In this document: positions 1 through 64,000 of the stretch, piece after piece | How positions within the stretch are numbered: position 1 is the first letter of the stretch | Layout of the letters: each line of letters begins with the position of its first letter | Source: Pseudonocardia broussonetiae | Lineage (GTDB): Bacteria > Actinomycetota > Actinomycetes > Mycobacteriales > Pseudonocardiaceae | Direction of reading: 5' to 3' | Assembly (NCBI RefSeq): GCF_013155125.1 | Contig: NZ_CP053564.1 | Location: 1,867,501 to 1,931,500, forward strand | DNA length: 64,000 nt | Position numbers and translations under genes: made by a program | Notes under the pieces: generated by a model | Database searches by the model: none | Told to the model about the DNA's origin: nothing | The model's input: only the letters and a program-made list of their open reading frames with translations

Positions 1-69
1 CGTGACCGGGTCGGTGGCGACGTCGCGCAGGGCGACCTCGGCACCGTCGGCGAGCGTCGACGCGTTCAG
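1..69 (-). CDS. possible start of a gene running off the left edge (partial)
   Basis: Reading leftward from a CTG at 69, the minus strand is open to the window edge with near-total G/C third positions; the peptide begins LNASTLADGAEVALRD. A purine-rich stretch (GGAGGGGGAGG) lies just upstream. No ATG, GTG or TTG start is visible in this frame, so a CTG start must be assumed. Function cannot be told from 23 residues. It may be the divergent neighbour of the nucleotidyltransferase pair, or simply non-coding. Confidence 0.3.
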   Translation of the reverse strand, partial: MNASTLADGAEVALRDVATDPVT

Positions 70-143
70 TGTCCGCCTCCCCCTCCGCTGGTCCCTGCCG
101 GGCGCAGGCGAGCGTAGCGCCGGTCACGCTGCGGGCCGCGGCG

Positions 144-177
144 CCGCCCGATCCCCGCCCGATCCCCGCCCGATCGG
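144..177. repeat. short tandem repeat GCCCGATCCCC
   Basis: Two copies of an 11-bp unit GCCCGATCCCC are followed by a variant GCCCGATCGGG, immediately upstream of the nucleotidyltransferase start. It may be simple slippage; the last copy creates a small CCCGATCGGG palindrome. No function can be assigned. Confidence 0.5.
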
Positions 178-201
178 GTGGCACTGGAAGGATGCGCAGA
201 C

Positions 202-900
202 GTGAGCAGCCCCGACGCGTCCCCCTCCGCGGACGCCACGGTGTGGGCGCTGGTGCTCGCCGGCGGCAGCGGGCAGCGCTTCGGCGGCCGGCCCAAGCAG
301 TTCCAGCCGGTCGGCGGCATCCGCATGATCGACCGCACGGTGGCCGCCGCCCGCCGGACCTGCGACGGCGTCACGGTCGTGCTCCCGCCGGGCTGCGACT
401 GGGACGGCGAACCGGTCGACGCCCTCGCCGAGGGCGGCGACCACCAGTCCGAGTCGCTGCGCGCGGGGCTGGCCACCGTGCCCGACGGCACCGGGATCGT
501 CGTCGTCTGCGACCCCGCGCACCCGCTGGCCCCCGACGCGCTGTTCACCGCCGTCGCCGACGCCGTGCGGCGCGGGGCCGACGGGGCGGTGCCGGTGCTG
601 CCGATCCTGGAGGTGGTGCAGCGCGTCGAGGGCGGGCGCGTCACCGCCACGCTCCCCAAGCACGACCTCGTGCTCACCCAGGCGCCCCAGGCGTTCCGCG
701 CCGAGGTGCTGCGCGAGGTGCACGCCGACCGGCCCCGGCCGGTGGAGAACTCGGGCCTGCTCGTCGAACGCGGGCACCGCGTCGACACGGTGCCCGGCGA
801 CCCCGCGAACCTGCACGTGACCACGCCGGCCGAGCTGGCGATCCTGGACCGGATCGCCTCCGCCGGCGCCGCTCCCGCTACGGAAGGACACCCCTCCTGA
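202..900 (+). CDS. IspD/TarI-like cytidylyltransferase
   Basis: A 232-residue nucleotidyltransferase with a Rossmann-like GT-A fold that would transfer CMP from CTP to a polyol or sugar phosphate. The N-terminal signature [21 protein letters not shown] (split: [11 protein letters not shown], then [10 protein letters not shown]) matches the IspD family, with K of PKQ as the nucleotide-binding lysine. Near residue 110 a DPAHPLAP motif replaces the usual DAARP, and LTQAPQAFR follows. The GTG at 202 was chosen because GGAAGGA lies about 10 bases upstream; an in-frame GTG at 178 lacks this. Its stop overlaps the start of the CDP-glucose synthase gene (TGATG), so the two are probably co-translated. 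That pairing suggests CDP-polyol or CDP-sugar formation for a cell-surface glycan rather than isoprenoid synthesis. True IspD remains possible. Confidence 0.8.
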
Positions 901-1697
901 TGGACCCCCAGACCCCGGTCGTCATCCTCTGCGGAGGCCAGGGCACCCGCATCCGCGAGGTCAGCGAGCGCCTGCCCAAGGGCATGGTCGACATCGGCGA
1001 CCGCCCGATCCTGTGGCACATCATGAAGCTCTACAGCCACTACGGGTACCGGCGCTTCATCCTCTGCCTGGGCTACAAGGGCTGGGAGATCAAGCAGTTC
1101 TTCCTGGACTACCGCGCGCACCTGGCCGACTTCACGCTCAGCCTCTCCGACGGCGACCACGAGCCGCAGTTCGCCTCCGGGCGCGGCGACGAGAACTGGG
1201 AGATCACGTTCGCGGAGACCGGCCTCGAGGCCGGCACGGGCGCGCGCCTGCGCCGCATCCGCGACTACATCGACACCCCGCACTTCATGATGACCTACGG
1301 CGACGGCGTCAGCGCCGTCGACATCGAGCAGCTCGCGCAGCTGCACGAGAAGTCGGGCCGGATCGGCACGGTCACCGGCGTGCACCCGACGTCGAAGTTC
1401 GGCGAGATGCGCGTCGACGGCGACGTCGTCGCGGAGTTCAACGAGAAGCCCACGCAGGTCACCGGCTGGGTGAGCGGCGGGTACTTCGTGTTCGACCGCA
1501 GCTTCCTCGACGACTACCTCGACGACTCCGAGGGGCTGTTCCTGGAGGCCGAGCCGCTGCAGCGCCTGGCGCGCGACGAGCAGCTCACCGTCAACAAGCA
1601 CGAGGGCTTCTGGGCCGCGATGGACACCTACAAGGACTACCAGGCCCTCAACGAGCTCTGGGCCAAGGGCGACGCCCCCTGGAAGCTCTGGGACTGA
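900..1697 (+). CDS. rfbF: glucose-1-phosphate cytidylyltransferase
   Basis: A 265-residue enzyme making CDP-glucose from CTP and glucose 1-phosphate, the first step towards CDP-linked dideoxysugars; the family is usually about 257 residues. The N-terminus has the nucleotidyltransferase signature ([14 protein letters not shown], then [18 protein letters not shown]). Further on are the family landmarks [36 protein letters not shown] and [14 protein letters not shown]. It starts by overlapping the preceding cytidylyltransferase, with GGAAGGA upstream inside that gene. No CDP-glucose 4,6-dehydratase follows: the next gene is convergent. The product is therefore either used by enzymes encoded elsewhere, or the partner reaction lies to the left of the window. 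Confidence 0.92.
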
Positions 1698-1726
1698 CGC
1701 TCAGGGCCGACCCTCGGCGCCGACCC

Positions 1727-2737
1727 TCAGCGGGCGGCCGTCAGGAGGGCCATCCACTCCTGGCGGCCCACCGTCGAGGGCGGGCGGGTGGAGCTGCTCG
1801 CGACGAGCGCCTCCACCGCCTGCTCGGCCTCCCCGCCGCCGCCCGCGCGCACGGGTGCGGCGAGCAGCGGCCACGACTCGCCGCCGATGATCCCGTTGAC
1901 CTCCTCGGTGGCGTGGTCGGCCTGGAACCGGCGCACCGACTCGGCCATCGGCGCCGAGAACTGCCCGTCGACGGCCACCTCCGTGCGCCCCGCCGCCCGG
2001 AGCAGATGCTGCGCCGCGCGCACCACCGGCCCGCGGTCGTCCTCGCGCAGCACCGGCCAGGACGCGGCCCGCACCGACGAGCCCTCCAGCCGCCGCCCGA
2101 GCGCGTCGCCGACCTCGCCGCGCAGCCGCGGCAGCATGCCGTAGAGGACGTCACCGGGGCAGAGCGTGTCCTTGAAGTCGCGGTGGCCGTAGATCTCGGT
2201 CGGGGCGATGCCGTACTGGCCGCAGACGTAGGCGCACATCTCGCGCAGCCGGTCCCACAGCACGCCCGTCGGCTCGGTGTCGGTGTAGGTGCCCTCGTTC
2301 TCGATGCCGACGGCGACGAAGTTCTGCCCGGTGCAGTGCGCGCCCTCCACCTGCTGGCGCCCGCCGCGCAGGACCTCCAGGCTGCGGTGGCGCCCCTCCA
2401 GCACGAACCCGCCCCGGCTGATCGTGAAGTGCTGGCCGGAGTCGAGCCAGCCCCGCCGGTCCATGTGGAAGTCCTGGATCCCCCGGGCCAGCGAGTCCGC
2501 GGCGCCGCGGGAGAGGTCGGTGACGTTCGGGGTGGCGGTGTGGTGCACGAGGATCTTCACCGGTCTCTGGGTGACGACGTTGACGATGCGGCTGTTGGGC
2601 CGCGCGCCCCACGCCGCGCAGTCGAGGATCGGGGGCGCGGGCGCCGCGGCGTGCGCGGTGCCGGGCAGGGCGGCGCCGGCCAGCAGGACGGCCCCGCCCA
2701 CCAGAAGGCTACGCCGCGTGATGCGCGTTGCACTCAT
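1727..2737 (-). CDS. Tat-exported N-acetylmuramoyl-L-alanine amidase with peptidoglycan-binding domain
   Basis: A 336-residue secreted cell-wall hydrolase. The N-terminus carries a twin-arginine signal ([19 protein letters not shown], cleavage near AHA-AAP). Residues about 55-215 form an amidase_2/PGRP domain that cleaves the lactyl-peptide bond of peptidoglycan. The zinc ligands fit LVHHTAT, YGHRDF and LCPGD. After a short linker, about residues 230-290 form a peptidoglycan-binding_1 domain ([29 protein letters not shown]). The ATG at 2737 has a strong GGGGGGAG about 6 bases upstream and places the RR motif seven residues in. It is divergent from fadE5, so the two promoters share a 186-bp gap. 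Confidence 0.88.
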
Positions 2738-2860
2738 CGTTACTCCCCCCGTGCACCATCCGAACCAGGAGAACCCTCTGTCCCTCACGCACCGTGCACA
2801 ACGGCGGGACACCAAGGTGTGATCACCCGGCAGGTGGAGAGCGGCGGGCGGTACCCCCTC

Positions 2861-2889
2861 TTGTCCTGGTTACCGATGGGTAATACGCT
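2861..2889 (+). promoter_or_regulatory. candidate fadE5 promoter
   Basis: A -35-like TTGTCC at 2861-2866 and a -10-like TACGCT at 2884-2889 are separated by 17 bases, about 35 bases upstream of the fadE5 start. The two operator-like sites described next overlap the spacer and the expected transcription start, the usual layout for repression. Confidence 0.45.
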
Positions 2890-2907
2890 GGGGTTACCGA
2901 CGGGTAG
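2870..2907. promoter_or_regulatory. tandem operator-like sites upstream of fadE5
   Basis: Two near-identical 14-bp inverted repeats, TTACCGATGGGTAA (2870-2883) and TTACCGACGGGTAG (2894-2907), lie 24 bp apart. In each the arms TTACC and GGTAA/GGTAG are palindromic. Such sites are typical of TetR-family repressors of fatty-acid genes in actinobacteria. No regulator gene lies next to them, so the binding protein is encoded elsewhere. Confidence 0.6.
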
Positions 2908-2923
2908 AAGGAGACACGGGGCC

Positions 2924-4756
2924 ATGGGCCACTTCAGGAGCAACCTGCGCGACCTCGAGTTCAACCTCTTCGAGGTGTTCGGCGTCCAGGAGCGGCTCGG
3001 CAGCGGGCCGTTCGACGGCGTCGACCTCCAGACCGCCCGCGACACCCTCAAGGAGCTCAACGCCGTGGCCACCGGGCCGCTGGCGGAGCCCTTCGCCGAC
3101 GCCGACCGCAACCCGCCGGTGTTCGACCCGGCCACGTTCTCGGTCACGCTGCCGCAGTCGTTCAAGGACTCCTACAAGGTCCTGTGGGACGGCGAGTGGT
3201 GGCGCCTGGGCCTGCCCGTCGAGCTGGGCGGCTACGGCATCCCGCCGACCGTGCAGTGGGCCGCCGCGGAGCTGATCCTCGGCTCGAACCCGGCCGCGTT
3301 CATGTACATGGCGGGCCCCAACTTCGCCTCCGTCGTGCACCGCAACGGCACCGAGGAGCAGCAGCACTGGGCCGAGCTCATGATCGAGCGCGCCTGGGGC
3401 GCCACGATGGTGCTCACCGAGCCCGACGCGGGCTCCGACGTCGGTGCCGGCCGGACGAAGGCCGTGCAGCAGGCCGACGGCACCTGGCACATCGACGGCG
3501 TCAAGCGCTTCATCACCTCGGCCGAGCACGACATGTCCGAGAACATCATGCACCTGGTCCTGGCCCGCCCCGAGGGCGCGAAGGCCGGCACGAAGGGCCT
3601 CTCGCTCTTCCTGGTGCCCAAGTTCCACTTCGACACGCAGACCGGTGAGCCCGGCGAGCGCAACGGCGCCTTCGTCACCGGCGTCGAGCACAAGATGGGC
3701 CTCAAGGCCTCCACCACCTGCGAGCTGACGTTCGGCCAGCACGGCACCCCGGCCGTCGGTTGGCTGCTGGGCGAGGTGCACGACGGCATCGCACAGATGT
3801 TCGAGGTCATCGAGCACGCGCGGATGCTGGTCGGCACGAAGGCGATCGGCACGCTCTCGGCGGGCTACCTCGCCGCGCTGGAGTACGCCAAGGAGCGCGT
3901 CCAGGGCGCCGACCTCCCGCAGATGCTCGACAAGACCGCGCCGCGCGTCACGATCACCCACCACCCCGACGTGCGCCGCCTGCTCATGACGAACAAGGCC
4001 TACGCCGAGGGCCTGCGCGCCGTGTACCTCTACACGGCCACCTTCCAGGACCGGATCCGGCTCGGGAAGGACGCGGGCGAGGACGTCTCGCTGGAGGAGC
4101 GGGTCAACGACCTGCTGCTGCCGATCGTCAAGGGCGTCGGCTCGGAGCGCGCCACCGAGCAGCTGCCGCAGGCGCTGCAGGTCCTGGGCGGCTCGGGCTA
4201 CCTGCAGGACTACCCCCTCGAGCAGTACATCCGCGACGCCAAGATCGACTCGCTGTACGAGGGCACCACGGCGATCCAGTCGCTCGACCTGCTGTTCCGC
4301 AAGATCGTCCGCGACAACGGGCAGGCGCTCGGGCACGTCACCGGCGAGATCCAGGCCTTCCTCGACGCCGAGTCCGGCAACGGTCGCCTCAAGGAGGAGC
4401 GGGCGCTGCTCGCCACCGCGCTGGCCGACGTGCAGGGCATGCTCGGCGCCCTCACCGGCTACCTCATGGCGAGCGCCCAGGACCCGTCGAGCATCTACAA
4501 GGTCGGGCAGCACAGCGTCCGGCTGCTGATGGCGCTGGGCGACCTGCTCGTCGGCTGGCTGCTGCTGCGCCAGGCCGACGTCGCTCTGACCGCCCTCGGC
4601 GGCGAGGTGAGCGCCAAGGACCAGGCGTTCTACGAGGGCAAGGTCGGCGTGGCCCGGTTCTTCGCCAAGACCCACCTGCCGCTGCTCACCAGCCAGCGCG
4701 TGATCCTCGAGCAGGCCGACAACAGCCTGATGGAGCTGTCCGAGGCGGCGTTCTAG
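2924..4756 (+). CDS. fadE5: acyl-CoA dehydrogenase, FadE5 type
   Basis: A 610-residue FAD enzyme of fatty-acid beta-oxidation that introduces the 2,3-trans double bond in acyl-CoA. The length and sequence closely follow mycobacterial FadE5 as I remember it (about 611 residues), including the N-terminal [18 protein letters not shown]. Domains in order: helical N-domain, beta middle domain with the FAD/substrate motif [17 protein letters not shown] (about 160-175) and [12 protein letters not shown], then the C-terminal helical domain with [18 protein letters not shown] and [10 protein letters not shown] carrying the glutamate of the catalytic region. A further C-terminal extension is characteristic of this long subfamily. 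The ATG at 2924 has AGAAGGAGA about 10 bases upstream. It stands alone; its stop codon overlaps that of the convergent SnoaL-like gene. Regulation is probably by the tandem operators upstream. Confidence 0.95.
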
Positions 4757-5193
4757 GCGGGGGCGTCCTCGCCCACGTCGGCGAACGAGTGGTGCTCGTG
4801 GGTCACGGTCCACCGGCCGTCGTCCTTGCGCAGCCCGATGGTGAGGCGCAGGCGGCGGTCGGGTTCGCGGGCCAGCTCGTCGGCGGTGCCGCAGCGCAGG
4901 AGCGCGAAGGCGAACGCCGTGTCGGCGCCGGCCGTGACCTCCAGGGACTCGATGTCGAACGACGCCCCGGACGCCTGCCAGGCGAGGAACAGGGGCCAGC
5001 TCCGCTCGTAGGCGGCCAGTCCGCGGACGCCCTGCTCGGGCGGCGGCACGTCGAACATGACGATGTCGTCGGCGTGGTCGGCCAGCACCGCGGGCAGGTC
5101 GCCGTCGTGGACGGCGGCCGCCCAGCGCTCGACGAGGTCGCGGATCTGCTGTGCGTCGGTCTGCTGCGTGTCGGTCTGCTGCGTGTCGCTCAT
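4753..5193 (-). CDS. SnoaL/NTF2-like (DUF4440-type) protein
   Basis: A 146-residue single-domain protein of the NTF2-like superfamily, related to the SgcJ/EcaC-type proteins. After an odd glutamine/threonine-rich start come the usual helix [32 protein letters not shown] and a beta-sheet ending [14 protein letters not shown]. Such proteins are often ketosteroid-isomerase-like or of unknown function; no catalytic set can be claimed here. The first 15 codons consist of three copies of a 15-bp repeat, so the N-terminus may be length-variable. It is divergent from the sigma factor gene, which carries its own SnoaL-like domain; the 55-bp gap suggests shared control. Confidence 0.8.
5145..5189. repeat. 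three 15-bp repeats in the start of the SnoaL-like gene
   Basis: On the plus strand two identical units TCTGCTGCGTGTCGG/C follow a degenerate copy. In the minus-strand gene they encode [10 protein letters not shown] and TDAQQ, directly after the start codon. Because 15 is a multiple of three, copy-number change would keep the frame. Confidence 0.75.
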
Positions 5194-5248
5194 GCAGGTT
5201 CAACCCCGCCCGTTGCCCGGATCCATCGCGGGTGGCCAGGATGGGGCC

Positions 5249-6226
5249 GTGACCGCGCCCGCCGCACTCCTCGACGCGGCCCGCTCGGGGGACGCCGGCG
5301 CGTTCGAGCAGCTCGTCGCACCGCACCGCGGTGAGCTGAGGGCCCACTGCTACCGGATGCTCGGCTCGCTGCACGACGCCGAGGACGCGGTGCAGGAGAC
5401 CCTGCTGCGTGCGTGGCGCGGCATCGGCCGGCTCGACGACCGCGGCCACGTCCGCGCGTGGCTCCACCGGATCGCCACCAACCGCTGCCTCACCGCGCTG
5501 GAGCGGCGCGGTCGGCGCGAGCTGCCCGTCGACGTCCTGCCCGACACCCCGGCCACGGAGATCAGCTGGCTGGAGCCCTACCCCTCGGCCGAGGCGGGGT
5601 ACCTCGCCCGAGAGGACGTGGAGCTCGCGTTCGTCGCAGCGCTGCAGCGCCTGTCGCCCACCCAGCGCGCGGTGCTGATCCTGCGCGAGGTCCTCGGGTT
5701 CTCGGCGAGCGAGGTGGCCGAGCAGCTCGACACGTCCCCCGCCGCGGTGCACAGCGCCCTGCAGCGCGCCCGCAAGGCGCTCGACCCCGCTGCCGCCCCG
5801 CCGCAGCGCGACGCGCTGCGCGAGCTCGGCGACGAGGCGGTCGCCGCGCTCGTCGCGCGCTGGGCCGACGCCTGGCACGCCGCCGACGTCGACGCGATCG
5901 TCGCCCTGCTCGCCACCGACGCCCGCTGGTCGATGCCACCGCTGCCCGAGTGGTTCCGCGGCCGCGACGACATCCGCGCCTTCCTCCTGAGCGGCCCGCT
6001 GCTGATGCGGTGGCGGTTCCTGCCGACGACGGCCAACGGGCAGGTCGCGTTCGGCACCTACCGGTGGGACGACGAGGCGGGCCGGTACGTGTCCGCAGGC
6101 CTCGACGTGCTCACCCTGCGGGACGGGCGGGTCGCCGAGGTGACCGCGTTCCTCACCGCCGACCTCACCCGCTTCGGGCTGCCGGCCGACCTCGGGAGCG
6201 GCGGTGTCGTGACCCCACCCTCGTGA
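5249..6226 (+). CDS. ECF sigma factor with C-terminal SnoaL-like domain (SigG/SigX5 type)
   Basis: A 325-residue extracytoplasmic-function sigma factor. Region 2 (about 25-95) includes [16 protein letters not shown] and [15 protein letters not shown]; region 4 (about 135-185) includes [19 protein letters not shown] and the helix-turn-helix [20 protein letters not shown]. The last 130 residues are an NTF2/SnoaL domain ([22 protein letters not shown]), as in the TIGR02960/ECF56 group, where this extension controls activity in place of an anti-sigma factor. The GTG at 5249 follows an AGG-rich site and gives the normal N-terminus. The divergent gene is itself a SnoaL-like protein, a possible regulator or target. 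The gene ends within a strong hairpin. Confidence 0.9.
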
Positions 6227-6263
6227 GCGGGAACCGTGGCCAGGGCCACGGTTCCCGCTCACG
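6222..6263. terminator. perfect 19-bp hairpin between convergent genes
   Basis: CGTGAGCGGGAACCGTGGC (6222-6240) and its exact complement (6245-6263) flank a CAGG loop. It begins over the stop codon of the sigma gene and ends just before the stop of the convergent CBS gene, so it can serve both. No T-run follows. The CGTGAGCGG arm recurs at the hairpin near 49.8 kb. Confidence 0.8.
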
Positions 6264-6267
6264 GGTG

Positions 6268-6693
6268 TCAGCTCGCGATGTAGCTCTGCAGCTGCGCGCG
6301 CTCCTGCTCCAGCAGGTCGATGCGGGTCTTCACCAGGTCCCCGATGCTGACGATGCCGACGAGCGCACCCTCGACCACCACCGGCAGGTGCCGGAACCGG
6401 CCCTTCGTCATGACGGCCGCGAGGCCGGCGGCGTCGTCGTCGGGGGCGCAGGTGGTAACGGACGTCGTCATGATGTCGGCGACCCGCGCCTCCAGCACCG
6501 CGGCCCCGCCGTCGTGCAGGCGGCGCACCACGTCGCGCTCGGAGACGATCCCGATCAGCTCCGCGGCGTCGACGACGGGCAGGGCGCCGACGTTGCGCTC
6601 GGCGAGCAGACCCAGGAGCTCGGCCACCGTCGCCGTCGGAGCGACGGTCACCACCTCGGAGCCCTTGTTCCGTAGTACGTCCGCTATGCGCAT
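6268..6693 (-). CDS. tandem CBS-domain protein
   Basis: A 141-residue cytoplasmic protein made of one pair of CBS domains (about 5-60 and 72-125), which together form a Bateman module that binds adenine nucleotides. Typical repeats are visible: GALPVVDAAELIGIVSERDVVRRL and RHLPVVVEGALVGIVSIGDLVK. No effector domain is attached, as in stress-associated stand-alone CBS proteins. GGGGAC lies upstream of the ATG. Its partner is unknown; neighbours give no clue. Confidence 0.9.
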   Translation of the reverse strand: MRIADVLRNKGSEVVTVAPTATVAELLGLLAERNVGALPVVDAAELIGIVSERDVVRRLHDGGAAVLEARVADIMTTSVTTCAPDDDAAGLAAVMTKGRFRHLPVVVEGALVGIVSIGDLVKTRIDLLEQERAQLQSYIAS

Positions 6694-6735
6694 GGCGTCC
6701 CCGATCCGTCGTTGGACCCCCGAGGGTACGAACGC

Positions 6736-6761
6736 GGCCGGGGTCGCGGAAGACCCCGGCC
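6736..6761 (-). terminator. hairpin after the VanW gene
   Basis: GGCCGGGGTC and GACCCCGGCC form a perfect 10-bp stem with a GCGGAA loop, about 28 bases beyond the VanW stop codon. No clear T-run follows. Confidence 0.65.
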
Positions 6762-6788
6762 ACGGACGGGCTACGGCAACAGCGCTGC

Positions 6789-9542
6789 TCAGCCCCCGCA
6801 GACCACCCGCGGGGACGGGTTGTAACGGGTGGTGGTCGTCGGGTCGGTCCGCACCTCACCCGTCCGGACGTCGGTGACCCGCCGGGTGTCGGTGATGGTG
6901 AACCCGGGCGCGCCCTGGCTCGGGGCGCACTGCTCGCCCTCGGGCACGTTGACGGTGTTCGGGCTCGTCGGGTTCGTGCGCGGCCCGGTGACCGACTCCA
7001 CCTCGTAGTACTTGGTGCCGAGCAGGCGGACCGTCACCGACGACGGCGTCCACACGGTCTGGATCAGCACCGCGGTGGGGGTGTCGTTGCGGAACCGCAT
7101 GTCGATGGCCCCGTCGGAGATGGTCGCCTCGCGGCCCGGGGGGTAGCGGCTGATGTAGAAGCTGTGCGCGCGGTGCTCGACGTCGGTGAGCCCGGCGAAG
7201 TAGGCCGCGTTGAACAGCGTCGTGGACACCTGCGAGACGCCGCCCGCGATGCCGCGCGCCGGCTGCCCGTTGTCGATGACGCCGGCCTCGACGTACCCGT
7301 TGGCGGGCGTGCGCGGCCCGGTGGCGGCGTCGAGGCTGAACGTCTCGCCCGGGCCGACGATCATGCCGTTGATCAGCTCGGCGGCCCGACGGATGTTGAT
7401 GCCGGAGTCGGCCGCGAACCCGCCGGTCTGGAACTCGCTGATGACGCCGGCCGTGCCCAGGGCCTGCAGGTCCTCCGTGGTGACGTCGGCGGGCTGGTCG
7501 GAGTAGACCGCGGTGATCTCCCGCGGGCCGGAGCCGGTGAGCACGGTCAGCAGGTCGGCCAGGGTGGCCTCGTAGTCGACGCCGCGCCCGTCCTGCGAGG
7601 GGACGACGGTCGCCGGGTTGGTGGAGAAGTCCAGGCTCGCGTCGACGGGCTCGCGCTCGGACCCGGCGAGCTGGTCCTCGAGGGCGTCGGTGACGACGGT
7701 CGGGTTGAGCACCGGCTTCAGGCCGCCCTCGGGCGCGGGCTCGAAGCTCAGCGCCGCGGCGATCACGGCGGGCTCCAGCACGCCCTGCGAGCCCTCCTCG
7801 CCGATCACGGTGACGGGCGCCGACACGGCGGGCCGCGCGACCTCCTCGATCGCCGTGGCGACGTCCTCGGGCGTGGTGAGCGCGGGCAGCGGGAACAGCG
7901 GCAGGTTCACCGGCCGGCCCGACGCCCAGTCGCGCGCCAGCACGTCGAGCGCGTGCTCCTTGTCGAGCTGCTGGCCCGGGACCGGGTCGACGGCGACGGG
8001 CGTGACGCCGTCGAAGCGGACCGTGCCCTCGACCGGCGCCCGGTCGACGATCGGGCCGAGCTCGCCCAGCGCCCCGTCGACGGCGGCGCGGTCGACCGAG
8101 GTGGCCACGCCGATCTCGCGCTGGGTGAAGAACGAGGTGATCCGCGTGATCGGGTTGAGCGGCTGCTCGCCCGCGCGGTCCAGGGTGCCCTCCCAGTCGA
8201 CGGCCAGGCCGGCGGTGGTCGGGTCGATCTGCGTGCCGACCTCGCCGACGGTGACCTGCACCGGCACCGTGGTGCGCGGCTCGATCTGGGTGCGCAGGGT
8301 CTGCTCGGCGTCGGCGAGGCTCAGCCCGCCGACCGGGACGCCCGCGACGGTGACCCCGCGGGGCACCGACCCGGAGCTGATCAGCAGGTCGGCGACGTAG
8401 ACCAGCGCCAGCACGGCGACGACCGCGGCCGCGATGAGCAGCGGCAGGCGGCGGGGACGGCGGCGCCGCGGCGGCTCGCCGCCCGACGGGCGCGAGGGCG
8501 GCCCGCCACCGGCCCCGGGCGTGACGGGGATGCGCTCGGTGGGCGGGTCGAGCGGGTCGACGGCCGCGGTGGCGCCCGTCGAGGTGCCGGCCGCGGCACC
8601 CGCGCGGACGGGGATGACCTGCGTGGCCTCGGCGTCCCAGCTGCGCGGGCGCTCGGCCTCGGCGGGGGCGGCCTCGGCAGGAGCGGTGTCGGGCCGCGGG
8701 GTGTCGACGCGGGTGGCGTCGGCGTCCCCACCCGCGGCGGCACCGGCACCCGAGGCGGCACCGGCACCCGCGGCGGCCACGGCGACCGTCGGCGCGTCGG
8801 TGGCGGCGGGAACGGCGTCGGCCCGGGCCGGGGTGGGACGCGTGGGCCCGTCCTCGGCGGCCGGCACCGGGGTGCGGACCGTGGCGTCGGCCGCGGGGGC
8901 CGGCCGGGGCCGCGGCCGCGGCGAGGCGGCGGGCACCGCGGTGGTGGTGGCCTCCACGGGGGACGACCCGGCCGCGGCGGGTGGCGCGTCCGCAGGCGCG
9001 GACGGGCCGGTGGCGGACGGAACGGTGTCGGACGCGGCGCCGGCGGACGGGACGGTGTCGGACGCGGCGGCGGTGGTCGGGCCGGCGGCGGACGGGACGG
9101 CGCTGGTCGGGGAGTCGGCCGCGGCGGCGCTCCCCGGCGTCATCGACGGGCCGTCGCCGGGCGGGGTGATCGGGTCGAACAGGGAGGACGACGCCGCGGC
9201 CTTGCGCAGCGCCGGACCGTCGTGGCCGTCGTCGGCGATGTCGACGGCGCGCTCGCCCGTCATCACCGGCTCGCCCCCGTCGGGCGCCCCGTCACCGGGC
9301 CCCGCGGGCGCGGGGTCGACGGCCTCGGGCTCCGCCGCGACCTGGTCGGCGACCTGCTCGGCCACCGGCGCCGGAGCGCCGCCTGCCGCCGGGGCGCCGC
9401 CGGCCGCCGGGGCGCCGTTCACCGCGCCGGAGCCGGCGCCGTCCCGCGGCCCGTCGTGGGTGTGGGTGGAGCTGCCGTTGGTCGATCCGTCCGTCGCTGG
9501 ACGGGTCGTCGCCTCGCCGGGCGAGGGCTGCCGCTCGGGCAT
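6789..9542 (-). CDS. VanW family cell-wall protein with long Ala/Pro/Thr-rich N-terminus
   Basis: A 917-residue membrane-anchored protein. Residues 1 to about 360 are a low-complexity cytoplasmic stretch rich in A, P, T, G and D. A basic run RRRRPRR precedes one membrane helix (LPLLIAAAVVAVLALVYVADLL, about 365-385). The outer part has two putative peptidoglycan-binding_4 domains, then the VanW domain (about 735-825: GYVEAGVIDNGQPARGIAGG, VSQVSTTLFNAAYFAG, HSFYISRYPPGREATI). A short tail holds SPRVVCGG. VanW proteins occur in glycopeptide resistance clusters and in cell-wall processing; the precise reaction is not known. The ATG at 9542 has GAGGGGAAG about 10 bases upstream; a GTG nearby is possible. 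It is 68 bases from the GroES-like gene. Confidence 0.88.
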   Translation of the reverse strand: MPERQPSPGEATTRPATDGSTNGSSTHTHDGPRDGAGSGAVNGAPAAGGAPAAGGAPAPVAEQVADQVAAEPEAVDPAPAGPGDGAPDGGEPVMTGERAVDIADDGHDGPALRKAAASSSLFDPITPPGDGPSMTPGSAAAADSPTSAVPSAAGPTTAAASDTVPSAGAASDTVPSATGPSAPADAPPAAAGSSPVEATTTAVPAASPRPRPRPAPAADATVRTPVPAAEDGPTRPTPARADAVPAATDAPTVAVAAAGAGAASGAGAAAGGDADATRVDTPRPDTAPAEAAPAEAERPRSWDAEATQVIPVRAGAAAGTSTGATAAVDPLDPPTERIPVTPGAGGGPPSRPSGGEPPRRRRPRRLPLLIAAAVVAVLALVYVADLLISSGSVPRGVTVAGVPVGGLSLADAEQTLRTQIEPRTTVPVQVTVGEVGTQIDPTTAGLAVDWEGTLDRAGEQPLNPITRITSFFTQREIGVATSVDRAAVDGALGELGPIVDRAPVEGTVRFDGVTPVAVDPVPGQQLDKEHALDVLARDWASGRPVNLPLFPLPALTTPEDVATAIEEVARPAVSAPVTVIGEEGSQGVLEPAVIAAALSFEPAPEGGLKPVLNPTVVTDALEDQLAGSEREPVDASLDFSTNPATVVPSQDGRGVDYEATLADLLTVLTGSGPREITAVYSDQPADVTTEDLQALGTAGVISEFQTGGFAADSGINIRRAAELINGMIVGPGETFSLDAATGPRTPANGYVEAGVIDNGQPARGIAGGVSQVSTTLFNAAYFAGLTDVEHRAHSFYISRYPPGREATISDGAIDMRFRNDTPTAVLIQTVWTPSSVTVRLLGTKYYEVESVTGPRTNPTSPNTVNVPEGEQCAPSQGAPGFTITDTRRVTDVRTGEVRTDPTTTTRYNPSPRVVCGG

Positions 9543-9610
9543 GTGGTCCGTCTTCCCCTCAAACACGTGACCGGGCCCCCTGGCTCCGGTCGTCACCGCC
9601 GTCGCACCGG

Positions 9611-9928
9611 CTACAGGTACAGCCCGGTGCCGTGCTCCGTCCGCTCGGTGGCGACGGCGTGCAGCTCGCGCTCCCGCATCACGAGATACGTCGAGCCCTG
9701 GACCTCCACCTCGTACTGGTCGTCCCGCGCGAACAGCACGCGGTCCCCCACGGTGACGGTCCGGACGTGGTGCCCGATACCGAACACCTCTCCCCACACC
9801 AGACGCTTGGCAGCCGTCGCGGTTGCGGGGATGACGATGCCGGCACTGCTCCGGCGCTCCCCCGTGCCCTCGGTGTCCCGCACCATCACGCGGTCGTGCA
9901 GCATCTGGATCTCGAGCTCGCCCTGCAC
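9611..9928 (-). CDS. small GroES-like (Cpn10 family) protein
   Basis: A 105-residue protein with the GroES fold pattern: ELEIQMLHDRVMVRD, RRSSAGIVIPATA, WGEVFGIGHHVRTVTVGDRVLFARDD and a C-terminal strand ending LYL. It is a divergent paralogue, because the usual mobile-loop and GroES core residues are only partly kept and no groEL lies nearby. Start is a GTG. It lies between an intrinsic terminator and the VanW gene and may share a transcript with VanW. A role as accessory co-chaperonin is inferred from family only. Confidence 0.78.
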   Translation of the reverse strand: MQGELEIQMLHDRVMVRDTEGTGERRSSAGIVIPATATAAKRLVWGEVFGIGHHVRTVTVGDRVLFARDDQYEVEVQGSTYLVMRERELHAVATERTEHGTGLYL

Positions 9929-9987
9929 CGGCCGAATGCTACGGGCCGCCGCCGACGCCCTCCCGGCGCCCCGCGGGGGCCTCCGGA

Positions 9988-10041
9988 ACGAGAAAGCCCC
10001 GCGGTGCTGTCAGGTCGGGGGTCCGACAGCACCGCGAGGCT
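9988..10041 (-). terminator. intrinsic terminator of the AAA ATPase gene
   Basis: On the minus strand a 12-bp perfect stem (CGCGGTGCTGTC with its complement; arms 10025-10036 and 10000-10011, 13-base loop) extends through AGCC/GGCT pairing and is followed by TTTCTCGTT. It lies about 85 bases beyond the ATPase stop and isolates it from the GroES-like gene. Confidence 0.85.
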
Positions 10042-10123
10042 GTACGTGGAATCGCCGCCCGGGGGGCGTTCGTTAACGCGCGCGCCCACCGGCGGACCTT
10101 TTCACCCGTTCGGGTGTACCAGA

Positions 10124-11356
10124 TCACGTCTGGGCGAGCAGGTACCGCCCGAAGTGGGGCACCGTGAACGCGATCTGGCCGCGCTGCGCGGAGAACACGA
10201 GACCCTTCTTGAGCAGGCTGTCGCGGGCCGGCGACAGCGACGACGCCCGGCGCTGCAGGTGCTCGGCGATCCCCGAGGTGCCGACGGGCTCGTCGCGGCC
10301 GTCGGTCAGCTCGGCCATCGCCCGCAGGTACTCGCGCTCGGCCGGGGTGGCCCGCTCGAACCGCGACCCGAAGAAGCCGACGGCGAGCTCGGCCTCCGCG
10401 TCCGGAGCGGCGACCTTCACGTCGGCGGCGCTGATCGGGGTGCGCGCGGCGGCGTCCCACGCGGCCTTGCCGTAGGCCTGCACGAAGTAGGGGTAGCCGC
10501 CGGAACGCTCGTAGAGGGCGTCGAGGGCGTCGACCTCGAACGTGGCGTCCTCGCGCTCGGCCGGGGCGAGCAGGGCGAAGTCGGCGTCGGCGCGGTCGAG
10601 CTGGCCGATGCGGGCGTAGCGGAACAGGCGCTCGGAGTAGGACTTCGACGCCGACAGCACGGCGGGCAGGTGCGGCAGCCCCGCCCCGACGACGACGAGC
10701 GGCGAGCGGCTCTGCGACAGCTCGTGGCAGGCCGCGCAGAGCGCCGACACGTCGTCGGGGCGCAGGTCCTGCATCTCGTCGATGAGGATGGCGACGCCGG
10801 TCTCCAGGTCGGCCGCCAGCGTCGCGACCTCGGTGAACAGCTCGACGAGGTCGATCTCGATGTCGCCGGAGTCGGCCTTGCCGGTGCGGACGGGCACGTC
10901 GATGCCGGGCTGCCAGCGGTCGCGCAGCTTGGCGTCGGCGGGGGCCGAGCGCAGCGCGAACGCCTTGAGGACGCCGAGCACCTCGGCGACGCGCTCGCCG
11001 TCGGGGTGGCGGACGGCGAGGTCGCGGACCGCGCGGTGCAGCGCCGCCGAGAGCGGACGGCGCAGGTCGGCGTCCGGGCGGGCCTCGATCTTGCCGGCGC
11101 CCCAGCCGGCGCGGACGGCCATCGAGCGCAGCTCGCCCAGCAGCACCGTCTTGCCGACGCCGCGCAGCCCGGTCAGGACGAGGCTGCGCTCCGGGCGTCC
11201 GCGGGCGACGCGCTCCAGCACGATCTCGAACGCGTCGAGCTCGCGGTCGCGACCGGCGAGCTCGGGCGGCCGCTGACCGGCGCCGGGGGCGAAGGGGTTG
11301 CGCACGGGATCCACGGATCGGACGGTATCCGCGGTTCTTGCCGGAACCGTAGACAT
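10124..11356 (-). CDS. AAA-type ATP-binding protein
   Basis: A 410-residue cytoplasmic P-loop ATPase. Walker A GLRGVGKT is at residues 63-70 and Walker B AILIDEMQDL near 190. A sensor-like segment SPLVVVGAGLPHLP and LFRYARIGQLDR follow, then a C-terminal winged-helix-like part (AMAELTDGRDEPVGTSGIAEHLQRR) ending FGRYLLAQT. The pattern is that of the AAA_16/STAND-like archaeal-type ATPases with a DNA-binding-like tail. No toxin, transposase or partner lies next to it, so the target is unknown. It is monocistronic, ending in an intrinsic terminator. Confidence 0.8.
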   Translation of the reverse strand: MSTVPARTADTVRSVDPVRNPFAPGAGQRPPELAGRDRELDAFEIVLERVARGRPERSLVLTGLRGVGKTVLLGELRSMAVRAGWGAGKIEARPDADLRRPLSAALHRAVRDLAVRHPDGERVAEVLGVLKAFALRSAPADAKLRDRWQPGIDVPVRTGKADSGDIEIDLVELFTEVATLAADLETGVAILIDEMQDLRPDDVSALCAACHELSQSRSPLVVVGAGLPHLPAVLSASKSYSERLFRYARIGQLDRADADFALLAPAEREDATFEVDALDALYERSGGYPYFVQAYGKAAWDAAARTPISAADVKVAAPDAEAELAVGFFGSRFERATPAEREYLRAMAELTDGRDEPVGTSGIAEHLQRRASSLSPARDSLLKKGLVFSAQRGQIAFTVPHFGRYLLAQT

Positions 11357-11436
11357 CGCTAGCGAACGCGATGGCGTGTCGTCGATCGGGGTGTATGCAG
11401 CTCTCTAGCGGAGGAGCGAGAGAGCGTGATGCTCCG

Positions 11437-12273
11437 CTACGCCCGCCGGGTGGCGGCGTCGGCCATGCAGAACAGGCCGAACGCGGCGATCCCCGCCGCG
11501 ACGAGGATCAGCAGGCTGGCCCCGGGCGCCGACGACCCGATGACGCGCAGCGCGGCGTCGAGGCCGCCGGCGCGCTGCGGGTCGGCCGAGAAGGCGGCCC
11601 GGGCGGCGAGCACGCCGATCGCGCCGAGCGCCAGCGCCCGCGACAGGTGCCCGGCCACGCCCAGCCACTCCACGGCGGCGCGGGCGAGCGGGCCGACGCG
11701 GCTCAGGTCGAGGTCGCCGAGGAACGTGCGGCGCACGCCGGTGTAGGTCATCGCCACGGCCAGCACGAGGATCACCACGGCGGCGGCGCCGAGCAGCAGG
11801 CGACCGCCGGGCAGGCCCAGCGCGGTGGCGGCGAGGGTGCGCGCGGCGGTGTCGCCGCCCTCGCGCCGGACACCGAGCAGGTAGTCGACGACGACGAGCG
11901 CGAGCCCGGTGGTCGCGATCGACTTCGCCACGGCGCCGACGCGCTTGCGGACCCGCTCGCCGCCCTCCACCCAGCGGAAGCCGAGCGCCGCCGCGGTGAC
12001 CTGCCAGACGGCGAACGCGACGAGGCCGACGACCCCGAACGCGAGCGCCGCGAAGCCGCCCGGGGTGCGGGCGACCGTGCCCACGGCGCCGTCCGGGTCG
12101 GCCGGGGCGTCCGGCACGCCGAACGCGACCTGCAGGGCCAGCCAGGCCACGAGGACGTGCACCAGCCCGTACCCGACGAGCCCGACCCGACCCAGCGCGT
12201 CGACGACGACGCCGGGCGCGTCGGACGGACCGCCGCGGACGAGGCGGCGCAGGCGGACGAGGGGACCGGTCAC
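11437..12273 (-). CDS. DUF1206 membrane protein
   Basis: A 278-residue integral membrane protein with about six helices arranged as repeated pairs. Landmarks include VGLVGYGLVHVLVAWLALQV, FGVVGLVAFAVWQVTAAALGF, VGAVAKSIATTGLALVVVDY and YTGVRRTFLGDLDLSRV. The family is widespread in actinobacteria and cyanobacteria; function is unknown. The GTG at 12273 was chosen over upstream codons because it gives the family N-terminus, with GGGGAA upstream. Its stop codon is inside a small hairpin (TAGCGGAG/CTCCGCTA, 11406-11439). It is divergent from the SIMPL gene. Confidence 0.85.
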   Translation of the reverse strand: MTGPLVRLRRLVRGGPSDAPGVVVDALGRVGLVGYGLVHVLVAWLALQVAFGVPDAPADPDGAVGTVARTPGGFAALAFGVVGLVAFAVWQVTAAALGFRWVEGGERVRKRVGAVAKSIATTGLALVVVDYLLGVRREGGDTAARTLAATALGLPGGRLLLGAAAVVILVLAVAMTYTGVRRTFLGDLDLSRVGPLARAAVEWLGVAGHLSRALALGAIGVLAARAAFSADPQRAGGLDAALRVIGSSAPGASLLILVAAGIAAFGLFCMADAATRRA

Positions 12274-12360
12274 CCGACCATTGTTCCCCGAGCTCTCTAT
12301 CCGACTGTCTAGCGCGGACCGTAGATCCTCGAAGAGGGTCCGATCTGGAAGGGTGGGCCG

Positions 12361-12972
12361 ATGACCGAGATCGTCACCGAGGGCAGCGGCTGGTTCGAGC
12401 AGCCCGGCGACCGCGCCGAGCTGGACGTCGGCTTCACCGCCTCCGCCCGCACCCGGTCCGCCGCGGTGACGGCGCTGGGCCAGAAGGTCGCCGCCGCCGC
12501 GCCCGCGCTGGAGGCCACCGGGCTCCGCGTCGCGCACCGGCGGCTGTGGGTGCACAACGAGTGGCGGCGCGACCGCGTCGTCGGCTGCCGGGCCGCCGAG
12601 GACGTGCGGCTCGTCGTCGAGGACGTCGCCGTGCTCGAGCAGGTGCTCTCCGCGCTGATCGGCGCCGAGCCCACCAGCCTCGACGGGCCCCGCTGGGTGC
12701 TCGCCGACCCGGCCGCCGCCCGCCGCGAGGCGCAGCGCCGTGCCGTCGCCGACGCCCGCGACCGCGCCGAGGGCTACGCGTCGGCGCTCGGCGTCGGGCT
12801 GGGGGAGCTGCTGCGGCTGTCCGAGGCGGCCGACCACCACGGCGGCCCGATCGCCTACCGGATGGCGGCGCGGGCCGAGGCGGCCGCGCCGGACGTCCGC
12901 GACCTGGGCCTGGAGCCCGAGCCCGTCCGGGTGACCGTGCAGTGCACGACGACCTGGGCCACGTCGGCGTAA
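12361..12972 (+). CDS. SIMPL domain protein (DUF541)
   Basis: A 203-residue protein of the SIMPL/DUF541 family. It begins MTEIVTEGSGWFEQPGDRAE and keeps the family helix DPAAARREAQRRAVADARDRAEGYASALGVGLGELLRL. Most SIMPL proteins are exported; this one shows no signal peptide, so it is probably cytoplasmic. A function is not established. GGAAGGG precedes the ATG. The following small membrane-protein gene begins 30 bases downstream on the same strand. Confidence 0.85.
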   Translation: MTEIVTEGSGWFEQPGDRAELDVGFTASARTRSAAVTALGQKVAAAAPALEATGLRVAHRRLWVHNEWRRDRVVGCRAAEDVRLVVEDVAVLEQVLSALIGAEPTSLDGPRWVLADPAAARREAQRRAVADARDRAEGYASALGVGLGELLRLSEAADHHGGPIAYRMAARAEAAAPDVRDLGLEPEPVRVTVQCTTTWATSA

Positions 12973-13002
12973 CACCGCGGCCGGAGTCCCGACAAGCATG
13001 TC

Positions 13003-13422
13003 GTGGACTCCCCGCTTCGACGACCCACCGCCGGGCTGCGACGCACGCTGGGCTGGGCCCAGCTGGCGCTGACCGCCGGCGTCGTGCTCGGGGCGGTGCT
13101 CGTGGGGCACCTCGTGCAGGGGCAGGTCGACGCCCGCGTGATCGGCGCCGACCGGCCGTCGGCGGCGGCAGTGCTGCCCGAGGTCGCGGCCACGGCGTCG
13201 ATGGTCGGGTCGCCGGTCTCCTCGCCGTCGGTCACCGACGGGGGCGCCGTCGGCGACGGCGCGCTGGCCGCCCTCGGCACGCTGCTCGTCGGCTGGACGC
13301 TGGTGGCCTCGGCCGGGACCATCGGGCGCCGCCGCCTCGACGACCGGGAGAGCGACCGCTGGGCCGCCGAGTGGGCCCGCGTCGAGCCGGTGTGGAGCGG
13401 GCGCGTCAGCGGGGACTTCTAG
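13003..13422 (+). CDS. two-helix membrane protein, actinobacterial type
   Basis: A 139-residue protein with a helix near residues 17-39 (GWAQLALTAGVVLGAVLVGHL), an outside loop rich in S, V and G, a second helix near 88-107 (LAALGTLLVGWTLVASAGT) and a cytoplasmic tail RLDDRESDRWAAEWARVEPVWSGR. The W-x-x-V-E-P-x-W tail is typical of small uncharacterised membrane proteins in actinobacteria. The GTG start is tentative; an ATG five bases upstream is in another frame. Function unknown. Confidence 0.75.
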   Translation: MDSPLRRPTAGLRRTLGWAQLALTAGVVLGAVLVGHLVQGQVDARVIGADRPSAAAVLPEVAATASMVGSPVSSPSVTDGGAVGDGALAALGTLLVGWTLVASAGTIGRRRLDDRESDRWAAEWARVEPVWSGRVSGDF

Positions 13423-13441
13423 CCGGCGCCTCGGTGCACCG

Positions 13442-13927
13442 CTAGGACGCCTTGCGGTCCTCGGGGTCGATGACCGTCCCCTCGACGATCGTGCCCTCGA
13501 TCACCGGCCGCTGCTCGTCGCGCACCACCGAGCCGTCGACGACGGTGCCCTCGGAGTGGATGCGCGCCGTGCGCAGGCCGGGCGCGCGCTGCTCGGCCGC
13601 CGCCACGAGCCGGCGCCGGACCAGCGCCCGGGTGGGCGGGAACACGAGCAGCAGCCCGGCCAGGTCGGTGACCAGGCCCGGCACGAACAGCAGCACCCCG
13701 CCCGCGGCGACGAGCAGGCCGTCGGTGACCTCCGCGTGGGCGACGCGCCGGTTGTTGACCGCCTCGGCGAGCGCCTGCGCGGCCCGCACCCCCTCCCGGC
13801 GGGCGAGCCACAGCCCGAGCAGGGAGCCGATCAGCAGGACCGCGATCGTCCAGCCGAGACCGATCACCGAGCCGAGCGCGACGAGCGCGACGATCTCGAC
13901 CACGAGGTACAGGAGCACGAACGGCAT
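13442..13927 (-). CDS. fxsA: FxsA family membrane protein
   Basis: A 161-residue membrane protein beginning MPFVLLYLVVEIVALVALG, the classic FxsA start, with about three to four helices (IAVLLIGSLLGLWLARREG, VAAGGVLLFVPGLVTDLAGL). In E. coli FxsA (F exclusion of phage T7) suppresses phage exclusion; the general role is unknown. The C-terminal tail has three similar segments (GTVVDGSVV, GTIVEGTVI). The ATG at 13927 has GGAGAGG directly upstream. It ends convergently 19 bases from the two-helix protein gene. Confidence 0.85.
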   Translation of the reverse strand: MPFVLLYLVVEIVALVALGSVIGLGWTIAVLLIGSLLGLWLARREGVRAAQALAEAVNNRRVAHAEVTDGLLVAAGGVLLFVPGLVTDLAGLLLVFPPTRALVRRRLVAAAEQRAPGLRTARIHSEGTVVDGSVVRDEQRPVIEGTIVEGTVIDPEDRKAS

Positions 13928-13984
13928 ACCTCTCCAACGCGCGAGGTGCCGTTCGTGCTCCCGTCGACGTGTCACGACTTGGTG

Positions 13985-15346
13985 TCACCCGGGAAGGGCC
14001 TGGCCCGGGGAGAACACGCGGTCGGGGTCGAGCGCCCGCCGGACGGCGAGCAGGCGGGCGCGGTCGGCGTCGTCCCAGAGCGCGGCGACGCGCTCGGGAC
14101 CGGCCTGGCCGAGGAAGTTGAGCAGGGCTCCCCGGCCCGCCCAGGGCGCCATGCGGTCGACCACCGCCTGCGTGATCGACGGCATCGTCTCGGCCAGCGG
14201 CCCGGCCATCGGGCCGACGGCGAGCAGCGAGAACGCGGCGTCGCGCCCGGCCACCGCGCTGGGCACGCGTGCCGGCCGTCCCACCGCGCCGCCGAGGTGC
14301 CGCACCTCGACCATGATCAGCGGCACCTGCACGTCCGGTCCCGCGACGGCGAGCAGCGCGTCGACGGCCTCGGCGGGCAGCTCCCGCAGGGTCGCGCCGC
14401 GGTCCCAGACCGGCATCGGCTCGGTGGGGTCCATGTGGATGGAGTCGACGGCGGCGAACGGCATCTCGGCGACGAGGTCCATCAGCGGCGCGGCGACCGC
14501 CCGCATCGGGGCGAGCAGCGCCGCGCCCTCGTCGGCGGTGCCCAGGTGGGCCACACGCAGGTGCACGACGAACTGGCCGCGCAGCGGCTCGGGCAGCTCC
14601 GGCAGCGGCGGGAGCCGCAGCAGCGCGACCGAGGTCGTCGTCTCCTCGGGCAGGGTGTCCACCCACGTGCGGTAGGCGTGCAGCACGTCGGCCGCCGCCG
14701 CGCCGGGGAAGAAGATGCCGCCGCCGTAGAGGGTCGCGACGGGCACCAGGCCGAACTCGATCTCGGTGACGATGCCGAAGTTGCCCTTGCCGCCGCGCAG
14801 GGCCCAGAACAGCTCCGGGTCGCCGATGGCGTCGACGTGGCGGACCTCGCCCGTCGCGGTCACGAGCTGGACCGACCGGACGTGGTCGGCGGCGAAGCCG
14901 TACCGGCGGGCGAGCGGGCCCAGCCCGCCGCCCAGGGTGTAGCCGACGACGCCGACCGCGCTCGACGAACCGGACAGCGGCGCGAGCCCGAACGGGGCCG
15001 CGGCCTCGATCACCTGCGCCCAGCGCACGCCGGCGCCGACGCGGGCGCTGCGCGACACCGGGTCGACGACCACGCCGGACATCCGCCGCGTCGTGACCAG
15101 GACGCTGCCGGCCAGGTCGGAGGTGAGCCCGTGGCCGGTGGACTGCACCGACACCCGCAGGCCGTGGGCGGTCGCCCAGCGCACGGCGACGGCGACGTCG
15201 GCCGCGCAGGTGGCGCCGACGACCAGCGCCGGCCGCGGGGTGTGGGCGGTGTTGAAGCCGGCGACCTCCGCGGCGACGCGCGGGTCGTCGCCCTCGAGGA
15301 CGGGGCCGGTGACGAGGTCGGTGAGGGTGGGGGCGGGGGCGTTCAC
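13985..15346 (-). CDS. FAD-linked oxidoreductase (berberine-bridge/PCMH type)
   Basis: A 453-residue flavoprotein. The PCMH FAD-binding domain covers about residues 30-200, with VSVQSTGHGL (His for covalent FAD), SSAVGVVGYTLGGGLGPLARRYG and FWALRGGKGNFGIVTEIEF. The C-terminal BBE-like segment is NFLGQAGPERVAALW and DPDRVFSPGQALPG. The bicovalent cysteine found in many BBE enzymes is not apparent. No signal peptide. The substrate is unknown. The GTG start overlaps the stop of the lipoprotein gene (GTGA), so the two are translationally coupled, probably under the 11-bp boxes at 15971-16002. Confidence 0.85.
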   Translation of the reverse strand: MNAPAPTLTDLVTGPVLEGDDPRVAAEVAGFNTAHTPRPALVVGATCAADVAVAVRWATAHGLRVSVQSTGHGLTSDLAGSVLVTTRRMSGVVVDPVSRSARVGAGVRWAQVIEAAAPFGLAPLSGSSSAVGVVGYTLGGGLGPLARRYGFAADHVRSVQLVTATGEVRHVDAIGDPELFWALRGGKGNFGIVTEIEFGLVPVATLYGGGIFFPGAAAADVLHAYRTWVDTLPEETTTSVALLRLPPLPELPEPLRGQFVVHLRVAHLGTADEGAALLAPMRAVAAPLMDLVAEMPFAAVDSIHMDPTEPMPVWDRGATLRELPAEAVDALLAVAGPDVQVPLIMVEVRHLGGAVGRPARVPSAVAGRDAAFSLLAVGPMAGPLAETMPSITQAVVDRMAPWAGRGALLNFLGQAGPERVAALWDDADRARLLAVRRALDPDRVFSPGQALPG

Positions 15347-15909
15347 GAGGTACCTGCTTCGTCGACGGCGATGTCGAAGGCGACCTGGCCGCCGTCGACG
15401 GAGGTGGTGGTGACGGTGACGCCGTAGGTCTCGGCGTCGGCGGTGAGGTCGCAGCGCACGGTGGCGCCGACCTCCGCGGGGAGGTCCGGGCACGCGACCT
15501 CGTCGGGCTCGGTGCCGACCGTCGCGGTGAGCTGGTCGAACACGCTCTGCGCGACCTCGGCCCCGTCGACGACGTCGACCGCCGGCTCGGCGGCGGGCTC
15601 GGCCGTGGGCGCCGCGGCCGCGCCGCCCACGCGCTCCATCTCGAAGTTGATGTCCCCGTCGGTGAGCGAGGTGACGGTGACCGTCACGTCGAACGGGCCG
15701 TCGCCGTCGGTCGCGGCGCAGGTGAGGGTGGAGCCGACGGTGCCGTCGAGGTCGTCGGGGCAGTCGGCGGTGACGGCACCGAGCTGCGCCACGATCTGCT
15801 GCTCGACGGAGTCGGCGGGCGCGACGGAGCCGCACGCGGTGAGGAGGGCGAGCCCGCACGCCCCGGCGAGCAGGGCCGCCGTGCGGTGTCGGGAGGAGGG
15901 GGGGTTCAT
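15343..15909 (-). CDS. lipoprotein with two DUF4333 domains
   Basis: A 188-residue secreted lipoprotein. The signal peptide ends in a lipobox LLTACGS, so Cys about 26 would be lipidated. Two DUF4333 repeats follow (about 30-90: VTADCPDDLDGTVGSTLTC; about 115-185: EVACPDLPAEVGATVRCDL), each with a pair of cysteines likely to form a disulphide. DUF4333 proteins are common envelope proteins in actinobacteria without known function. GGAGA precedes the ATG. It is coupled to the FAD oxidoreductase. Confidence 0.85.
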   Translation of the reverse strand: MNPPSSRHRTAALLAGACGLALLTACGSVAPADSVEQQIVAQLGAVTADCPDDLDGTVGSTLTCAATDGDGPFDVTVTVTSLTDGDINFEMERVGGAAAAPTAEPAAEPAVDVVDGAEVAQSVFDQLTATVGTEPDEVACPDLPAEVGATVRCDLTADAETYGVTVTTTSVDGGQVAFDIAVDEAGTS

Positions 15910-15970
15910 CGGGTCTCCGCTTCCGGTCGGCGGCCGGTCGGCTGCCGAGGTGGGCCCACCGTGGCCCCCC

Positions 15971-16002
15971 GGACTTGCGGACGACTGGAGCCGACTTGGA
16001 GC
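15971..16002 (-). promoter_or_regulatory. tandem GACTTG boxes upstream of the DUF4333 gene (putative SARP site)
   Basis: Three related units GGACTTGCGGA, CGACTGGAGC and CGACTTGGAGC repeat with 11- and 10-bp spacing, 62 bases or more before the lipoprotein start. The same CGACTTG unit is repeated at 11 bp upstream of the GNAT gene. Direct repeats with an 11-bp period are the known form of SARP binding sites, and a SARP gene lies between the two sites. Confidence 0.5.
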
Positions 16003-16005
16003 GGG

Positions 16006-16023
16006 CTCCGGTCCGGACCGGAG
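16006..16023. promoter_or_regulatory. perfect 18-bp palindrome at the end of the SARP gene
   Basis: CTCCGGTCCGGACCGGAG is perfectly self-complementary and lies just beyond the SARP stop codon. It could be a short terminator or an operator for the downstream lipoprotein gene; a second small inverted repeat (GGTTCC/GGAACC) overlaps the stop itself. Confidence 0.4.
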
Positions 16024-16028
16024 GTTCC

Positions 16029-19000
16029 CTAGGAACCGATCCGCGCGAGCTCGTCCCGGGCCCGGCCCGCCCAGGTGCCGGCGCCCAGCGCGGAGTCGAC
16101 GCGCACGGCCTCGGCGAGGTGGGCGCGGGCCGCGGGCAGGTCGCCGAGGCGGGTCGCGAGGCGCCCGAGCACGCCGTGCACCGAGCCCCAGGTCGCGTTG
16201 GCGGTGCCCGCGACCACCAGCTCGGCGGCCTGGGGGAGCAGGTCGCGGTAGAGCCGGGCCGGGTCGGGCGCGCCCAGCGCCGCGGCGACCTCGCCCCAGG
16301 CGCAGAGCAGGAAGTCGGTGCTCCAGTCGGCCGGGACGCTCACCTCCGTGCGCTCCAGCAGCCGCCGGGCCTCCTCGGCCGCGCCCACCTCGACCAGTGC
16401 CAGCAGCGCCACCGGGCGCAGCGTCGCGAACTCGTCCACGGTGTCGTCGACGAGCTCGGACACCACCTCGGCGAGGCGGCCCTGCCCGCGCCGCACGGTC
16501 ATCCGCTGCACGATCCGGCACCAGCGCGCGCCCCACAGGCTCGTCCGCCGCTGCAGGGCGTCGGCCTCGTCGGCGTGCCGCTCGGCGGCGTCCCAGTCGC
16601 CGCGCAGCGTGGCGTGCCCGGCCTCCTGGTAGCTGACCTGCGCGCGCAGCTCGGCGAACCCCAGCTCGGTGGCCAGCCGCGACGCGCGGTCGAGGTCGGA
16701 GCGGGAGAGCTCCAGCTCGGCGAACCGCATCGCCAGCGCGCCGCGGTGCAGCCGGGCGACGGCCTCGGTGTGCGCGGGCAGCCCGGCGCCGACCAGCGCG
16801 AGCGACTCGTCGAGCGCCGCCCGGCGCTCCCGCTCGGCGCCGGGCACCCACGCGGCGAGGTAGAAGTTGTTCAGCGCGCGGCCCAGCAGCGGGGCGTCGC
16901 CGAGGTCGCGCGCGATCCGGGCGGCCTCGCGGGCGGCCTCGGTGCCCTCCGCGCGCCGGTCGGTGTAGCTGACCTCGCAGGCCAGGGTGCCGAGCAGCTC
17001 CGCGCGCCGCAGCGGGACGGTCGTGACGGCGAGCAGCTCGTCGAGCCGGGCGATCACCGCGGCGTCGCTCGTGCCGTAGGCGCGCCAGTTCCACAGGGCG
17101 ACGCCGCCGAACACGCCCGCGGCCTCGGCGGCGCCGTCGGTGTCGCCCACCGCGAGGGCCAGCTCGATGGCGCTCGACAGCGCCGCCTGCGCCCCGACGA
17201 GGTCGCCCGCGGCGCGCCGGTCGCGGCCCAGGACGACGAGCAGCTCGCGCGGGTCGCCGTCCGCCAGCTCGACGGCGCGCGCGACGTGCTCGGCCGCCGT
17301 CGCGTGGGCGAGGCGGTCGCGGGCGGCGTCCGCCGCGGCCAGCGCGTGCCGCAGCGCGGTGCCCGGCCCGGCGAACGGGCCGGCGAGGTAGGAGTGGTGG
17401 GCCAGCGCGTCGAGGTTCCCGGCGACCGGGAGCCCCTCCAGCGCCTGGGCGATGCGGCGGTGCAGCCGCGCCCGCTGCAGCCGCGTCAGCCCGGCGACGA
17501 TCGTCTCGCGCACGAGCTCGTGGCCGAAGCGCCACACCCAGCCGTCGCCCTCCTCGACCACGACGCCGGTGAGGACGGCGGGCTCCAGCAGCGTGGCGAT
17601 CTGCTCGGCGTCGACCTCGGAGGCGGCCTCCAGCACGTCGAGCGGGAACTCGCGCCCGATCACCGCGGCCATCGTCAGCAGGGCGCGGGTGTCGGCGGGC
17701 AGCCGGCCCATCCGCCGCTCCAGCACGTCGCGCACCGAGGCGGGGATGTCGGCGGCGCCGGGGCGGGCGTCGAGGCGCCGCTCGCTGCGCAGCAGCTCGA
17801 TCAGCTCCACCAGGAAGAACGGGTTGCCCTCGGTGCGCCGGCGCAGGTCGCCGGCCAGCGCGGGGTCGGCCAGGCCGCGGTCGACCAGCAGCTCCCCGAC
17901 CTCGGCGGCGGGCAGCCCGCCCAGCGCCAGCCGCGTGACGGCGCGCTCGCGCGCGAGGTCGGCGAGGGTGTGCACGAGCGCGTCGGTGCGCTCGTCGGCG
18001 GTGTCGCGCAGGGTGGCGAGCACCAGCACCGGGGCGGCGGCGATCCGGCCGACGAGGAAGCGCAGCAGGTGCAGCGAGAGCGGGTCGGCGCCGTGCAGGT
18101 CGTCGAGGACGACGAGCAGCGGGCGCTCGGCGGCGGCCGCCAGCAGCGCGGCGGCGATCCGCTCGAACAGCTCGGCGCGGCGGCTGTCGGAGTCGCCGGG
18201 GCCCTCGGCGGCCGCGGTGCCGGCCGCGGAGCCGAGCGCACGCAGCACCTGCGTCCACGGCCAGAGCGCGGGCGCGGCGGCCTCGTCGGCGCACCGGCTC
18301 CACGCCACCCGCGCGCCCCGCTGCTCCGCGGCGGCCACGACCTCCTCGGCCAGGCGCGTCTTGCCGATCCCGGCCTCGCCGCCGACGAGCACCACCGACC
18401 CCGTGCCGGACGCGGCGGCCGCGAGCCGGGCCTCCAGGGCCGCCAGCTCGGCGCGGCGCCCGACGAACCCGGAGCGCCGCGGCGGGTCGGCGGCCGGCGC
18501 GGCGACGGGGGCGGGCAGCGGCTGCGGGGCCCGCGGGCCGTCGACGCCGGCGTCCTGGGTGAGCACGGCCCGCTCCAGGCGCCGCAGCTCGGGGCCGGGG
18601 TCGATGCCGAGCTCGTCGCGCAGCAGGTCGCGGCAGGTGGCGAAGGCGCGCAGCGCGTCGGCCTGGCGGCCGGTGCGGTAGAGCGCGAGCATCAGCGAGC
18701 CCCAGAGCCGCTCGCGCATCGGGTGCACGGCGACCAGGCGCTCCAGCTCGGGGACGGCGCTCTCCGGGCGCCCGTCGGCGAGCATCGCCTCGATGTGGCG
18801 CTCCAGGCCGACCGCGCGCAGCTCGGCGAGGCGGGCCCGGTCGGCCTGCACCGCCGACGCGCCGTCGCCCAGGTCGGCGTAGGGCTCGCCCCGCCACAGG
18901 CCCAGCGCGGCGATCAGCACGTCGTCGGCATCGCGGGCGCGCCCGGCGTCGAGCAGGCGCTGGCCCTCGCCGAGCATCGCCTCGAACCGCAGCACGTCGA

Positions 19001-19307
19001 GCTCGTCGTCGCCGACGGCCAGCAGGTAGCCGGGCGGGCGGGTCAGCAGCCGGGTCGGCGCCGAGCGGGGGGCGCGGTCGGGTTCGAGGAGGCGCCGCAG
19101 CTGCGAGACGTAGGACTGGAGGGTGCCGGTGGCCGTGGCGGGCGGCTCGGAGGCCCAGAGGGTCTCGTTGATCCGGTCGAGCGGGACGACGCGGCCGTGG
19201 TCGGCGAGCAGCAGTGTGAGCAGGGCGCGGAGCTTCGGGCTCCCGGGGTCGACCGACCGCCCGTCGGCCGTGGCGACCTCGAGCGGCCCCAGCACGCGGA
19301 ACAGCAC
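16029..19307 (-). CDS. SARP-family transcriptional regulator with STAND ATPase domain (AfsR type)
   Basis: A 1092-residue regulator. Residues about 1-95 form an OmpR-like winged helix (VLFRVLGPLEVATADGRSV; LQSYVSQLRRLL) and about 100-250 the bacterial transcriptional activation domain (LWRGEPYADLGD; LYRTGRQADALRAF; LGIDPGPELRRLERAVL). A central ATPase has Walker A GGEAGIGKT near 311 and Walker B LLVVLDDLHGADP. The remainder is helical and TPR-like; no C-terminal LuxR domain is seen. The GTG start gives the standard SARP N-terminus but has no ribosome site, so translation may depend on the GNAT gene 31 bases upstream. There is no biosynthetic cluster here; shared 11-bp boxes suggest local targets. 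Confidence 0.9.
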   Translation of the reverse strand: MLFRVLGPLEVATADGRSVDPGSPKLRALLTLLLADHGRVVPLDRINETLWASEPPATATGTLQSYVSQLRRLLEPDRAPRSAPTRLLTRPPGYLLAVGDDELDVLRFEAMLGEGQRLLDAGRARDADDVLIAALGLWRGEPYADLGDGASAVQADRARLAELRAVGLERHIEAMLADGRPESAVPELERLVAVHPMRERLWGSLMLALYRTGRQADALRAFATCRDLLRDELGIDPGPELRRLERAVLTQDAGVDGPRAPQPLPAPVAAPAADPPRRSGFVGRRAELAALEARLAAAASGTGSVVLVGGEAGIGKTRLAEEVVAAAEQRGARVAWSRCADEAAAPALWPWTQVLRALGSAAGTAAAEGPGDSDSRRAELFERIAAALLAAAAERPLLVVLDDLHGADPLSLHLLRFLVGRIAAAPVLVLATLRDTADERTDALVHTLADLARERAVTRLALGGLPAAEVGELLVDRGLADPALAGDLRRRTEGNPFFLVELIELLRSERRLDARPGAADIPASVRDVLERRMGRLPADTRALLTMAAVIGREFPLDVLEAASEVDAEQIATLLEPAVLTGVVVEEGDGWVWRFGHELVRETIVAGLTRLQRARLHRRIAQALEGLPVAGNLDALAHHSYLAGPFAGPGTALRHALAAADAARDRLAHATAAEHVARAVELADGDPRELLVVLGRDRRAAGDLVGAQAALSSAIELALAVGDTDGAAEAAGVFGGVALWNWRAYGTSDAAVIARLDELLAVTTVPLRRAELLGTLACEVSYTDRRAEGTEAAREAARIARDLGDAPLLGRALNNFYLAAWVPGAERERRAALDESLALVGAGLPAHTEAVARLHRGALAMRFAELELSRSDLDRASRLATELGFAELRAQVSYQEAGHATLRGDWDAAERHADEADALQRRTSLWGARWCRIVQRMTVRRGQGRLAEVVSELVDDTVDEFATLRPVALLALVEVGAAEEARRLLERTEVSVPADWSTDFLLCAWGEVAAALGAPDPARLYRDLLPQAAELVVAGTANATWGSVHGVLGRLATRLGDLPAARAHLAEAVRVDSALGAGTWAGRARDELARIGS

Positions 19308-19338
19308 CCGCAGGAGACTAGTGCGGCGGCGGCTCCCG

Positions 19339-19698
19339 CTACAGGGTGATCTCCCAGGTCCCGCCGCCGGGGAGCTGCGTGTAGCCCAGGCCGACGAGCA
19401 TCCGCCGCCCCTGGTCGGTGCCCGGGTCCGGGATGCGCGCGATCCGGCAGCCCTCCGCGCGCACCGCCGTGGTGACCTGGCGCGCGAGCCGCGGGCCGTA
19501 GCCCCGGCCGCGGTGGTGCTCGGGGACGCCGCCGCCGACGACCGTGGCGACGTCGCCCGCGCGGTGGACCTCGATGGTGGCCTTGGGGTCCTCGCCCGCC
19601 GCGGAGCCGATGTCCTCCAGCGTGTAGACCACGACGCCGCCCGCCCCCGTGCCGTGGCGCGGGGTGCGACGCATGAGGTGCGACTCGGCCGCGGTCAT
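19339..19698 (-). CDS. short GNAT-family acetyltransferase-like protein
   Basis: A 119-residue protein covering mainly the acetyl-CoA-binding core of the GNAT fold: strand ATIEVHRAGDVATVVGGGV, then the pyrophosphate-binding motif HHRGRGYGPRLARQV, then GCRIARIPDPGTDQGRRMLVGLGYTQL. It is shorter than most GNATs (about 150), so the N-terminal strands are reduced. The substrate is unknown. It ends 31 bases before the SARP start and probably forms one transcript with it. The tandem CGACTTG boxes lie 19-40 bases upstream of its start. Confidence 0.7.
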   Translation of the reverse strand: MTAAESHLMRRTPRHGTGAGGVVVYTLEDIGSAAGEDPKATIEVHRAGDVATVVGGGVPEHHRGRGYGPRLARQVTTAVRAEGCRIARIPDPGTDQGRRMLVGLGYTQLPGGGTWEITL

Positions 19699-19716
19699 GC
19701 GTGCAGTGTGCCCGGG

Positions 19717-19738
19717 CGACTTGTGGCCGACTTGAGGC
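19717..19738. promoter_or_regulatory. tandem 11-bp box CGACTTGnGGC (putative SARP site)
   Basis: CGACTTGTGGC is followed without gap by CGACTTGAGGC, in the gap between the GNAT gene (minus) and the hemerythrin-like gene (plus). Units match 10 of 11 bases. The arrangement fits autoregulation of a GNAT-SARP transcript and perhaps control of the divergent gene. Confidence 0.55.
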
Positions 19739-19794
19739 GCACCGGCGCCCGCGCGTGCAGCCGTCGGCAAGCGCCTGCCCGCACGCTCTGCGCC

Positions 19795-20430
19795 ATGACC
19801 ACCACCGACCGCGCCGGCAACGACGTCCGGGGCCTCCTGCTCGTGCACGACCGGATCCGCGCCGTCGTCCCCGAGGCGGCCCGGCACATCCGCGCCCTGC
19901 GTCCCGGCGACCGCCGCGGCGCCCGCGCCGCCGTCCGCGCGTGGGCCGGGTTCACGCGGGCGGTGCAGCGCCACCACCAGGCCGCCGACGCCGACCTCTG
20001 GCCCCTCGTGCTGGGTCTCGTCCCGGAGCTGGCGGGCGAGGTGCAGCGCCTGCGGGCCGAGCGCGCGCGGCTGGACGCCGACCTCGCCGCCGTCGCCGCC
20101 GGGCTGGAGCAGCTGGCCCGGCCCGGCGGGTCGGGCGGCGCGGCCGCCGCGGCGCTCGCCCGCCTCGACACGCAGCTGCGCCGTCACCTCGCCGCCGAGG
20201 AGCAGCTCGTGCTGCCGGTGCTGCGCCACCGCGTCCCCGCCGAGCGGTGGGCGGCGGTGGAGCCGGCGCTGGTGGAGCGCGCTGCCGTGCTCGGCACGGC
20301 GTTCGCTCCGCAGCCGGAGCCCGCCCGGGCCGGGTTCCTGCGCCGACGGCCGGCGCCGGTCCACGGGCGGCACTGCCTCGTGCCCGGCCCGCGGCACCGG
20401 CGACCGCTCGTCACCGCCGCTACCAGGTGA
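19795..20430 (+). CDS. hemerythrin-like domain protein
   Basis: A 211-residue helical protein. The pattern LLLVHDRIR, VQRHHQAADADLWPLV, LDTQLRRHLAAEEQLVLPVL fits the HHE/hemerythrin four-helix bundle, with H, H, H and E residues able to bind a di-iron site: H18 region, HH in RHHQAADADLW, and RRHLAAEEQLVLP. Such proteins sense or carry oxygen or NO. The last 35 residues are basic. The stop codon is in the first copy of a 17-bp tandem repeat. The start is the ATG at 19795; no strong ribosome site is seen. Confidence 0.8.
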   Translation: MTTTDRAGNDVRGLLLVHDRIRAVVPEAARHIRALRPGDRRGARAAVRAWAGFTRAVQRHHQAADADLWPLVLGLVPELAGEVQRLRAERARLDADLAAVAAGLEQLARPGGSGGAAAAALARLDTQLRRHLAAEEQLVLPVLRHRVPAERWAAVEPALVERAAVLGTAFAPQPEPARAGFLRRRPAPVHGRHCLVPGPRHRRPLVTAATR

Positions 20431-20481
20431 CCGGCGCTACCAGGTGACCGGCGCTACCAGGTGACCGGCGCTACCAGGTGA
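20421..20481. repeat. 17-bp tandem repeat between convergent genes
   Basis: TACCAGGTGACCGGCGC occurs three times in full (20421, 20438, 20455) plus a 10-base partial copy. The first copy holds the hemerythrin-like stop codon and the last the end of bkdC, so the repeat looks like amplification of the 3' end of bkdC. Confidence 0.95.
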
Positions 20482-21967
20482 GGGCCAGCGCCGGGTCGGT
20501 GAGCAGCGCGCCGACGTCGGCGAGGAAGCGCGAGCCCTGCTCGCCGTCGACGAGGCGGTGGTCGAACGACAGCGCGAGCTGGCACACCGTGCGCACCGCC
20601 AGCTCGCCGTCGACCACCCACGGCGTCGGCTTGATCGCGCCGACGGCCAGGATCCCGGCCTCGCCCGGGTTGAGGATCGGCGTGCCGGTGTCGACGCCGA
20701 ACACGCCGACGTTGGTGATCGTGAACGTGCCGTTGGCCAGGTCGGCGGGCGGCGTCTTCCCCGACCGCGCGGTGGCCGTCAGCTCGCCGAGCGCCTGCGC
20801 CAGCCCGTGCAGGGTGAGCGTGTCGGCGTCGCGGACCTTGGGCACGATCAGCCCGCGCGGCGTGGCGGCGGCGATGCCGAGCTGGACGCGGTCGTAGTAG
20901 ACGATCTCGCCCGCGGCCTCGTCCCAGCTCGCGTTGATCTCCGGGGTGCGGCGCGCCGCCAGGCACACGGCCTTGGCGACGAACGCCAGCGGCGTCAGCT
21001 TCACCTCGGCGTACTCGCGGGTGGCGCGGAGGCGGTCGCGCAGCGCCATCGTCGCGGTGACGTCGACGGCCAGGAACTCCGTGACGTGCGGTGCGGTGAA
21101 CGCGCTGCTCACCATGGCCGCGGCGGTGTGCTTGCGGACGCCGCGGATCGGCTCGCGGCGGACGCCGCCGGTCGACGCCGCGGGGGCGGTGGCGGGGGCC
21201 GGGGCCGCGGGGGCGGCGACGTGGGCCTGCACGTCCTCGCGGGTGATCACGCCGCCGGGGCCGGTGGGGGTGACGGTGCGCAGGTCCACCCCGAGGTCGC
21301 GGGCGAGCTTGCGGACCGGGGGCTTGGCCAGGGGCACGGCGGAGCCGTTCGCGGCCCCGCCCGTCCCCGCGCCCGCCCCGCCCGTCGCGGCCCCGCCCGT
21401 CGAGGCCCCGCCCGTCGCGGCCCCGCCCGCCCCCGTTGCAGGAAAGCCACGTTCATGCAGCCCCGTTGCGTGAACGTGGCTTTCCTGCAACTCGGCGGCG
21501 GGGGCTGGGGTGGGTGCGGCGGGAGCGGCTGCGGCGGCGGCGGGGGTGGGTGCGGCGGCCGGCGCCCCCCGACGCGGCCGACGGGTCGACGCCCCGGGCC
21601 GCGGGCCGTAGCCCACCAGGTTGGCGATCCGGCCGTCCTTGCCCGGCTCCCCGATCTTCGCGCCCTGCTCCTCGTCCGCGGCGGCGGGCGCCGGGGACGG
21701 GGCGGCCGCCGGCGCCGCCTCCCCCGTCTCGATGCTGATGATCGGCGACCCGACGGCGACCGTCTGGCCCGGCTCCACCAGCAGTTGCCCGACCGTCCCC
21801 GCGTACGGCGACGGCAGTTCGACGGCCGCCTTGGCCGTCTCGATCTCGCACAGGATCTGGTTGACGGTGACGACGTCGCCCGCGGCCACGTTCCACGTGA
21901 CGACCTCGGCCTCGGTGAGCCCCTCACCGACGTCGGGCATGGCGAACTCGCGCAACACGGCCGTCAC
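20471..21967 (-). CDS. bkdC: dihydrolipoamide acyltransferase, E2 of a 2-oxoacid dehydrogenase
   Basis: A 498-residue E2 that moves the acyl group from lipoamide to CoA. A lipoyl domain occupies residues 7-83, with the lipoylated Lys46 in EIETAKAAV. A long Ala/Pro linker follows, then the E1/E3-binding domain (about 211-246, PPVRKLARDLGVDL, GPGGVITREDVQAHV), and the catalytic trimer domain (about 265-498) with the HxxxDG motif SFDHRLVDGEQ near 467. Residues 159-178 of the linker are encoded by a perfect palindrome that is unlike its surroundings. The GTG start overlaps the E1-beta stop (GTGA). Branched-chain or pyruvate specificity cannot be decided by eye; the layout with separate E1 alpha and beta is like mycobacterial bkdABC. 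Confidence 0.93.
   Translation of the reverse strand: MTAVLREFAMPDVGEGLTEAEVVTWNVAAGDVVTVNQILCEIETAKAAVELPSPYAGTVGQLLVEPGQTVAVGSPIISIETGEAAPAAAPSPAPAAADEEQGAKIGEPGKDGRIANLVGYGPRPGASTRRPRRGAPAAAPTPAAAAAAPAAPTPAPAAELQESHVHATGLHERGFPATGAGGAATGGASTGGAATGGAGAGTGGAANGSAVPLAKPPVRKLARDLGVDLRTVTPTGPGGVITREDVQAHVAAPAAPAPATAPAASTGGVRREPIRGVRKHTAAAMVSSAFTAPHVTEFLAVDVTATMALRDRLRATREYAEVKLTPLAFVAKAVCLAARRTPEINASWDEAAGEIVYYDRVQLGIAAATPRGLIVPKVRDADTLTLHGLAQALGELTATARSGKTPPADLANGTFTITNVGVFGVDTGTPILNPGEAGILAVGAIKPTPWVVDGELAVRTVCQLALSFDHRLVDGEQGSRFLADVGALLTDPALALTW
21435..21491. repeat. perfect 21-bp palindromic repeat inside the E2 linker
   Basis: Arms 21435-21455 (GTTGCAGGAAAGCCACGTTC plus A) and 21471-21491 are exact complements around a 15-base loop. 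The 57-bp unit is a multiple of three and stays open, adding a peptide with residues LQESHVHATGLHERGFPAT in an otherwise Ala/Pro/Gly linker. It looks like a small mobile palindromic element that landed where it does no harm. Confidence 0.9.
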
Positions 21968-22938
21968 CAGCCCATCGAGCGGTCGACGGCGTCCAGCACC
22001 CGGTCGAGGTCGGGGAGGTAGTCCTCCTCGCACTTCGACGGCGGGTACGGGGTGTCGAACCCCGTCACCCGCAGCACCGGCGCCTCAAGGGAGTGGAAGC
22101 ACTCCTCCTGCACGCGCGCGCAGACCTCGGAGGCCACCGACGTCTCCGACGGCGCCTCCGCGACGACGACGAGCCGGCCCGTGCGGCGCACCGAGTCGAA
22201 CACGGGGCCGAGGTCGAGCGGCGAGAGCGTGCGCAGGTCGATGACCTCGAGGTCGTGGCCGTCGGCCTCGGCGGCCGACGCGGCCTCCAGGCAGGTCTTG
22301 AGCACCGGGCCGTACCCGGCGAGCGTCAGCGACGAGCCGGGGCGCACCACCCGGGAGGCGTGCAGCGGCGTCGGGGTGGCCGCGAGGTCGACCTCCGCCT
22401 TCTCCCAGTACCGCCGCTTGGGCTCGAAGAAGATCACCGGGTCGTCGCTCTCGATCGCCTGCTGGATCATCCAGTAGGCGTCGCTCGCGTTGGAGCAGGC
22501 GACGACCTTGAGCCCCGCGACGTGCGCGAACAGCGCCTCGGGCGACTCGCTGTGGTGCTCGACGGCCCCGATGCCCCCGCCGAACGGGATCCGCACGACC
22601 ACCGGCACCGGCACCCTGCCCTGCGAGCGGAAGTGCAGCTTCGCGAGCTGGGAGACGATCTGGTCGTAGCCGGGGAACACGAACCCGTCGAACTGGATCT
22701 CGCACACCGGCCGGAACCCGCGGATCGCCAGGCCCACCGCGGTGCCGATGATGCCGCTCTCGGCGAGCGGGGTGTCGAGCACGCGCTGCTCGCCGAAGTC
22801 CTTCTGCAGCCCGTCGGTGACGCGGAAGACGCCGCCGAGCTTGCCGACGTCCTCGCCCATCACGAGCACCTTGGGGTCGCGCTCCATCGCGGCGCGCAGC
22901 CCGTCGTTGATCGCCTTCGCCATCGTCAGCACGGCCAT
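21964..22938 (-). CDS. bkdB: 2-oxoacid dehydrogenase E1 component, beta subunit
   Basis: A 324-residue transketolase-like subunit that with E1-alpha decarboxylates a 2-oxoacid and acylates the lipoyl arm. It starts MAVLTMAKAINDGLRAAMER and has the thiamine diphosphate glutamate in VLMGEDVGKLGGVFRVT and LDTPLAESGIIGTAVGLA, then EIQFDGFVFPGYDQIVSQ. The C-terminal domain has VDLRT-like VIDLRTLSPLDL and VAEAP. Length is normal. It lies one base after the E1-alpha stop and overlaps E2, so the three genes form a coupled operon. Confidence 0.95.
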   Translation of the reverse strand: MAVLTMAKAINDGLRAAMERDPKVLVMGEDVGKLGGVFRVTDGLQKDFGEQRVLDTPLAESGIIGTAVGLAIRGFRPVCEIQFDGFVFPGYDQIVSQLAKLHFRSQGRVPVPVVVRIPFGGGIGAVEHHSESPEALFAHVAGLKVVACSNASDAYWMIQQAIESDDPVIFFEPKRRYWEKAEVDLAATPTPLHASRVVRPGSSLTLAGYGPVLKTCLEAASAAEADGHDLEVIDLRTLSPLDLGPVFDSVRRTGRLVVVAEAPSETSVASEVCARVQEECFHSLEAPVLRVTGFDTPYPPSKCEEDYLPDLDRVLDAVDRSMGW

Positions 22939-22939
22939 G

Positions 22940-24130
22940 TCAGACCCCCTCGAAGGACGAGTGGTACGCCAGGAAGGCCTCGCGCTGGGCGTCGACGGCG
23001 GGCGAGCCCTCCGCGTAGACCTGGGAGAACATCCGCTCGGGCCCGGGCGCGGGCATGTCGACGCAGTGCTGCCGGAACCGCGCCGCGAGGGCGTCGGACT
23101 CGGCCTGCACCCCGTCGAAGAACTCCGGTTCGACGCCGAGGGAGCGCACCAGGTGCACGCGCACCCGCTCGATCGGGTCCTTGAGCTTCCACAGCTCCAG
23201 CTCGTCGGCGAGGCGGTAGCGGGTGGGGTCGTCGGAGGTGGTGTGGGCGTCCATCCGGTAGGTGAAGGCCTCGATGAGCACCGGTCCGTTGCCGGTGCGG
23301 CACTCCTCCAGCGCCCAGCGGGTGACGGCGAGGCAGGCGAGCACGTCGTTGCCGTCGACGCGGATGCCGTCGAAGCCGTAGCCCTGCGCGCGCTTGTAGA
23401 GCGGCACGCGGGTCTGGCGCTCGGTGGGCTCGGAGATGGCCCACTGGTTGTTCTGGCAGTAGAAGACGACCGGCGCGTCGTAGACGGCGGCCCACACGAA
23501 GCCCTCGTGGACGTCGCCCTGGCTGGTGGCGCCGTCACCGAAGAAGCAGATGGTGGCCTCGCTGTCGGGGCCGTCGCCGACCTTGCCCTCGAACTTCTGG
23601 CCCATCGCGTACCCGGTGGCGTTGAGGCACTGGTTGCCGATGACGATCGTGTAGAGGTGGAAGCCGGTGGCCTTCGGGTCCCAGCTGCCGTGGTCGGTGC
23701 CGCGGAAGATCCCGAGCAGCTCGGTGGGGTCGACGCCCCGCGCCCAGGCGACGCCGTGCTCCCGGTAGGACGGGAACGCCATGTCCTGCGGCGCCATCGC
23801 CCGGCCGGCGCCGATCTGCGCGGCCTCCTGGCCGAGCAGCGGCACCCAGATCCCGAGCTGGCCCTGGCGCTGCAGCGCGTTGCCCTCGCGGTCGAAGCGC
23901 CGGACGAGGACGAGGTCGCGGTAGAGGTCCTTCAGCGCCTCGACGTCGACGTCGGCCGCGTAGGAGTCGAAGCGGGGGTCGGGCACCCGCTCGCCCTCGG
24001 GCGTGAGCAGCTGGACGAGGTCGGCTCCGCCCTCGTCGGTGCCCTTCAGTCCGGCGACGACGTGATCGGGGCCCGGGCGGGACGACGGGGTGGACGACGT
24101 CGGCGGCGTCCAGTCCTGCGGTGCGGACAC
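22940..24130 (-). CDS. bkdA: 2-oxoacid dehydrogenase E1 component, alpha subunit
   Basis: A 396-residue subunit binding thiamine diphosphate: the GDG-N motif is FFGDGATSQGDVHEGFVWAA then VFYCQNNQWAIS. Other landmarks are PSYREHGVAWARGV, a conserved phosphorylation-loop-like YRMDAHTTSDDPTRYR, and LVRRFDREGNALQRQGQLG. The GTG at 24130 was chosen because GAGGAGC lies about 8 bases upstream. The first of the operon bkdABC; no dihydrolipoamide dehydrogenase gene is present, so E3 must come from elsewhere. The substrate is most likely a branched-chain 2-oxoacid or pyruvate. Confidence 0.94.
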   Translation of the reverse strand: MSAPQDWTPPTSSTPSSRPGPDHVVAGLKGTDEGGADLVQLLTPEGERVPDPRFDSYAADVDVEALKDLYRDLVLVRRFDREGNALQRQGQLGIWVPLLGQEAAQIGAGRAMAPQDMAFPSYREHGVAWARGVDPTELLGIFRGTDHGSWDPKATGFHLYTIVIGNQCLNATGYAMGQKFEGKVGDGPDSEATICFFGDGATSQGDVHEGFVWAAVYDAPVVFYCQNNQWAISEPTERQTRVPLYKRAQGYGFDGIRVDGNDVLACLAVTRWALEECRTGNGPVLIEAFTYRMDAHTTSDDPTRYRLADELELWKLKDPIERVRVHLVRSLGVEPEFFDGVQAESDALAARFRQHCVDMPAPGPERMFSQVYAEGSPAVDAQREAFLAYHSSFEGV

Positions 24131-24210
24131 GGGTGCTCCTCGCTGGTTCGGCCCGGACCGGTTCGTGGCCGGGCGCGGGACGGCGGGGCCGGCGTGCGCG
24201 GGCACCGGGG

Positions 24211-24245
24211 TGTGGGCCCGCACACGTGTCGGCTCTTCCCCGACA
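24211..24245. promoter_or_regulatory. two adjacent inverted repeats upstream of bkdA
   Basis: GTGTGGGCCCGCACAC (24211-24226) is nearly palindromic and TGTCGG-7-CCGACA (24227-24245) is a perfect 6-7-6 inverted repeat, directly adjacent, 80-115 bases before the bkdA start. They may be operators of the operon. No regulator gene is nearby. Confidence 0.4.
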
Positions 24246-24320
24246 TCCTGGCACGAGCGGACGCCCGCGGGGGAGCACCGCGGTCCCCCGGCCCCGCACC
24301 CGGGCCGGGGGACGCGCCGG

Positions 24321-24692
24321 TCAGGCGCCGTGCTCGCGCGGGCCCGGCTGCGGCGGGCGGTACCCCGGGGTGGTCGGGTCGCCGGTGGGCGGCGTGACCT
24401 GGGTGGGGGCGTCGTGGCCGTAGGTGGGCGGCGGGCCGTACGCCGGGGGGTTCTGGGCGTAGGGGCCGTGGCCGTTGCCCGTGGCGCCGGGGCCGGTCGG
24501 GAGGCCCGCCACGCCCTTGGCCTTCTTCGCGACCCCGTCGATCTGGGTGCGGTAGCGGCCCTTCGTCTGCTTGTCGACGAAGGCGGCCGCCTGGTCGAGG
24601 TACTTGCCCGCCTTGTCCGGGTTGCTCTTCGCGTACCGGCGCGCCGCCTCGGCGGCGGTGGCCAGGGTGGCGAGTCGTCGGATCAGGGCCAT
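24321..24692 (-). CDS. MT0933-type antitoxin-like protein
   Basis: A 123-residue protein. The first 70 residues are helical and charged and match the pattern of the MT0933 antitoxin family (AARRYAKSNPDKAGKYLDQAAAFVDKQTKGRYRTQIDGVAKKA). The remaining 50 residues are Pro/Gly/Tyr/Thr rich. GGAGG precedes the ATG. No toxin gene is adjacent: the neighbours are an ABC-transporter operon (divergent) and bkdA. The family label comes from sequence pattern only; antitoxin activity is not shown. Confidence 0.6.
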   Translation of the reverse strand: MALIRRLATLATAAEAARRYAKSNPDKAGKYLDQAAAFVDKQTKGRYRTQIDGVAKKAKGVAGLPTGPGATGNGHGPYAQNPPAYGPPPTYGHDAPTQVTPPTGDPTTPGYRPPQPGPREHGA

Positions 24693-24907
24693 GTCGTCCT
24701 CCAGTGGGGAATGGTGCACTCACGACGGTCAACGCCCGTGTGGCGCCGCGTGGTTCCCCGGCATACCCGTTCCTGCCCCGCAGATCACACGCGCGCCCGA
24801 AGGGATCACGGACAGTGACTTCACCCAACGGTGACCGGCTCCAGGGTGTCGCGAACGTGACGGGGTGGCACCATCCCGGCGGTACTCACACCACTGTGGA
24901 GGTCCCC

Positions 24908-25711
24908 GTGCCCGTCCGTCTCCGTCGCTCCGCCCCGGCCGCACTGGCGGCCGCTCTCGCCGTCACCCTCGCGGGGTGCGGCGGAGGGGAGACGGCCGCC
25001 CCGGCCGCCGCCGGTGGCGTGGAGCTCATCCAGTCCGGCCAGCTCACGACGTGCACCCAGCTGCCCTACGAGCCGTTCCAGTTCCGCCAGGGCGACCAGA
25101 TCGTCGGCTTCGACGTCGACCTCGTCGACCTGGTCGCGAAGCGCCTCGGGGTCACCCAGCAGATCGTCGAGACCCCGTTCGACAACATCCAGTCCGGGAT
25201 CGCGCTCGACACCAACCTCTGCGACCTCGGCGCCGCGGCCATGACGATCACCCCGGTGCGCGACGAGAACCTCGACTTCTCCGACCCCTACTTCGACGCC
25301 ACCCAGGCCCTGCTGGTGCCGCCCGGCTCGGACATCGCCGGCGCCGAGCAGCTCACCGGCCGCCGCCTCGGCGTGCAGAACGGCACCACCGGCGCGCAGT
25401 ACGCCACCGAGAACCTCTCCGGCGCCGAGCTCGTGACCTTCGACGACATCGGCCTGCTGCTCACCGCCGTGCAGACCGGCGAGGTCGACGCGGCGATCAA
25501 CGACAACGCGCCGCTGCTGGACTTCGCCGGCAAGAACCCGGGCTTCGCCGTCACCACCGAGTTCGACACCGGCGAGCAGTACGGCTACGCGGTCAAGACC
25601 GGCAACACCGCGCTGCTGGAGGCGATCAACGGCGCCATCGCCGACGCCCGGGCCGACGGCACGTACGACGAGCTGTTCGCCAAGTGGTTCCCCGCGGCCG
25701 GTCAGGGCTGA
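24908..25711 (+). CDS. polar amino-acid ABC transporter, substrate-binding lipoprotein
   Basis: A 267-residue family-3 solute-binding protein. A signal peptide ends in lipobox LAGCGGG. The mature part has the typical LTTCTQLPYEPFQFRQGDQIVGFDVDLVDLV, then AMTITPVRDENLDFSDPYF and the end GTYDELFAKWF. It delivers an amino acid to the permease. The GTG at 24908 has GGAGG six bases upstream. It leads a three-gene operon with permease (7-bp gap) and ATPase (overlap). The substrate is not clear; family members bind Glu, Gln, His or Lys/Arg. Confidence 0.92.
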   Translation: MPVRLRRSAPAALAAALAVTLAGCGGGETAAPAAAGGVELIQSGQLTTCTQLPYEPFQFRQGDQIVGFDVDLVDLVAKRLGVTQQIVETPFDNIQSGIALDTNLCDLGAAAMTITPVRDENLDFSDPYFDATQALLVPPGSDIAGAEQLTGRRLGVQNGTTGAQYATENLSGAELVTFDDIGLLLTAVQTGEVDAAINDNAPLLDFAGKNPGFAVTTEFDTGEQYGYAVKTGNTALLEAINGAIADARADGTYDELFAKWFPAAGQG

Positions 25712-25718
25712 CCCACCG

Positions 25719-26525
25719 ATGGCACTCACCCGACGCCAGCGGGCCCGGGCCGGGCGCGGCGTCCAGTACGCGATCGCGGTCGCGATCCTGCTGGTCGTGG
25801 CGTTCACCGCCGACTGGGCGCAGATCGGCCGGTCGTTCTTCGACCTCGAGGTCGCCGCGAGCCTGTTCCCGGACGTCCTCACCGTCGCGCTGAAGAACAC
25901 GATCGTCTTCACGGCGCTGGGGTTCCTGCTGGCGCTCGGGCTGGGCCTGGTCCTCGCGCTGATGCGGCTGTCGTCGGTGCGCGTGTACCGCTACGCCGCC
26001 GGGGCCTACATCGAGTTCTTCCGCGGGCTGCCGGCGCTGCTCGTGGTGATCGCGATCGGGTTCGGCATCCCGCTGGCGTTCGGGTCCAACCTCGACCGCA
26101 CGCTGTCGATCACGCTGGCGCTGGGCATCGTCGGCTCGGCCTACATCTCCGAGACGATCCGGGCGGGCATCCAGGCGGTGCCCGCCGGGCAGGTCGAGGC
26201 GGCGCGCTCGCTGGGCATGTCGCCGACGCGGACGATGGCGTTCATCGTGATCCCGCAGGCCTTCCGCACCGTCCTGCCGCCGCTAACCAACGAGCTGATC
26301 CTGCTGACGAAGGACTCGTCGCTCGCGTTCCTGCTCGGCACGACGCTGGAGCAGCAGGAGCTGGCGCAGTTCGGGCGGGCCGCGCTCAACCAGGTGCGCA
26401 GCATGACCCCGCTGCTCGTCGTCGGGCTGTGCTACCTGATCATCACCATCCCGCTCTCCTACCTCGCCCGCCGGCTGGAGCGCCGGTACGGCAGCGCGGG
26501 GACGCCGAAGGGGGCAGAGGTATGA
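25719..26525 (+). CDS. polar amino-acid ABC transporter permease
   Basis: A 268-residue inner-membrane permease of the HisMQ type with about five to six helices. The EAA loop that docks with the ATPase is visible: [26 protein letters not shown]. Other landmarks are [19 protein letters not shown] and [11 protein letters not shown] single permease gene suggests a homodimer. The last codon overlaps the ATPase start (ATGA). Confidence 0.95.
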
Positions 26526-27346
26526 GCACCGCGGGCAGGAGCGCCGGGGGCACGAGCACCGGCACCGCGGACGCCGCGGTGCAGATCACGGACCTGCACA
26601 AGTCGTTCGGGTCGGTCGAGGTGCTGCGCGGCATCGACCTCACCGTCGCCCCCGGCGAGGTCGTCTGCATCATCGGGCCGTCCGGCTCGGGCAAGTCGAC
26701 GCTGCTGCGCTGCGTCAACCTGCTGGAGACGCCGACCAGCGGGTCCGTCGTCGTCGAGGGCCGGGAGATGACCGACCCCGACTGCGAGATCGACGAGGCC
26801 CGCCGGTCGGTCGGGATGGTGTTCCAGTCGTTCAACCTGTTCAGCCACCTGTCGGTGCTGGACAACCTGACGATCGCGCAGCGCCGGGTGCTCGGGCGCG
26901 ACCGCGCGGAGGCCGAGCGGGTGGCCCGCGCCAACCTCGACCGGGTCGGCCTGGGCGAGCGCGGCTCGGCCCAGCCCTCGCAGCTCTCGGGCGGTCAGCA
27001 GCAGCGCGTGGCGATCGCCAGGGCGCTGTCGATGGACCCGTCGGTGATGCTGTTCGACGAGCCCACGTCGGCGCTGGACCCGGAGCTGGTCGGCGACGTC
27101 CTCGACGTCATGCGCGGCCTCGCGCGCGACGGGATGACGATGCTCGTGGTCACCCACGAGATCCAGTTCGCGCGGGAGGTGGCCGACCGCGTCCTGTTCA
27201 TCGACGGGGGACTCGTGGTGGAGCTGGGCCCGCCCGCCGACGTGATCGGCAACCCGCGCGAGCCCCGGACCAGGGAGTTCCTGGCCCGGGTGCTGCACAA
27301 GCCGGTGGACCCTACTTCGCCAGGAACTCCAGCAGCGCTCGGTTGA
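26522..27346 (+). CDS. polar amino-acid ABC transporter ATP-binding protein
   Basis: A 274-residue ABC ATPase of the GlnQ/HisP group. Walker [11 protein letters not shown]-loop [14 protein letters not shown], signature [15 protein letters not shown], Walker [15 protein letters not shown] and the switch histidine VVTHE are all intact. A 15-residue N-terminal extension precedes the domain. Its end overlaps the convergent hydrolase gene by 35 bases. Confidence 0.96.
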
Positions 27347-28148
27347 ACTCCTCGGGGTGCGAGGCGTTGATCGCGTGCGGGCCGCCCTCGATCACCACCA
27401 GCTCGCTCCCGTCGATCGCCTCCGCGCTGCGCTTGCCGCTGACCTCGAACGGCACGATCGCGTCGGCGTCGCCGTGGATCACGAGCGTGGGCAGCGTGAT
27501 CGCGGCGACGTCCTCGCGCAGGTCGGTGCGGCCGAACGCGGTGATGCAGTCCAGCGTGCCCTTGGGTGAGGCGCCGGCGGCGATGGCCTTGGCGTAGACG
27601 CGCTGGTCCTCGCTCACCGTGAGCGCGCCGTTCGCGGAGAAGAAGCTCGTCGTGAAGTTCTCGAGGAACGCGAGGCGGTCGGTCCGCACGCCGTTCTCGA
27701 AGGCCTCGATGGTGGCGTCGTCGAGGCCGCCGTCGGGGTTGTCGTCGCTCTTGTAGAGGTACGGCGGCACGGCGCCGGCCAGCACGATCCGGCTCACGCG
27801 GCCGGTGTCGCCGTGCTTCGCGGCGTAGCGGACGACCTCGCCGCCGCCCATCGAGAACCCGACGAGCGCGGCGTCGGTGACATCGAGGTGGACCAGCAGC
27901 TGGTGCAGGTCCTCGGTGAAGGTGTCGTAGTCGTAGCCGTCCCACGGCTGCGACGACTTCCCGAAGCCGCGCCGGTCGTAGGTGATCACGCGGTGGCCGG
28001 CCTCGACGAGGGCGGGCACCTGGGCCTCCCAGGAGCGGCCCGACAGGGGCCAGCCGTGGATCAGGACGACCGGGCGGCCGGAGCCGTGGTCCTCGTAGTA
28101 GAGGTCGATCGGGGCGGAGTTCTCGGTACCGACGTTCACGTAGGCCAT
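27312..28148 (-). CDS. alpha/beta hydrolase, non-haem chloroperoxidase type
   Basis: A 278-residue alpha/beta hydrolase. The oxyanion region is [11 protein letters not shown], the nucleophile elbow GFSMGGG, acid in [13 protein letters not shown] and the catalytic His in [14 protein letters not shown], all in order. The set is typical of cofactor-free haloperoxidases, which act as esterases or perhydrolases. The ATG at 28148 is chosen for family length; its ribosome site is weak. Confidence 0.9.
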
Positions 28149-28176
28149 GTCCCGACCCAACCATGTCGTGCGCGAC

Positions 28177-28797
28177 CTATTCCTCGGGCACGTAGCCGTG
28201 GGCCAGCGCGGCCACCGACGTCGGCGGGGTGAGGACCCTCAGCGCGCCGCGGGGCCGGGGGACGGGGTCGTGCCAGCCGTCGAAGGAGAAGGCGAGCAGC
28301 CGCCCGCCCCGCACGAGCCGCGGCCCGTCGGTGACGACGACGGTGCCGTCGGGCAGGTCGGCGCCGAGCCAGGTGCGCCGGTGGGCGGCCCGGTCGAGGC
28401 CCCACCCCCGGCCCCGGTGCAGCCGCTCCCGGTCCAGGCGTTCGGCGGCCAGCGCCCGGTTGAGGTCGCCCGCCCGCACCGGGGCGCCGACGGCCGCGGC
28501 CACCGCCTCGCGGTAGGCCAGGTAGGCGCCGTGGCGGCACTCGCCGCAGGGCCGGTGGCCCGCGGCGAGCGCCACGGCGTCGTCGAGGAAGAACAGGGGC
28601 GTCCACCGGCCGGGCCGGGCGAGCCCGACCCGCCGGTCCCGGAACCGCGTGACGCACGCGATCCAGAGGTGCCCCCGGTGGTGCCGGACCAGCGCACCGT
28701 CGTCGTCGACCAGGCAGCCGCGGTTGCCGGTGAACCTCCCGCGCGCCGGGTCGGCGTGCAGGTCGCCCCACGGGTCGACGCGGTTGCGCCGGGTCAT
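28177..28797 (-). CDS. conserved protein with HRPCxxCR motif
   Basis: A 206-residue protein of a family seen in many bacteria but, as far as I know, unnamed. Landmarks are FTGNRGCLVDDDGALVRHHRGHLWIAC, the PGRWTPLFFLDDAVALAAGHRPCGECRHGAYLAY segment, and the strand GTVVVTDGPRLVRGGRLLAFSFDGW. The GHRPCxxC block resembles the methyl-accepting metal site of Ada, hinting at a zinc-bound cysteine pair, but this is inference. It lies 13 bases after the AhpD-like gene and probably shares its transcript. Confidence 0.75.
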   Translation of the reverse strand: MTRRNRVDPWGDLHADPARGRFTGNRGCLVDDDGALVRHHRGHLWIACVTRFRDRRVGLARPGRWTPLFFLDDAVALAAGHRPCGECRHGAYLAYREAVAAAVGAPVRAGDLNRALAAERLDRERLHRGRGWGLDRAAHRRTWLGADLPDGTVVVTDGPRLVRGGRLLAFSFDGWHDPVPRPRGALRVLTPPTSVAALAHGYVPEE

Positions 28798-28810
28798 CCG
28801 ACGGGCGCGG

Positions 28811-29395
28811 TCACGTGCGGGGGAGCCGCCCCATCAGGAAGAACTCCGGGTTGGGTCGCAGGGCCGTCAGGTGCGCGAGCCGGTTGGACATGGCGAACAG
28901 CGCGGTGATCGCGCCGATGTCCCAGATCTCGTCCTCCGACAGCCCCGCCAGGCGGGCGTCGTCGAGCTCGGCGTCGGTGAGCGCCGCGGAGTCGACCGCG
29001 ATCAGCAGGGCCAGGTCGACGATGGCGCGCTCGCGCGGCGACAGCGCCACGCCGTAGGGGTTGGTGGCGACGCGGTCGGCGATCTCCGGGTCCTTGGTGC
29101 GCACCCGCAGGATCGCGCCGTGCGCCACCACGCAGTACGTGCAGCTGTTGGCCCCCGACGTCGCGACGACGACGAGCTCGCGCTCGGCCTTGCTCAGCCC
29201 GTCGGAGGACTCCATCAGCGCGTCGTGGTAGTCGAGGAACGCGCGCAGCTCCGCGGGCCGCCGGGCCAGCGCCCGGAACACGTTGGGCACGAAGCCCGAC
29301 TTCTCCGCGATCGCCCCGATCCGCTCGCGCAGGTCGTCGGGCATGTCGGCCAGCTCCACGTGCCCGAACCGGCTCACCTCGTGCGTCTCTCCCAT
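28811..29395 (-). CDS. AhpD-like / peroxidase-related (carboxymuconolactone decarboxylase family) protein
   Basis: A 194-residue protein of the CMD/AhpD superfamily. The redox pair CTYC followed by VAHG (about 87-95) is the AhpD active-site pattern CxxCxxxH. The helix GLSKAERELVVVATSGAN and GLSEDEIWDIGAITALFAMSNRLAHLT belong to the uncharacterised peroxidase-related group. It may reduce peroxides with an external thiol donor. Cytoplasmic, no signal peptide. Confidence 0.85.
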   Translation of the reverse strand: MGETHEVSRFGHVELADMPDDLRERIGAIAEKSGFVPNVFRALARRPAELRAFLDYHDALMESSDGLSKAERELVVVATSGANSCTYCVVAHGAILRVRTKDPEIADRVATNPYGVALSPRERAIVDLALLIAVDSAALTDAELDDARLAGLSEDEIWDIGAITALFAMSNRLAHLTALRPNPEFFLMGRLPRT

Positions 29396-29430
29396 GGCGT
29401 CGACCGTAGTGCCGGGGGAGCATGCTCGTC

Positions 29431-29733
29431 ATGGACCTGCCGGAGGAGATCCGCCACGCGCTGTCGCGGTGGTGCGCCGCGCGGATCCCGGAGCGGGAGC
29501 GCGAGCACCGCCGGATCGGCTACACCGTGCACGGCAGCGAGGTGACGATCCTCGACCGCCGCGCCCCCGCCCGTCCCGAGCTCGACGTGGAGTGGTCGTC
29601 GAGGCCGCTGGCGCGGCTCCGCGTCGACGGCGCCGGCCACTGGACGCTGTACCGCCCCGTCGACGGCGGGTGGGCCCGCACCTCCGACGGCGCGGACCCG
29701 ATCGCCCTGCTGGAGGCTCAGGCGCCGGCCTGA
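29431..29733 (+). CDS. DUF3024 family protein
   Basis: A 100-residue protein with the DUF3024 pattern: RWCAARIPEREREHRRIGY, GSEVTILDRRAPARPE, ARLRVDGAGHWTLYRPVDGGW. Function unknown. GGGGGAG lies about 11 bases before the ATG at 29431; an ATG at 29422 is too close to it. The end overlaps the convergent 633-residue protein by 16 bases. Confidence 0.75.
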   Translation: MDLPEEIRHALSRWCAARIPEREREHRRIGYTVHGSEVTILDRRAPARPELDVEWSSRPLARLRVDGAGHWTLYRPVDGGWARTSDGADPIALLEAQAPA

Positions 29734-31619
29734 CCCACCGCCGACACCGCCCCGGCGCGCCCGCCCGGGTGGAACTGCACGACCCGGCCCGCCGGCGACG
29801 GCTCGGCCGGACGGCCCTGGATCAGCAGCGCCGACGCGCGCTGCAGCACGCTGAGCAGCGACGGCGAGCCCTCGGGCTGATCGTCGGGCGCCACCACCGC
29901 GATCATCCGCGGCGCGACGGCCGTGAGCAGGAGCCGCTCGACGCCGAGCTGGGCCGCCCCGAGGACGACGACGACGTCGGCGCTGTCGGGAGCGGGCAGC
30001 GCGCCGAGCAGGGTCTGGCTGCGGACGAAGCAGGCCAGGCCGTAGGCGCCGGAGTCGTGCTCGTGCAGCTCGTCCCACGCGGCCGCCAGCGCGGGCGCGG
30101 TGGCCCGCAGCCGCCCGAGCAGGGTCGTGCGGCGGACCTCGTCGCGCAGCTCGCGCCGGGCCGCGCCCAGCGCGTCGACGGCCTGCTCGTACGCGTCGGC
30201 GTCGCGGCGGCGCAGGGCGGCCACGGCCTGGTGGTGCTCCGGGGCGGTGACGGTGCCGGCGGCGCGCTCGGCGAGCCGGTCGGCCATCGTGTCGAGCTTG
30301 TGGGCGGCCTCCGCGGCCGACCCGTGCTCCTCGTAGTCGAGGATCGCGGCCGAGACGCGCGCCGCGGAGTCGACGTCGGGCACCGACAGGGGCGAGTCGG
30401 CGGCGAGGAACAGCACGTCGTGGCGCAGTGAGCCCACGGAGCGGGCCGCGGCCCCCACCAGGGCCAGGCGCTCGGCCAGCGGGGCCAGGTCGAGCGGCCC
30501 GCGCGGGGCCGGGACGCCCATCTCGGCGCACCCGGCGACGATCCGGCCCAGGCGCTCGGTGAGCTCCATGTGGTCGAGCACGCGCAGCACGTCCGGGGCG
30601 GTGACCGGCTCCCGGTCGGCCACGCGGATGCGCCGCAGCACGGGCTGGACGTCGCGCTGGGCCGAGGGCCGGAAGTACGCGCGGGCGCGGCCGCCGGACT
30701 CGAGGAACTCGTAGTAGTTGCACAGCAGGTCGACGGCGTCGGCCGGGAGCGGGCCGAGGAACGACACCGGCGGGGCGTCGCGGCGCTGGTGGGCGATCGT
30801 CGCGGCCTGCGCGACGTCCTCGTGCGTGCGGTCGAACACGGCGCGGTGCCGCGTGTGGATCAGGTGCCCGAGCAGCTCCCACTCCCACGGCGACTGGCGG
30901 CGGGTGCCGAGCGCGTCGAGCCGCACGGTGACGCACCGCGCGATCGAGGTGACGGCCTCCCGGCGGTCGGGCTCCACGCGCGAGAGCAGTGCGGGGACGA
31001 CGGTGCCCGCGTCGTCCGGGCGCCCGGCCTGCACGGCCTGGCGGCTGAGCCGGCGCACGTCGTCGACGGGCGGCAGGGCGTCGGCGGGGGGCAGGTCCTG
31101 CCCGGCCCGGGCCCGTGCGGCCGCGGTGGAGGTGGCCAGCAGGCGGCGCAGCTCGCGCAGCTCGCCGTGCGGGACGTCGGGCAGGGCGTCGACCGTGCGG
31201 CCGGTGGCCATGTCGCTGCGCACCGCGTCGAGCTCCGCGTCGGTCTCGGCGGTGACGACGACGCGGCGGCCGTCGGCGACCAGCGCGGACACCGCGGCGG
31301 CGACGGCGGACGGGCCCGCCTCGTCGAGGACGACCAGCGCCGTGCCGCGCATCGCCGCGACCACCGAGGTCGGGTCGTCGACCGGGTGGCGCTGGGCGGG
31401 CGGGACCTCCGCGACCGATGCCGCGAGTGCCTCGGCCAGGCGGCGCAGCCCGGGGGGCGTGGACCCGGCCCGGACGGTGCGGCCGATCTGCTCCTTGGCC
31501 CGGGCCGTGGTGGCCTCGTCCTGGGCCGCCGCCGCGAGGCGGTCGACGAACACCAGGAGGTCCTCGGCGTCCTCTCCGGCGGACGCACGGTCGTGCGCGC
31601 TCCCGGGTCCGACATCCAT
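29718..31619 (-). CDS. large protein resembling a superfamily I helicase that has lost its ATPase motifs
   Basis: A 633-residue protein I do not recognise as a named family. Residues about 85-160 (TALVVLDEAGPSAVAAAVSA, then LVADGRRVVVTAETDAELDAV) line up with the Walker A and Ia region of UvrD/Dna2-like helicases, but GxxGxGKT is replaced. Near the end ADVVVVLGAAQLGVERLLL and RMIAVVAPDDQ mimic motifs II and III without the DE box. In between are conserved-looking segments: SFLGPLPADAVDLLCNYYEF and YFRPSAQRDVQPVLRR. A pseudo-helicase scaffold is inference. The ATG at 31619 has GGAGG 11 bases upstream; a GTG four codons earlier is possible. Confidence 0.7.
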   Translation of the reverse strand: MDVGPGSAHDRASAGEDAEDLLVFVDRLAAAAQDEATTARAKEQIGRTVRAGSTPPGLRRLAEALAASVAEVPPAQRHPVDDPTSVVAAMRGTALVVLDEAGPSAVAAAVSALVADGRRVVVTAETDAELDAVRSDMATGRTVDALPDVPHGELRELRRLLATSTAAARARAGQDLPPADALPPVDDVRRLSRQAVQAGRPDDAGTVVPALLSRVEPDRREAVTSIARCVTVRLDALGTRRQSPWEWELLGHLIHTRHRAVFDRTHEDVAQAATIAHQRRDAPPVSFLGPLPADAVDLLCNYYEFLESGGRARAYFRPSAQRDVQPVLRRIRVADREPVTAPDVLRVLDHMELTERLGRIVAGCAEMGVPAPRGPLDLAPLAERLALVGAAARSVGSLRHDVLFLAADSPLSVPDVDSAARVSAAILDYEEHGSAAEAAHKLDTMADRLAERAAGTVTAPEHHQAVAALRRRDADAYEQAVDALGAARRELRDEVRRTTLLGRLRATAPALAAAWDELHEHDSGAYGLACFVRSQTLLGALPAPDSADVVVVLGAAQLGVERLLLTAVAPRMIAVVAPDDQPEGSPSLLSVLQRASALLIQGRPAEPSPAGRVVQFHPGGRAGAVSAVGQAGA

Positions 31620-31807
31620 CACCGCGGTCACCTCCGACTGTCGCCGCCCGGCGTGGCAGCGATCACCCTTCGTATCGCAGGGGTCCACAGAATGTTGCAC
31701 CCCTGACGAGTGGCGGGGCAATCACGCGCCGCCGAAAGGTCACTCTCGGCGGTGTCCGGCCACTCGTTCGAGTGAACGGCGCAACGGGGCACCCGTCTCA
31801 TCGCGGC

Positions 31808-31856
31808 CGACCGCCACGGCGCGTCGACGTCGATCATCGACGTCGCCGGGCGGTCG
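31808..31856 (-). terminator. long two-tier hairpin after the symporter gene
   Basis: A perfect 10-1-10 inverted repeat (CGACGTCGAT, C, ATCGACGTCG; 31825-31845) is nested within outer arms CGACCGCC and GGCGGTCG. It starts 19 bases beyond the symporter stop and can terminate that transcript. No T-run. Confidence 0.6.
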
Positions 31857-31874
31857 ATCCGATGCGACCAGCGG

Positions 31875-33518
31875 TCAGTGCAGGTCGGCCGCGACCGGCT
31901 TGAGCCGGTCGGATCCCTCGTCCGCGTGGTAGTCGGCGGGCGAGGTCTGGTCGCTGCCCTCGGCCGTGCCGGCCGCCCTGAGGGCGAACGTCACGAGCAC
32001 GGCGACCACGAGGTTGCACACCAGCGCCACGAACCCGACGTAGATGAGCACCGTCGAGCCGGCGAACGGCTGCCAGCCCAGCAGGTTGATCTTGTCGAGC
32101 GCGAGCGCCGAGCCGCCGAAGTGCGCGCGGCCCGCGGCCGCGTTGGGGATCGTGTAGAGCAGGTACAGGCCGTAGCCCATGCCCACGACCCACCCGGCGA
32201 CGAGCGCCCAGCGGTGCAGCCAGCGCGTGTAGACCGCGATGGCCACGGCGGGCAGCGTCTGCAGGATGATCACGCCGCCGATCAGCTGCAGGTCGATGGA
32301 GAACTGCGGGTCGACCGCGACGATGAACAGCACCGCCCCGAACTTGACCACCAGCGACGCGATCTTGGCCTGCTGCGCCTCCTGCTTCGGCGTCGCGTCC
32401 TTGCGCAGGTACTCCTTGTAGATGTTGCGCGTCCACAGGTTGGCCGCGGCGATCGACATGATCGCGGCCGGCACGAGCGCGCCGATCCCGATCGCGGCGA
32501 ACGCCAGGCCCGCGAACAGCGAACCGAACTCGTTGTCGAACAGCACCGGGATGATGGTGTTGGTGTCGGGGCGGCCGGTGGCGTTGTTGGTGATCGGTGT
32601 GACGCCCGCGGCGATGGCCACGTAGCCCAGCAGCGCGAGCAGGCCGAGCAGCAGCGAGTAAGCCGGCAGCGCCATCATGTTGCGCTTGATCACGTTGCGC
32701 CCCCGCGAGGCCAGGATGCCCGTGAGCGAGTGCGGGTAGAGGAACAGCGCCAGCGCCGACCCCAGCGCCAGGGTGATGTACTGCAGCTGGTTGTTGGCCG
32801 TGAGCAGCACGCCGTCGGCGGGCGACTCCGTGGCCTGGAACTTCGCGTCGGCCGCGTCGAAGATCGCGCCCCAGCCGCCGAACTTCGCGGGCAGGTAGAC
32901 GATGGCCACCAGGATCACGACGTAGATCAGGATGTCCTTGACGAACGCGATCAGCGCGGGTGCCCGCAGGCCCGACTGGTAGGTGTAGACGGCCAGGATG
33001 ATGAACGCGACGAGCAGCGGCAGGTGCCCGAGCAGCCCGCTGCCGTTGAGGCCCATCGTGCGCAGCACCGCCTCGAGCCCGACGAGCTGCAGCGCGATGT
33101 AGGGCATCGTCGCCAGCAGTCCGGTGATCGCGACGAGGAACGCCAGCAGCGACGAGCCGTAGCGCCCGCGCACGAAGTCGGCGGGGGTGACGTAGCCGTG
33201 CACCCGCGAGACCGACCAGAGCCGCAGCACCGGCAGGAACACCAGCGGGTAGAGGACGACGGTGTAGGGCAGCGCGAAGAAGCCCATCGCGCCCGCCCCG
33301 AACAGCAGCGCGGGCACCGCGACGAAGGTGTAGGCGGTGTAGAGGTCGCCGCCGACGAGGAACCAGGTGATCCAGGCGCCGAACTTGCGCCCGCCCAGGC
33401 CCCACTCGTCGAGGTGCTCCAGGGTGTCGCCGCGCTGCCAGCGCGAGGCGAGGAAGCCCATCACGGTGACCACCAGGAACAGCACCGCGAAGACGATCAG
33501 CTCGGTCCACTGGATCAT
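31875..33518 (-). CDS. sodium:solute symporter, monocarboxylate (MctP-like)
   Basis: A 547-residue membrane transporter of the SSS family with about 13 helices. Family signatures include GLGGRKFGAWITWFLVGGDLYTAYTF, ALPYTVVLYPLVFLPVLRLW, and GRNVIKRNMMALPAYSLLL. Related proteins take up pyruvate, lactate, acetate or propionate. The start overlaps the stop of the DUF3311 gene (ATGA), the usual two-gene layout for this transporter. Proximity to PEP carboxykinase fits growth on C2-C3 acids. Substrate specificity not determined. Confidence 0.93.
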   Translation of the reverse strand: MIQWTELIVFAVLFLVVTVMGFLASRWQRGDTLEHLDEWGLGGRKFGAWITWFLVGGDLYTAYTFVAVPALLFGAGAMGFFALPYTVVLYPLVFLPVLRLWSVSRVHGYVTPADFVRGRYGSSLLAFLVAITGLLATMPYIALQLVGLEAVLRTMGLNGSGLLGHLPLLVAFIILAVYTYQSGLRAPALIAFVKDILIYVVILVAIVYLPAKFGGWGAIFDAADAKFQATESPADGVLLTANNQLQYITLALGSALALFLYPHSLTGILASRGRNVIKRNMMALPAYSLLLGLLALLGYVAIAAGVTPITNNATGRPDTNTIIPVLFDNEFGSLFAGLAFAAIGIGALVPAAIMSIAAANLWTRNIYKEYLRKDATPKQEAQQAKIASLVVKFGAVLFIVAVDPQFSIDLQLIGGVIILQTLPAVAIAVYTRWLHRWALVAGWVVGMGYGLYLLYTIPNAAAGRAHFGGSALALDKINLLGWQPFAGSTVLIYVGFVALVCNLVVAVLVTFALRAAGTAEGSDQTSPADYHADEGSDRLKPVAADLH

Positions 33519-33802
33519 CGCTGGGCCCCCTCGTCGAGGTCGTCGACGTCGGCCGCGGTGCCGGGGGCGACCGGTGCGGGCTCGTCGCGGGTCATCACGT
33601 AGACGATCGCCACGCAGACGACGCCGACCGGCACCCAGGCGAACTGGGACCAGTAGAAGAACGGCATGCCGAACAGCTCGGGTTCGACCGAGTTGAACCA
33701 GGGCGTGACGAGCATGAGGAACGGCACCAGGAGCAGCAGGTTCCACGCGTTGACGCGGAGCCCGTCCTGGTCACGGGGTGGTCGGCTGGTCGACTCTGAC
33801 AT
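33515..33802 (-). CDS. DUF3311 small subunit of the symporter
   Basis: A 95-residue protein with two helices (NLLLLVPFLMLVTPWF; FAWVPVGVVCVAIVYVMT) and the family segment YWSQFAWVP. DUF3311 proteins are encoded with SSS monocarboxylate symporters and are thought to be accessory subunits. GGGAG precedes the ATG and its stop overlaps the symporter start. Confidence 0.9.
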   Translation of the reverse strand: MSESTSRPPRDQDGLRVNAWNLLLLVPFLMLVTPWFNSVEPELFGMPFFYWSQFAWVPVGVVCVAIVYVMTRDEPAPVAPGTAADVDDLDEGAQR

Positions 33803-33936
33803 GCGTCTGCTCCCGCTGGATCGCAGCGACGATCGGTGGTCGCCAGGGATAGTAGGTCCGACCACCGACGCTGTCGCGCCATCGTCGCGGCACCGTGATC
33901 AACCGTCCGGGCCCGTCGCCGGACCCCGGACGCGCG

Positions 33937-33968
33937 CCGGCCCGCCACGCGGGTGCGTGGCGGGCCGG
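33937..33968 (-). terminator. hairpin after pckG
   Basis: CCGGCCCGCCACGC and its exact complement form a 14-bp stem with a GGGT loop, 18 bases beyond the pckG stop. It separates pckG from the symporter operon on the same strand. Confidence 0.8.
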
Positions 33969-33985
33969 TGGGCCGTGCGGGTCGG

Positions 33986-35803
33986 TCAGGCGCCGAGGCG
34001 GAGCTTGAGAGCCTCCAGCTCGTCGCGCATCGACGTCGGCAGGCCGTCGCCGATCTTGTCGAACCACTCCTCGATGAGCGGGATCTCGGCCTTCCACTCC
34101 TCGACGTCGACGGTCAGCGCGGCGTCGATGTCGGCCACGGCGGCGTCGAGGCCCTCGAGGTCGATCTGGTCGGACGTCGGGACGTAGCCGATCGCGGTCT
34201 CGGTGGCCGCGGCCGTGCCCTCCATGCGCTCGATGCACCACTTGAGGACGCGGCTGTTCTCGCCGAACCCGGGCCACAGGAACTGGCCCTCGTCACCGCG
34301 GCGGAACCAGTTGACGTAGAAGATCTTCGGCAGCTTGTCGGCGTCGGCGCCCTTGCCGATGTTCACCCAGTGCTGGAAGTACTCGCCGACGTTGTAGCCC
34401 AGGAAGGGCAGCATCGCCATCGGGTCGCGGCGGACCTGGCCGAGCCCGCCGGCCGCGGCCGCGGTCTTCTCGCTCGACATCGTGGCGCCCATGAAGGTGC
34501 CGTGCTGCCAGTCGCGGGCCTCGGAGACCAGCGGGACCGTGGTCTTGCGGCGCCCGCCGAACAGGATCGCCGAGATCGGCACGCCGTTGGGGTCCTCCCA
34601 CTCCGGCGCGACGACCGGGCACTGCCCGATCGGCACGGTGTAGCGGGAGTTGGGGTGCGCGGCGTCGGTGCCGGACTCGGGCGTCCAGTCGTTGCCCTTC
34701 CAGTCCGTCAGGTGCTGGGGATCGCCTTCGAGGCCCTCCCACCACACGTCGCCGTCGTCGGTGAGCGCGACGTTGGTGAACAGCGCGTTGCCCGCCTCGA
34801 TGGTGCGCATCGCGTTGGGGTTGGTCTTCCAGTTGGTGCCCGGCGCGACGCCGAAGAAGCCGAACTCCGGGTTGACGGCGTAGAGCCGGCCGTCCTCGCC
34901 GAAGCGCATCCAGGCGATGTCGTCGCCGACGGTCTCGGCGCGCCAGCCGGGGATGGTCGGCTGGAGCATCGCGAGGTTGGTCTTGCCGCAGGCCGACGGG
35001 AACGCCGCGGCGATGTAGTAGGCCTTCTCCTCCGGCGAGATGAGCTTGAGGATGAGCATGTGCTCGGCCATCCAGCCCTCGTCGTGGGCGATGGCCGAGG
35101 CGATGCGCAGGGCGTAGCACTTCTTGCCCAGCAGCGCGTTGCCGCCGTAGCCGGAGCCGAAGCTCCAGATCTCGCGGGTCTCGGGGAAGTGCGAGATGTA
35201 CTTGGTCTCGTTGCAGGGCCACGCGACGTCGGCCTGGCCGGGCTCGAGCGGGGCGCCCACGGAGTGCACGCACTTGACGAAGGAGTCGCCGCGGTCGGAG
35301 AACAGCGGGAGCACGGTGGCGCCCATCCGCGTCATGATCTTCATCGACGCGACGACGTACTCCGAGTCGGTGATCTCCACGCCCAGCATCGGCGGGGTCG
35401 CGTCGAGCGGGCCCATGCAGAACGGGATGACGTACATCGTGCGCCCGCGCATGCTGCCGCGGTAGAGCTCCGACATCGTCGACTTCATCTCGGCCGGATC
35501 GACCCAGTTGTTCGTCGGGCCCGCACCCGACGGCTCGGCGGAACAGATGAACGTGCGCTCCTCGACGCGCGCCACGTCATCGGGATCGGAAGCCGCGTAG
35601 AAAGAATTCGGTTTCTTCTCGAGTCGCGTGAAGGTGCCGGCCTCGACGAGAGCGGACGTCATCCGCTCCCACTCTTCCTCGGACCCGTCGACCCACACGA
35701 CGCGGTCCGGCGTGGTCAGCTCGGCCACCTCGCGGACCCACGAGAGCAGTCGCGTGTTGTCGGTCGGCGCCTCGTCGAGCCCTGGCACGGTGGCTGCTGT
35801 CAT
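33986..35803 (-). CDS. pckG: phosphoenolpyruvate carboxykinase (GTP)
   Basis: A 605-residue gluconeogenic enzyme converting oxaloacetate and GTP to PEP and CO2; length is typical. Substrate site [21 protein letters not shown] signature [15 protein letters not shown] with the active-site cysteine and P-loop, kinase-2 [22 protein letters not shown], and guanine-binding [15 protein letters not shown] are all present. The ATG at 35803 has GAGGAGA upstream. It is monocistronic, divergent from a small membrane-protein gene across a 327-bp gap. Confidence 0.97.
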
Positions 35804-36130
35804 GTCGTCCTGTCTCCTCACCGGCGGACCGGGTTCTGCGGGAACGCTGCGCACGCCCGAGCCGGAACGGGTCGGACGTGCCTGTCGAAGATGAATAGCG
35901 ACGGTACCGGCGGTGTCCGGCTTTCCCCACCGCTGGCCGATGTCGATTGACTCACAGGACCGATCAACTAATCGATTCAGAAGTGGTCAGCGCGCTATTC
36001 CCGATGGCGCCGTAGTGACGAGCGCGACGTTGTGGCGGTGCCGCCGCCGTGCGCGCTCCGTGTGGACCGCCGCCGTCGCCCCGCGTAGCGTTTCGTGCGT
36101 ATCCGGTCGCACCGAGGGAGCGCGCACACC
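35804..36130. other. 327-bp intergenic region between pckG and a divergent gene
   Basis: This region is relatively AT-rich for the window around 35940-36000, including TTGACT at 35947-35952 and AATCGATT near 35971, so promoters for one or both genes are likely here. No operator or riboswitch could be named. The last 80 bases before the plus-strand start are GC-rich and featureless. Confidence 0.5.
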
Positions 36131-36580
36131 ATGAGCGACACCGGCATGTACGTCACGCTGCTCGTCGTGTCCATCGCGCTCACGTTCCTGGTGGGCCGGC
36201 TCCTGGTCACGGCGGGCGAACCCTTCCTGCAGGAGGTGTTCCAGGACGCCAAGGTCACGCGGTCGGTGAACCTGCTGCTGTCCGTGCTGTTCCACCTGAT
36301 CACCCTCGGCGTGCTGGCGATCATCTCGGTCGCCGACTTCGCCGACGGCGAGGAGCCGCTGCAGACGTTCGTCGTCAAGCTCGGGGTGGTGCTGCTCGTG
36401 CTGGGCATCGCCTACGGCATCTCGATGCTCGTGCTCATCCGCGTGCGGGAGCGCCGCCGCGCCGACCAGGTCTCCGAGCAGGTGCAGGAGCGGCTGGCCG
36501 AGCGCTCGGCGCCCGCCCCGCGGCCCGTCGTCGAGCCGCAGATCAGCACCCAGCCGGTGATCCCGAAGCGCCAGATCTGA
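36131..36580 (+). CDS. small integral membrane protein of unknown function
   Basis: A 149-residue protein with three helices (about 6-26 YVTLLVVSIALTFLVGRLL, 47-68 LLLSVLFHLITLGVLAIIS, 80-100 VVKLGVVLLVLGIAYGISML) and a charged C-terminal tail RVRERRRADQVSEQVQERLAER ending PKRQI. I do not recognise a named family; the composition suggests an actinobacterial membrane protein. It lies four bases before the kinase-LLM fusion gene, so both may be co-transcribed. Confidence 0.75.
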   Translation: MSDTGMYVTLLVVSIALTFLVGRLLVTAGEPFLQEVFQDAKVTRSVNLLLSVLFHLITLGVLAIISVADFADGEEPLQTFVVKLGVVLLVLGIAYGISMLVLIRVRERRRADQVSEQVQERLAERSAPAPRPVVEPQISTQPVIPKRQI

Positions 36581-36584
36581 GCCG

Positions 36585-38048
36585 GTGGTCCGGCTCCCCG
36601 CGCCGTGCCTGGTGGTGCTGGCCGGGCCGCCCGGATCCGGGAAGTCGACGTGGGCGGCGGCGCACTTCCCCGTCGACCAGGTCGTGTCCTCCGACCGGCT
36701 GCGCGCCGTCGTCGGGGCGGGCGAGGACGACATCGCGGCCAGCGCCGACGCGTTCGCGCTGCTGGAGGAGGTCGTCGCCCGCCGGGTCGCGCGCGGGCTG
36801 ACCACGGTCGTCGACACGACCGGGCTCGACGCCGAGCGCCGCGCCCGCTGGCGCGACCTCGCCCGGGCGCGGGGCACGGCGTGCGTGGCCGTCGCCTTCG
36901 ACACCCCCGCCGCGGTGTGCCGGGCCCGCAACCGCGCCCGTCCGCACCCCGTCCCGGCCGCCGCGCTCACCGCGCAGCTGCGCGCCTGGCCCGCCGTCCG
37001 CGACGCCCTGGGGGCCGAGGGCTTCGACGACGTCCTCGCGCCGGAGCCCGTGCGGGTGGTGCCGCCGGCGTTCGCGAGGAGCGGGGAGGCCGCGGCGCGG
37101 CAGGCCGAGCGGCCGGTCGAGCTGCGCTTCGCCCTGCACCTCGGCGAGTTCGGGGGCGGCGCGGCGACGCTGCGGACCCGGCTGCGCGAGATCGCCGTCG
37201 CCGCGGAGGCCGTCGGCTTCGACGCGGTGTACGTGATGGACCACTTCCGGCAGATCCCGCAGGTGGGCCGCGCGTGGGACGACTTCTGCGAGAGCTGGAC
37301 GACGCTCGCCTGGCTGGCCGCGTGCACCGAGCGGGTGCGGCTGGGCACGCTCGTCACCGCCGTCACGCACCGCAACGCCGGTCTCCTGGCCAAGATCGTC
37401 GCGACGCTGGACGTGCTCAGCGGCGGGCGCGCGGTGTGCGGGCTGGGCCTCGGCTGGTTCGCCGCGGAGCACCGCGCCTACGGCTACGCGTTCCCGCCGG
37501 TGGCCGAGCGCTACGCGCTGCTGGAGGACGCGCTGCGGGCGCTGCCGGTGCTGTGGGGCCCGGGCGGCGCGCCGTTCCGCGGGCGGGTGCTCGACCTCCC
37601 CGACACCGCCGCGTACCCGCGCCCCCTGCAGGAGCGCGTCCCGATCGTGCTGGGTGGCGGGGGCGAGCGGCGCACGCTGCGCCTCGCCGCGCAGCACGCG
37701 GACGTCGCCAACGTGCTGGGCGACCTCGCCACGGTCGCCCGCAAGGCCGCGGTGCTGCGCGCGCACTGCGCGGAGAGCGGGCGCGAGGTCGCGCTCTCCC
37801 ACCTGTCGACGGCGCTGGTCGGCACCGACGCCGCCGAGGTCGACGCGCTGGTGCACCGGCTGCGCCCGCGCGGCGCCGACCCGGCCCGCTACGCGGCCTC
37901 GGTGCACGCGGGCACCGTCGAGGACCACGTCGGGCGGTTCCGGGAGCTCGCCGAGGCGGGCGTCGGGGAGGTGGTCGTGCGGCTGCCCGGCCTGGTCGAC
38001 GCCGCGCCGCTGGAGCGGATGGCGCCGGTCATCGCGGCGTTCCGCTGA
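36585..38048 (+). CDS. fusion of P-loop kinase (AAA_33) and LLM-class flavin/F420 oxidoreductase
   Basis: A 487-residue two-domain protein. Residues 1-165 form a small polynucleotide-kinase-like ATPase: Walker A GPPGSGKST, then VVSSDRLRAVVG and a DTTG motif in LTTVVDTTGLDAERRARW. Residues about 180-487 are a luciferase-like monooxygenase TIM barrel (RFALHLGEFGGG, AVGFDAVYVMDHFRQIPQ, RVRLGTLVTAVTHRNAGLLAKIVATLD in two pieces, LGLGWFAAEHRAYGY, PIVLGGGGERRTLRL). It probably uses F420 or FMN. The joint function, RNA-like end kinase plus redox domain, is unclear. Start GTG lies four bases after the previous gene. Confidence 0.85.
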   Translation: MVRLPAPCLVVLAGPPGSGKSTWAAAHFPVDQVVSSDRLRAVVGAGEDDIAASADAFALLEEVVARRVARGLTTVVDTTGLDAERRARWRDLARARGTACVAVAFDTPAAVCRARNRARPHPVPAAALTAQLRAWPAVRDALGAEGFDDVLAPEPVRVVPPAFARSGEAAARQAERPVELRFALHLGEFGGGAATLRTRLREIAVAAEAVGFDAVYVMDHFRQIPQVGRAWDDFCESWTTLAWLAACTERVRLGTLVTAVTHRNAGLLAKIVATLDVLSGGRAVCGLGLGWFAAEHRAYGYAFPPVAERYALLEDALRALPVLWGPGGAPFRGRVLDLPDTAAYPRPLQERVPIVLGGGGERRTLRLAAQHADVANVLGDLATVARKAAVLRAHCAESGREVALSHLSTALVGTDAAEVDALVHRLRPRGADPARYAASVHAGTVEDHVGRFRELAEAGVGEVVVRLPGLVDAAPLERMAPVIAAFR

Positions 38049-39579
38049 CCCCCGTCCTGCTGACCCCCGGGCGCAGGCCGAGCGCCACCACCGCGGCGAC
38101 CGCGACCATCACCGCCGCGCCGACGAGCGCGGTGACGCCGACCCCGGCGTCGAACGCGGCGCGGGCCGAGTCCAGCAGCGCCTGCCCGTCGTGGCCGGGC
38201 ACGCGGGCGGCGGTGCCGACCGCCCCGCCCAGCGTCTCGTGGGCGGCGTCGGCCCCGTCCGGGCCGATGCTGGTCGGCACGACCACGCCGGCGCGGTACG
38301 CCGCGGCGAGCACGCTGCCGAGCACCGCGGTGCCGAGCACGGCGCCGATCTCGTAGGCCGTCTCCGACACCGCCGACGCCGAGCCCGCGCGGTCGGCCGG
38401 GACGGCGGCGAGGATGGCGTCGTTCGTGATCGTCTCCGAGAGCCCGATCCCGGCGCCCACGAGCACCGCCGCGACGGCGAGCAGGCCGACCTCGGGCGTC
38501 GCGGCCAGCAGGTAGCCGGCCGCGGCGAGCAGCAGCCCCGCGGGCACGAGCACGCGCAGCGGGAAGCGCCGGGCGAGCCGGCTGGCCACCAGACCGGCGA
38601 CCATGGTCGTCGCGAAGCCGGGGAGCAGGACCAGCCCGGCGTCGAGGGGGTCGAGGCCGGCCACGAGCAGCAGGTGCTGCGCGGAGAAGAACAGCAGGCC
38701 CGTCAGCGCGAACATCGTCGTGGCGTTGGCCAGTGCCGACAGGCGCAGGACCGGGGACGCGAACAGGGTGACGTCGAGCAGCGGCTCCTCGCCCGCCGCG
38801 ATCCGCGCCCTCGCCCGCCGGACGAACAGCACGGCCGAGGCGGCGGCGACGAGCAGCGCGAGCACCGCCGTCGCGGTGATGCCGTCGTGCGCCACGGTCT
38901 TCACGGCCAGCACGGCCGGGCCCATCGCGAGCAGCGAGAGCAGCACGCCGAGCGGGTCGAGCCGCCCCGGCGCGGCCATCCGCGACTCGGGCAGCAGCAC
39001 CGCGCCGAGCACCAGGATCAGCAGCATCAGCGGCACGTTCACCAGGAACACGGCGCCCCACCAGTAGTGGGTGAGCAGCAGGCCGCCGACGATCGGGCCG
39101 ACGGCCGCGCCCGCCGCGAAGCCCGTGGCCCAGATCGCGACGGCCAGGCGGCGCTGCCCGCGGTCGGGGAACAGCGTGCGGAGCAGGGCGAGCGTCGCCG
39201 GCATGAGCATGGCGCCGAAGAACCCGAGCAGGGCGCGCGCGGCCACGAGGTGCGCGGCGTCCGTGGAGAAGGCGGCGGCCAGGGAAACCGCGCCGAACCC
39301 GGCGACCCCGATCAGCAGCGTGCGGCGGCGCCCGATGCGGTCGCCGAGCGTGCCCATCGTGACGAGCAGGCCGGCGAGGACGAGCGGGTAGACGTCGACG
39401 ATCCACAGCTGCTGCACGGCCGACGGCGCGAGCGCCTCGCTGATCGCGGGCAGGGCGAAGCCCAGGACGGTGTTGTCGATCGCCACCAGCAGCGTGGGCA
39501 GGAACAGCACGGCGAGGCCGAGCCAGGCGCGTGCACCGGCGCGCGGCGGCGCGGCGGGGGAGAGGACGGTGGCGGTCAC
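38029..39579 (-). CDS. MFS drug-efflux transporter, DHA2 (14-helix) type
   Basis: A 516-residue inner-membrane proton antiporter with 14 predicted helices. Motif A is GTLGDRIGRRRTLLIG; motif C-like GPIVGGLLL; the N-terminal LVAIDNTVLGFALPAI is typical of DHA2 exporters. GTG at 39579 follows a GGGGGAGAGG site that is in the coding region only on the opposite strand, so the start rests on family alignment. It is divergent from a TetR gene and lies directly beside a perfect operator, a classical efflux-repressor pair. Its 3' end overlaps the fusion gene by 20 bases. Confidence 0.92.
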   Translation of the reverse strand: MTATVLSPAAPPRAGARAWLGLAVLFLPTLLVAIDNTVLGFALPAISEALAPSAVQQLWIVDVYPLVLAGLLVTMGTLGDRIGRRRTLLIGVAGFGAVSLAAAFSTDAAHLVAARALLGFFGAMLMPATLALLRTLFPDRGQRRLAVAIWATGFAAGAAVGPIVGGLLLTHYWWGAVFLVNVPLMLLILVLGAVLLPESRMAAPGRLDPLGVLLSLLAMGPAVLAVKTVAHDGITATAVLALLVAAASAVLFVRRARARIAAGEEPLLDVTLFASPVLRLSALANATTMFALTGLLFFSAQHLLLVAGLDPLDAGLVLLPGFATTMVAGLVASRLARRFPLRVLVPAGLLLAAAGYLLAATPEVGLLAVAAVLVGAGIGLSETITNDAILAAVPADRAGSASAVSETAYEIGAVLGTAVLGSVLAAAYRAGVVVPTSIGPDGADAAHETLGGAVGTAARVPGHDGQALLDSARAAFDAGVGVTALVGAAVMVAVAAVVALGLRPGVSRTGVSGTPR

Positions 39580-39589
39580 GTCAGGACTG

Positions 39590-39605
39590 TACCGTCTGGA
39601 CGGTA
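39590..39605. promoter_or_regulatory. TetR-type operator between the MFS and TetR genes
   Basis: TACCGTCTGGACGGTA is an inverted repeat (7-2-7) which continues imperfectly into CTG/TAG flanks, located 11 bases before the MFS start and 58 before the TetR start. It closely resembles operators of QacR/TetR-like repressors that control MFS pumps. Confidence 0.8.
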
Positions 39606-39662
39606 TAGACATTCCCGGCCGGGCGCCGTCGTGGCGCACCCCACCCCTCCTAGACTCCGACG

Positions 39663-40208
39663 ATGACCGGAGCCCGGGACCGCGTGCTCGACGCCTACGA
39701 GACGCTCCTGATCGACCACGGCCCCGGATCGGCCACGCTCGACGCCGTCGCCGCCGCGGCGGAGGTCTCCAAGGGCGGGCTGCTCTACCACTTCGCGTCG
39801 AAGGACGCGCTGGTCACCGGCCTGCTCGACCGCCTGCGCGAGCGCAGCGCCGCCGACGCCGACGCGATCCGCAGCGCCCCCGACGGCGCCGTCGCCTACT
39901 ACCTGCGCACCTCCGCACCCGGCGGCGGCACCCCCGGCGGCGTCACGCGCACCTACCTCGCGGTCCTGCGCATCTCCGACGGCAGCTCCACCGGTCAGGA
40001 GGTCCGCGACGCGCTGGCGGTGGTGGACGCCGACGCCTTCGCCGCGCTCCGGGACGAGCTCGAGGACCCGGTGCTGGCCTGGCTCGCCCAGCTCGTGGGG
40101 GACGGCCTGTACCTGCGCACCCTCACCGGCACCCCCCTACCGCCCGGGTTGGGGGTGGAGGACCTGCTGGCGAGGATGCGGCGGTACCTGCCGGCGGCGG
40201 AAGCCTGA
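39663..40208 (+). CDS. TetR family transcriptional repressor
   Basis: A 181-residue regulator. The helix-turn-helix is GSATLDAVAAAAEVSKGGLLYHFASKDAL, split as TLDAVAAAAEVSKGG and LLYHFASKDALV, the standard TetR arrangement. The C-terminal ligand domain is helical and shorter than average. It most likely represses the divergent MFS gene and itself through the palindrome at 39590-39605; the inducer is unknown. Confidence 0.93.
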   Translation: MTGARDRVLDAYETLLIDHGPGSATLDAVAAAAEVSKGGLLYHFASKDALVTGLLDRLRERSAADADAIRSAPDGAVAYYLRTSAPGGGTPGGVTRTYLAVLRISDGSSTGQEVRDALAVVDADAFAALRDELEDPVLAWLAQLVGDGLYLRTLTGTPLPPGLGVEDLLARMRRYLPAAEA

Positions 40209-40274
40209 CATTCGCCCCCACCCGCCCGTCGCGCCTCCGTCCCGTCGCGCCCCCGCTCCGCCCGCCCTGCCCAA
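40209..40274. other. short spacer before the repeat element
   Basis: Low-complexity C-rich sequence after the TetR stop; nothing else seen. Confidence 0.4.
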
Positions 40275-40463
40275 CCGGTGATCAAGGGGAGATGGTCGCT
40301 CGATGATCTCCGGACGCGGCCTTTCGCCCTTGATGAGCGCCGGGGCGGGACGGGCCGGGAGTGGGGCGGGCGCAGCGGGAGCGGACCGGGCTTCGCGCCT
40401 CCCTGTTGGCCGTTCGCGCACGTCCGGACATGCGCGGGACGGCGGGTTGGTGCGCAGTTCGCG

Positions 40464-40479
40464 GCGTTCCGCGGAACGC
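40464..40479. repeat. palindrome GCGTTCCGCGGAACGC, copy 1
   Basis: Perfect 16-bp palindrome preceded by TGCGCAGTTCGCG and by a second near-palindrome GCGCACGTCCGGACATGCGC. Same arrangement as copy 3. Confidence 0.9.
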
Positions 40480-40605
40480 GGTCGTGCGTGACACCCGCGC
40501 GCAGCCTCCCGGCCGCGCACCCGCCGGCGGTTCGCGCACCGGTTGATCAGAAGCGCGTACGCGGGCCCCACGCCCTGCGCGGGTCACGGCAGGTGCGTGT
40601 TCGCT

Positions 40606-40621
40606 GCGTTCCGCGGAACGC
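40606..40621. repeat. palindrome GCGTTCCGCGGAACGC, copy 2
   Basis: Identical 16-bp palindrome 142 bp after copy 1; its left context is more diverged than in copies 1 and 3. Confidence 0.9.
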
Positions 40622-40646
40622 GATCGCACAGCGACAGTCGTGCGAG

Positions 40647-40670
40647 CCACGGTCTGCACTCGTGGTTTTT
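40647..40670 (+). terminator. terminator-like hairpin with T-run inside the repeat unit
   Basis: CCACG (40647-40651) and CGTGG (40661-40665) flank a 9-base loop and are followed by TTTTT. This is a rare run in such GC-rich DNA and would end a plus-strand transcript starting within the unit. Confidence 0.5.
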
Positions 40671-40773
40671 CAACGCCCACCAGTGGCTTGCGCACCTGTT
40701 GGCTGCTCGCACACGTCCGCACGTGCGCGGGGCGCCACCACCTGCGCGAATGCCGGCTGGTGCGCGGTTCGCG

Positions 40774-40789
40774 GCGTTCCGCGGAACGC
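40774..40789. repeat. palindrome GCGTTCCGCGGAACGC, copy 3
   Basis: Identical palindrome 168 bp after copy 2, with the same left context as copy 1 (GTTGGCTGCTCGCACACGTC is the matching start). A fourth, decayed copy of the context is at about 40860-40877. Confidence 0.9.
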
Positions 40790-41013
40790 GGATCGCGCGC
40801 CGACGCCCACGCTGAGGCTCGCTGCATGCACGACCGTCGGTCGTCAGCGCGGGATGCAGGCTGCTGCGCAGTTCGCGCCCCGTCGCCCGCGCGTCGCCCC
40901 GATTCGCCGACCCGTCCCACCAGTCGACCACGCGCACGCCGCCGAGCCCCGCGATCAAGGGCACATGGTCGCGGTCGGAGATCAACGAGCGACCATCCGC
41001 CCTTGATCACCGG

Positions 41014-41219
41014 CCGCCCGGGGCGTGGCAGGAGCGCGGCGGCCAGGAGGGTGCGGGGCGCGGCAGGGGTGCGGCGGCCAAGGGGATGCGGCGCTCGGCG
41101 GGGGTGCGGCGCCCAGGGGCGTGCGGGCCCGAGCGGGTGCGGCGGGGGGCGCGGTAGGGAGGGGGTGCCGAGGTGGGGAGGAGGTGCCGAGGCGGGGGGA
41201 AGGGGGTCGCGGGCGCGCC
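41014..41219. repeat. G-rich degenerate repeat tract
   Basis: About 200 bases of strongly G-biased plus strand built from variants of GGTGCGGCG and GAGGTGCCGAGG. It lies between the inverted-repeat unit and the stop codon of the next gene. Many G3-G6 runs suggest it could form G-quadruplexes. No open frame here is credible. Confidence 0.6.
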
Positions 41220-41558
41220 CTACCCGAAGATCCACCTCGACGTCGCCCGGACCAGGGACGGGGCCGGCTCCACCGGCACCGGACGCCGGGCGATCTCCGG
41301 CACCGGGATGGGCAGGCGGTGGGTCGTGACGTTCCAGTACCGGCTCTCCGGGTCGCCCGCCCGCCACGCGTTGGCCAGGCGGGCGATGGCGTCGGCGTCG
41401 GCCCGGCGGCGGGGGCGCGGGCGCATGCCGCAGCGCTCGCGGACCTCGCGGTCCAGCGTGCGCCAGGCGTCGTCGGCGGTGGTGTGCACGCTGACGGTGG
41501 GTTCGCCGTCGGTCTGGCCGACCAGCAGCGTGTAGGCGCTGACCATCTCGTAGGACAC
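41220..41558 (-). CDS. small protein of unknown function
   Basis: A 112-residue cytoplasmic protein: MVSAYTLLVGQTDGEPTVSV, then TTADDAWRTLDREVRERCGM, a basic segment RPRPRRRADADAIARLANAWRAGDPESRYWNVTTHRLPIPVPEIA and RATSRWIFG at the end (quoted in pieces). I do not recognise it. The GTG at 41558 has GAGAGGGG about 8 bases upstream. Alpha-beta content looks like a compact fold. Flanked by non-coding DNA on both sides. Confidence 0.7.
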   Translation of the reverse strand: MSYEMVSAYTLLVGQTDGEPTVSVHTTADDAWRTLDREVRERCGMRPRPRRRADADAIARLANAWRAGDPESRYWNVTTHRLPIPVPEIARRPVPVEPAPSLVRATSRWIFG

Positions 41559-41793
41559 GGGCAGGGCCCCTCTCGGGCTCGAACCGGGATTCCCGCGACG
41601 TCGTCGGCGCGCTCGCACAGTCAACGACACCGACCCCGCCCGGGTCGCCTCCGGCACGCCGATCGTCGCCCGATGGTGTCCATCACGCGCTGTGTGCAAC
41701 CGGTCAGCCTGGTCGGGTGAGGGGCGGATCGCCGGACGGGTGGCCCCCGTCGGCGGGACCGCTCACCGGCCGATGTCTCACCGGCCCGGTGAC

Positions 41794-43170
41794 TCAACGG
41801 CCCAGCGACACCGACGACATCGTGAAGTCCGGGACCCGCACCGGCGGCATCGCCGCGCGCGTGAACCAGTCCTTCCACTCCCGCGGCAGCGTCCGCCCGG
41901 TGGCGCCGACCTCGGTGGCCGAGCGCAGGACGTCGAGCGGGGAGTGGTTGAAGCGGAAGTTGTGGTCGACCTCGCCGACGATCTCGCCGCCCTCCACGAG
42001 GTACACCCCGTCCCGGGTGAGGCCGGTGAGCAGCAGCGTGGCGGGGTCGACGAGCCGGATGTACCAGAGGCAGGTCAGCAGCAGGCCGCGGTCGGTGCGG
42101 GCGACCATGTCCTCCAGCGACGCGTCCGAACCGCCGGTGAGCAGGAGGTTGTCGCCACCCGGGGTGAACGTCGTGCCGAACTCGGCGGCCTCCGCGCGGG
42201 AGTAGCCGAGCTCGCTGATGACGCCCTCGCGGACCCAGTCGACGCGCCGCACGGGCGCGCCGTTGTCGAACACCGACACCGCGTCGCCGGAGCGGGTCGT
42301 CGACACGAACGGCTCGTACTCCAGGCCCGGCGCGGCGGGGTCGCAGGCCAGGGTGAGCGGCAGGTCGGTCAGGCGCTCGCCGACGCGCGGGCCGTCCGGG
42401 CCGGACAGCGCGCTGCGGCCCTCCTGCGCCGGGCGCCCGTCCATCGACCACGCCAGGTAGATCATCAGGTCCGACACCGCCGACGGCGGCAGCAGCGTCT
42501 CGTACTTCCCCGCCGGCAGCGTGACGCGCCGCTTCCCCCACTCGAGGCGGCGGGCGGCCTGCGCCGCGAGGTCGACGACGTCGACGTCGGTGAAGTCGGC
42601 CGTCGACGCCCCCACCCACGCCGACCCCGACAGGTCCTGCGTCTTCGCGTTGAGCTCCACCGAGCCCGTCGGCTGCACCCAGCGGCGCCGCACGCCGGCC
42701 GAGGTGCCGAGCCAGGTGGTCGTCAGCTCGTGGCTGGCGAACCCGTACTGGCGCTCCGGCCCGGCGAGCACCTCGGCCAGGCCCTCGGCGAACGCCGAGT
42801 ACACGCCGATCGACGTCTCGACCGCGGGGTCGTCCCAGGCCGCGTCGGTGGTGGTGGGCCCGGGCAGCGGCATGGCGTCCTGCGCGGGGCCGGCGTCGCG
42901 CGCCGAGGCCTCCGCGGCGGCCACCAGCTCGTCGAGCCGGGCCGGGTCGGTGATCGTCACCCCGGTGCTGACGACGCCCGCCGCCGTGCCGCCCTCGACG
43001 GCCACCAGCGCGACCACGCTCACGCGCGCCGCGGTCGTGTGCCCGTTGGTCGTCATCGTCGAGTTGGCCCAGCGCAGCACGGCCTCGCTCGACTCCTGCA
43101 CGAGCACGGCGCACCCGTGCAGGTGCGCGGCCGCCGCCAGCGTCCGCTCGACGATCTCCTGCGCCCTCAC
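41794..43170 (-). CDS. pmbA: TldD/PmbA family protein, PmbA (TldE) type
   Basis: A 458-residue protein of the TldD/PmbA peptidase family. In E. coli TldD and PmbA (TldE) form a heterodimeric metalloprotease that trims microcin B17 and CcdA. Family landmarks: RWANSTMTTNGHTT, VLNAKTQ-like SVELNAKTQDLSGSAW, DLAAQAARRLEWGKR, and TFTPGGDNLLLTGG. The HExxxH motif is absent, as expected for the partner subunit. The GTG start overlaps the tldD stop (GTGA) with GAGGAGGG upstream. Confidence 0.92.
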   Translation of the reverse strand: MRAQEIVERTLAAAAHLHGCAVLVQESSEAVLRWANSTMTTNGHTTAARVSVVALVAVEGGTAAGVVSTGVTITDPARLDELVAAAEASARDAGPAQDAMPLPGPTTTDAAWDDPAVETSIGVYSAFAEGLAEVLAGPERQYGFASHELTTTWLGTSAGVRRRWVQPTGSVELNAKTQDLSGSAWVGASTADFTDVDVVDLAAQAARRLEWGKRRVTLPAGKYETLLPPSAVSDLMIYLAWSMDGRPAQEGRSALSGPDGPRVGERLTDLPLTLACDPAAPGLEYEPFVSTTRSGDAVSVFDNGAPVRRVDWVREGVISELGYSRAEAAEFGTTFTPGGDNLLLTGGSDASLEDMVARTDRGLLLTCLWYIRLVDPATLLLTGLTRDGVYLVEGGEIVGEVDHNFRFNHSPLDVLRSATEVGATGRTLPREWKDWFTRAAMPPVRVPDFTMSSVSLGR

Positions 43171-44672
43171 GAGCCCTCCTCCTGCGTGTTGAGCACGGTG
43201 ACGCCGCGGAAGCGCGCCGACGGGCAGCCGTGGCTCACCGCCGCCACCTGCCCGGGCTGGGCCTTGCCGCAGTTCATCGCGCCGTGCAGGACCCAGGTCG
43301 ACGGGCCGCCGACGGCGTCGAGCGAACCCCAGAAGTCGGTGGTCGTGGCCTGGTAGGCGACGTCGCGGAGCTGCCCCGCCAGCTGCCCGTTCTCGATCTT
43401 GTAGAACCGCTGGCCGGTGAACTGGAAGTTGTAGCGCTGCATGTCGATCGACCACGACTTGTCGCCGACGACGTAGATCCCCCGCTCGACGCCCGCGACG
43501 AGCTCCTCGGTCGACGTGTCGCGCACGGGATCGGGCTGCAGCGACACGTTCGCCATCCGCTGGATCGGCACGTGGTGCGGCGAGTCGGCGAAGGCGCAGC
43601 CGTTGGAGCGCTCCAGCCCCAGGCGCGGGGCGAACGTGCGGTCGAGCTGGTAGCCGACCAGCACGCCGTCGCGCACGAGGTCCCACTCGGTGGTGGCGAC
43701 GCCGTCGTCGTCGTAGCCGACGGTGGCGAGCCCGTGCGGGACGGTCCGGTCGCCGGTGACGTGCATGTGCTCGGAGCCGTAGCGCAGCGTGCCGAGCAGG
43801 TCGGGCGTGGCGAAGCTGGAGCCGGCGTAGGCGGCCTCGTAGCCGATCGCGCGGTCGTACTCGGTGGCGTGCCCGACCGACTCGTGGATGGTGAGCCAGA
43901 GGTTCGTCGGGTCGATGACCAGGTCGTACGCGCCCGCGATGACGCTGGGCGCCTTCGTCTTCTCGGCCAGCAGGGCGGGCACCTCGGCGAGCTCGGCGTC
44001 CCAGTCCCACCCGGTGCCGGTCAGGTACTCCCAGCCGCGGCCCGCGGGCGGGGCGAGGCTGCTCATCGTCTCGAACGCCCCGGCGCCGCGGTCCACGGCG
44101 GTGGCGGTGAACGCCGGCGCGATCCGCACGCGCTGCTGGGTGGTGCGGGTGCCGGTGAGGTCGGCGTAGAACTTGTTCTCCCGCACCTGCGCGACGCCCG
44201 CGTGGACGTGGTCGACGCCGTCGGAGGCGAGCAGCCGCTGCGACCACTCGGTGAGCAGCCCGACCTTGTCGCGCGTCGGGACGTCGAAGGGGTCGACGTC
44301 GTAGGCGGAGATCCACTCGACGCCCGCGTGCACCGGCTCGTCGGCCCGTTCCACCCGCTCGATCGCGACGGGCGCCAGCGTCCGCGCGACGGCCACCGCG
44401 CGCTCGGCGGTGGCGGCGGCCCGGTCGGGGGTGAGGTCGCCGTGCGAGGCGAAGCCCCACACCCCGTCGACGATCACGCGGACCGCCAGCCCGACGGCCA
44501 CGTCGTCGGCGACGCCGGTGACGCGGCCGTCGCGCAGGTCGACCGACTGCGACACGATCCGCTCGACCCGCAGGTCGGCGTGCTGGGCCCCCAGGTCGCG
44601 GGCGCGGGAGAGGGCGGCGTCGGCGAGCGCGGCGAGCGGGAGGCCCGCGAACACCGGGTCCAGGTCTGGCAT
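43167..44672 (-). CDS. tldD: TldD family metallopeptidase
   Basis: A 501-residue catalytic subunit. The metal-binding HExxxH appears as LTIHESVGHATEYD near residue 267. The N-terminal DLRVERIVSQSVDLRDGRVTG and C-terminal GIYVVGDKSWSIDMQRYNFQ are family landmarks, and the tail MNCGKAQPGQVAAVSHGCPS is preserved. It forms a coupled pair with pmbA. A role in processing small modified peptides or toxin-antitoxin proteins is known for the family; no precursor peptide was found here. Confidence 0.94.
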   Translation of the reverse strand: MPDLDPVFAGLPLAALADAALSRARDLGAQHADLRVERIVSQSVDLRDGRVTGVADDVAVGLAVRVIVDGVWGFASHGDLTPDRAAATAERAVAVARTLAPVAIERVERADEPVHAGVEWISAYDVDPFDVPTRDKVGLLTEWSQRLLASDGVDHVHAGVAQVRENKFYADLTGTRTTQQRVRIAPAFTATAVDRGAGAFETMSSLAPPAGRGWEYLTGTGWDWDAELAEVPALLAEKTKAPSVIAGAYDLVIDPTNLWLTIHESVGHATEYDRAIGYEAAYAGSSFATPDLLGTLRYGSEHMHVTGDRTVPHGLATVGYDDDGVATTEWDLVRDGVLVGYQLDRTFAPRLGLERSNGCAFADSPHHVPIQRMANVSLQPDPVRDTSTEELVAGVERGIYVVGDKSWSIDMQRYNFQFTGQRFYKIENGQLAGQLRDVAYQATTTDFWGSLDAVGGPSTWVLHGAMNCGKAQPGQVAAVSHGCPSARFRGVTVLNTQEEGS

Positions 44673-44713
44673 GCCCCGAACCTATCCGGCGCCGGACCCG
44701 TCCCGCCCCGGCC

Positions 44714-46618
44714 CTATCCCGCTTCGGCGACCATCCGCGCGTAGCGGGTGCCCGCGGCCAGCAGCACCAGCCCGGCGCCGAGGAACGCGGCGACCTGCGC
44801 CAGCCCGTCGAGCACCACCAGGTCGAACAGGACCAGCTTGGCGACGGCGCCGGCCACCAGCACCAGCCCGGTCACCCGCAGCGCGGGGCGGCGCAGGCCG
44901 CGGGCCAGCAGCACGAGCGCCACCACCGTCCAGGACACGGTGACGATCGCGTGCCCGACGGTGAACGCGGTGCGCTCGGGCGAGACCAGCAGCGCCAGCG
45001 TCACGATCAGCCCGGCCGTGCCGTAGAGGCCGGCGACGCCGAGCGGCACCCAGATCCCGGCCGTCGCGGAGTCGGGGCGCACCAGCCGCAGCCGCCCGCC
45101 GGCCACCGTGAGCGCGACGGAGGCGAGCAGCACCAGCAGCGACACCACGATCCCGCCGACGAGCTCGGCCGTCTGCCCCCGGCCGTCGACGAGGTAGGGG
45201 TACTGGGGGAAGTCGACGAGCGCGGCGATCGGGGCGTCGACGGCGATCGCCAGCAGTGTCCCCACCAGCCAGAACCCACCGGCGACGACGAACGGCAGCC
45301 GGTCGCGCACGGCCACGGCGGTGCCGGCCAGCGCGACCGCGACCACCAGCAGCGTGCCCGTGGCGACCGGGCCGTCGAGGGCGACCAGCACCGCCTCCAG
45401 GACGGCCACCGCGGCGACCGCGACGAGCGCGGCGCGCAGCCGCGACCCGACTCCGGGCACCGCCAGCAGGGCGAGGGCGAGCAGCCCGGCGGCCGCCGCG
45501 ATGCCCGCGCCGCCCCAGCCGTCGACCTCGGGGCCGAGCACCAGCGCGGGCAGCACGGCCAGCGCGACGAGCCCGCCGACCACGCCGTCGGGCAGACGGC
45601 GCACCGCGAGGGCGGCGCCGGCCAGGCCGAGCAGCGCGGTGGCGAGGACCGCGAGGATCCGCCACGGGTCGCTGTCGAACACGACGACCGACGCGGTCAG
45701 CGCGGGACCCGCCGCGGCGAGCAGGGCGGGCCAGGACCAGCCGCGGCGCAGCGCCACGGCGGCCACCGCGACCTGCAGCGCCAGCAGCAGCGCGACGAGC
45801 AGCGGACCCTCGACGAGCACCGGCGCGAGCACCGCACCCCCGACGACGATGCCGGACGCGAGCAGCGCCGAGCGCCAGCGGTCGGCCAGCGCGAGCCCGG
45901 CCGCGGCGACGACCAGGGCCAGCAGCACGGCGAGCGGCTCGGCGAGCCCGAGCAGCCGGTTCGCGGCCGCGACCACCAGGTACAGGGCCGCGAACCCGGT
46001 GCCGGCCACCGCCAGCGCCCCGCCGCGGCGCGTCTCGACGCGGTGCATCCACGTCCCGAACGCCACCAGCACCACGCCGAGCACGGCGCCCGACCACACG
46101 CGTGCGGCCGGCGTGCCCCAGCCCCGCGACGCGGCCAGGGCCAGGAACAGCACCACGCCCAGCAGCGTCATCGCGCCGCCGGTCCAGGCCAGGAGCCGGG
46201 CGCCGCCCGCGGTGGCCCGCGAGGCCGGGGCGGGGGCGCCCGGCGCGGCGACGGGCGGGCGGCCCCACCCGGCGGGCAGGCCGGTGGACCAGGGCGCTGC
46301 CGGCTGCGGCTGAGGCTGCGGCTGGGGCGCCCAGGGCGCGGAGGGCGGCGGTCCCCACGCCGGAGCCCCGGACGGCGGTCCCCACGCCGGAGCCGCAGGC
46401 GTTCCCCGGGGCGCGGTGGGCGCGGCCGGGCGCTCCAGCACGCTCATAACGGCGTCGGCGGACGCTCCGGCCGGGGCGTCGGAGGGAGCGTCGGCGGCCC
46501 CCACGGGGGCGCTCGGCCCCGCCTCCGGCACGCCGAACGCCTGCAGCCGGGCCTCGACGCTGTCGAGCCGCCGGCCCAGGCTCGCGAGCTCCGCGGCGAG
46601 GTCGGGTGTGCTGGTCAT
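44714..46618 (-). CDS. DUF2339 polytopic membrane protein
   Basis: A 634-residue protein with a 140-residue cytoplasmic, Pro/Ala-rich N-terminus (starting with a coiled-coil-like ELASLGRRLDSVEARLQAF) and about 18-20 hydrophobic helices. DUF2339 segments are visible, such as RLLAWTGGAMTLLGVVLFLAL, RWRSALLASGIVVGGAV and TRYARM near the end. Function unknown. Short PQ repeats (PQPQPQPQP) occur near residue 100. Confidence 0.85.
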   Translation of the reverse strand: MTSTPDLAAELASLGRRLDSVEARLQAFGVPEAGPSAPVGAADAPSDAPAGASADAVMSVLERPAAPTAPRGTPAAPAWGPPSGAPAWGPPPSAPWAPQPQPQPQPAAPWSTGLPAGWGRPPVAAPGAPAPASRATAGGARLLAWTGGAMTLLGVVLFLALAASRGWGTPAARVWSGAVLGVVLVAFGTWMHRVETRRGGALAVAGTGFAALYLVVAAANRLLGLAEPLAVLLALVVAAAGLALADRWRSALLASGIVVGGAVLAPVLVEGPLLVALLLALQVAVAAVALRRGWSWPALLAAAGPALTASVVVFDSDPWRILAVLATALLGLAGAALAVRRLPDGVVGGLVALAVLPALVLGPEVDGWGGAGIAAAAGLLALALLAVPGVGSRLRAALVAVAAVAVLEAVLVALDGPVATGTLLVVAVALAGTAVAVRDRLPFVVAGGFWLVGTLLAIAVDAPIAALVDFPQYPYLVDGRGQTAELVGGIVVSLLVLLASVALTVAGGRLRLVRPDSATAGIWVPLGVAGLYGTAGLIVTLALLVSPERTAFTVGHAIVTVSWTVVALVLLARGLRRPALRVTGLVLVAGAVAKLVLFDLVVLDGLAQVAAFLGAGLVLLAAGTRYARMVAEAG

Positions 46619-46686
46619 GGCGCCATGATCGGTCCGTGCGGGCGCGAGGGGATGCGTACGGCTACGCGCCCGTGGTCACGGATCGG

Positions 46687-46962
46687 TCACGGCCACCGCG
46701 GCAGCAGGCGCAGGAGCACGTCGACCAGGCTCGGCGGCTCGTCGTCGCAGTCGCGGACGCCGGTGGTGCCGTCGGCGCGCAGGGCGAAGGTGCGGTCGGC
46801 GAGGCCGTCGGCGTCGAGGTCGACGTGCAGCAGCAGGTCACCCGCCGGGTGCTCGGTGAACACCGAGTCGGCATCGCCGTCGCCGTCGGTGTCGAGGCCG
46901 TCGGTGACGTCGGCGCAGGGCGGCTGCTCGTCGTCCGGGACCGAACGGGGATCACGGGACAT
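46687..46962 (-). CDS. small acidic protein with calcium-loop-like repeats (DUF6802-like)
   Basis: A 91-residue acidic protein. Two aspartate-rich loops, DTDGDGDADSVF and DLDADGLADRTF, resemble dockerin or thrombospondin-type calcium loops as in DUF6802-like proteins of actinobacteria. Cysteines at the start and end (PPCADV; VRDCDDE) may form a disulphide. GGGAGG precedes the ATG. It overlaps the 3' end of the disrupted upstream gene by 11 bases, so it was probably translationally coupled to it. No signal peptide is seen. Confidence 0.75.
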   Translation of the reverse strand: MSRDPRSVPDDEQPPCADVTDGLDTDGDGDADSVFTEHPAGDLLLHVDLDADGLADRTFALRADGTTGVRDCDDEPPSLVDVLLRLLPRWP

Positions 46963-47736
46963 CGGCGGCCTCCCGGGCGGGGGTGAGCAGGGCGAGCTCG
47001 GCCCCGGCCTCCGCGCGGCACCGGGCCAGCGCCGCGTCGAGGCGGGCGGCCGCGGCCGTGGTGCGGACGGCGGTGCGGCGGGCGAGCTCGGCGTCGAGGC
47101 GGGCGTGCGCAGCCGCCAGGAGGTCGGTGCCCCAGCGGTGCAGCCGGGCCCGGTCGGCGGCGGCGCGGCGCGCGCGGACGACGGCGACGAGCACCAGCAC
47201 GGCCGCCCCGACAGCGGGCAGCAGCACCGCGGGCCCCGCGAACCCCGACAGCGGCGCGACCGCGAGCGGCAGCACCGCCAGGCGCCACGTGCCCGCGTCG
47301 GCGAGGACCTCGACGACGCGCGTGCGCGGCGGCGCCGGCGCCGCCACGTGCCCGCGTCGGCGAGGACCTCGACGACGCGCGTGCGCGGCGGCGCCGGCGG
47401 GTCCGGGGTGCGCGGCGGGAGCGGGTCCTCCGGCGGCGCCGGCAGCGCGACGCCCCGGTCGGCGGCCGTGCCGCGCTCGGCCGCCACGGCGCGCGCCGAC
47501 CAGTCGGCACAGGCGGCGACCTCGACGGCGCGGGCCGCGGCGGCCACCGCGGCGGCGGGGTGCCCGTCGAGGGTGCGCCGGACGTCGGCGAGATCGGCCG
47601 CGGCCTGCGCGAGCGTCGTGACGCGGGCGGCGGCGAGGGCGTCCCGGAGATCGGCGCGGGCGGGGGTCAGCAGCGCGAGGCGCTCGCGCAGCTCCCGGCG
47701 CCGGGCGCGCACGGCGTCGGCGAAGCGGTCGGGCAT
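46952..47736 (-). pseudogene. membrane protein gene disrupted by a 59-bp tandem duplication
   Basis: Reading starts at ATG 47736 (MPDRFADAVRARRRELRERLALLTPARADLRD, in pieces), and is normal for about 110 residues. A 59-bp tandem duplication (47283-47340 and 47342-47399) then shifts the frame. Removing one copy restores an open frame of 241 residues ending in LAVLPLAVAPLSGFAGPAVL, VGAAVLVLVAVVRARRAAADR and EAADVP at 46952. The intact protein would have helical, basic N- and C-parts around a hydrophobic hairpin. The shifted frame stays open into the next gene, giving a 349-codon fusion. Function unknown. A sequencing artefact or a phase-variable gene are the alternatives. Confidence 0.8.
47283..47399. 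repeat. 59-bp tandem duplication
   Basis: Two identical 58-base blocks separated by one C. The unit includes CGACGACGCGCGTGCGCGGC and is not a multiple of three, so it breaks the frame of the surrounding gene. Complete identity suggests a recent event. Confidence 0.95.
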
Positions 47737-47833
47737 GGCGGGCAGGGTGGCAGGGCGGGGACCGGCGCGGGGCCGATCGGGAGAACGGTGTGCGATCGTG
47801 AACGGCCCCCCGCCCCGTCACGAAGGAGCCCGC

Positions 47834-48598
47834 GTGTCCACGCGCCCGCCGACCGGCGCGCCCACCGAGGCCCGGCCCACCGCCCGCATCACGAGCTTCG
47901 TGCACCACCGCGCGCGGTTGACCGAGGGTCAGCAGCGGGCCTGGGACCGCTCGTGGCCGGTGCTCGGCCGCGACGTGGCCGACCTCGTCGCGGGCACCGT
48001 CGCCTACGACCCGGCGGCGTGGTTCGGCCGCGAGGCGCCGCTGGTCCTGGAGATCGGCTCCGGCATGGGCGAGTCGACGGCGGCACTGGCCGCGGCGGCC
48101 CCGGAGCGCGACCACCTCGCCGTCGAGGTGTTCGAGCCCGGCCTCGCGCAGCTGCTCATGCGGGTCGAGGAGCTGGGGCTCACCAACCTCGCGCTGCTGC
48201 GCGGCGACGCCGTCGAGCTGCTGCGGACGCGGGTGCCGGAGGCGTCGCTCGCGGCCGTCCGGATCTTCTTCCCCGACCCCTGGCCCAAGCGCAAGCACCG
48301 CAAGCGGCGCCTCGTGCAGCCCGAGGTGGCGGCGCTCGTCGCCTCCCGTCTGGTGCCCGGCGGCACCCTGCACCTGGCCACGGACTGGGACGACTACGCC
48401 ACCCAGATGCGCACGGTGTGTGACGGCGAACACCTGTTGGAGAACACCGCGGCGGCCGAGCCGGGTGGGTGGACGCCGCGCCCGGTTTGGCGCCCCGTGA
48501 CCAAGTTCGAGCACCGTGCGCACCAGGAGGGCCGCGACGTGCACGACCTCGTCTATAGGCGTCGTTGCGCCGAGCGCACTGGCGATCACGCTTCGTGA
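47834..48598 (+). CDS. trmB: tRNA (guanine-N7-)-methyltransferase
   Basis: A 254-residue SAM-dependent enzyme that makes m7G46 in tRNA. The SAM site is LEIGSGMGEST (about 78-88), the second binding motif DHLAVEVFEPGL, and the family signature FFPDPWPKRKHRKRRLVQPE. A 35-residue N-terminal extension precedes the core, as in other actinobacteria. The GTG at 47834 has GAAGGAG nine bases upstream. Confidence 0.95.
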   Translation: MSTRPPTGAPTEARPTARITSFVHHRARLTEGQQRAWDRSWPVLGRDVADLVAGTVAYDPAAWFGREAPLVLEIGSGMGESTAALAAAAPERDHLAVEVFEPGLAQLLMRVEELGLTNLALLRGDAVELLRTRVPEASLAAVRIFFPDPWPKRKHRKRRLVQPEVAALVASRLVPGGTLHLATDWDDYATQMRTVCDGEHLLENTAAAEPGGWTPRPVWRPVTKFEHRAHQEGRDVHDLVYRRRCAERTGDHAS

Positions 48599-48660
48599 CC
48601 GTGTAGGAAGGTCAACGGCCCCGGTACGGGGGAACGGGCTAGAGCGAGAGCGGGGCGTGC

Positions 48661-49821
48661 GTGACGGCGTTGGTGGATGGGAACACCCTTGTGCCGGCGC
48701 CGCGGACCTGCCCGGTCAGGCACGCGTCCGAGCCCCTGGCGGAGTCGGCGCTGGTCGAGGCGGCGACGACGTTCCTGGCGCAGTTCCACGACGAGACCAC
48801 CCCGGCCCAGACGCTGGAGGGCCGCCTCGACGAGGTGCGCCGCGAGATCGAGGACACCGGCACCTACGTCCACACCACCGACGAGCTGACGTTCGGCGCC
48901 CGGGTGGCGTGGCGCAACGCGGCCCGCTGCATCGGCCGGCTCTACTGGAACAGCCTGCGCGTCCGGGACCGCCGCACGGTGACCGAGCCCGCCGAGGTCG
49001 CCGCCGAGTGCGTCGCGCACCTGCGCGACGCCGGGCGCGACGGCCGCATCCGCTCCACCCTCACCGTCTTCGCGCCGGACCGCCCCGGCGACCCCGGGCC
49101 GCGCATCCACAACGAGCAGCTCATCCGCTACGCCGGGCACCGCACGGCGAGCGGGCAGGTCCGCGGCGACGGCCGGTACGCCGACTTCACCGACCGGGTC
49201 GTCGCGATGGGCTGGCAGCGGCCCGACCCGCTCGGCCGCTTCGACGTGCTGCCGCTGGTGGTCTCCCGCGGCGACGCCGAGCCCGAGCTGCACGAGATCC
49301 CCGCCGACGCCGTGCTCGAGGTGCCGCTCCACCACCCCGACCACGCGTGGTTCGCCGACCTGCGCCTGCGCTGGCACGCGGTGCCCGCGATCAGCAACAT
49401 GCCGCTGGAGGTCGGCGGCATCACCTACCCCGCCGCCCCGTTCAACGGCTGGTACCTGGGCACCGAGATCGGCGCCCGCAACCTCGTCGACGCCGACCGC
49501 TACGACCTGCTGCCCGCCATCGCCGACCGCCTCGGCCTCGACACCAGCTCCGAGCGGACGCTGTGGCGCGACCGCGCGATGGTGGAGATGGTCCGGGCGG
49601 TCCAGCACTCGTTCGACAGCGCCGGCGTGACGATGGCCGACCACCACACCGAGTCCCAGCGCTTCCTCACCCACGTGGCGCGCGAGGAGAACGCGGGGCG
49701 GAAGTGCCCCGCCGACTGGAGCTGGATCGTGCCGCCGGTGAGCGGGGGCCTGACGCCGGTGTACCACCGGTACTACGACGAGCCTGACCCCGCGACCCGC
49801 CCGGCCTACCTCACCCCCTGA
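48661..49821 (+). CDS. nos: bacterial nitric oxide synthase oxygenase
   Basis: A 386-residue NOS oxygenase domain without an attached reductase, as in Bacillus and Streptomyces. It oxidises L-arginine to citrulline and NO using haem and a pterin. The proximal haem cysteine is C90 in RVAWRNAARCIGRLYW. The arginine-binding glutamate is in FNGWYLGTEIGARNLVD. The substrate loop ISNMPLEVGGITYP and TMADHHTESQRFLTHVAREE and KCPADWSWIVPPVSGGLTPV fit the family. GTG start with a GAGAGCGGGG site. Redox partners must be general flavodoxin or ferredoxin reductases, since none is adjacent. It follows trmB by 62 bases; co-transcription is possible. Confidence 0.96.
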   Translation: MTALVDGNTLVPAPRTCPVRHASEPLAESALVEAATTFLAQFHDETTPAQTLEGRLDEVRREIEDTGTYVHTTDELTFGARVAWRNAARCIGRLYWNSLRVRDRRTVTEPAEVAAECVAHLRDAGRDGRIRSTLTVFAPDRPGDPGPRIHNEQLIRYAGHRTASGQVRGDGRYADFTDRVVAMGWQRPDPLGRFDVLPLVVSRGDAEPELHEIPADAVLEVPLHHPDHAWFADLRLRWHAVPAISNMPLEVGGITYPAAPFNGWYLGTEIGARNLVDADRYDLLPAIADRLGLDTSSERTLWRDRAMVEMVRAVQHSFDSAGVTMADHHTESQRFLTHVAREENAGRKCPADWSWIVPPVSGGLTPVYHRYYDEPDPATRPAYLTP

Positions 49822-49823
49822 GC

Positions 49824-49869
49824 CCCGTGAGTGGTTACGAGTGCTCCGGCACCCGTATCCGCTCACGGG
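49824..49869. terminator. 21-bp imperfect hairpin between nos and the thioesterase gene
   Basis: CCCGTGAGTGGTTACGAGTGC (49824-49844, loop TCCG) pairs with 49849-49869 with one wobble and two mismatches. Its outer arm CCGTGAG matches the hairpin at 6222-6263. It sits between convergent stops and may end both transcripts. Confidence 0.75.
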
Positions 49870-50304
49870 TCAGGTGGGCGGTGCCAGCCCCGGCACCTGG
49901 CGGGTCCGGCCCCGGAGCTCCGCGACCACCGCGTCGCCCGCCCGCACCGTGACGTCGTAGAGCCCGGAGCGCCCGGACACCGCCCGCTCGACGGCCGTGG
50001 CCACGAGCTCCTCGCCCAGGGCCCCGGGCCGCAGGAACGCGATGTCGGCGCCCTGGGCCAACGAGGAGACGCCGTGGCTGTTCGCCGCGTACGCCAGCGC
50101 GGCGTCGGCGAGCAGGAACAGGAACCCGCCGTGGCAGATGCCGTGGCCGTTGAGGTGCTGCTCGGTGACCACCATCGCGACGCTCGCCGCACCCGGCTCG
50201 ACGTCGACGAGCCGGACCCCCGCCCCGCGCGCGGCGGAGTCGTTGCGGGCCATCGCGTCGGCGGTGCGGCGGGCCACCGCGGCGGCGTCGGGGAGATCGT
50301 CCAT
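49870..50304 (-). CDS. paaI: PaaI-type hotdog thioesterase
   Basis: A 144-residue acyl-CoA thioesterase. The motif HLNGHGICHGGFLFLLADAALAYAANSHG carries the catalytic HGGxxxxLAD-like segment of hydroxyphenylacetyl-CoA thioesterases (quoted in two parts: HLNGHGICHGG, FLFLLADAALAYAANS). It hydrolyses stalled CoA intermediates of aromatic catabolism. No paa genes adjoin it, so its exact substrate is uncertain. It begins 43 bases from the divergent NYN gene. Confidence 0.9.
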   Translation of the reverse strand: MDDLPDAAAVARRTADAMARNDSAARGAGVRLVDVEPGAASVAMVVTEQHLNGHGICHGGFLFLLADAALAYAANSHGVSSLAQGADIAFLRPGALGEELVATAVERAVSGRSGLYDVTVRAGDAVVAELRGRTRQVPGLAPPT

Positions 50305-50347
50305 CGTGGCGCGACCCTATCCCGGGCCGGGGGATAGGGTCGCGGCC

Positions 50348-50977
50348 ATGACGAGCCCCGCGCCGACCTCGCCGCCCGCACCCCGGGTGCTGCTGGTCTG
50401 GGACGCGCCCAACATGGACATGAGCCTGGGCTCGCTCCTCGGTGCCCGGCCGACGGCGGCGTTCCGCCCGCGGTTCGACGCGGTCGGCCGCTGGCTGCTC
50501 GACCTCGCCGGGCCGGACGCGCTGGCCGAGGCCACCGTCTTCACCAACGTCGTGCCCGGCAGCACCGAGGTCGTCCGCCCGTGGGTGGAGGCGCTGCGCA
50601 ACGTCGGCTTCGCGGTCTTCGCCAAGCCCAAGATCACCGATGACTCCGACGTCGACGACGACATGCTCGCCCACATCCGCCTGCGCGCCGACGAGGGCCT
50701 GCTCGAGCACGTCGTCGTGGCCTCGGGCGACGGCCGCGCGTTCCGCGAGCCGCTGGAGGAGCTGCGGGCCAAGGGCACGTACGTCACGGTCATCGGGTTC
50801 CGCGAGCACGCGACGTTCGCGGTGGCGTCGGACGTGATGGAGTTCGTCGACCTCGAGGAGATCGACGGCGTCTTCCGCGAGCCCCTCCCGCGGATCACGC
50901 TCGACTCGCTGCCCGACGGCGGCGCCTGGCTGCCCCCGTTCCGGTCGCTGCGCTCGCTGCTCGAGCCCCGCAGGTGA
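50348..50977 (+). CDS. NYN-domain (PIN-like) putative ribonuclease
   Basis: A 209-residue protein of the NYN/LabA family. Acidic residues for metal binding appear in LLVWDAPNMDMSLGS, in DSDVDDDMLAHIRLRAD and in VVVASGDGRAFREPLEEL; the last strand is TYVTVIGFREHATFAVASDV (19+1). These fit an RNase-like PIN fold. The biological target is unknown. Its stop overlaps the amidohydrolase start (GTGA). Confidence 0.85.
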   Translation: MTSPAPTSPPAPRVLLVWDAPNMDMSLGSLLGARPTAAFRPRFDAVGRWLLDLAGPDALAEATVFTNVVPGSTEVVRPWVEALRNVGFAVFAKPKITDDSDVDDDMLAHIRLRADEGLLEHVVVASGDGRAFREPLEELRAKGTYVTVIGFREHATFAVASDVMEFVDLEEIDGVFREPLPRITLDSLPDGGAWLPPFRSLRSLLEPRR

Positions 50978-52275
50978 CCCGGTTCACCGCGCCGGTCGTG
51001 CTCCCCTGCGACCCGGCGTGCTCGGTGCTGCGCGACGGGGTCGTCGACGTCGACGACGCCGGCCGCATCACGTTCGTCGGCCCGCGCGCGGACGCCCCGC
51101 CGACCGGTGACGCGGTGCGCGCGCTGTCCGGGGCCCTGCTGCCCGGGCTGGTCAACACGCACGCGCACACCCCGATGCTCGCGCTGCGCGGCGCCGGCGG
51201 CGACCTGCCGCTGCTGCGCTGGCTGCACGAGGTCATGTGGCCGATGGAGGCCCGCCTCACCGGCGACGACGTGCGCGTCGCGATGACCGCGGGCGGCGTC
51301 GAGATGCTGCGCACCGGCTGCACGACGAGCGTCGAGATGTACTTCCACACCCAGGCCGTGCTCGACGCCGTCGACGCCGTCGGCTCCCGCGTCCTGCTGA
51401 CGCCCGGCGTCATCGCCGCACCCGGCTGGGACCGCCTCGGCTCCTGGGAGCGGATGCGCGACGACATCTCCGCCCGGATCGACGCCGACGGGCTCGTGAA
51501 CGGGCGGGTGGAGCTCGGCTACGGCCCGCACTCGGCGTACACGCTGCCGCCCGAGGCGCTCGCCTCGATCGGCGAGCACGCGCGGGCCCGCGGCGCGCTG
51601 CTGCACGTGCACGTCGCCGAGGCGGCGGAGGAGGACGCGGCCGCCCGCGCCTCCCACGGCTCGGTCCCCGCCCTGCTCGACTCGCTCGGCGTCCTCGACG
51701 GCCGGGTCCTGGCGGCGCACTCGATCCAGCTCTCCGACGACGACATCGCGCTCTTCGGCGCGCGCGGCACCGCCGTCGCGCACTGCCCGGGCTCCAACGC
51801 CAAGCTCGCGGCCGGGGTCGCGCGGGTCACCGCGCTGCGCCGCGCCGGCGTGCGCGTCGGGCTGGGCACCGACGGGCCCGCGTCCGGCGACGACCTCGAC
51901 GTCTGGGCCGAGGCCCGCCTCGCCGGCCTCCTCGCACGCGTGACGAGCGGCGACGCCGCCGCCCTCACCGCGTCCGAGCTGCTGCTGATGGCCACCCGCG
52001 ACGGCGCCGCCGCGATCGGCCGCGACGACCTCGGAGCGCTGGAACCCGGCCGCCACGCCGACCTCGTGCACGTCGACCTCGACGACCCCGTCTTCACCGA
52101 CCCCGCCGACGACGCCCAGCTCCTGTCGAACCTCGTGTGGGCCGGCGGCTCCCGGCTCGTGCGGGACGTGTGGGTGGCCGGGGAGCAGGTCGTGGCCGAC
52201 GGCGAGCCGACGCGCGTGCGGCGGTCGGACACCACGGCCGCGATCCGCGGGGTGGCGGCGCGCCTGCGTCCCTGA
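50974..52275 (+). CDS. amidohydrolase, SAH/MTA deaminase-like
   Basis: A 433-residue metal-dependent deaminase or hydrolase of the ATZ/TRZ group. Metal ligands fit LVNTHAHTPMLALRG (HxH), LLHVHVAEA (H), AAHSIQL (H), and LGTDGPASGDDLD (D). It is most like S-adenosylhomocysteine/5'-methylthioadenosine deaminases and guanine-deaminase relatives. Substrate is not certain; the family also includes chlorohydrolases. GTG overlaps the NYN gene, so the pair is co-translated, as seen in other actinobacteria only by inference. Confidence 0.88.
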   Translation: MTRFTAPVVLPCDPACSVLRDGVVDVDDAGRITFVGPRADAPPTGDAVRALSGALLPGLVNTHAHTPMLALRGAGGDLPLLRWLHEVMWPMEARLTGDDVRVAMTAGGVEMLRTGCTTSVEMYFHTQAVLDAVDAVGSRVLLTPGVIAAPGWDRLGSWERMRDDISARIDADGLVNGRVELGYGPHSAYTLPPEALASIGEHARARGALLHVHVAEAAEEDAAARASHGSVPALLDSLGVLDGRVLAAHSIQLSDDDIALFGARGTAVAHCPGSNAKLAAGVARVTALRRAGVRVGLGTDGPASGDDLDVWAEARLAGLLARVTSGDAAALTASELLLMATRDGAAAIGRDDLGALEPGRHADLVHVDLDDPVFTDPADDAQLLSNLVWAGGSRLVRDVWVAGEQVVADGEPTRVRRSDTTAAIRGVAARLRP

Positions 52276-52474
52276 GGGGGTGCGGCCCCCGAACCCGGGC
52301 CCGGGCCCGGGACGCGCGGAGCCCCGGGACGCACGGAGGCCGGCGCCCCGCGGGGTGCACGGCGGTCCGTCGTCGCCGTTCCCCGCGGGCCACCGGCCCC
52401 TGGTCGTGCGTGCGGTCCGCTCCCCAGCCGACCGCACTGCCCCCGCCCGGCACGAACCCCGGGCGGCGGTCGTC
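52276..52474. other. 199-bp gap with a short GC hairpin
   Basis: GGGGG-TGCGG-CCCCC (52276-52290) immediately follows the amidohydrolase stop and could be a weak terminator. Next come GAACCCGGGCCCGGGCCCGG-type short repeats. Nothing coding seen. Confidence 0.5.
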
Positions 52475-52903
52475 TCAGCGGCTGCCGGCCGTCTCCAGCC
52501 GGTAGTGGTGCCGCCCGCCCTCGCGCGGCTCGACGAGCGCGTGGGCGCCGGAGTCGGTCGTCGCCGACCGGCGCCGCCGGGGCGGGCGCGTCGGCAGGAC
52601 CGGCGACGGCGCCGCGGCGGCCGCGAAGGCCTGCACCGGGATGGGCGCGGTGAGCGGGTCGCGCCGGAACTCGTCGACGGCGTCGGTGCCCCGGAGCGCG
52701 TGGCGCCGGCCGGGGACCTCGCGGCCCCGCGCCTCGCGCTCGTGCGCCGACGGCTCGACCTGGCGGCCGCGCCAGTCGACGCGGTTGAGCGCGTGGAAGA
52801 TCGGCGTCAGCACCGCGTCCTCGTCGACGGCGTGCCGCCCCGCGGCCCCGCCTCCGCGCGCGGCCGCCCGCCGCTCGCCGTAACCCCTGATCCAGTCCGA
52901 CAC
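52475..52903 (-). CDS. basic protein of unknown function
   Basis: A 142-residue protein with many Arg, Ala and Gly. It begins VSDWIRGYGERRAAARGGG and contains PIFHALNRVDWRGRQVEPSA, then a basic C-terminus with RPPRRRRSATTDSG and ends YRLETAGSR. I know no family. The GTG at 52903 has GGAGG eight bases upstream; an ATG 18 codons earlier (52957) is possible. It lies opposite the amidohydrolase. Could be nucleic-acid-binding from its charge, which is inference. Confidence 0.6.
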   Translation of the reverse strand: MSDWIRGYGERRAAARGGGAAGRHAVDEDAVLTPIFHALNRVDWRGRQVEPSAHEREARGREVPGRRHALRGTDAVDEFRRDPLTAPIPVQAFAAAAAPSPVLPTRPPRRRRSATTDSGAHALVEPREGGRHHYRLETAGSR

Positions 52904-53451
52904 ACGCCACCTCCGCTGCTCCTGCGTGCGCCGCAGTCCATCCTGCTGCCGGCCCATGACGTCTGGTCCGTTCAGCGCACTCAGACACCACAACGGGGGA
53001 CACTCGCTCGGGGAAACGGATTCCGGGCCACGGTTACAGGGCTGCGGGCCGATTACGCTCGTTCGGGTGGCCCGGGCCCCGAGAGCCACTCTTCTGAGTA
53101 GGCGAGAACGCCGCTTTTCCGCATCCCGCACCCCCGGATCGTGGAGGCCCCCGCGGGCGGGGCGGGCGATCCGGGGCGCCGCGGTCGGTCGCGGGGGGTC
53201 GGGCGCCACGAACGGGAGCTGCCGCCGCGCCCGGGCGGGGCAGGCGTCCGACCAGCGTGAAGCGGCCTGCGCACCCCGCGGGTGTCCGCCGCCGGCGGGA
53301 GTGCCGCAGGGGCGGGAACGCCGGACGGTAGCGACCGGCCACCCGTCCGGGGCAGTGGGACCGCTTTCGCCCGTCCGCTGACCGGGTTCCCGTCGACGGT
53401 GCGTGTGCGATCTCCGGTGATCGCGTGCCGAACGGCCCAGCGCGATCCCGC
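52904..53451. other. 548-bp gap without a recognised gene
   Basis: Moderately repetitive GC-rich sequence. No open frame with convincing composition and no clear RNA gene was found. A purine-rich segment CGGGGAAACGGATTCCGGGC near 53014 and a paired GGTTACAGGG/CGGGCCGATTACG region could be an RNA leader, but I cannot name a motif. Confidence 0.4.
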
Positions 53452-54288
53452 TCAGGCCGCCGCGTCGAGCTTCTCCACCGAATCCGCGTCCAGCTCGATC
53501 CCGGCCGCGGCCGCGTTCTCCTCGACGTGCGCGAGCGACGACGTCCCGGGGATCGGCAGCATCACCGACGAGCGCCGCAGCAGCCACGCCAGCGCCACCT
53601 GCGACGCCGTGGCGCCGATCCGCTCGGCGATCTCGGCGACCGGCCCGCCCGGCTCCGCGAGCCGGCCCGACGCGATCGGGAACCACGGCAGGAACCCGAC
53701 GCCGTGCTCGGTGCACCAGCGCAGGACGTCGTCGCTCGCGCGGTCGACGAGGTTGTAGCGGTTCTGCACCGTGACGACGTCGACGACCCGGTTCGCCCGC
53801 TCGATCTCCTCGACGCCGACCTCGGACAGCCCGACGGCCGCCACCTTGCCCTCGGCCTGCAGCGCGGCGAGCACGCCGAACTGCTCGTCCGCGGGGACCT
53901 GCGGGTCGATCCGGTGGAGCTGGAACAGGTCGATGCGCTCGACGCCCAGGCGGCGCAGCGACATCTCGCACTGCTGGCGCAGGTACTCCGGGCGCCCGCA
54001 CGGGTGCCACTCGCCCGGCCCGGTGCGCAGCAGCCCGGCCTTGGTGGCGACCGTCAGCCCCTCGTACGGGTGGAGTGCGCGCCGCAGCAGGTCCTCGGCG
54101 ACCTCGGGTCCGTAGGAGTCGGCGGTGTCGAACAGGTCGGTGCCGAGCTCGGCGGCCCGGCGGAGCACCGCGATCGCGGTGTCGGGGTCGGCGGGCGGGC
54201 CCCAGACGCCGGGGCCGGTGAGCTGCATGGTGCCGAAGCCGAGCCGGTTCACGGCGGGCCCGTCACCGATGCGGAAGGTGGAGGTCAT
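53452..54288 (-). CDS. aldo/keto reductase
   Basis: A 278-residue NADPH-dependent aldo/keto reductase in a TIM barrel. Catalytic tetrad pieces: D and Y in DTADSYG, K in VATKAG, H in FQLHRID. The C-terminal cofactor region is PIPGTSSLAHVEENAAAAGI. The substrate is unknown. It lies divergent from the CoA-transferase operon. Confidence 0.92.
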   Translation of the reverse strand: MTSTFRIGDGPAVNRLGFGTMQLTGPGVWGPPADPDTAIAVLRRAAELGTDLFDTADSYGPEVAEDLLRRALHPYEGLTVATKAGLLRTGPGEWHPCGRPEYLRQQCEMSLRRLGVERIDLFQLHRIDPQVPADEQFGVLAALQAEGKVAAVGLSEVGVEEIERANRVVDVVTVQNRYNLVDRASDDVLRWCTEHGVGFLPWFPIASGRLAEPGGPVAEIAERIGATASQVALAWLLRRSSVMLPIPGTSSLAHVEENAAAAGIELDADSVEKLDAAA

Positions 54289-54403
54289 CGCTCCACGTTC
54301 GCACCGTGCGCGACCGTCCCGCCGCCGATCGTGACCGGCGTCGCCGCGTCGGCGGCGTCACGCCGCGATTGCCCGGGTCCCGTGCGGGGGCTAGCGTTCC
54401 GCC

Positions 54404-55228
54404 GTGGCAAAGATCGCGTCGCCGAAGATCCAGTCCCTGCCGCACGCGGTGTCGGAGCTCGTGCACGACGGCGACGTCGTCGCGCTGGAGGGGTTCACCC
54501 ACCTCATCCCGTTCGCCGCCGGGCACGAGATCATCCGGCAGGGCCGCCGCGACCTGACGCTCGTCCGGATGACGCCCGACCTCGTCTACGACCAGCTCAT
54601 CGGCGCCGGTTGTGCGTCCAAGCTCGTGTTCTCCTGGGGCGGCAACCCCGGCGTCGGATCGCTGCACCGCATGCGCGACGCCCTGAGCACCGGCTGGCCG
54701 GCGCCGCTGACGATCGAGGAGCACAGCCACGCGGGCATGGCCAACCGCTACGTCGCCGGCGCGTCCGGGCTGCCGTTCGCGGTGCTGCGCGGCTACGCCG
54801 GCACCGAGCTGCCCGAGCACACCGACACCATCTCCACGGTCACCTGCCCGTTCACCGGCGAGGAGCTCGCCGCGGTGAAGGCCATCAACCCCGACGTCGC
54901 CGTCGTGCACGCCCAGCGCGCCGACCGCGACGGCAACGTCCAGCTCTGGGGCATCCTCGGGGTGCAGAAGGAGGCGGTGCTGTCGGCGACGCGCGCGCTG
55001 GCCACCGTCGAGGAGGTCGTCGACGAGCTGACGCCGGTACCGGGGGCGATCGTGCTGCCGGCCTGGGTGCTCGACGCCGTCGCGGTCGCCCCGCGCGGCG
55101 CCGCCCCGTCCTACGCCCACGGCTACTACGAGCGCGACAACGCCGCGTACAAGGCGTGGGACGCCACCAGCCGCGACCGCGAGTCGTTCACGACGTGGCT
55201 CAAGACCCTGCAGGAGGACGCGTCGTGA
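54404..55228 (+). CDS. pcaI: CoA-transferase subunit A (3-oxoadipate type)
   Basis: A 274-residue class I CoA-transferase alpha subunit (family of PcaI/CatI/AtoD/GctA). It contains DGDVVALEGFTHLIPFAAGHE, RMTPDLVYDQLIGAG and the repeated YVAGASGLPF; catalysis lies mostly on the beta subunit. GTG start with weak ribosome site (GCGTTCCGCC). The stop overlaps subunit B (GTGA), then an enol-lactonase-like hydrolase: this order fits the beta-ketoadipate route, but the thiolase and ring-cleavage genes are absent. Confidence 0.82.
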   Translation: MAKIASPKIQSLPHAVSELVHDGDVVALEGFTHLIPFAAGHEIIRQGRRDLTLVRMTPDLVYDQLIGAGCASKLVFSWGGNPGVGSLHRMRDALSTGWPAPLTIEEHSHAGMANRYVAGASGLPFAVLRGYAGTELPEHTDTISTVTCPFTGEELAAVKAINPDVAVVHAQRADRDGNVQLWGILGVQKEAVLSATRALATVEEVVDELTPVPGAIVLPAWVLDAVAVAPRGAAPSYAHGYYERDNAAYKAWDATSRDRESFTTWLKTLQEDAS

Positions 55229-56013
55229 GCACCCCGACGAGCACCGGCACCGGTACCACCACCTGGACCGCCGACGAGATGATGAGCGTCGCCGCGTCGC
55301 GCTCGCTGCGCGACGGGCAGTCGTGCTTCGTCGGCATCGGGCTGCCGTCGACGGCGGCGAACCTCGCGCGCCGGCTGCACGCGCCCGCGCTGGTCCTCAT
55401 CTACGAGTCCGGCACGATCGGCACCGAGCCCGACGAGCTGCCGCTCTCGATCGGCGACGGCATCCTCGTCGACTCCGCGCTGTCGGTCGTGTCGGTGCCC
55501 GAGATCTTCAACTACTGGCTCCAGCCCGGCCGGATCGACGTCGGGTTCCTCTCCGGCGCCCAGATCGACCGCTTCGGCAACATCAACACCACCGTCATCG
55601 GCGAGTACGACGAGCCGGCCGTGCGGCTGCCCGGGTCCGGCGGCGCACCGGAGATCGCGGCGTCGTGCCGCGAGGTGATCGTGGTGATGCGCCAGCGGCT
55701 GCGGGCGTTCGTCTCGCAGGTCGACTTCGTGACGTCGGTCGGGCACGGCAGCGGCCCCGGCGACCGCGCCCGCCTCGGGCTGCGCGGCGCGGGCCCGGTG
55801 CGGGTCATCACCGACCTGGGCGTGCTCGAACCCGACCCCGACTCGGCCGAGCTCGTGCTCACCGCGCTGCACACCGGCGTCACGATCGAGCAGGTGCACG
55901 CGGAGACCGGCTGGGAGCTCGAGGTCTCGCCCGACCTGCGGATCACCGCACCTCCCACCGAGCAGGAGCTCACGACGCTGCGCGGGCTGCGCACGGTGGG
56001 GTCGTCGTCGTGA
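55225..56013 (+). CDS. pcaJ: CoA-transferase subunit B (3-oxoadipate type)
   Basis: A 262-residue beta subunit. The active-site glutamate lies in the ALVLIYESGTIGTEPDELPL segment; SIGDGILVDSALSVVSVPE and GAQIDRFGNINTTVIG are family motifs. The two subunits exchange CoA from succinyl-CoA to a 3-oxoacid. The GTG overlaps pcaI; its own stop overlaps the next GTG. Confidence 0.85.
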   Translation: MSTPTSTGTGTTTWTADEMMSVAASRSLRDGQSCFVGIGLPSTAANLARRLHAPALVLIYESGTIGTEPDELPLSIGDGILVDSALSVVSVPEIFNYWLQPGRIDVGFLSGAQIDRFGNINTTVIGEYDEPAVRLPGSGGAPEIAASCREVIVVMRQRLRAFVSQVDFVTSVGHGSGPGDRARLGLRGAGPVRVITDLGVLEPDPDSAELVLTALHTGVTIEQVHAETGWELEVSPDLRITAPPTEQELTTLRGLRTVGSSS

Positions 56014-56774
56014 CCGTCGCGCTGCACCACGTCGACGAGGGTCCCCGCGACGCTCCCGCGATCGTCCTGAGCGGGTCGCTCGGCTCGACGGTCGAGATGT
56101 GGAGCCCGCAGGTCGAGCCGCTGACCGAGCGGTTCCGCGTCATCCGCGTCGACCACCGCGGCCACGGCGGGTCGCCGGTGCCGCCCGGGCCGTACACCGT
56201 CGCCGACATGGCGGGTGACGTCCTCGCACTGCTCGACGCGCTCGGGCTCGACCGCGTCGCCTACTGCGGCCTGTCGATGGGCGGCTGCGTCGGCATGGTC
56301 CTCGCGTCGGAGGCGCCGGAGCGGATCAGCGCGCTGACGCTGTGCTGCACGTCGTCGTACTGGCCCGACCCCAGCGTGTGGGTCGACCGGATCGCCGCCG
56401 TCGAGTCGGGCGGCACCGCCCCGCTCGCGGAGACGATCGTGTCGCGCTGGTTCACCCCCGGCTGGGCGGCCGAGCACCCCGACGTCGTCGCCGACGCCAT
56501 CGGGCAGGTCGCGATGACGCCCGACGACGGCTACGCGGCCTGCTGCGCCGCGCTGCGCGACTTCGACCACCGGCCGCGCCTCGGGGCGATCGCCGCCCCC
56601 ACGCTGGTGATCGCCGGCTCCGCCGACCCGTCGACGCCCGTCGAGCCGCACGCGCGCACGCTCGCCGAGGGCATCCCCGGCGCCCGTCTCGAGGTCCTCG
56701 ACGCCGCGCACCTCGCGACGATCGAGCGTTCGGAGCAGGCCACTGCGCTGATCGTCGCCAACTCGCAGGCGTGA
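56010..56774 (+). CDS. pcaD: alpha/beta hydrolase, 3-oxoadipate enol-lactonase type
   Basis: A 254-residue hydrolase. The oxyanion/nucleophile regions are VLSGSLGSTVEMW and YCGLSMGGCVGM, the acid in IAGSADPSTPVEPH and the His in DAAHLATIERSE. The SLG and GxSxGG patterns and the length match 3-oxoadipate enol-lactonase. Last gene of a coupled three-gene operon. Confidence 0.82.
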   Translation: MTVALHHVDEGPRDAPAIVLSGSLGSTVEMWSPQVEPLTERFRVIRVDHRGHGGSPVPPGPYTVADMAGDVLALLDALGLDRVAYCGLSMGGCVGMVLASEAPERISALTLCCTSSYWPDPSVWVDRIAAVESGGTAPLAETIVSRWFTPGWAAEHPDVVADAIGQVAMTPDDGYAACCAALRDFDHRPRLGAIAAPTLVIAGSADPSTPVEPHARTLAEGIPGARLEVLDAAHLATIERSEQATALIVANSQA

Positions 56775-56884
56775 CCAACCCCTCCGTTTCGACAGGTCCC
56801 TTCCGGCCTACCCTGACCGGGACGGAGGTGCCGGGGTCGACGAGGAGCTCGGGATCGTGGCGAGCTCATCGGAGGCGATCGCAC

Positions 56885-57154
56885 GTGCTGAACGACCGCG
56901 AGAGACAGGTCCTGGCCCGCATCGAGCACCACCTCGCGATCACCGATCCCGAGTTCACGCAGCTGTTCCGCGCGGCGACGCCGCGCCGGACCGCGGTCAA
57001 CCCCGTGCTGCTGCTGGTGCTCGGCATGGCGCTGATGGTGCTCGGGTCGGCCGTGATGGCCGTGCCGGTGGCCCTGCTCGGCATGGGCGTCGCGGCGAGC
57101 GCGCTGGTGGTCGCCTACCGGCAGAACGGCACCGCGGGCTTCAGTCCCGCGTAG
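56885..57154 (+). CDS. DUF3040 family small membrane protein
   Basis: An 89-residue protein with MLNDRERQVLARIEHHLAITDPEFTQLF, the typical DUF3040 N-terminus, and two hydrophobic helices (NPVLLLVLGMALMVLGSAVM; VALLGMGVAASALVVAY). Function unknown. The GTG at 56885 has GGAGG nine bases upstream. It ends convergently 16 bases from dnaB. Confidence 0.88.
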   Translation: MLNDRERQVLARIEHHLAITDPEFTQLFRAATPRRTAVNPVLLLVLGMALMVLGSAVMAVPVALLGMGVAASALVVAYRQNGTAGFSPA

Positions 57155-57170
57155 CCGCCCGCCGGCCCGC

Positions 57171-58586
57171 TCAGCCGTGGGCGAGGTCGGCGAACCGGCT
57201 GTAGTGCAGCTGGTGGGCCACCACGATCGTCGTCGTGGGCCCGTTGCGGTGCTTCGCCAGGATCAGGTCGGCCTCACCGGCCCGCGGGTCGTCGCGCTCG
57301 AAGGCGTCGGGGCGGTGCAGCAGGATCACCATGTCGGCGTCCTGCTCGATCGAGCCCGACTCGCGCAGGTCCGACAGCATCGGCCGCTTGTCGGTGCGCT
57401 GCTCGGGACCGCGGTTCAGCTGGCTCATCGCCACCACCGGCACCTCGAGCTCCTTGGCCAGCAGCTTGATCTGCCGGGAGAACTCCGAGACCTCCTGCTG
57501 CCGCGACTCGACCTTGCGGCCCGACGTCATCAGCTGCAGGTAGTCGAGGATGATCAGCTTCAGGTCGTGGCGCTGCTTGAGCCGCCGCGCCTTGGCCCGG
57601 ATCTCCATGAGCGTGAGGTTCGGCGAGTCGTCGATGAACAGCGGGGCCTCGCTGATCTCGCTCATCCGCCGGGCCATCCGCGTCCAGTCCTCGTCGCTCA
57701 TCCGGCCGGCGCGCATGTCGGCCAGCTTGATCTGCGCCTCGGCCGAGAGCAGGCGCATGACGATCTCGGACTTGCTCATCTCCAGGGAGAACACCGCGCT
57801 GGTCATGCCGTGCTTGATGGAGCAGGAGCGCGCGAAGTCGAGCCCCAGCGTGCTCTTGCCCAGACCGGGGCGCGCGGCCACGACGATCATCTGGCCAGGG
57901 TGCATGCCGTTGGTGACCTGGTCGAGGTCGGTGAACCCGGTGGGGACGCCGACCGACGCCCCGCCGCGCGAGCCGATGGCGTCGATCTCGTCCATCGTGG
58001 GCTGGAGCAGCTCCTCCAGCGCGACGTAGTCCTCGCTCGTGGAGCGGTCGCTGACGTCGTAGAGCGTGGCCTGCGCGCGGTCGACGACGTCGGCCACGTC
58101 GGCGCCCTCGGCGCCGTGGTAGCCCAGCTGCACGATCCGCGTGCCCGCGGAGACCAGGCGGCGCAGGATCGCCTTCTCGGCGACGATCTCGGCGTAGTAG
58201 GCGGCGTTGGCCGCGGTGGGCACCGTGGCGATCAGCGTGTGCAGGTACGGCGCGCCGCCGAGGCGGATGAGGTCGCCCTTGCGCTGGAGCTCGGCCGAGA
58301 CCGTGACGGCGTCGGCGGGCTCGCCGCGGCCGTAGAGGTCGAGGATCGTGTCGTAGACCGTCTGGTGCGCGGGCTTGTAGAAGTCGTCGGGCCGCAGCAC
58401 CTCGACGACGTCGGCGATGGCGTCCTTGCTCAGCAGCATCCCGCCCAGCACCGACTGCTCGGCGGTGAGGTCCTGCGGGGGCTGGCGGTCGAACGGGGAG
58501 CCCGCCGCGCCCTCGTCGGCGGCGCGCAGCGGGCGGTCGCCACCGGGGCGGCGGCCGCCGGGGGGCCGGTCGTCGGTCAGCGCCAT
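57171..58586 (-). CDS. dnaB: replicative DNA helicase DnaB
   Basis: A 471-residue hexameric helicase that unwinds DNA at the replication fork. N-terminal primase-binding domain (QDLTAEQSVLGGMLLSKDAI), RecA-like C-domain with Walker A ARPGLGKST near 238, Walker B LKLIILDYLQLMTSG, and arginine-finger region LSDLRESGSIEQDADMVI. No intein is present, unlike several mycobacterial DnaB proteins. Start ATG at 58586 gives the family N-terminus with a weak ribosome site. A perfect SOS box lies 106 bases upstream. Confidence 0.97.
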   Translation of the reverse strand: MALTDDRPPGGRRPGGDRPLRAADEGAAGSPFDRQPPQDLTAEQSVLGGMLLSKDAIADVVEVLRPDDFYKPAHQTVYDTILDLYGRGEPADAVTVSAELQRKGDLIRLGGAPYLHTLIATVPTAANAAYYAEIVAEKAILRRLVSAGTRIVQLGYHGAEGADVADVVDRAQATLYDVSDRSTSEDYVALEELLQPTMDEIDAIGSRGGASVGVPTGFTDLDQVTNGMHPGQMIVVAARPGLGKSTLGLDFARSCSIKHGMTSAVFSLEMSKSEIVMRLLSAEAQIKLADMRAGRMSDEDWTRMARRMSEISEAPLFIDDSPNLTLMEIRAKARRLKQRHDLKLIILDYLQLMTSGRKVESRQQEVSEFSRQIKLLAKELEVPVVAMSQLNRGPEQRTDKRPMLSDLRESGSIEQDADMVILLHRPDAFERDDPRAGEADLILAKHRNGPTTTIVVAHQLHYSRFADLAHG

Positions 58587-58685
58587 GCGCGGACCGCCGG
58601 TCGTGCGTCGTGCGCCGTGTGCCGCCGTGCTCCGAGTCGCCGTGCCTGCCCGAACCGGTCCATACGCAGCGTCACCCCCACTCCC

Positions 58686-58707
58686 ACTATATCGAACGAG
58701 CGTTCGA
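58686..58707 (-). promoter_or_regulatory. LexA (SOS) box and -10 element upstream of dnaB
   Basis: TCGAACGAGCGTTCGA (58692-58707) is a perfect actinobacterial LexA box. On the minus strand it is followed directly by TATAGT (58691-58686), a good -10. The arrangement places LexA over the -35/-10 spacer; the -35 is poor (GTGCGT). The transcript would start about 90 bases before dnaB. Confidence 0.75.
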
Positions 58708-58886
58708 GACGCACGGGCGACGTCCCGTCGACCCCGCGGTGAACGGTCGACGTCGCCGGGCGCCCGTCCCGAACCTGCGCGCGACGTTAGGCGCTCCGGC
58801 GCGTCGCACCTAACCGGCCTGTGCACACGTCTGGGGAGAGGTTGGGGACGGATCGGTGGATGTCCTGCACGGCGGGGGGAGCACGG

Positions 58887-58961
58887 TGTGGACAAAGTGG
58901 GGACAACTCGCCGTTGAGCGGCGTACTCGCAGCTCAGCGCCTGTTCACCGCCTGTGGACAA
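58887..58961. promoter_or_regulatory. cluster of DnaA-box-like 9-mers
   Basis: Two exact TGTGGACAA (reverse TTGTCCACA) sequences at 58887-58895 and 58953-58961 and a one-mismatch TGGGGACAA at 58898-58906 lie 300-375 bases upstream of the dnaB start. This 9-mer is the actinobacterial DnaA box. All face the same way. Possible DnaA regulation or titration site; it is not a whole origin. Confidence 0.55.
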
Positions 58962-59115
58962 CATTGTGGGCGTGTCGCGTCCGGAGCCCGTCCCGGCGTG
59001 TCGCGGTGATCCCCACCCGGCGCATACGGGCGGTCACTCGCCGACGCGGGCGCACCTTCCCGGCGCGTCGCGCCACGTCGACGAGACCGCTCCGCGCACT
59101 CCCGGGAACGACGAC

Positions 59116-59152
59116 GGGGCGGGAGCGGGGCGCTGTGCCCTGCTCCCGCCCC
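59116..59152 (-). terminator. terminator of the rpsF-ssb-rpsR-rplI operon
   Basis: GGGGCGGGAGC and its exact complement (59142-59152) flank a 15-base loop that can pair further (GGGC/GCCC). It starts 46 bases beyond the rplI stop. Confidence 0.8.
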
Positions 59153-59198
59153 GGTGACGGTGCGTGATGCCCGCCGGCGGACCGGCGGATGCCCGCTA

Positions 59199-59645
59199 CT
59201 ACTGCGCGACGACGGCCACCTGCAGCTCGGCGGTGACCTCCGGGTGCAGCCGGACCGTGACCGCGTGCGAACCCGTGGTCTTGATCTGCGGCACGTCGAC
59301 GGCACGGCGGTCGAGGGCGGGACCGCCCGCGGCGCGCACGGCGTCGACGATGTCGGCGGTCGTGACGGAGCCGAACAGCCGGCCCGAGTCGCCGGCCGAC
59401 TTCGCCTTGACGGTGACGGACAGGTCGCCCAGCTGCCCGGCGACCTCCTTGGCGTGCCCGAGGTCGCGGATCTGCCGCGCCTGCTGGGACCGCTTGATGG
59501 ACGCCACCTGCTTCTCCGCGCCGCGGGTGGCCGTGATGGCCAGCGAGCGGGGGAGCAGGTAGTTGCGGCCGTAGCCGTCCTTGACCTCGACGATGTCGCC
59601 GGGCGCGCCCAGGTTCGGGACGTCGGCGGTGAGGATGAGCTTCAT
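59199..59645 (-). CDS. rplI: ribosomal protein bL9
   Basis: A 148-residue 50S protein. MKLILTADVPNLGAPGDIVEVKDGYGRNYLLPR is the L9 N-terminal domain and signature (two pieces). The long linker helix and C-terminal domain FGSVTTADIVDAVRA follow. It lies 15 bases after rpsR in a conserved operon. Confidence 0.98.
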   Translation of the reverse strand: MKLILTADVPNLGAPGDIVEVKDGYGRNYLLPRSLAITATRGAEKQVASIKRSQQARQIRDLGHAKEVAGQLGDLSVTVKAKSAGDSGRLFGSVTTADIVDAVRAAGGPALDRRAVDVPQIKTTGSHAVTVRLHPEVTAELQVAVVAQ

Positions 59646-59660
59646 CTGGTCATGCCTCGC

Positions 59661-59897
59661 TTATCGGGCGGTCGAGGTGTAGGGCAGCAGGGCGACCTCG
59701 CGGGAGTTCTTGACCGCGACCGCGACGTCACGCTGGTGCTGGCGGCAGTTGCCGGTGACGCGACGGGCCCGGATCTTGCCGCGGTCGGAGATGAACTTCC
59801 GCAGCAGGCCGGTGTCCTTGTAGTCGATGTCCTGGGCCTTGTCCTTGCAGAACGCGCACACCTTCTTCTTCGGCTTGCGCAGGACGGGCTTGGCCAT
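59661..59897 (-). CDS. rpsR: ribosomal protein bS18
   Basis: A 78-residue 30S protein with signature [25 protein letters not shown] and C-terminal YTSTAR. A zinc-type motif is retained: VCAFCKDK and NCRQHQ. Actinobacteria often have a second, C-minus S18 under zinc control; that copy is not in this window. Forms a dimer with S6. Confidence 0.98.
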
Positions 59898-59952
59898 GGT
59901 GGTGCTCCTGGTGCTCGGTCACCGCGCGCGGGGCGCGCGGGAGGGGGTGGAT

Positions 59953-60495
59953 CTAGAAGGGGGGCTCGTCGTCGGCGGCGGGACCGCTGCCGGCGGGCGG
60001 GGCCGAACCCCAGGGGTCGTCGTTCTGGCCGCCGCGGGAACCGCCGCCGCCGTACCCACCACCGGAGCCGCCGGAACCGCCGGAGCCGCTCCCGCTGCCG
60101 CCGAAGCCCCCGCCGCCGCCGTCGCTGCCGCGGCTGACCTTGTTGACCTTGGCGGTGGCGTACTTGAGCGAGGGGCCGACCTCGTCGACCTCGAGCTCGA
60201 CCACGGTGCGCTTCTCGCCCTCACGGGTCTCGAAGGAGCGCTGCCGCAGCCGGCCGGACACCATCACGCGCATGCCGCGCGTGAGCGTCTCGGCGACGTT
60301 CTCCGCCGCCTGGCGCCACACGTTGCAGCGCATGAACAGCGCGTCGCCGTCCTTCCACTCGCCGGACTGGCGGTCGAAGGTGCGCGGCGTGGCCGCGACG
60401 GTGAAGTTGGCGACCGCGGCACCGGACGGGGTGAACCGCAGCTCCGGGTCGGCGGTGAGGTTGCCGACCACGGTGATGACAGTCTCGCCGGCCAT
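59953..60495 (-). CDS. ssb: single-stranded DNA-binding protein
   Basis: A 180-residue SSB. The OB fold (about 1-115) includes [17 protein letters not shown] and [16 protein letters not shown] Gly/Ser-rich linker is followed by the acidic tip ADDEPPF, which recruits partner proteins. It protects single-stranded DNA in replication. It lies 10 bases after rpsF. Confidence 0.98.
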
Positions 60496-60505
60496 CGCTA
60501 CCGCC

Positions 60506-60832
60506 TCAGCTCGCCGCGGCGGCGGGCGCCGGGGCGGCCCGCTTCTTCGGCTCGCGGCGCAGCACCTTGGTGCGCAGGACGGACTCGTTGAGCCCGAGCT
60601 GGCGGTCGAGCTCGGCGACGGTGGCCGGCTCGCAGGTGATCTCGATGACGGCGTAGATGCCCTCGGCGTGCTTGAGGATCTCGAAGGACAGGCGGCGCTT
60701 GCCCCAGACCTCGATCTTCTCGACAGTGCCCCCGTCGTTCTTCACGACGGTGAGGAACTGCTCCAGCGACGGCGTGACGGTGCGCTCGTCCAGGCTGGGG
60801 TCCAGGATGACCATGAGCTCATAGTGACGCAT
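60506..60832 (-). CDS. rpsF: ribosomal protein bS6
   Basis: A 108-residue 30S protein beginning [16 protein letters not shown] with the S6 signature and a basic Ala-rich tail. The ATG at 60832 matches the family start, with GGAGG 12 bases upstream; a GTG three codons earlier has better spacing but not the family N-terminus. First gene of the operon rpsF-ssb-rpsR-rplI. Confidence 0.97.
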
Positions 60833-60892
60833 GAGAACCACTCACCTCCTACGGTCTGACGGTCGCGGGATGTCCGCGACAGGAGGTTCTCA
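60832..60892 (-). promoter_or_regulatory. rpsF leader with start-sequestering fold (possible S6:S18 autoregulatory RNA)
   Basis: In the RNA, TGAGAACCTCCT (60892-60881) can pair with AGGA (60850-60847) and GGTTCTCA (60839-60832), with a 7-base bulge. The pairing covers the ribosome site and the first base of ATG. A hairpin GTCGCGG/CCGCGAC (60880-60862) sits inside. S6:S18 autoregulation through an rpsF leader is known in bacteria; that this is such a leader is inferred. Confidence 0.6.
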
Positions 60893-61042
60893 CCGCACCC
60901 CGACAGTCCCGTGCCCCGAGATCGTGATCCGGGGAGGCGACGACGGCGTCCAGGGGGACGCCGGTCGAGGTGCTGCAACGAGGCTACCAGCGTGAACACG
61001 CGCGCCCGGCACCGCCCGCCGGGGACCGTCGGTGCCGGACAC

Positions 61043-61048
61043 TATCCT
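61043..61048 (+). promoter_or_regulatory. possible -10 of a leaderless transcript
   Basis: TATCCT lies only six bases before the ATG at 61055, with no ribosome site. This would give a transcript starting at or near the start codon, common in actinobacteria. The -35 is weak. Confidence 0.4.
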
Positions 61049-61054
61049 CGCCCC

Positions 61055-61825
61055 ATGCTCATCGGGGCCCACGTGCGCGAGGACGACCCGGTCGCCGCGG
61101 CGGCCGAGCGGGGCGCCGACATCGTGCAGGTGTTCCTGGCCGATCCGCAGGGCTGGAAGAAGCCGCCGCCGCACCCGCAGGCCGACGAGCTGCGCGCCAG
61201 CGACGTCGCGGTCGTCGTGCACTCGCCCTACGTCGTCAACCTCGCCTCGCTCAACAACCGCATCCGCATCCCCTCGCGCAAGCTCGTCGTGCAGCACGCC
61301 GAGGCCGCGGCCGGTGTGGGGGCGATCGGCCTGGTCGTGCACGGCGGGCACGTCACGCAGGGCGAGGACGCGGCGCAGGGCGTCGACAACTGGCGCAAGT
61401 TCTTCGAGCGCCAGGCCGACGAGGGCGGCTTCGCGGTGCCGATCCTCATCGAGAACACCGCGGGCGGCGAGAACGCGATGGCCCGCCGCTTCGACGCGCT
61501 GGCCCGGCTCTGGGACGCGATCGGCGAGTACGGCGCGGGCTTCTGCCTCGACACCTGCCACGCCCACGCGGGCGGCGAGGAGCTCGTCGGCGTGGTCGAC
61601 CGCGCGCGGGCGGTCACGGGCCGGATCGACCTGGTGCACCTCAACAACTCCCGCGACGGGTTCGACTCCGCGCGCGACCGGCACGCCAACATCGACTCCG
61701 GCACGATCGAGCCCGAGGTGCTGGCCGCGGTGTGCGCCGCCGCCGACGCGCCGGTGGTGGTCGAGACCCCGGCCGAGGGCCAGCCCGCCGACATCGCGTT
61801 CCTGCGCGAGCGGCTGGCGCGGTGA
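61055..61825 (+). CDS. nfo: AP endonuclease, endonuclease IV type
   Basis: A 256-residue TIM-barrel enzyme of the AP endonuclease 2 family (Nfo). Metal ligands fit VVHSPYVVNLAS, LVVHGGHVTQGED, ILIENTAG, CLDTCHAHAGGEEL, LVHLNNSRDGFDSARDRHANI and VVETPAE. It nicks DNA at abasic sites in base-excision repair. No ribosome site; possibly leaderless. The stop overlaps the next gene (GTGA). Confidence 0.93.
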   Translation: MLIGAHVREDDPVAAAAERGADIVQVFLADPQGWKKPPPHPQADELRASDVAVVVHSPYVVNLASLNNRIRIPSRKLVVQHAEAAAGVGAIGLVVHGGHVTQGEDAAQGVDNWRKFFERQADEGGFAVPILIENTAGGENAMARRFDALARLWDAIGEYGAGFCLDTCHAHAGGEELVGVVDRARAVTGRIDLVHLNNSRDGFDSARDRHANIDSGTIEPEVLAAVCAAADAPVVVETPAEGQPADIAFLRERLAR

Positions 61826-63228
61826 CGCGCACGGCACTCGACGCGCCGCGGGTGCCCGAGCGGGTCGGCGGCGGCCGACCCGCGGTCCCCGCGCGCCTCG
61901 TCCTGGCGGTCCTGGTGCTGCTCACCGGCGTCACGATGCTGCTGGGCTACGCCAACAAGGCCCGCTGCACCGGCCCGGGGTACGACGCCGCGGGCCGCTC
62001 GGTGCCCGACTACGAGATCCGCGTCGACCGCGACGTCTGCTACTCCGACATCCAGTACCTCTGGCTGGGCCGCGACGTCGACCGGCACGTCTTCCCCTAC
62101 GTCTCCGGCTCGATCACCCCCGACGGGCAGCTCGTCGGCGGTGTCGTCGAGTACCCGGTGCTCACCGGCCTGCTGATCTGGGCGGGCGCGTACTTCGTGC
62201 AGACCGACGGCGGGTTCCTCCTGGCCTCGGCGCTGCTGATGGCCCCGTTCGGGCTGCTCACGGGCTGGATGCTCGGGCGGATGGCGCGCTGGCGGGCGCT
62301 GCTGTGGGCCGTCGGGCCACCGCTGGTGCTCTACGCCTTCCACAACTGGGACCTGCCCGTCGTCGCCTGCGCGGTGGGGGCGATCTACGTGGTGCACGGG
62401 CGCGGCACCGACCGCGCGCTCGTCGACCGCGCCACCGTCGCCGCCGTCCTGCTCGGCCTGGGCTTCGCGCTCAAGCTCTACCCGGGCGCGTTCGTGCTGC
62501 CCCTGGCGCTGCACGTCCTCGCGCACAACCGGCCCGGAGCGCTCGACTGGTTCGGCGCGCTGCGGGTCGCGCTGGCCGCCGCGGGCACGGTCGTGCTGGT
62601 CAACCTGCCGTTCGCGCTGGTCGGCTACGAGGGCTGGCGGGCGTCGTTCACCTTCCAGCAGCTGCGCAACGTCGACCTCACGACCAACTCGATCTGGTAC
62701 TGGGGGTTCCGGCCGGAGTCGAACCCGGAGAACGTCGAGTTCCAGGACGCGATCGACGTCCTGTCGCCGGCGCTGGTGCTGCTGTCGTTCGCGGTGGCCG
62801 CGGCCGTGGGCTGGTGGCGGTTCCGGCGCGCCGGCCGCTACCCGTGGATCGGCGTGAGCGCGGCGATGCTGTGCGGGTTCATGCTCCTGCACAAGGTCCA
62901 CTCGCCGCAGTACACGCTGTGGCTGCTGCCGTTCCTGGTGCTGCTCGCGGTGCCGTGGAGCTGGATCGCGGCCTACCTGGTGGCCGACGCGGTGATGGGG
63001 ATCGGGATCTTCCGCTGGTTCTACGCGTTCAAGGCCGGCACGGGCGGCATCTACGACGGGCTGGCGGCGCAGGCCGTCGCCGTCGGCGTGTGGGGCCGGG
63101 CGGTGCTGCTCGTCGTGCTGTTCGTGATGTTCCTGCGGCTGCCCGAGCCCTTCGACGGCGGGCCGCCCGACGCTGACGGCGTCACTTCCAGGCGAACACC
63201 GGTTGTTCCAGGTGGGCCACCCGCGTAG
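61822..63228 (+). CDS. DUF2029 (glycosyltransferase 87) integral membrane protein
   Basis: A 468-residue protein with about 10-11 helices, related to polyprenol-phosphate-mannose-dependent alpha-mannosyltransferases (GT87). Features: Asp in the first outer loop in YEIRVDRDVCYSDIQYLW, then LYAFHNWDLPVVACAVGAIY and FALKLYPGAFVLPLALHVLA. Mycobacteria have a similar gene near rpsF; so its place here agrees. The substrate is unknown. Its end overlaps the convergent Nudix gene by 47 bases. Confidence 0.85.
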   Translation: MTRTALDAPRVPERVGGGRPAVPARLVLAVLVLLTGVTMLLGYANKARCTGPGYDAAGRSVPDYEIRVDRDVCYSDIQYLWLGRDVDRHVFPYVSGSITPDGQLVGGVVEYPVLTGLLIWAGAYFVQTDGGFLLASALLMAPFGLLTGWMLGRMARWRALLWAVGPPLVLYAFHNWDLPVVACAVGAIYVVHGRGTDRALVDRATVAAVLLGLGFALKLYPGAFVLPLALHVLAHNRPGALDWFGALRVALAAAGTVVLVNLPFALVGYEGWRASFTFQQLRNVDLTTNSIWYWGFRPESNPENVEFQDAIDVLSPALVLLSFAVAAAVGWWRFRRAGRYPWIGVSAAMLCGFMLLHKVHSPQYTLWLLPFLVLLAVPWSWIAAYLVADAVMGIGIFRWFYAFKAGTGGIYDGLAAQAVAVGVWGRAVLLVVLFVMFLRLPEPFDGGPPDADGVTSRRTPVVPGGPPA

Positions 63229-63778
63229 GCCTGCCGTGGAGGACCACCTCCCGGAACTGGTGCAGCACCGCGCCGGTGGGGGCGTGCACGAACCGGTCGA
63301 ACAGCGGCACCTGGATCACCGGCGCGTCCGACTCGGGGATCGTCAGGAACCGCGGCTCCACGTCGATCAGAGTGAGCGGCACCCGGTGCACCGCGCCGAC
63401 CTCGTCCGGGTTGGGCGTCAGCTCGCCGACGGCGCCCGCCCACAGCACGACGGGGGTGATGACGTAGCCGGAGCGGGTGGCGTAGTCGTCGAGGACGCCG
63501 AGCTCGGTCGACTCGTCGAGCCCCAGGCCCAGCTCCTCGAACAGCTCGCGGCGCGCGGTCTCGCCGGCGTCCTCGCCCGGGTCGGTCCGCCCGCCGGGCA
63601 GCGCCCACTGGCCGGAGTGGCCGCGCAGCGTCGGCGCGCGGCGGGTGAGCAGGAACGCGGGGCCGTCGTCCTCCTCGATGAGGGTGATGGCCACCGCCGA
63701 GCGCTTGAGGTCGCGGCGCTCGATCGGCCGCGGCGTGAACGCCGCCAGCGCGGCCACGACGTCCTCGCGCGCGGTCAC
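63182..63778 (-). CDS. Nudix hydrolase, CoA-pyrophosphatase-like
   Basis: A 198-residue enzyme. The Nudix box is complete: GGRTDPGEDAGETARRELFEELG (two pieces: GGRTDPGEDAGE, TARRELFEELGLG). LLTRRAPTLRGHSGQWALPGG is like the NudL/CoA diphosphatase motif. It hydrolyses a nucleoside diphosphate linked to another group, perhaps CoA. The GTG overlaps the upstream gene stop (GTGA). Confidence 0.9.
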   Translation of the reverse strand: MTAREDVVAALAAFTPRPIERRDLKRSAVAITLIEEDDGPAFLLTRRAPTLRGHSGQWALPGGRTDPGEDAGETARRELFEELGLGLDESTELGVLDDYATRSGYVITPVVLWAGAVGELTPNPDEVGAVHRVPLTLIDVEPRFLTIPESDAPVIQVPLFDRFVHAPTGAVLHQFREVVLHGRPTRVAHLEQPVFAWK

Positions 63779-64000
63779 GCCGGCACCGCCGCACGGGCGA
63801 CGGGCGCGGACGCGGACGGGCGCGCGGGCCAGTCGGGGTCCTCGACGCCGACCATCCGCACCGGGTCGGTGGCCGGCACCAGCACCGAGCGGACGACGAG
63901 CACGCACAGCCCGACGACGGCGGCGTCGCGCAGCAGCACCGCGCCGAGGAACCAGTCCGGGGGCAGGCCCATGTTCGCGGGCGTCAGGTAGTAGTACATC
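63775..64000 (-). CDS. membrane protein, C-terminal part (runs off right edge)
   Basis: Seventy-four or more residues: YYYLTPANMGLPPDWFLGAVLLRDAAVVGLCVLVVRSVLV (in pieces), a helix near 20-40, then a hydrophilic Pro/Ala tail ending VARAAVPA. The first Met at 63999 may be internal. Family not identified. Coupled to the Nudix gene. Confidence 0.6.
   Translation of the reverse strand, partial: MYYYLTPANMGLPPDWFLGAVLLRDAAVVGLCVLVVRSVLVPATDPVRMVGVEDPDWPARPSASAPVARAAVPA

Follow-up and report, generated by a model that had tools for sequence, protein, structure and literature searches.

The window, that is the whole stretch of 64,000 nucleotides of Pseudonocardia broussonetiae DNA analyzed here, contains a TetR-like regulator gene that converges with a small gene, and the spacer between the two is filled with palindromes and repeats (Table 1). 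The original prediction, made from the letters alone, had singled out 739 bp of this spacer (40275-41013) as a non-coding unit with inverted ends, and most of what it described was reproduced. The left 60 bases and the reverse complement of the right 60 agree at 51 of 60 positions, each end can fold by itself (−37.5 and −38.1 kcal/mol as RNA), and the interior has three exact copies of GCGTTCCGCGGAACGC (hereafter B), 142 and 168 bp apart, each enclosed in a longer degenerate repeat. A codon-based gene caller written for this analysis placed no gene between 40208 and 41220, which agrees with the predicted lack of genes, and alignment of the region to P. oceani (KRD185), the nearest relative, revealed no target duplication, as had been noted. 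The predicted T-run hairpin stood only in part; it is seen by eye (CCACG/CGTGG with a 9-nt loop), but a terminator scan allowing loops of 3-8 nt does not call it.

The full inverted match extends over 72 nt at 81% (40263-40334 with 40954-41025). When the 1,011-bp region was shuffled 300 times with dinucleotides preserved, the best inverted 60-mer that a seeded search could find had 39 matches, as compared with 51 in the real sequence. Each end of the 739 bp is also a palindrome in its own right. Elsewhere in the window, positions 9990-10046 (minus strand) match the F6 TB sRNA (RF01791) with 69.4 bits, above the gathering score.

Table 1. Features of the spacer and its neighboring genes, in window positions
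Feature	Position	Strand	Remark
TetR-like regulator, left neighbor	39663..40208	+	
Convergent intergenic block from tetR-like gene to small gene; presence/absence unit	40209..41219	.	1,011 bp here, 15 bp in P. oceani
Left copy of A element, a 56-bp dyad with a conserved loop	40280..40335	+	
40-bp repeat with CACGTCCGGACATG near-palindrome; 85% like 40695-40734	40402..40441	+	
48-bp repeat holding B copy 1; 88% like 40744-40791	40434..40481	+	
B palindrome GCGTTCCGCGGAACGC, copy 1	40464..40479	.	
B palindrome, copy 2	40606..40621	.	
T-run hairpin, weak; terminator scan negative	40647..40670	+	sequence
Second copy of 40-bp CACGTCCGGACATG repeat	40695..40734	+	
48-bp repeat holding B copy 3	40744..40791	+	
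B palindrome, copy 3	40774..40789	.	
Related upstream repeat without B	40856..40877	+	
A element, right copy, orientation opposite to left	40953..41008	-	
Three 35-bp G-rich tandem copies; within variable block, outside the 739 bp	41019..41123	+	
Small gene without Pfam match, right neighbor, convergent	41220..41558	-	

The 739 bp and the palindrome at its ends

Three readings of the 739 bp had been offered: a non-autonomous mobile element with terminal inverted repeats, a recombination or partition site, and a structured RNA gene. Miniature inverted-repeat transposable elements (MITEs) are non-coding, have inverted ends and are missing from relatives, and the block is like them in all three respects. 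The ends match at 51/60, and the empty site that had been proposed as a check was found, the block being absent from the tetR/small-gene pair of P. oceani, where flanking DNA is 94-95% identical; in P. hydrocarbonoxydans the same gap measures 16 bp, as read from the stop codons. The resemblance to MITEs ends with copy number, target-site duplication and delimitation of the unit by its terminal repeats. The whole unit has one full match in the genome of 7.29 Mb, other matches being pieces only, its ends occur solo elsewhere, and the variation between species concerns the entire intergenic region, where no target duplication was seen. The genome also has no match to the Y1 transposase (PF01797, RAYT type), which was detected in 5 of 14 control genomes. 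That the 739 bp is a miniature transposon bounded by inverted repeats of 60 bp is most improbable, and this reading is already contradicted.

Each end is a copy of A, a dispersed self-palindrome of 56 bp with arms GATCAAGGGCNNATGGTCGC and a conserved loop near GTGGATCAC, and the two look like terminal inverted repeats because A is self-complementary. The copies lie within the variable block, 71 and 211 bp from its edges, so A does not delimit it, and elsewhere in the genome A palindromes stand alone or at other spacings. The loci examined in this genome contain 19 copies (2 of these in the window), and all loci collected contain 33. That A bounds the 739 bp is coincidental, repeats having accumulated in one long convergent spacer, and what looks like an "inverted-repeat element" in genomes of this kind can be dispersed palindromes that have become neighbors by chance.

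The TetR spacer gathers different repeats in different species. An exact B is missing from the TetR loci of 49 other congeners, some of these loci being truncated at the end of a contig, and a single locus carries an arm of A. The spacer of P. petroleophila is 3 kb long and has its own 22-bp tandem array (about 4503-4917 of locus L305), unrelated to B. A phage or plasmid origin of the block was rejected, as 40209-41219 had no match in the two collections searched, one of plasmids and one of phages.

In 32 aligned copies of A, 530 of 640 cells are paired, as compared with 523 after shuffling (64 of 500 shuffles reach 530), and extra pair types number 9 as compared with 5.5 (11 of 500 reach 9). 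Mismatches are G-T in 27 cases and A-C in 36, and the loop is largely as conserved as the arms. This pattern would weakly favor recognition of the sequence over an RNA stem. Intergenic regions (L171 and L227) also hold a different dispersed palindrome, about 60 bp long and with GATC at its ends (GATCACCAGGAGTGGTGC...CACCACTC...GATCAT), which is built like A but differs in sequence. A family of repeated words around CCCGCGCGCCCCCG / GGGGGCGCGCGGGA occurs in up to 10 intergenic regions of this genome (e.g., L184).

Palindrome B between and inside genes

The exact 16-mer B has 97 copies in the genome, all of them located, and the reversed control has none. By our gene caller 87 copies are outside genes, mostly in arrays, and 10 are inside. 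In the spacers of at least 150 bp (54,937 bases), B-like sites with 0, 1, 2 and 3 mismatches number 81, 25, 9 and 7, as compared with 0, 0, 0.12 and 1.3 for 60 shuffled palindromes in the same bases, and B is the sole 16-nt palindrome occurring more than once in the spacers of at least 100 bp that were examined. Its core is exact across arrays, whereas the flanking DNA is unrelated from one array to the next. At least one exact copy is present in 27 of 62 Pseudonocardia genomes (this one included), with the reversed control absent from all 62; B is not essential to the genus, since the other 35 genomes have no exact copy. Low counts in other genomes may include ordinary codons; 6 of the 11 copies in P. 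abyssalis are inside genes. Fourteen stretches with two exact palindromes 12-42 bp apart were found among named genomes (records close to our own possibly left out), 13 from Pseudonocardia and one from Frankia canadensis. A single B was seen in another genome (G022:C1:2519-2534) about 1 kb past a dnaA domain match.

Comparison with P. oceani demonstrates that arrays grow and are lost between species. Of 27 loci of our genome, 26 could be aligned (B counts here allow one mismatch). Three arrays of 1,276 bp with 7 B, 1,041 bp with 12 and 599 bp with 5 correspond in P. oceani to 126 bp with none, 234 bp with 2 and 119 bp with 1, and one change is in the reverse direction (256 bp with 3 B here vs. 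769 bp with 6). Spacers bearing A can be stable (341 vs. 357, 614 vs. 563, and 1,212 vs. 1,227 bp). A flank-anchored test of core conservation was confounded by one-base shifts, and conservation was also followed by an aligner at 55 exact sites of 14 loci. Eleven sites aligned across the core, of which 5 are identical, 1 has one mismatch, 2 are shifted by two bases with most of the core, and 3 have the core missing (9-12 mismatches; 2 of these 3 alignments are untrustworthy). Three further sites have an indel in the core, 8 alignments do not span it, and the rest were below score.

Units within one array share flanks. Homology often stops at B, because 141 of 198 site pairs are homologous on one arm only, a count that array ends inflate; local duplication, with B at the junction, thus seems to be how arrays grow and rearrange.

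Eighteen arrays with at least three sites, counting those with one mismatch, were found in this genome; convergent genes flank 10 of them, unidirectional genes 7 and divergent genes 1. In an unbiased 0.8-Mb stretch convergent pairs make up 119 of 727 of all pairs, 31 of 172 spacers of at least 150 bp and 17 of 55 spacers of at least 400 bp, so that the convergent bias has P = 0.0002 against all pairs, 0.0009 against the second set and 0.09, which is weak, against the third. The scarcity of divergent placement stands against long spacers (P = 0.016). HNH genes are neighbors of B loci at a few loci only, and they were rejected as partners of B on that count.

Along the chromosome the B loci are mostly confined to one region. 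The non-coding loci number about 24; 21 of 23 tested fall within an arc of 2.39 Mb, a clustering matched by none of 20,000 uniform draws, and the 24th, at 5425219, is inside the arc as well. The sites are mostly at 3.12-5.52 Mb, dnaA is at 1.606 Mb and a dif-like site, identified by a pattern built on a dif consensus, is at 5.181 Mb; the arc therefore takes up the distal portion of one replichore and extends a little past it. Across the genus this position varies. P. abyssalis has 6 of its 11 sites at 1.60-2.06 Mb, with dif at 1.61, while in two genomes B is near the origin, taken as opposite dif (15 of 16 sites in G042, 25 of 29 listed in G044). In a further genome (G002) 15 of 19 sites are within 0.7 Mb of dnaA, and because of this a fixed terminus role is out. 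A terminus macrodomain role for B was thus rejected on G002 together with G042 and G044.

The presence of at least five copies of B (21 of 50 genomes, with 24 others having none) requires 5 changes on the tree of the TetR protein, as compared with 16.2 for shuffled labels (0 of 500); this is the midpoint-rooted tree of one gene, not a species tree, and covers 50 of the 62 genomes. Genomes with at least five B fall on both sides of the root, and the identical 16-mer has therefore persisted in distant clades even as the places it occupies change.

Copies inside genes are held at the DNA level. They use the codons GGA, GTT and GAA, which are rare (2.8, 0.4 and 2.3% of the codons of their amino acids). 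An acyl-CoA ligase gene at about 4.76 Mb (L218, 4373-6265) has nine in-frame 33-bp units, seven of them with exact B, read as AFRGT within an 11-residue repeat, and the rare GGA codon is used in eight of the nine; the P. oceani orthologue has four exact B. Among 120 listed homologues of 690, three carry AFRGT: a short version of the same protein, another sequence with five and one from P. abyssalis with three at irregular spacing. In plsB, the version with B (VPRNAI) differs from that of P. hydrocarbonoxydans (DPRVPV) at 7 of the 16 core bases in an ungapped reading, with length unchanged and flanks nearly identical to this B-less gene, and P. petroleophila has B at the same place with one mismatch. 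VPRNA is present in 8 of the 50 best homologues of the plsB product, with three changes on the protein tree, all forced by well-supported branches; these are three gains, or one gain and two losses. Three copies of B were also noticed in the low-complexity linker of a gene that by eye is dnaX-like (L095, 44-2731, G044), and three copies coding RSAER in an 876-residue protein of G042 (L334) that looks like it.

Two explanations without a binding protein bear on these observations. If GC-rich intergenic DNA had simply undergone neutral tandem duplication and slippage, and B were no more than the latest unit, the flanks common to units within an array would be explained, but the 16-mer is identical between arrays with unrelated flanks, and in plsB it is a single substituted patch; this explanation is largely contradicted already, and we regard it as very improbable. 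The main rival of a protein site is that B is a selfish short palindrome without a function for the host, propagated through local duplication and patch conversion by way of recombination or template switching. The expansion and shrinkage of arrays between sister species, the homology that so often ends at B, the patch replacement in plsB, the filling of permissive places in genes (the repeat in the acyl-CoA ligase, the dnaX-like linker) and the patchy distribution over the genus are all in its favor. Against it, clades on either side of the midpoint root retain the identical 16-mer, and neither of two further properties, namely base preferences outside the core without pairing and a spacing of about 11 bp (both described below), is expected of a passive sequence. 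We consider selfish spread possible though on the unlikely side; it and a protein site can both be true.

Half-sites and spacing of B

Base preferences extend symmetrically beyond the core. When half-sites were counted once per intergenic flank (65 distinct flanks, several species), a pyrimidine is at −1 in 114 of 130 and a purine at −3 in 93 of 130. These preferences do not reflect pairing, as no extra complementarity past the 16 bp was found at 12 offsets.

The structured RNA gene of the original prediction found little support; no Rfam family matches at the gathering score within the 739-bp block or 40209-41219, covariation is weak in A, and B has none beyond its core. B and A could still be RNA hairpins at 3' ends, serving as terminators or stabilizers of convergent transcripts, and the convergent bias of arrays relative to all gene pairs (10/18 vs. 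119/727), the ability of the B core to fold with a CGCG loop and the strong folding of A are consistent with this. Pairing in B that stops at the core, A-C mismatches in A that are not fewer than G-T, its weak covariation, the damage to transcription to be expected from copies inside genes and the failure of the scan to call any terminator-like site in the block all argue against it, and we judge RNA hairpins improbable.

B sites are likely, though not proven, to be spaced near multiples of 11.2 bp. Centre-to-centre distances of up to 100 bp (59 distances from 39 arrays, equal distances counted once per array) lie near multiples of 11.20 bp, and none of 4000 jittered sets was as strong. Our genome with P. 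oceani, whose arrays are partly orthologous, gave a period of 11.10 bp (3/4000), and the other species, including one distance from Frankia (L149), gave 11.25 bp (6/4000). The signal of B was stronger than that of each of 54 random 6-mers, the strongest not contained in B reaching 6.8 vs. 11.6. Significance was lost when each distance value was used once (269/3000 and 1108/3000), the best period moves between 10.5 and 11.6 with the distance limit, and the uncollapsed 6-mer control is also periodic, at 10.10. A 10.5-bp signal was absent up to 250 bp in four genomes read from positions. A repeat of the test that included the array at 5.346 Mb, which is not in the set of 59 distances, gave 28/4000 and 104/4000 and, pooled, 0/4000, with a null of fresh jitter at each period that is over-strict. 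The helical repeat of supercoiled DNA in living cells is close to the 11.2-bp period.

Comparison with known systems and possible role of B

Short palindromes that are dispersed, clustered and located between unidirectional and convergent genes, with some inside genes, are described for the GTAG and CGTC super-families of REP/BIME sequences (PMC3733652), and as far as that description goes B and A are alike in all these features; the words Actinobacteria, Pseudonocardia, Frankia and Streptomyces are absent from the main text of the paper. As in REP, B is mostly extragenic (87/97) with a bias to 3' ends (10 of 18 arrays convergent, 1 divergent). The differences are that the GTAG/CGTC end tag is absent, by reading, from the aligned A copies, from B and from its flank preferences, that B lacks a loop and is exact in its core, and that the RAYT transposase of the GTAG type (PF01797) was not found in the genome. 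REP driven by RAYT was rejected on this last point.

matS, the site of MatP, is a dispersed palindrome confined to one region of the chromosome. B shares both properties, but is longer and arrayed, and its region differs between species instead of being confined to the terminus. The sites of ParB (parS) and Noc are 16-bp dyads with many sites within and between genes, and so are those of B. The letters of B agree with the parS and Noc consensus at 6 and 8 of 16 positions, and 24% and 6% of random palindromes match as well; a likeness in letters to either site was therefore rejected as no better than that of random palindromes. A recombination or partition site had been among the readings first proposed, and its notion of a protein-bound site is closest to our findings. 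Rickettsia palindromic elements are found in frame within protein genes, as B is, but exceed 100 bp, whereas B is 16 bp long and in plsB is a patch replaced at unchanged length. No account of B or A was found in the open-access literature, and the 16-mer itself was in no open-access paper found, its inner 14 and 12 letters being in one unrelated cancer paper.

Turning to the protein-site reading, which we prefer, B is most likely the recognition site of a putative homodimeric DNA-binding protein that would occupy neighboring sites on one face of the helix, a proposal that in our estimation stands evenly balanced. The protein, its dimeric state and its cooperative binding are suggested by the dyad, the half-site preferences and the spacing. 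The block in the window would then be one of about 24 non-coding loci that accumulate the exact 16-bp dyad (extended, RNYGCGTTCCGCGGAACGCRNY), with arrays that presumably grow by local duplication, and the ends of the 739 bp would be copies of the second dispersed palindrome, A, sharing the region by accumulation. The putative protein would serve in chromosome organization or local silencing rather than promoter control, which is less favored because only 1 of the 18 arrays lies between divergent genes.

More broadly, and rather speculatively, several Pseudonocardia clades might carry an undescribed chromosomal system, in which a putative dimeric protein would occupy helically phased 16-bp dyads, would have built intergenic arrays of them and, through the replacement of patches, would have drawn the same dyad into plsB and other core genes. 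Here it would mark a 2.4-Mb domain, mostly of one replichore; the system would serve architecture or silencing, its sites would move fast, and it would be unrelated to ParB, Noc or MatP. We offer this full picture tentatively, as somewhat unlikely to hold as a whole.

If B is selfish, it would be a very small self-spreading unit of DNA that is able to overwrite the codons of genes. If B is a protein site, it would belong to a chromosome-organizing or silencing system in a little-studied genus, and the natural differences in array size between sister species would allow dosage tests.
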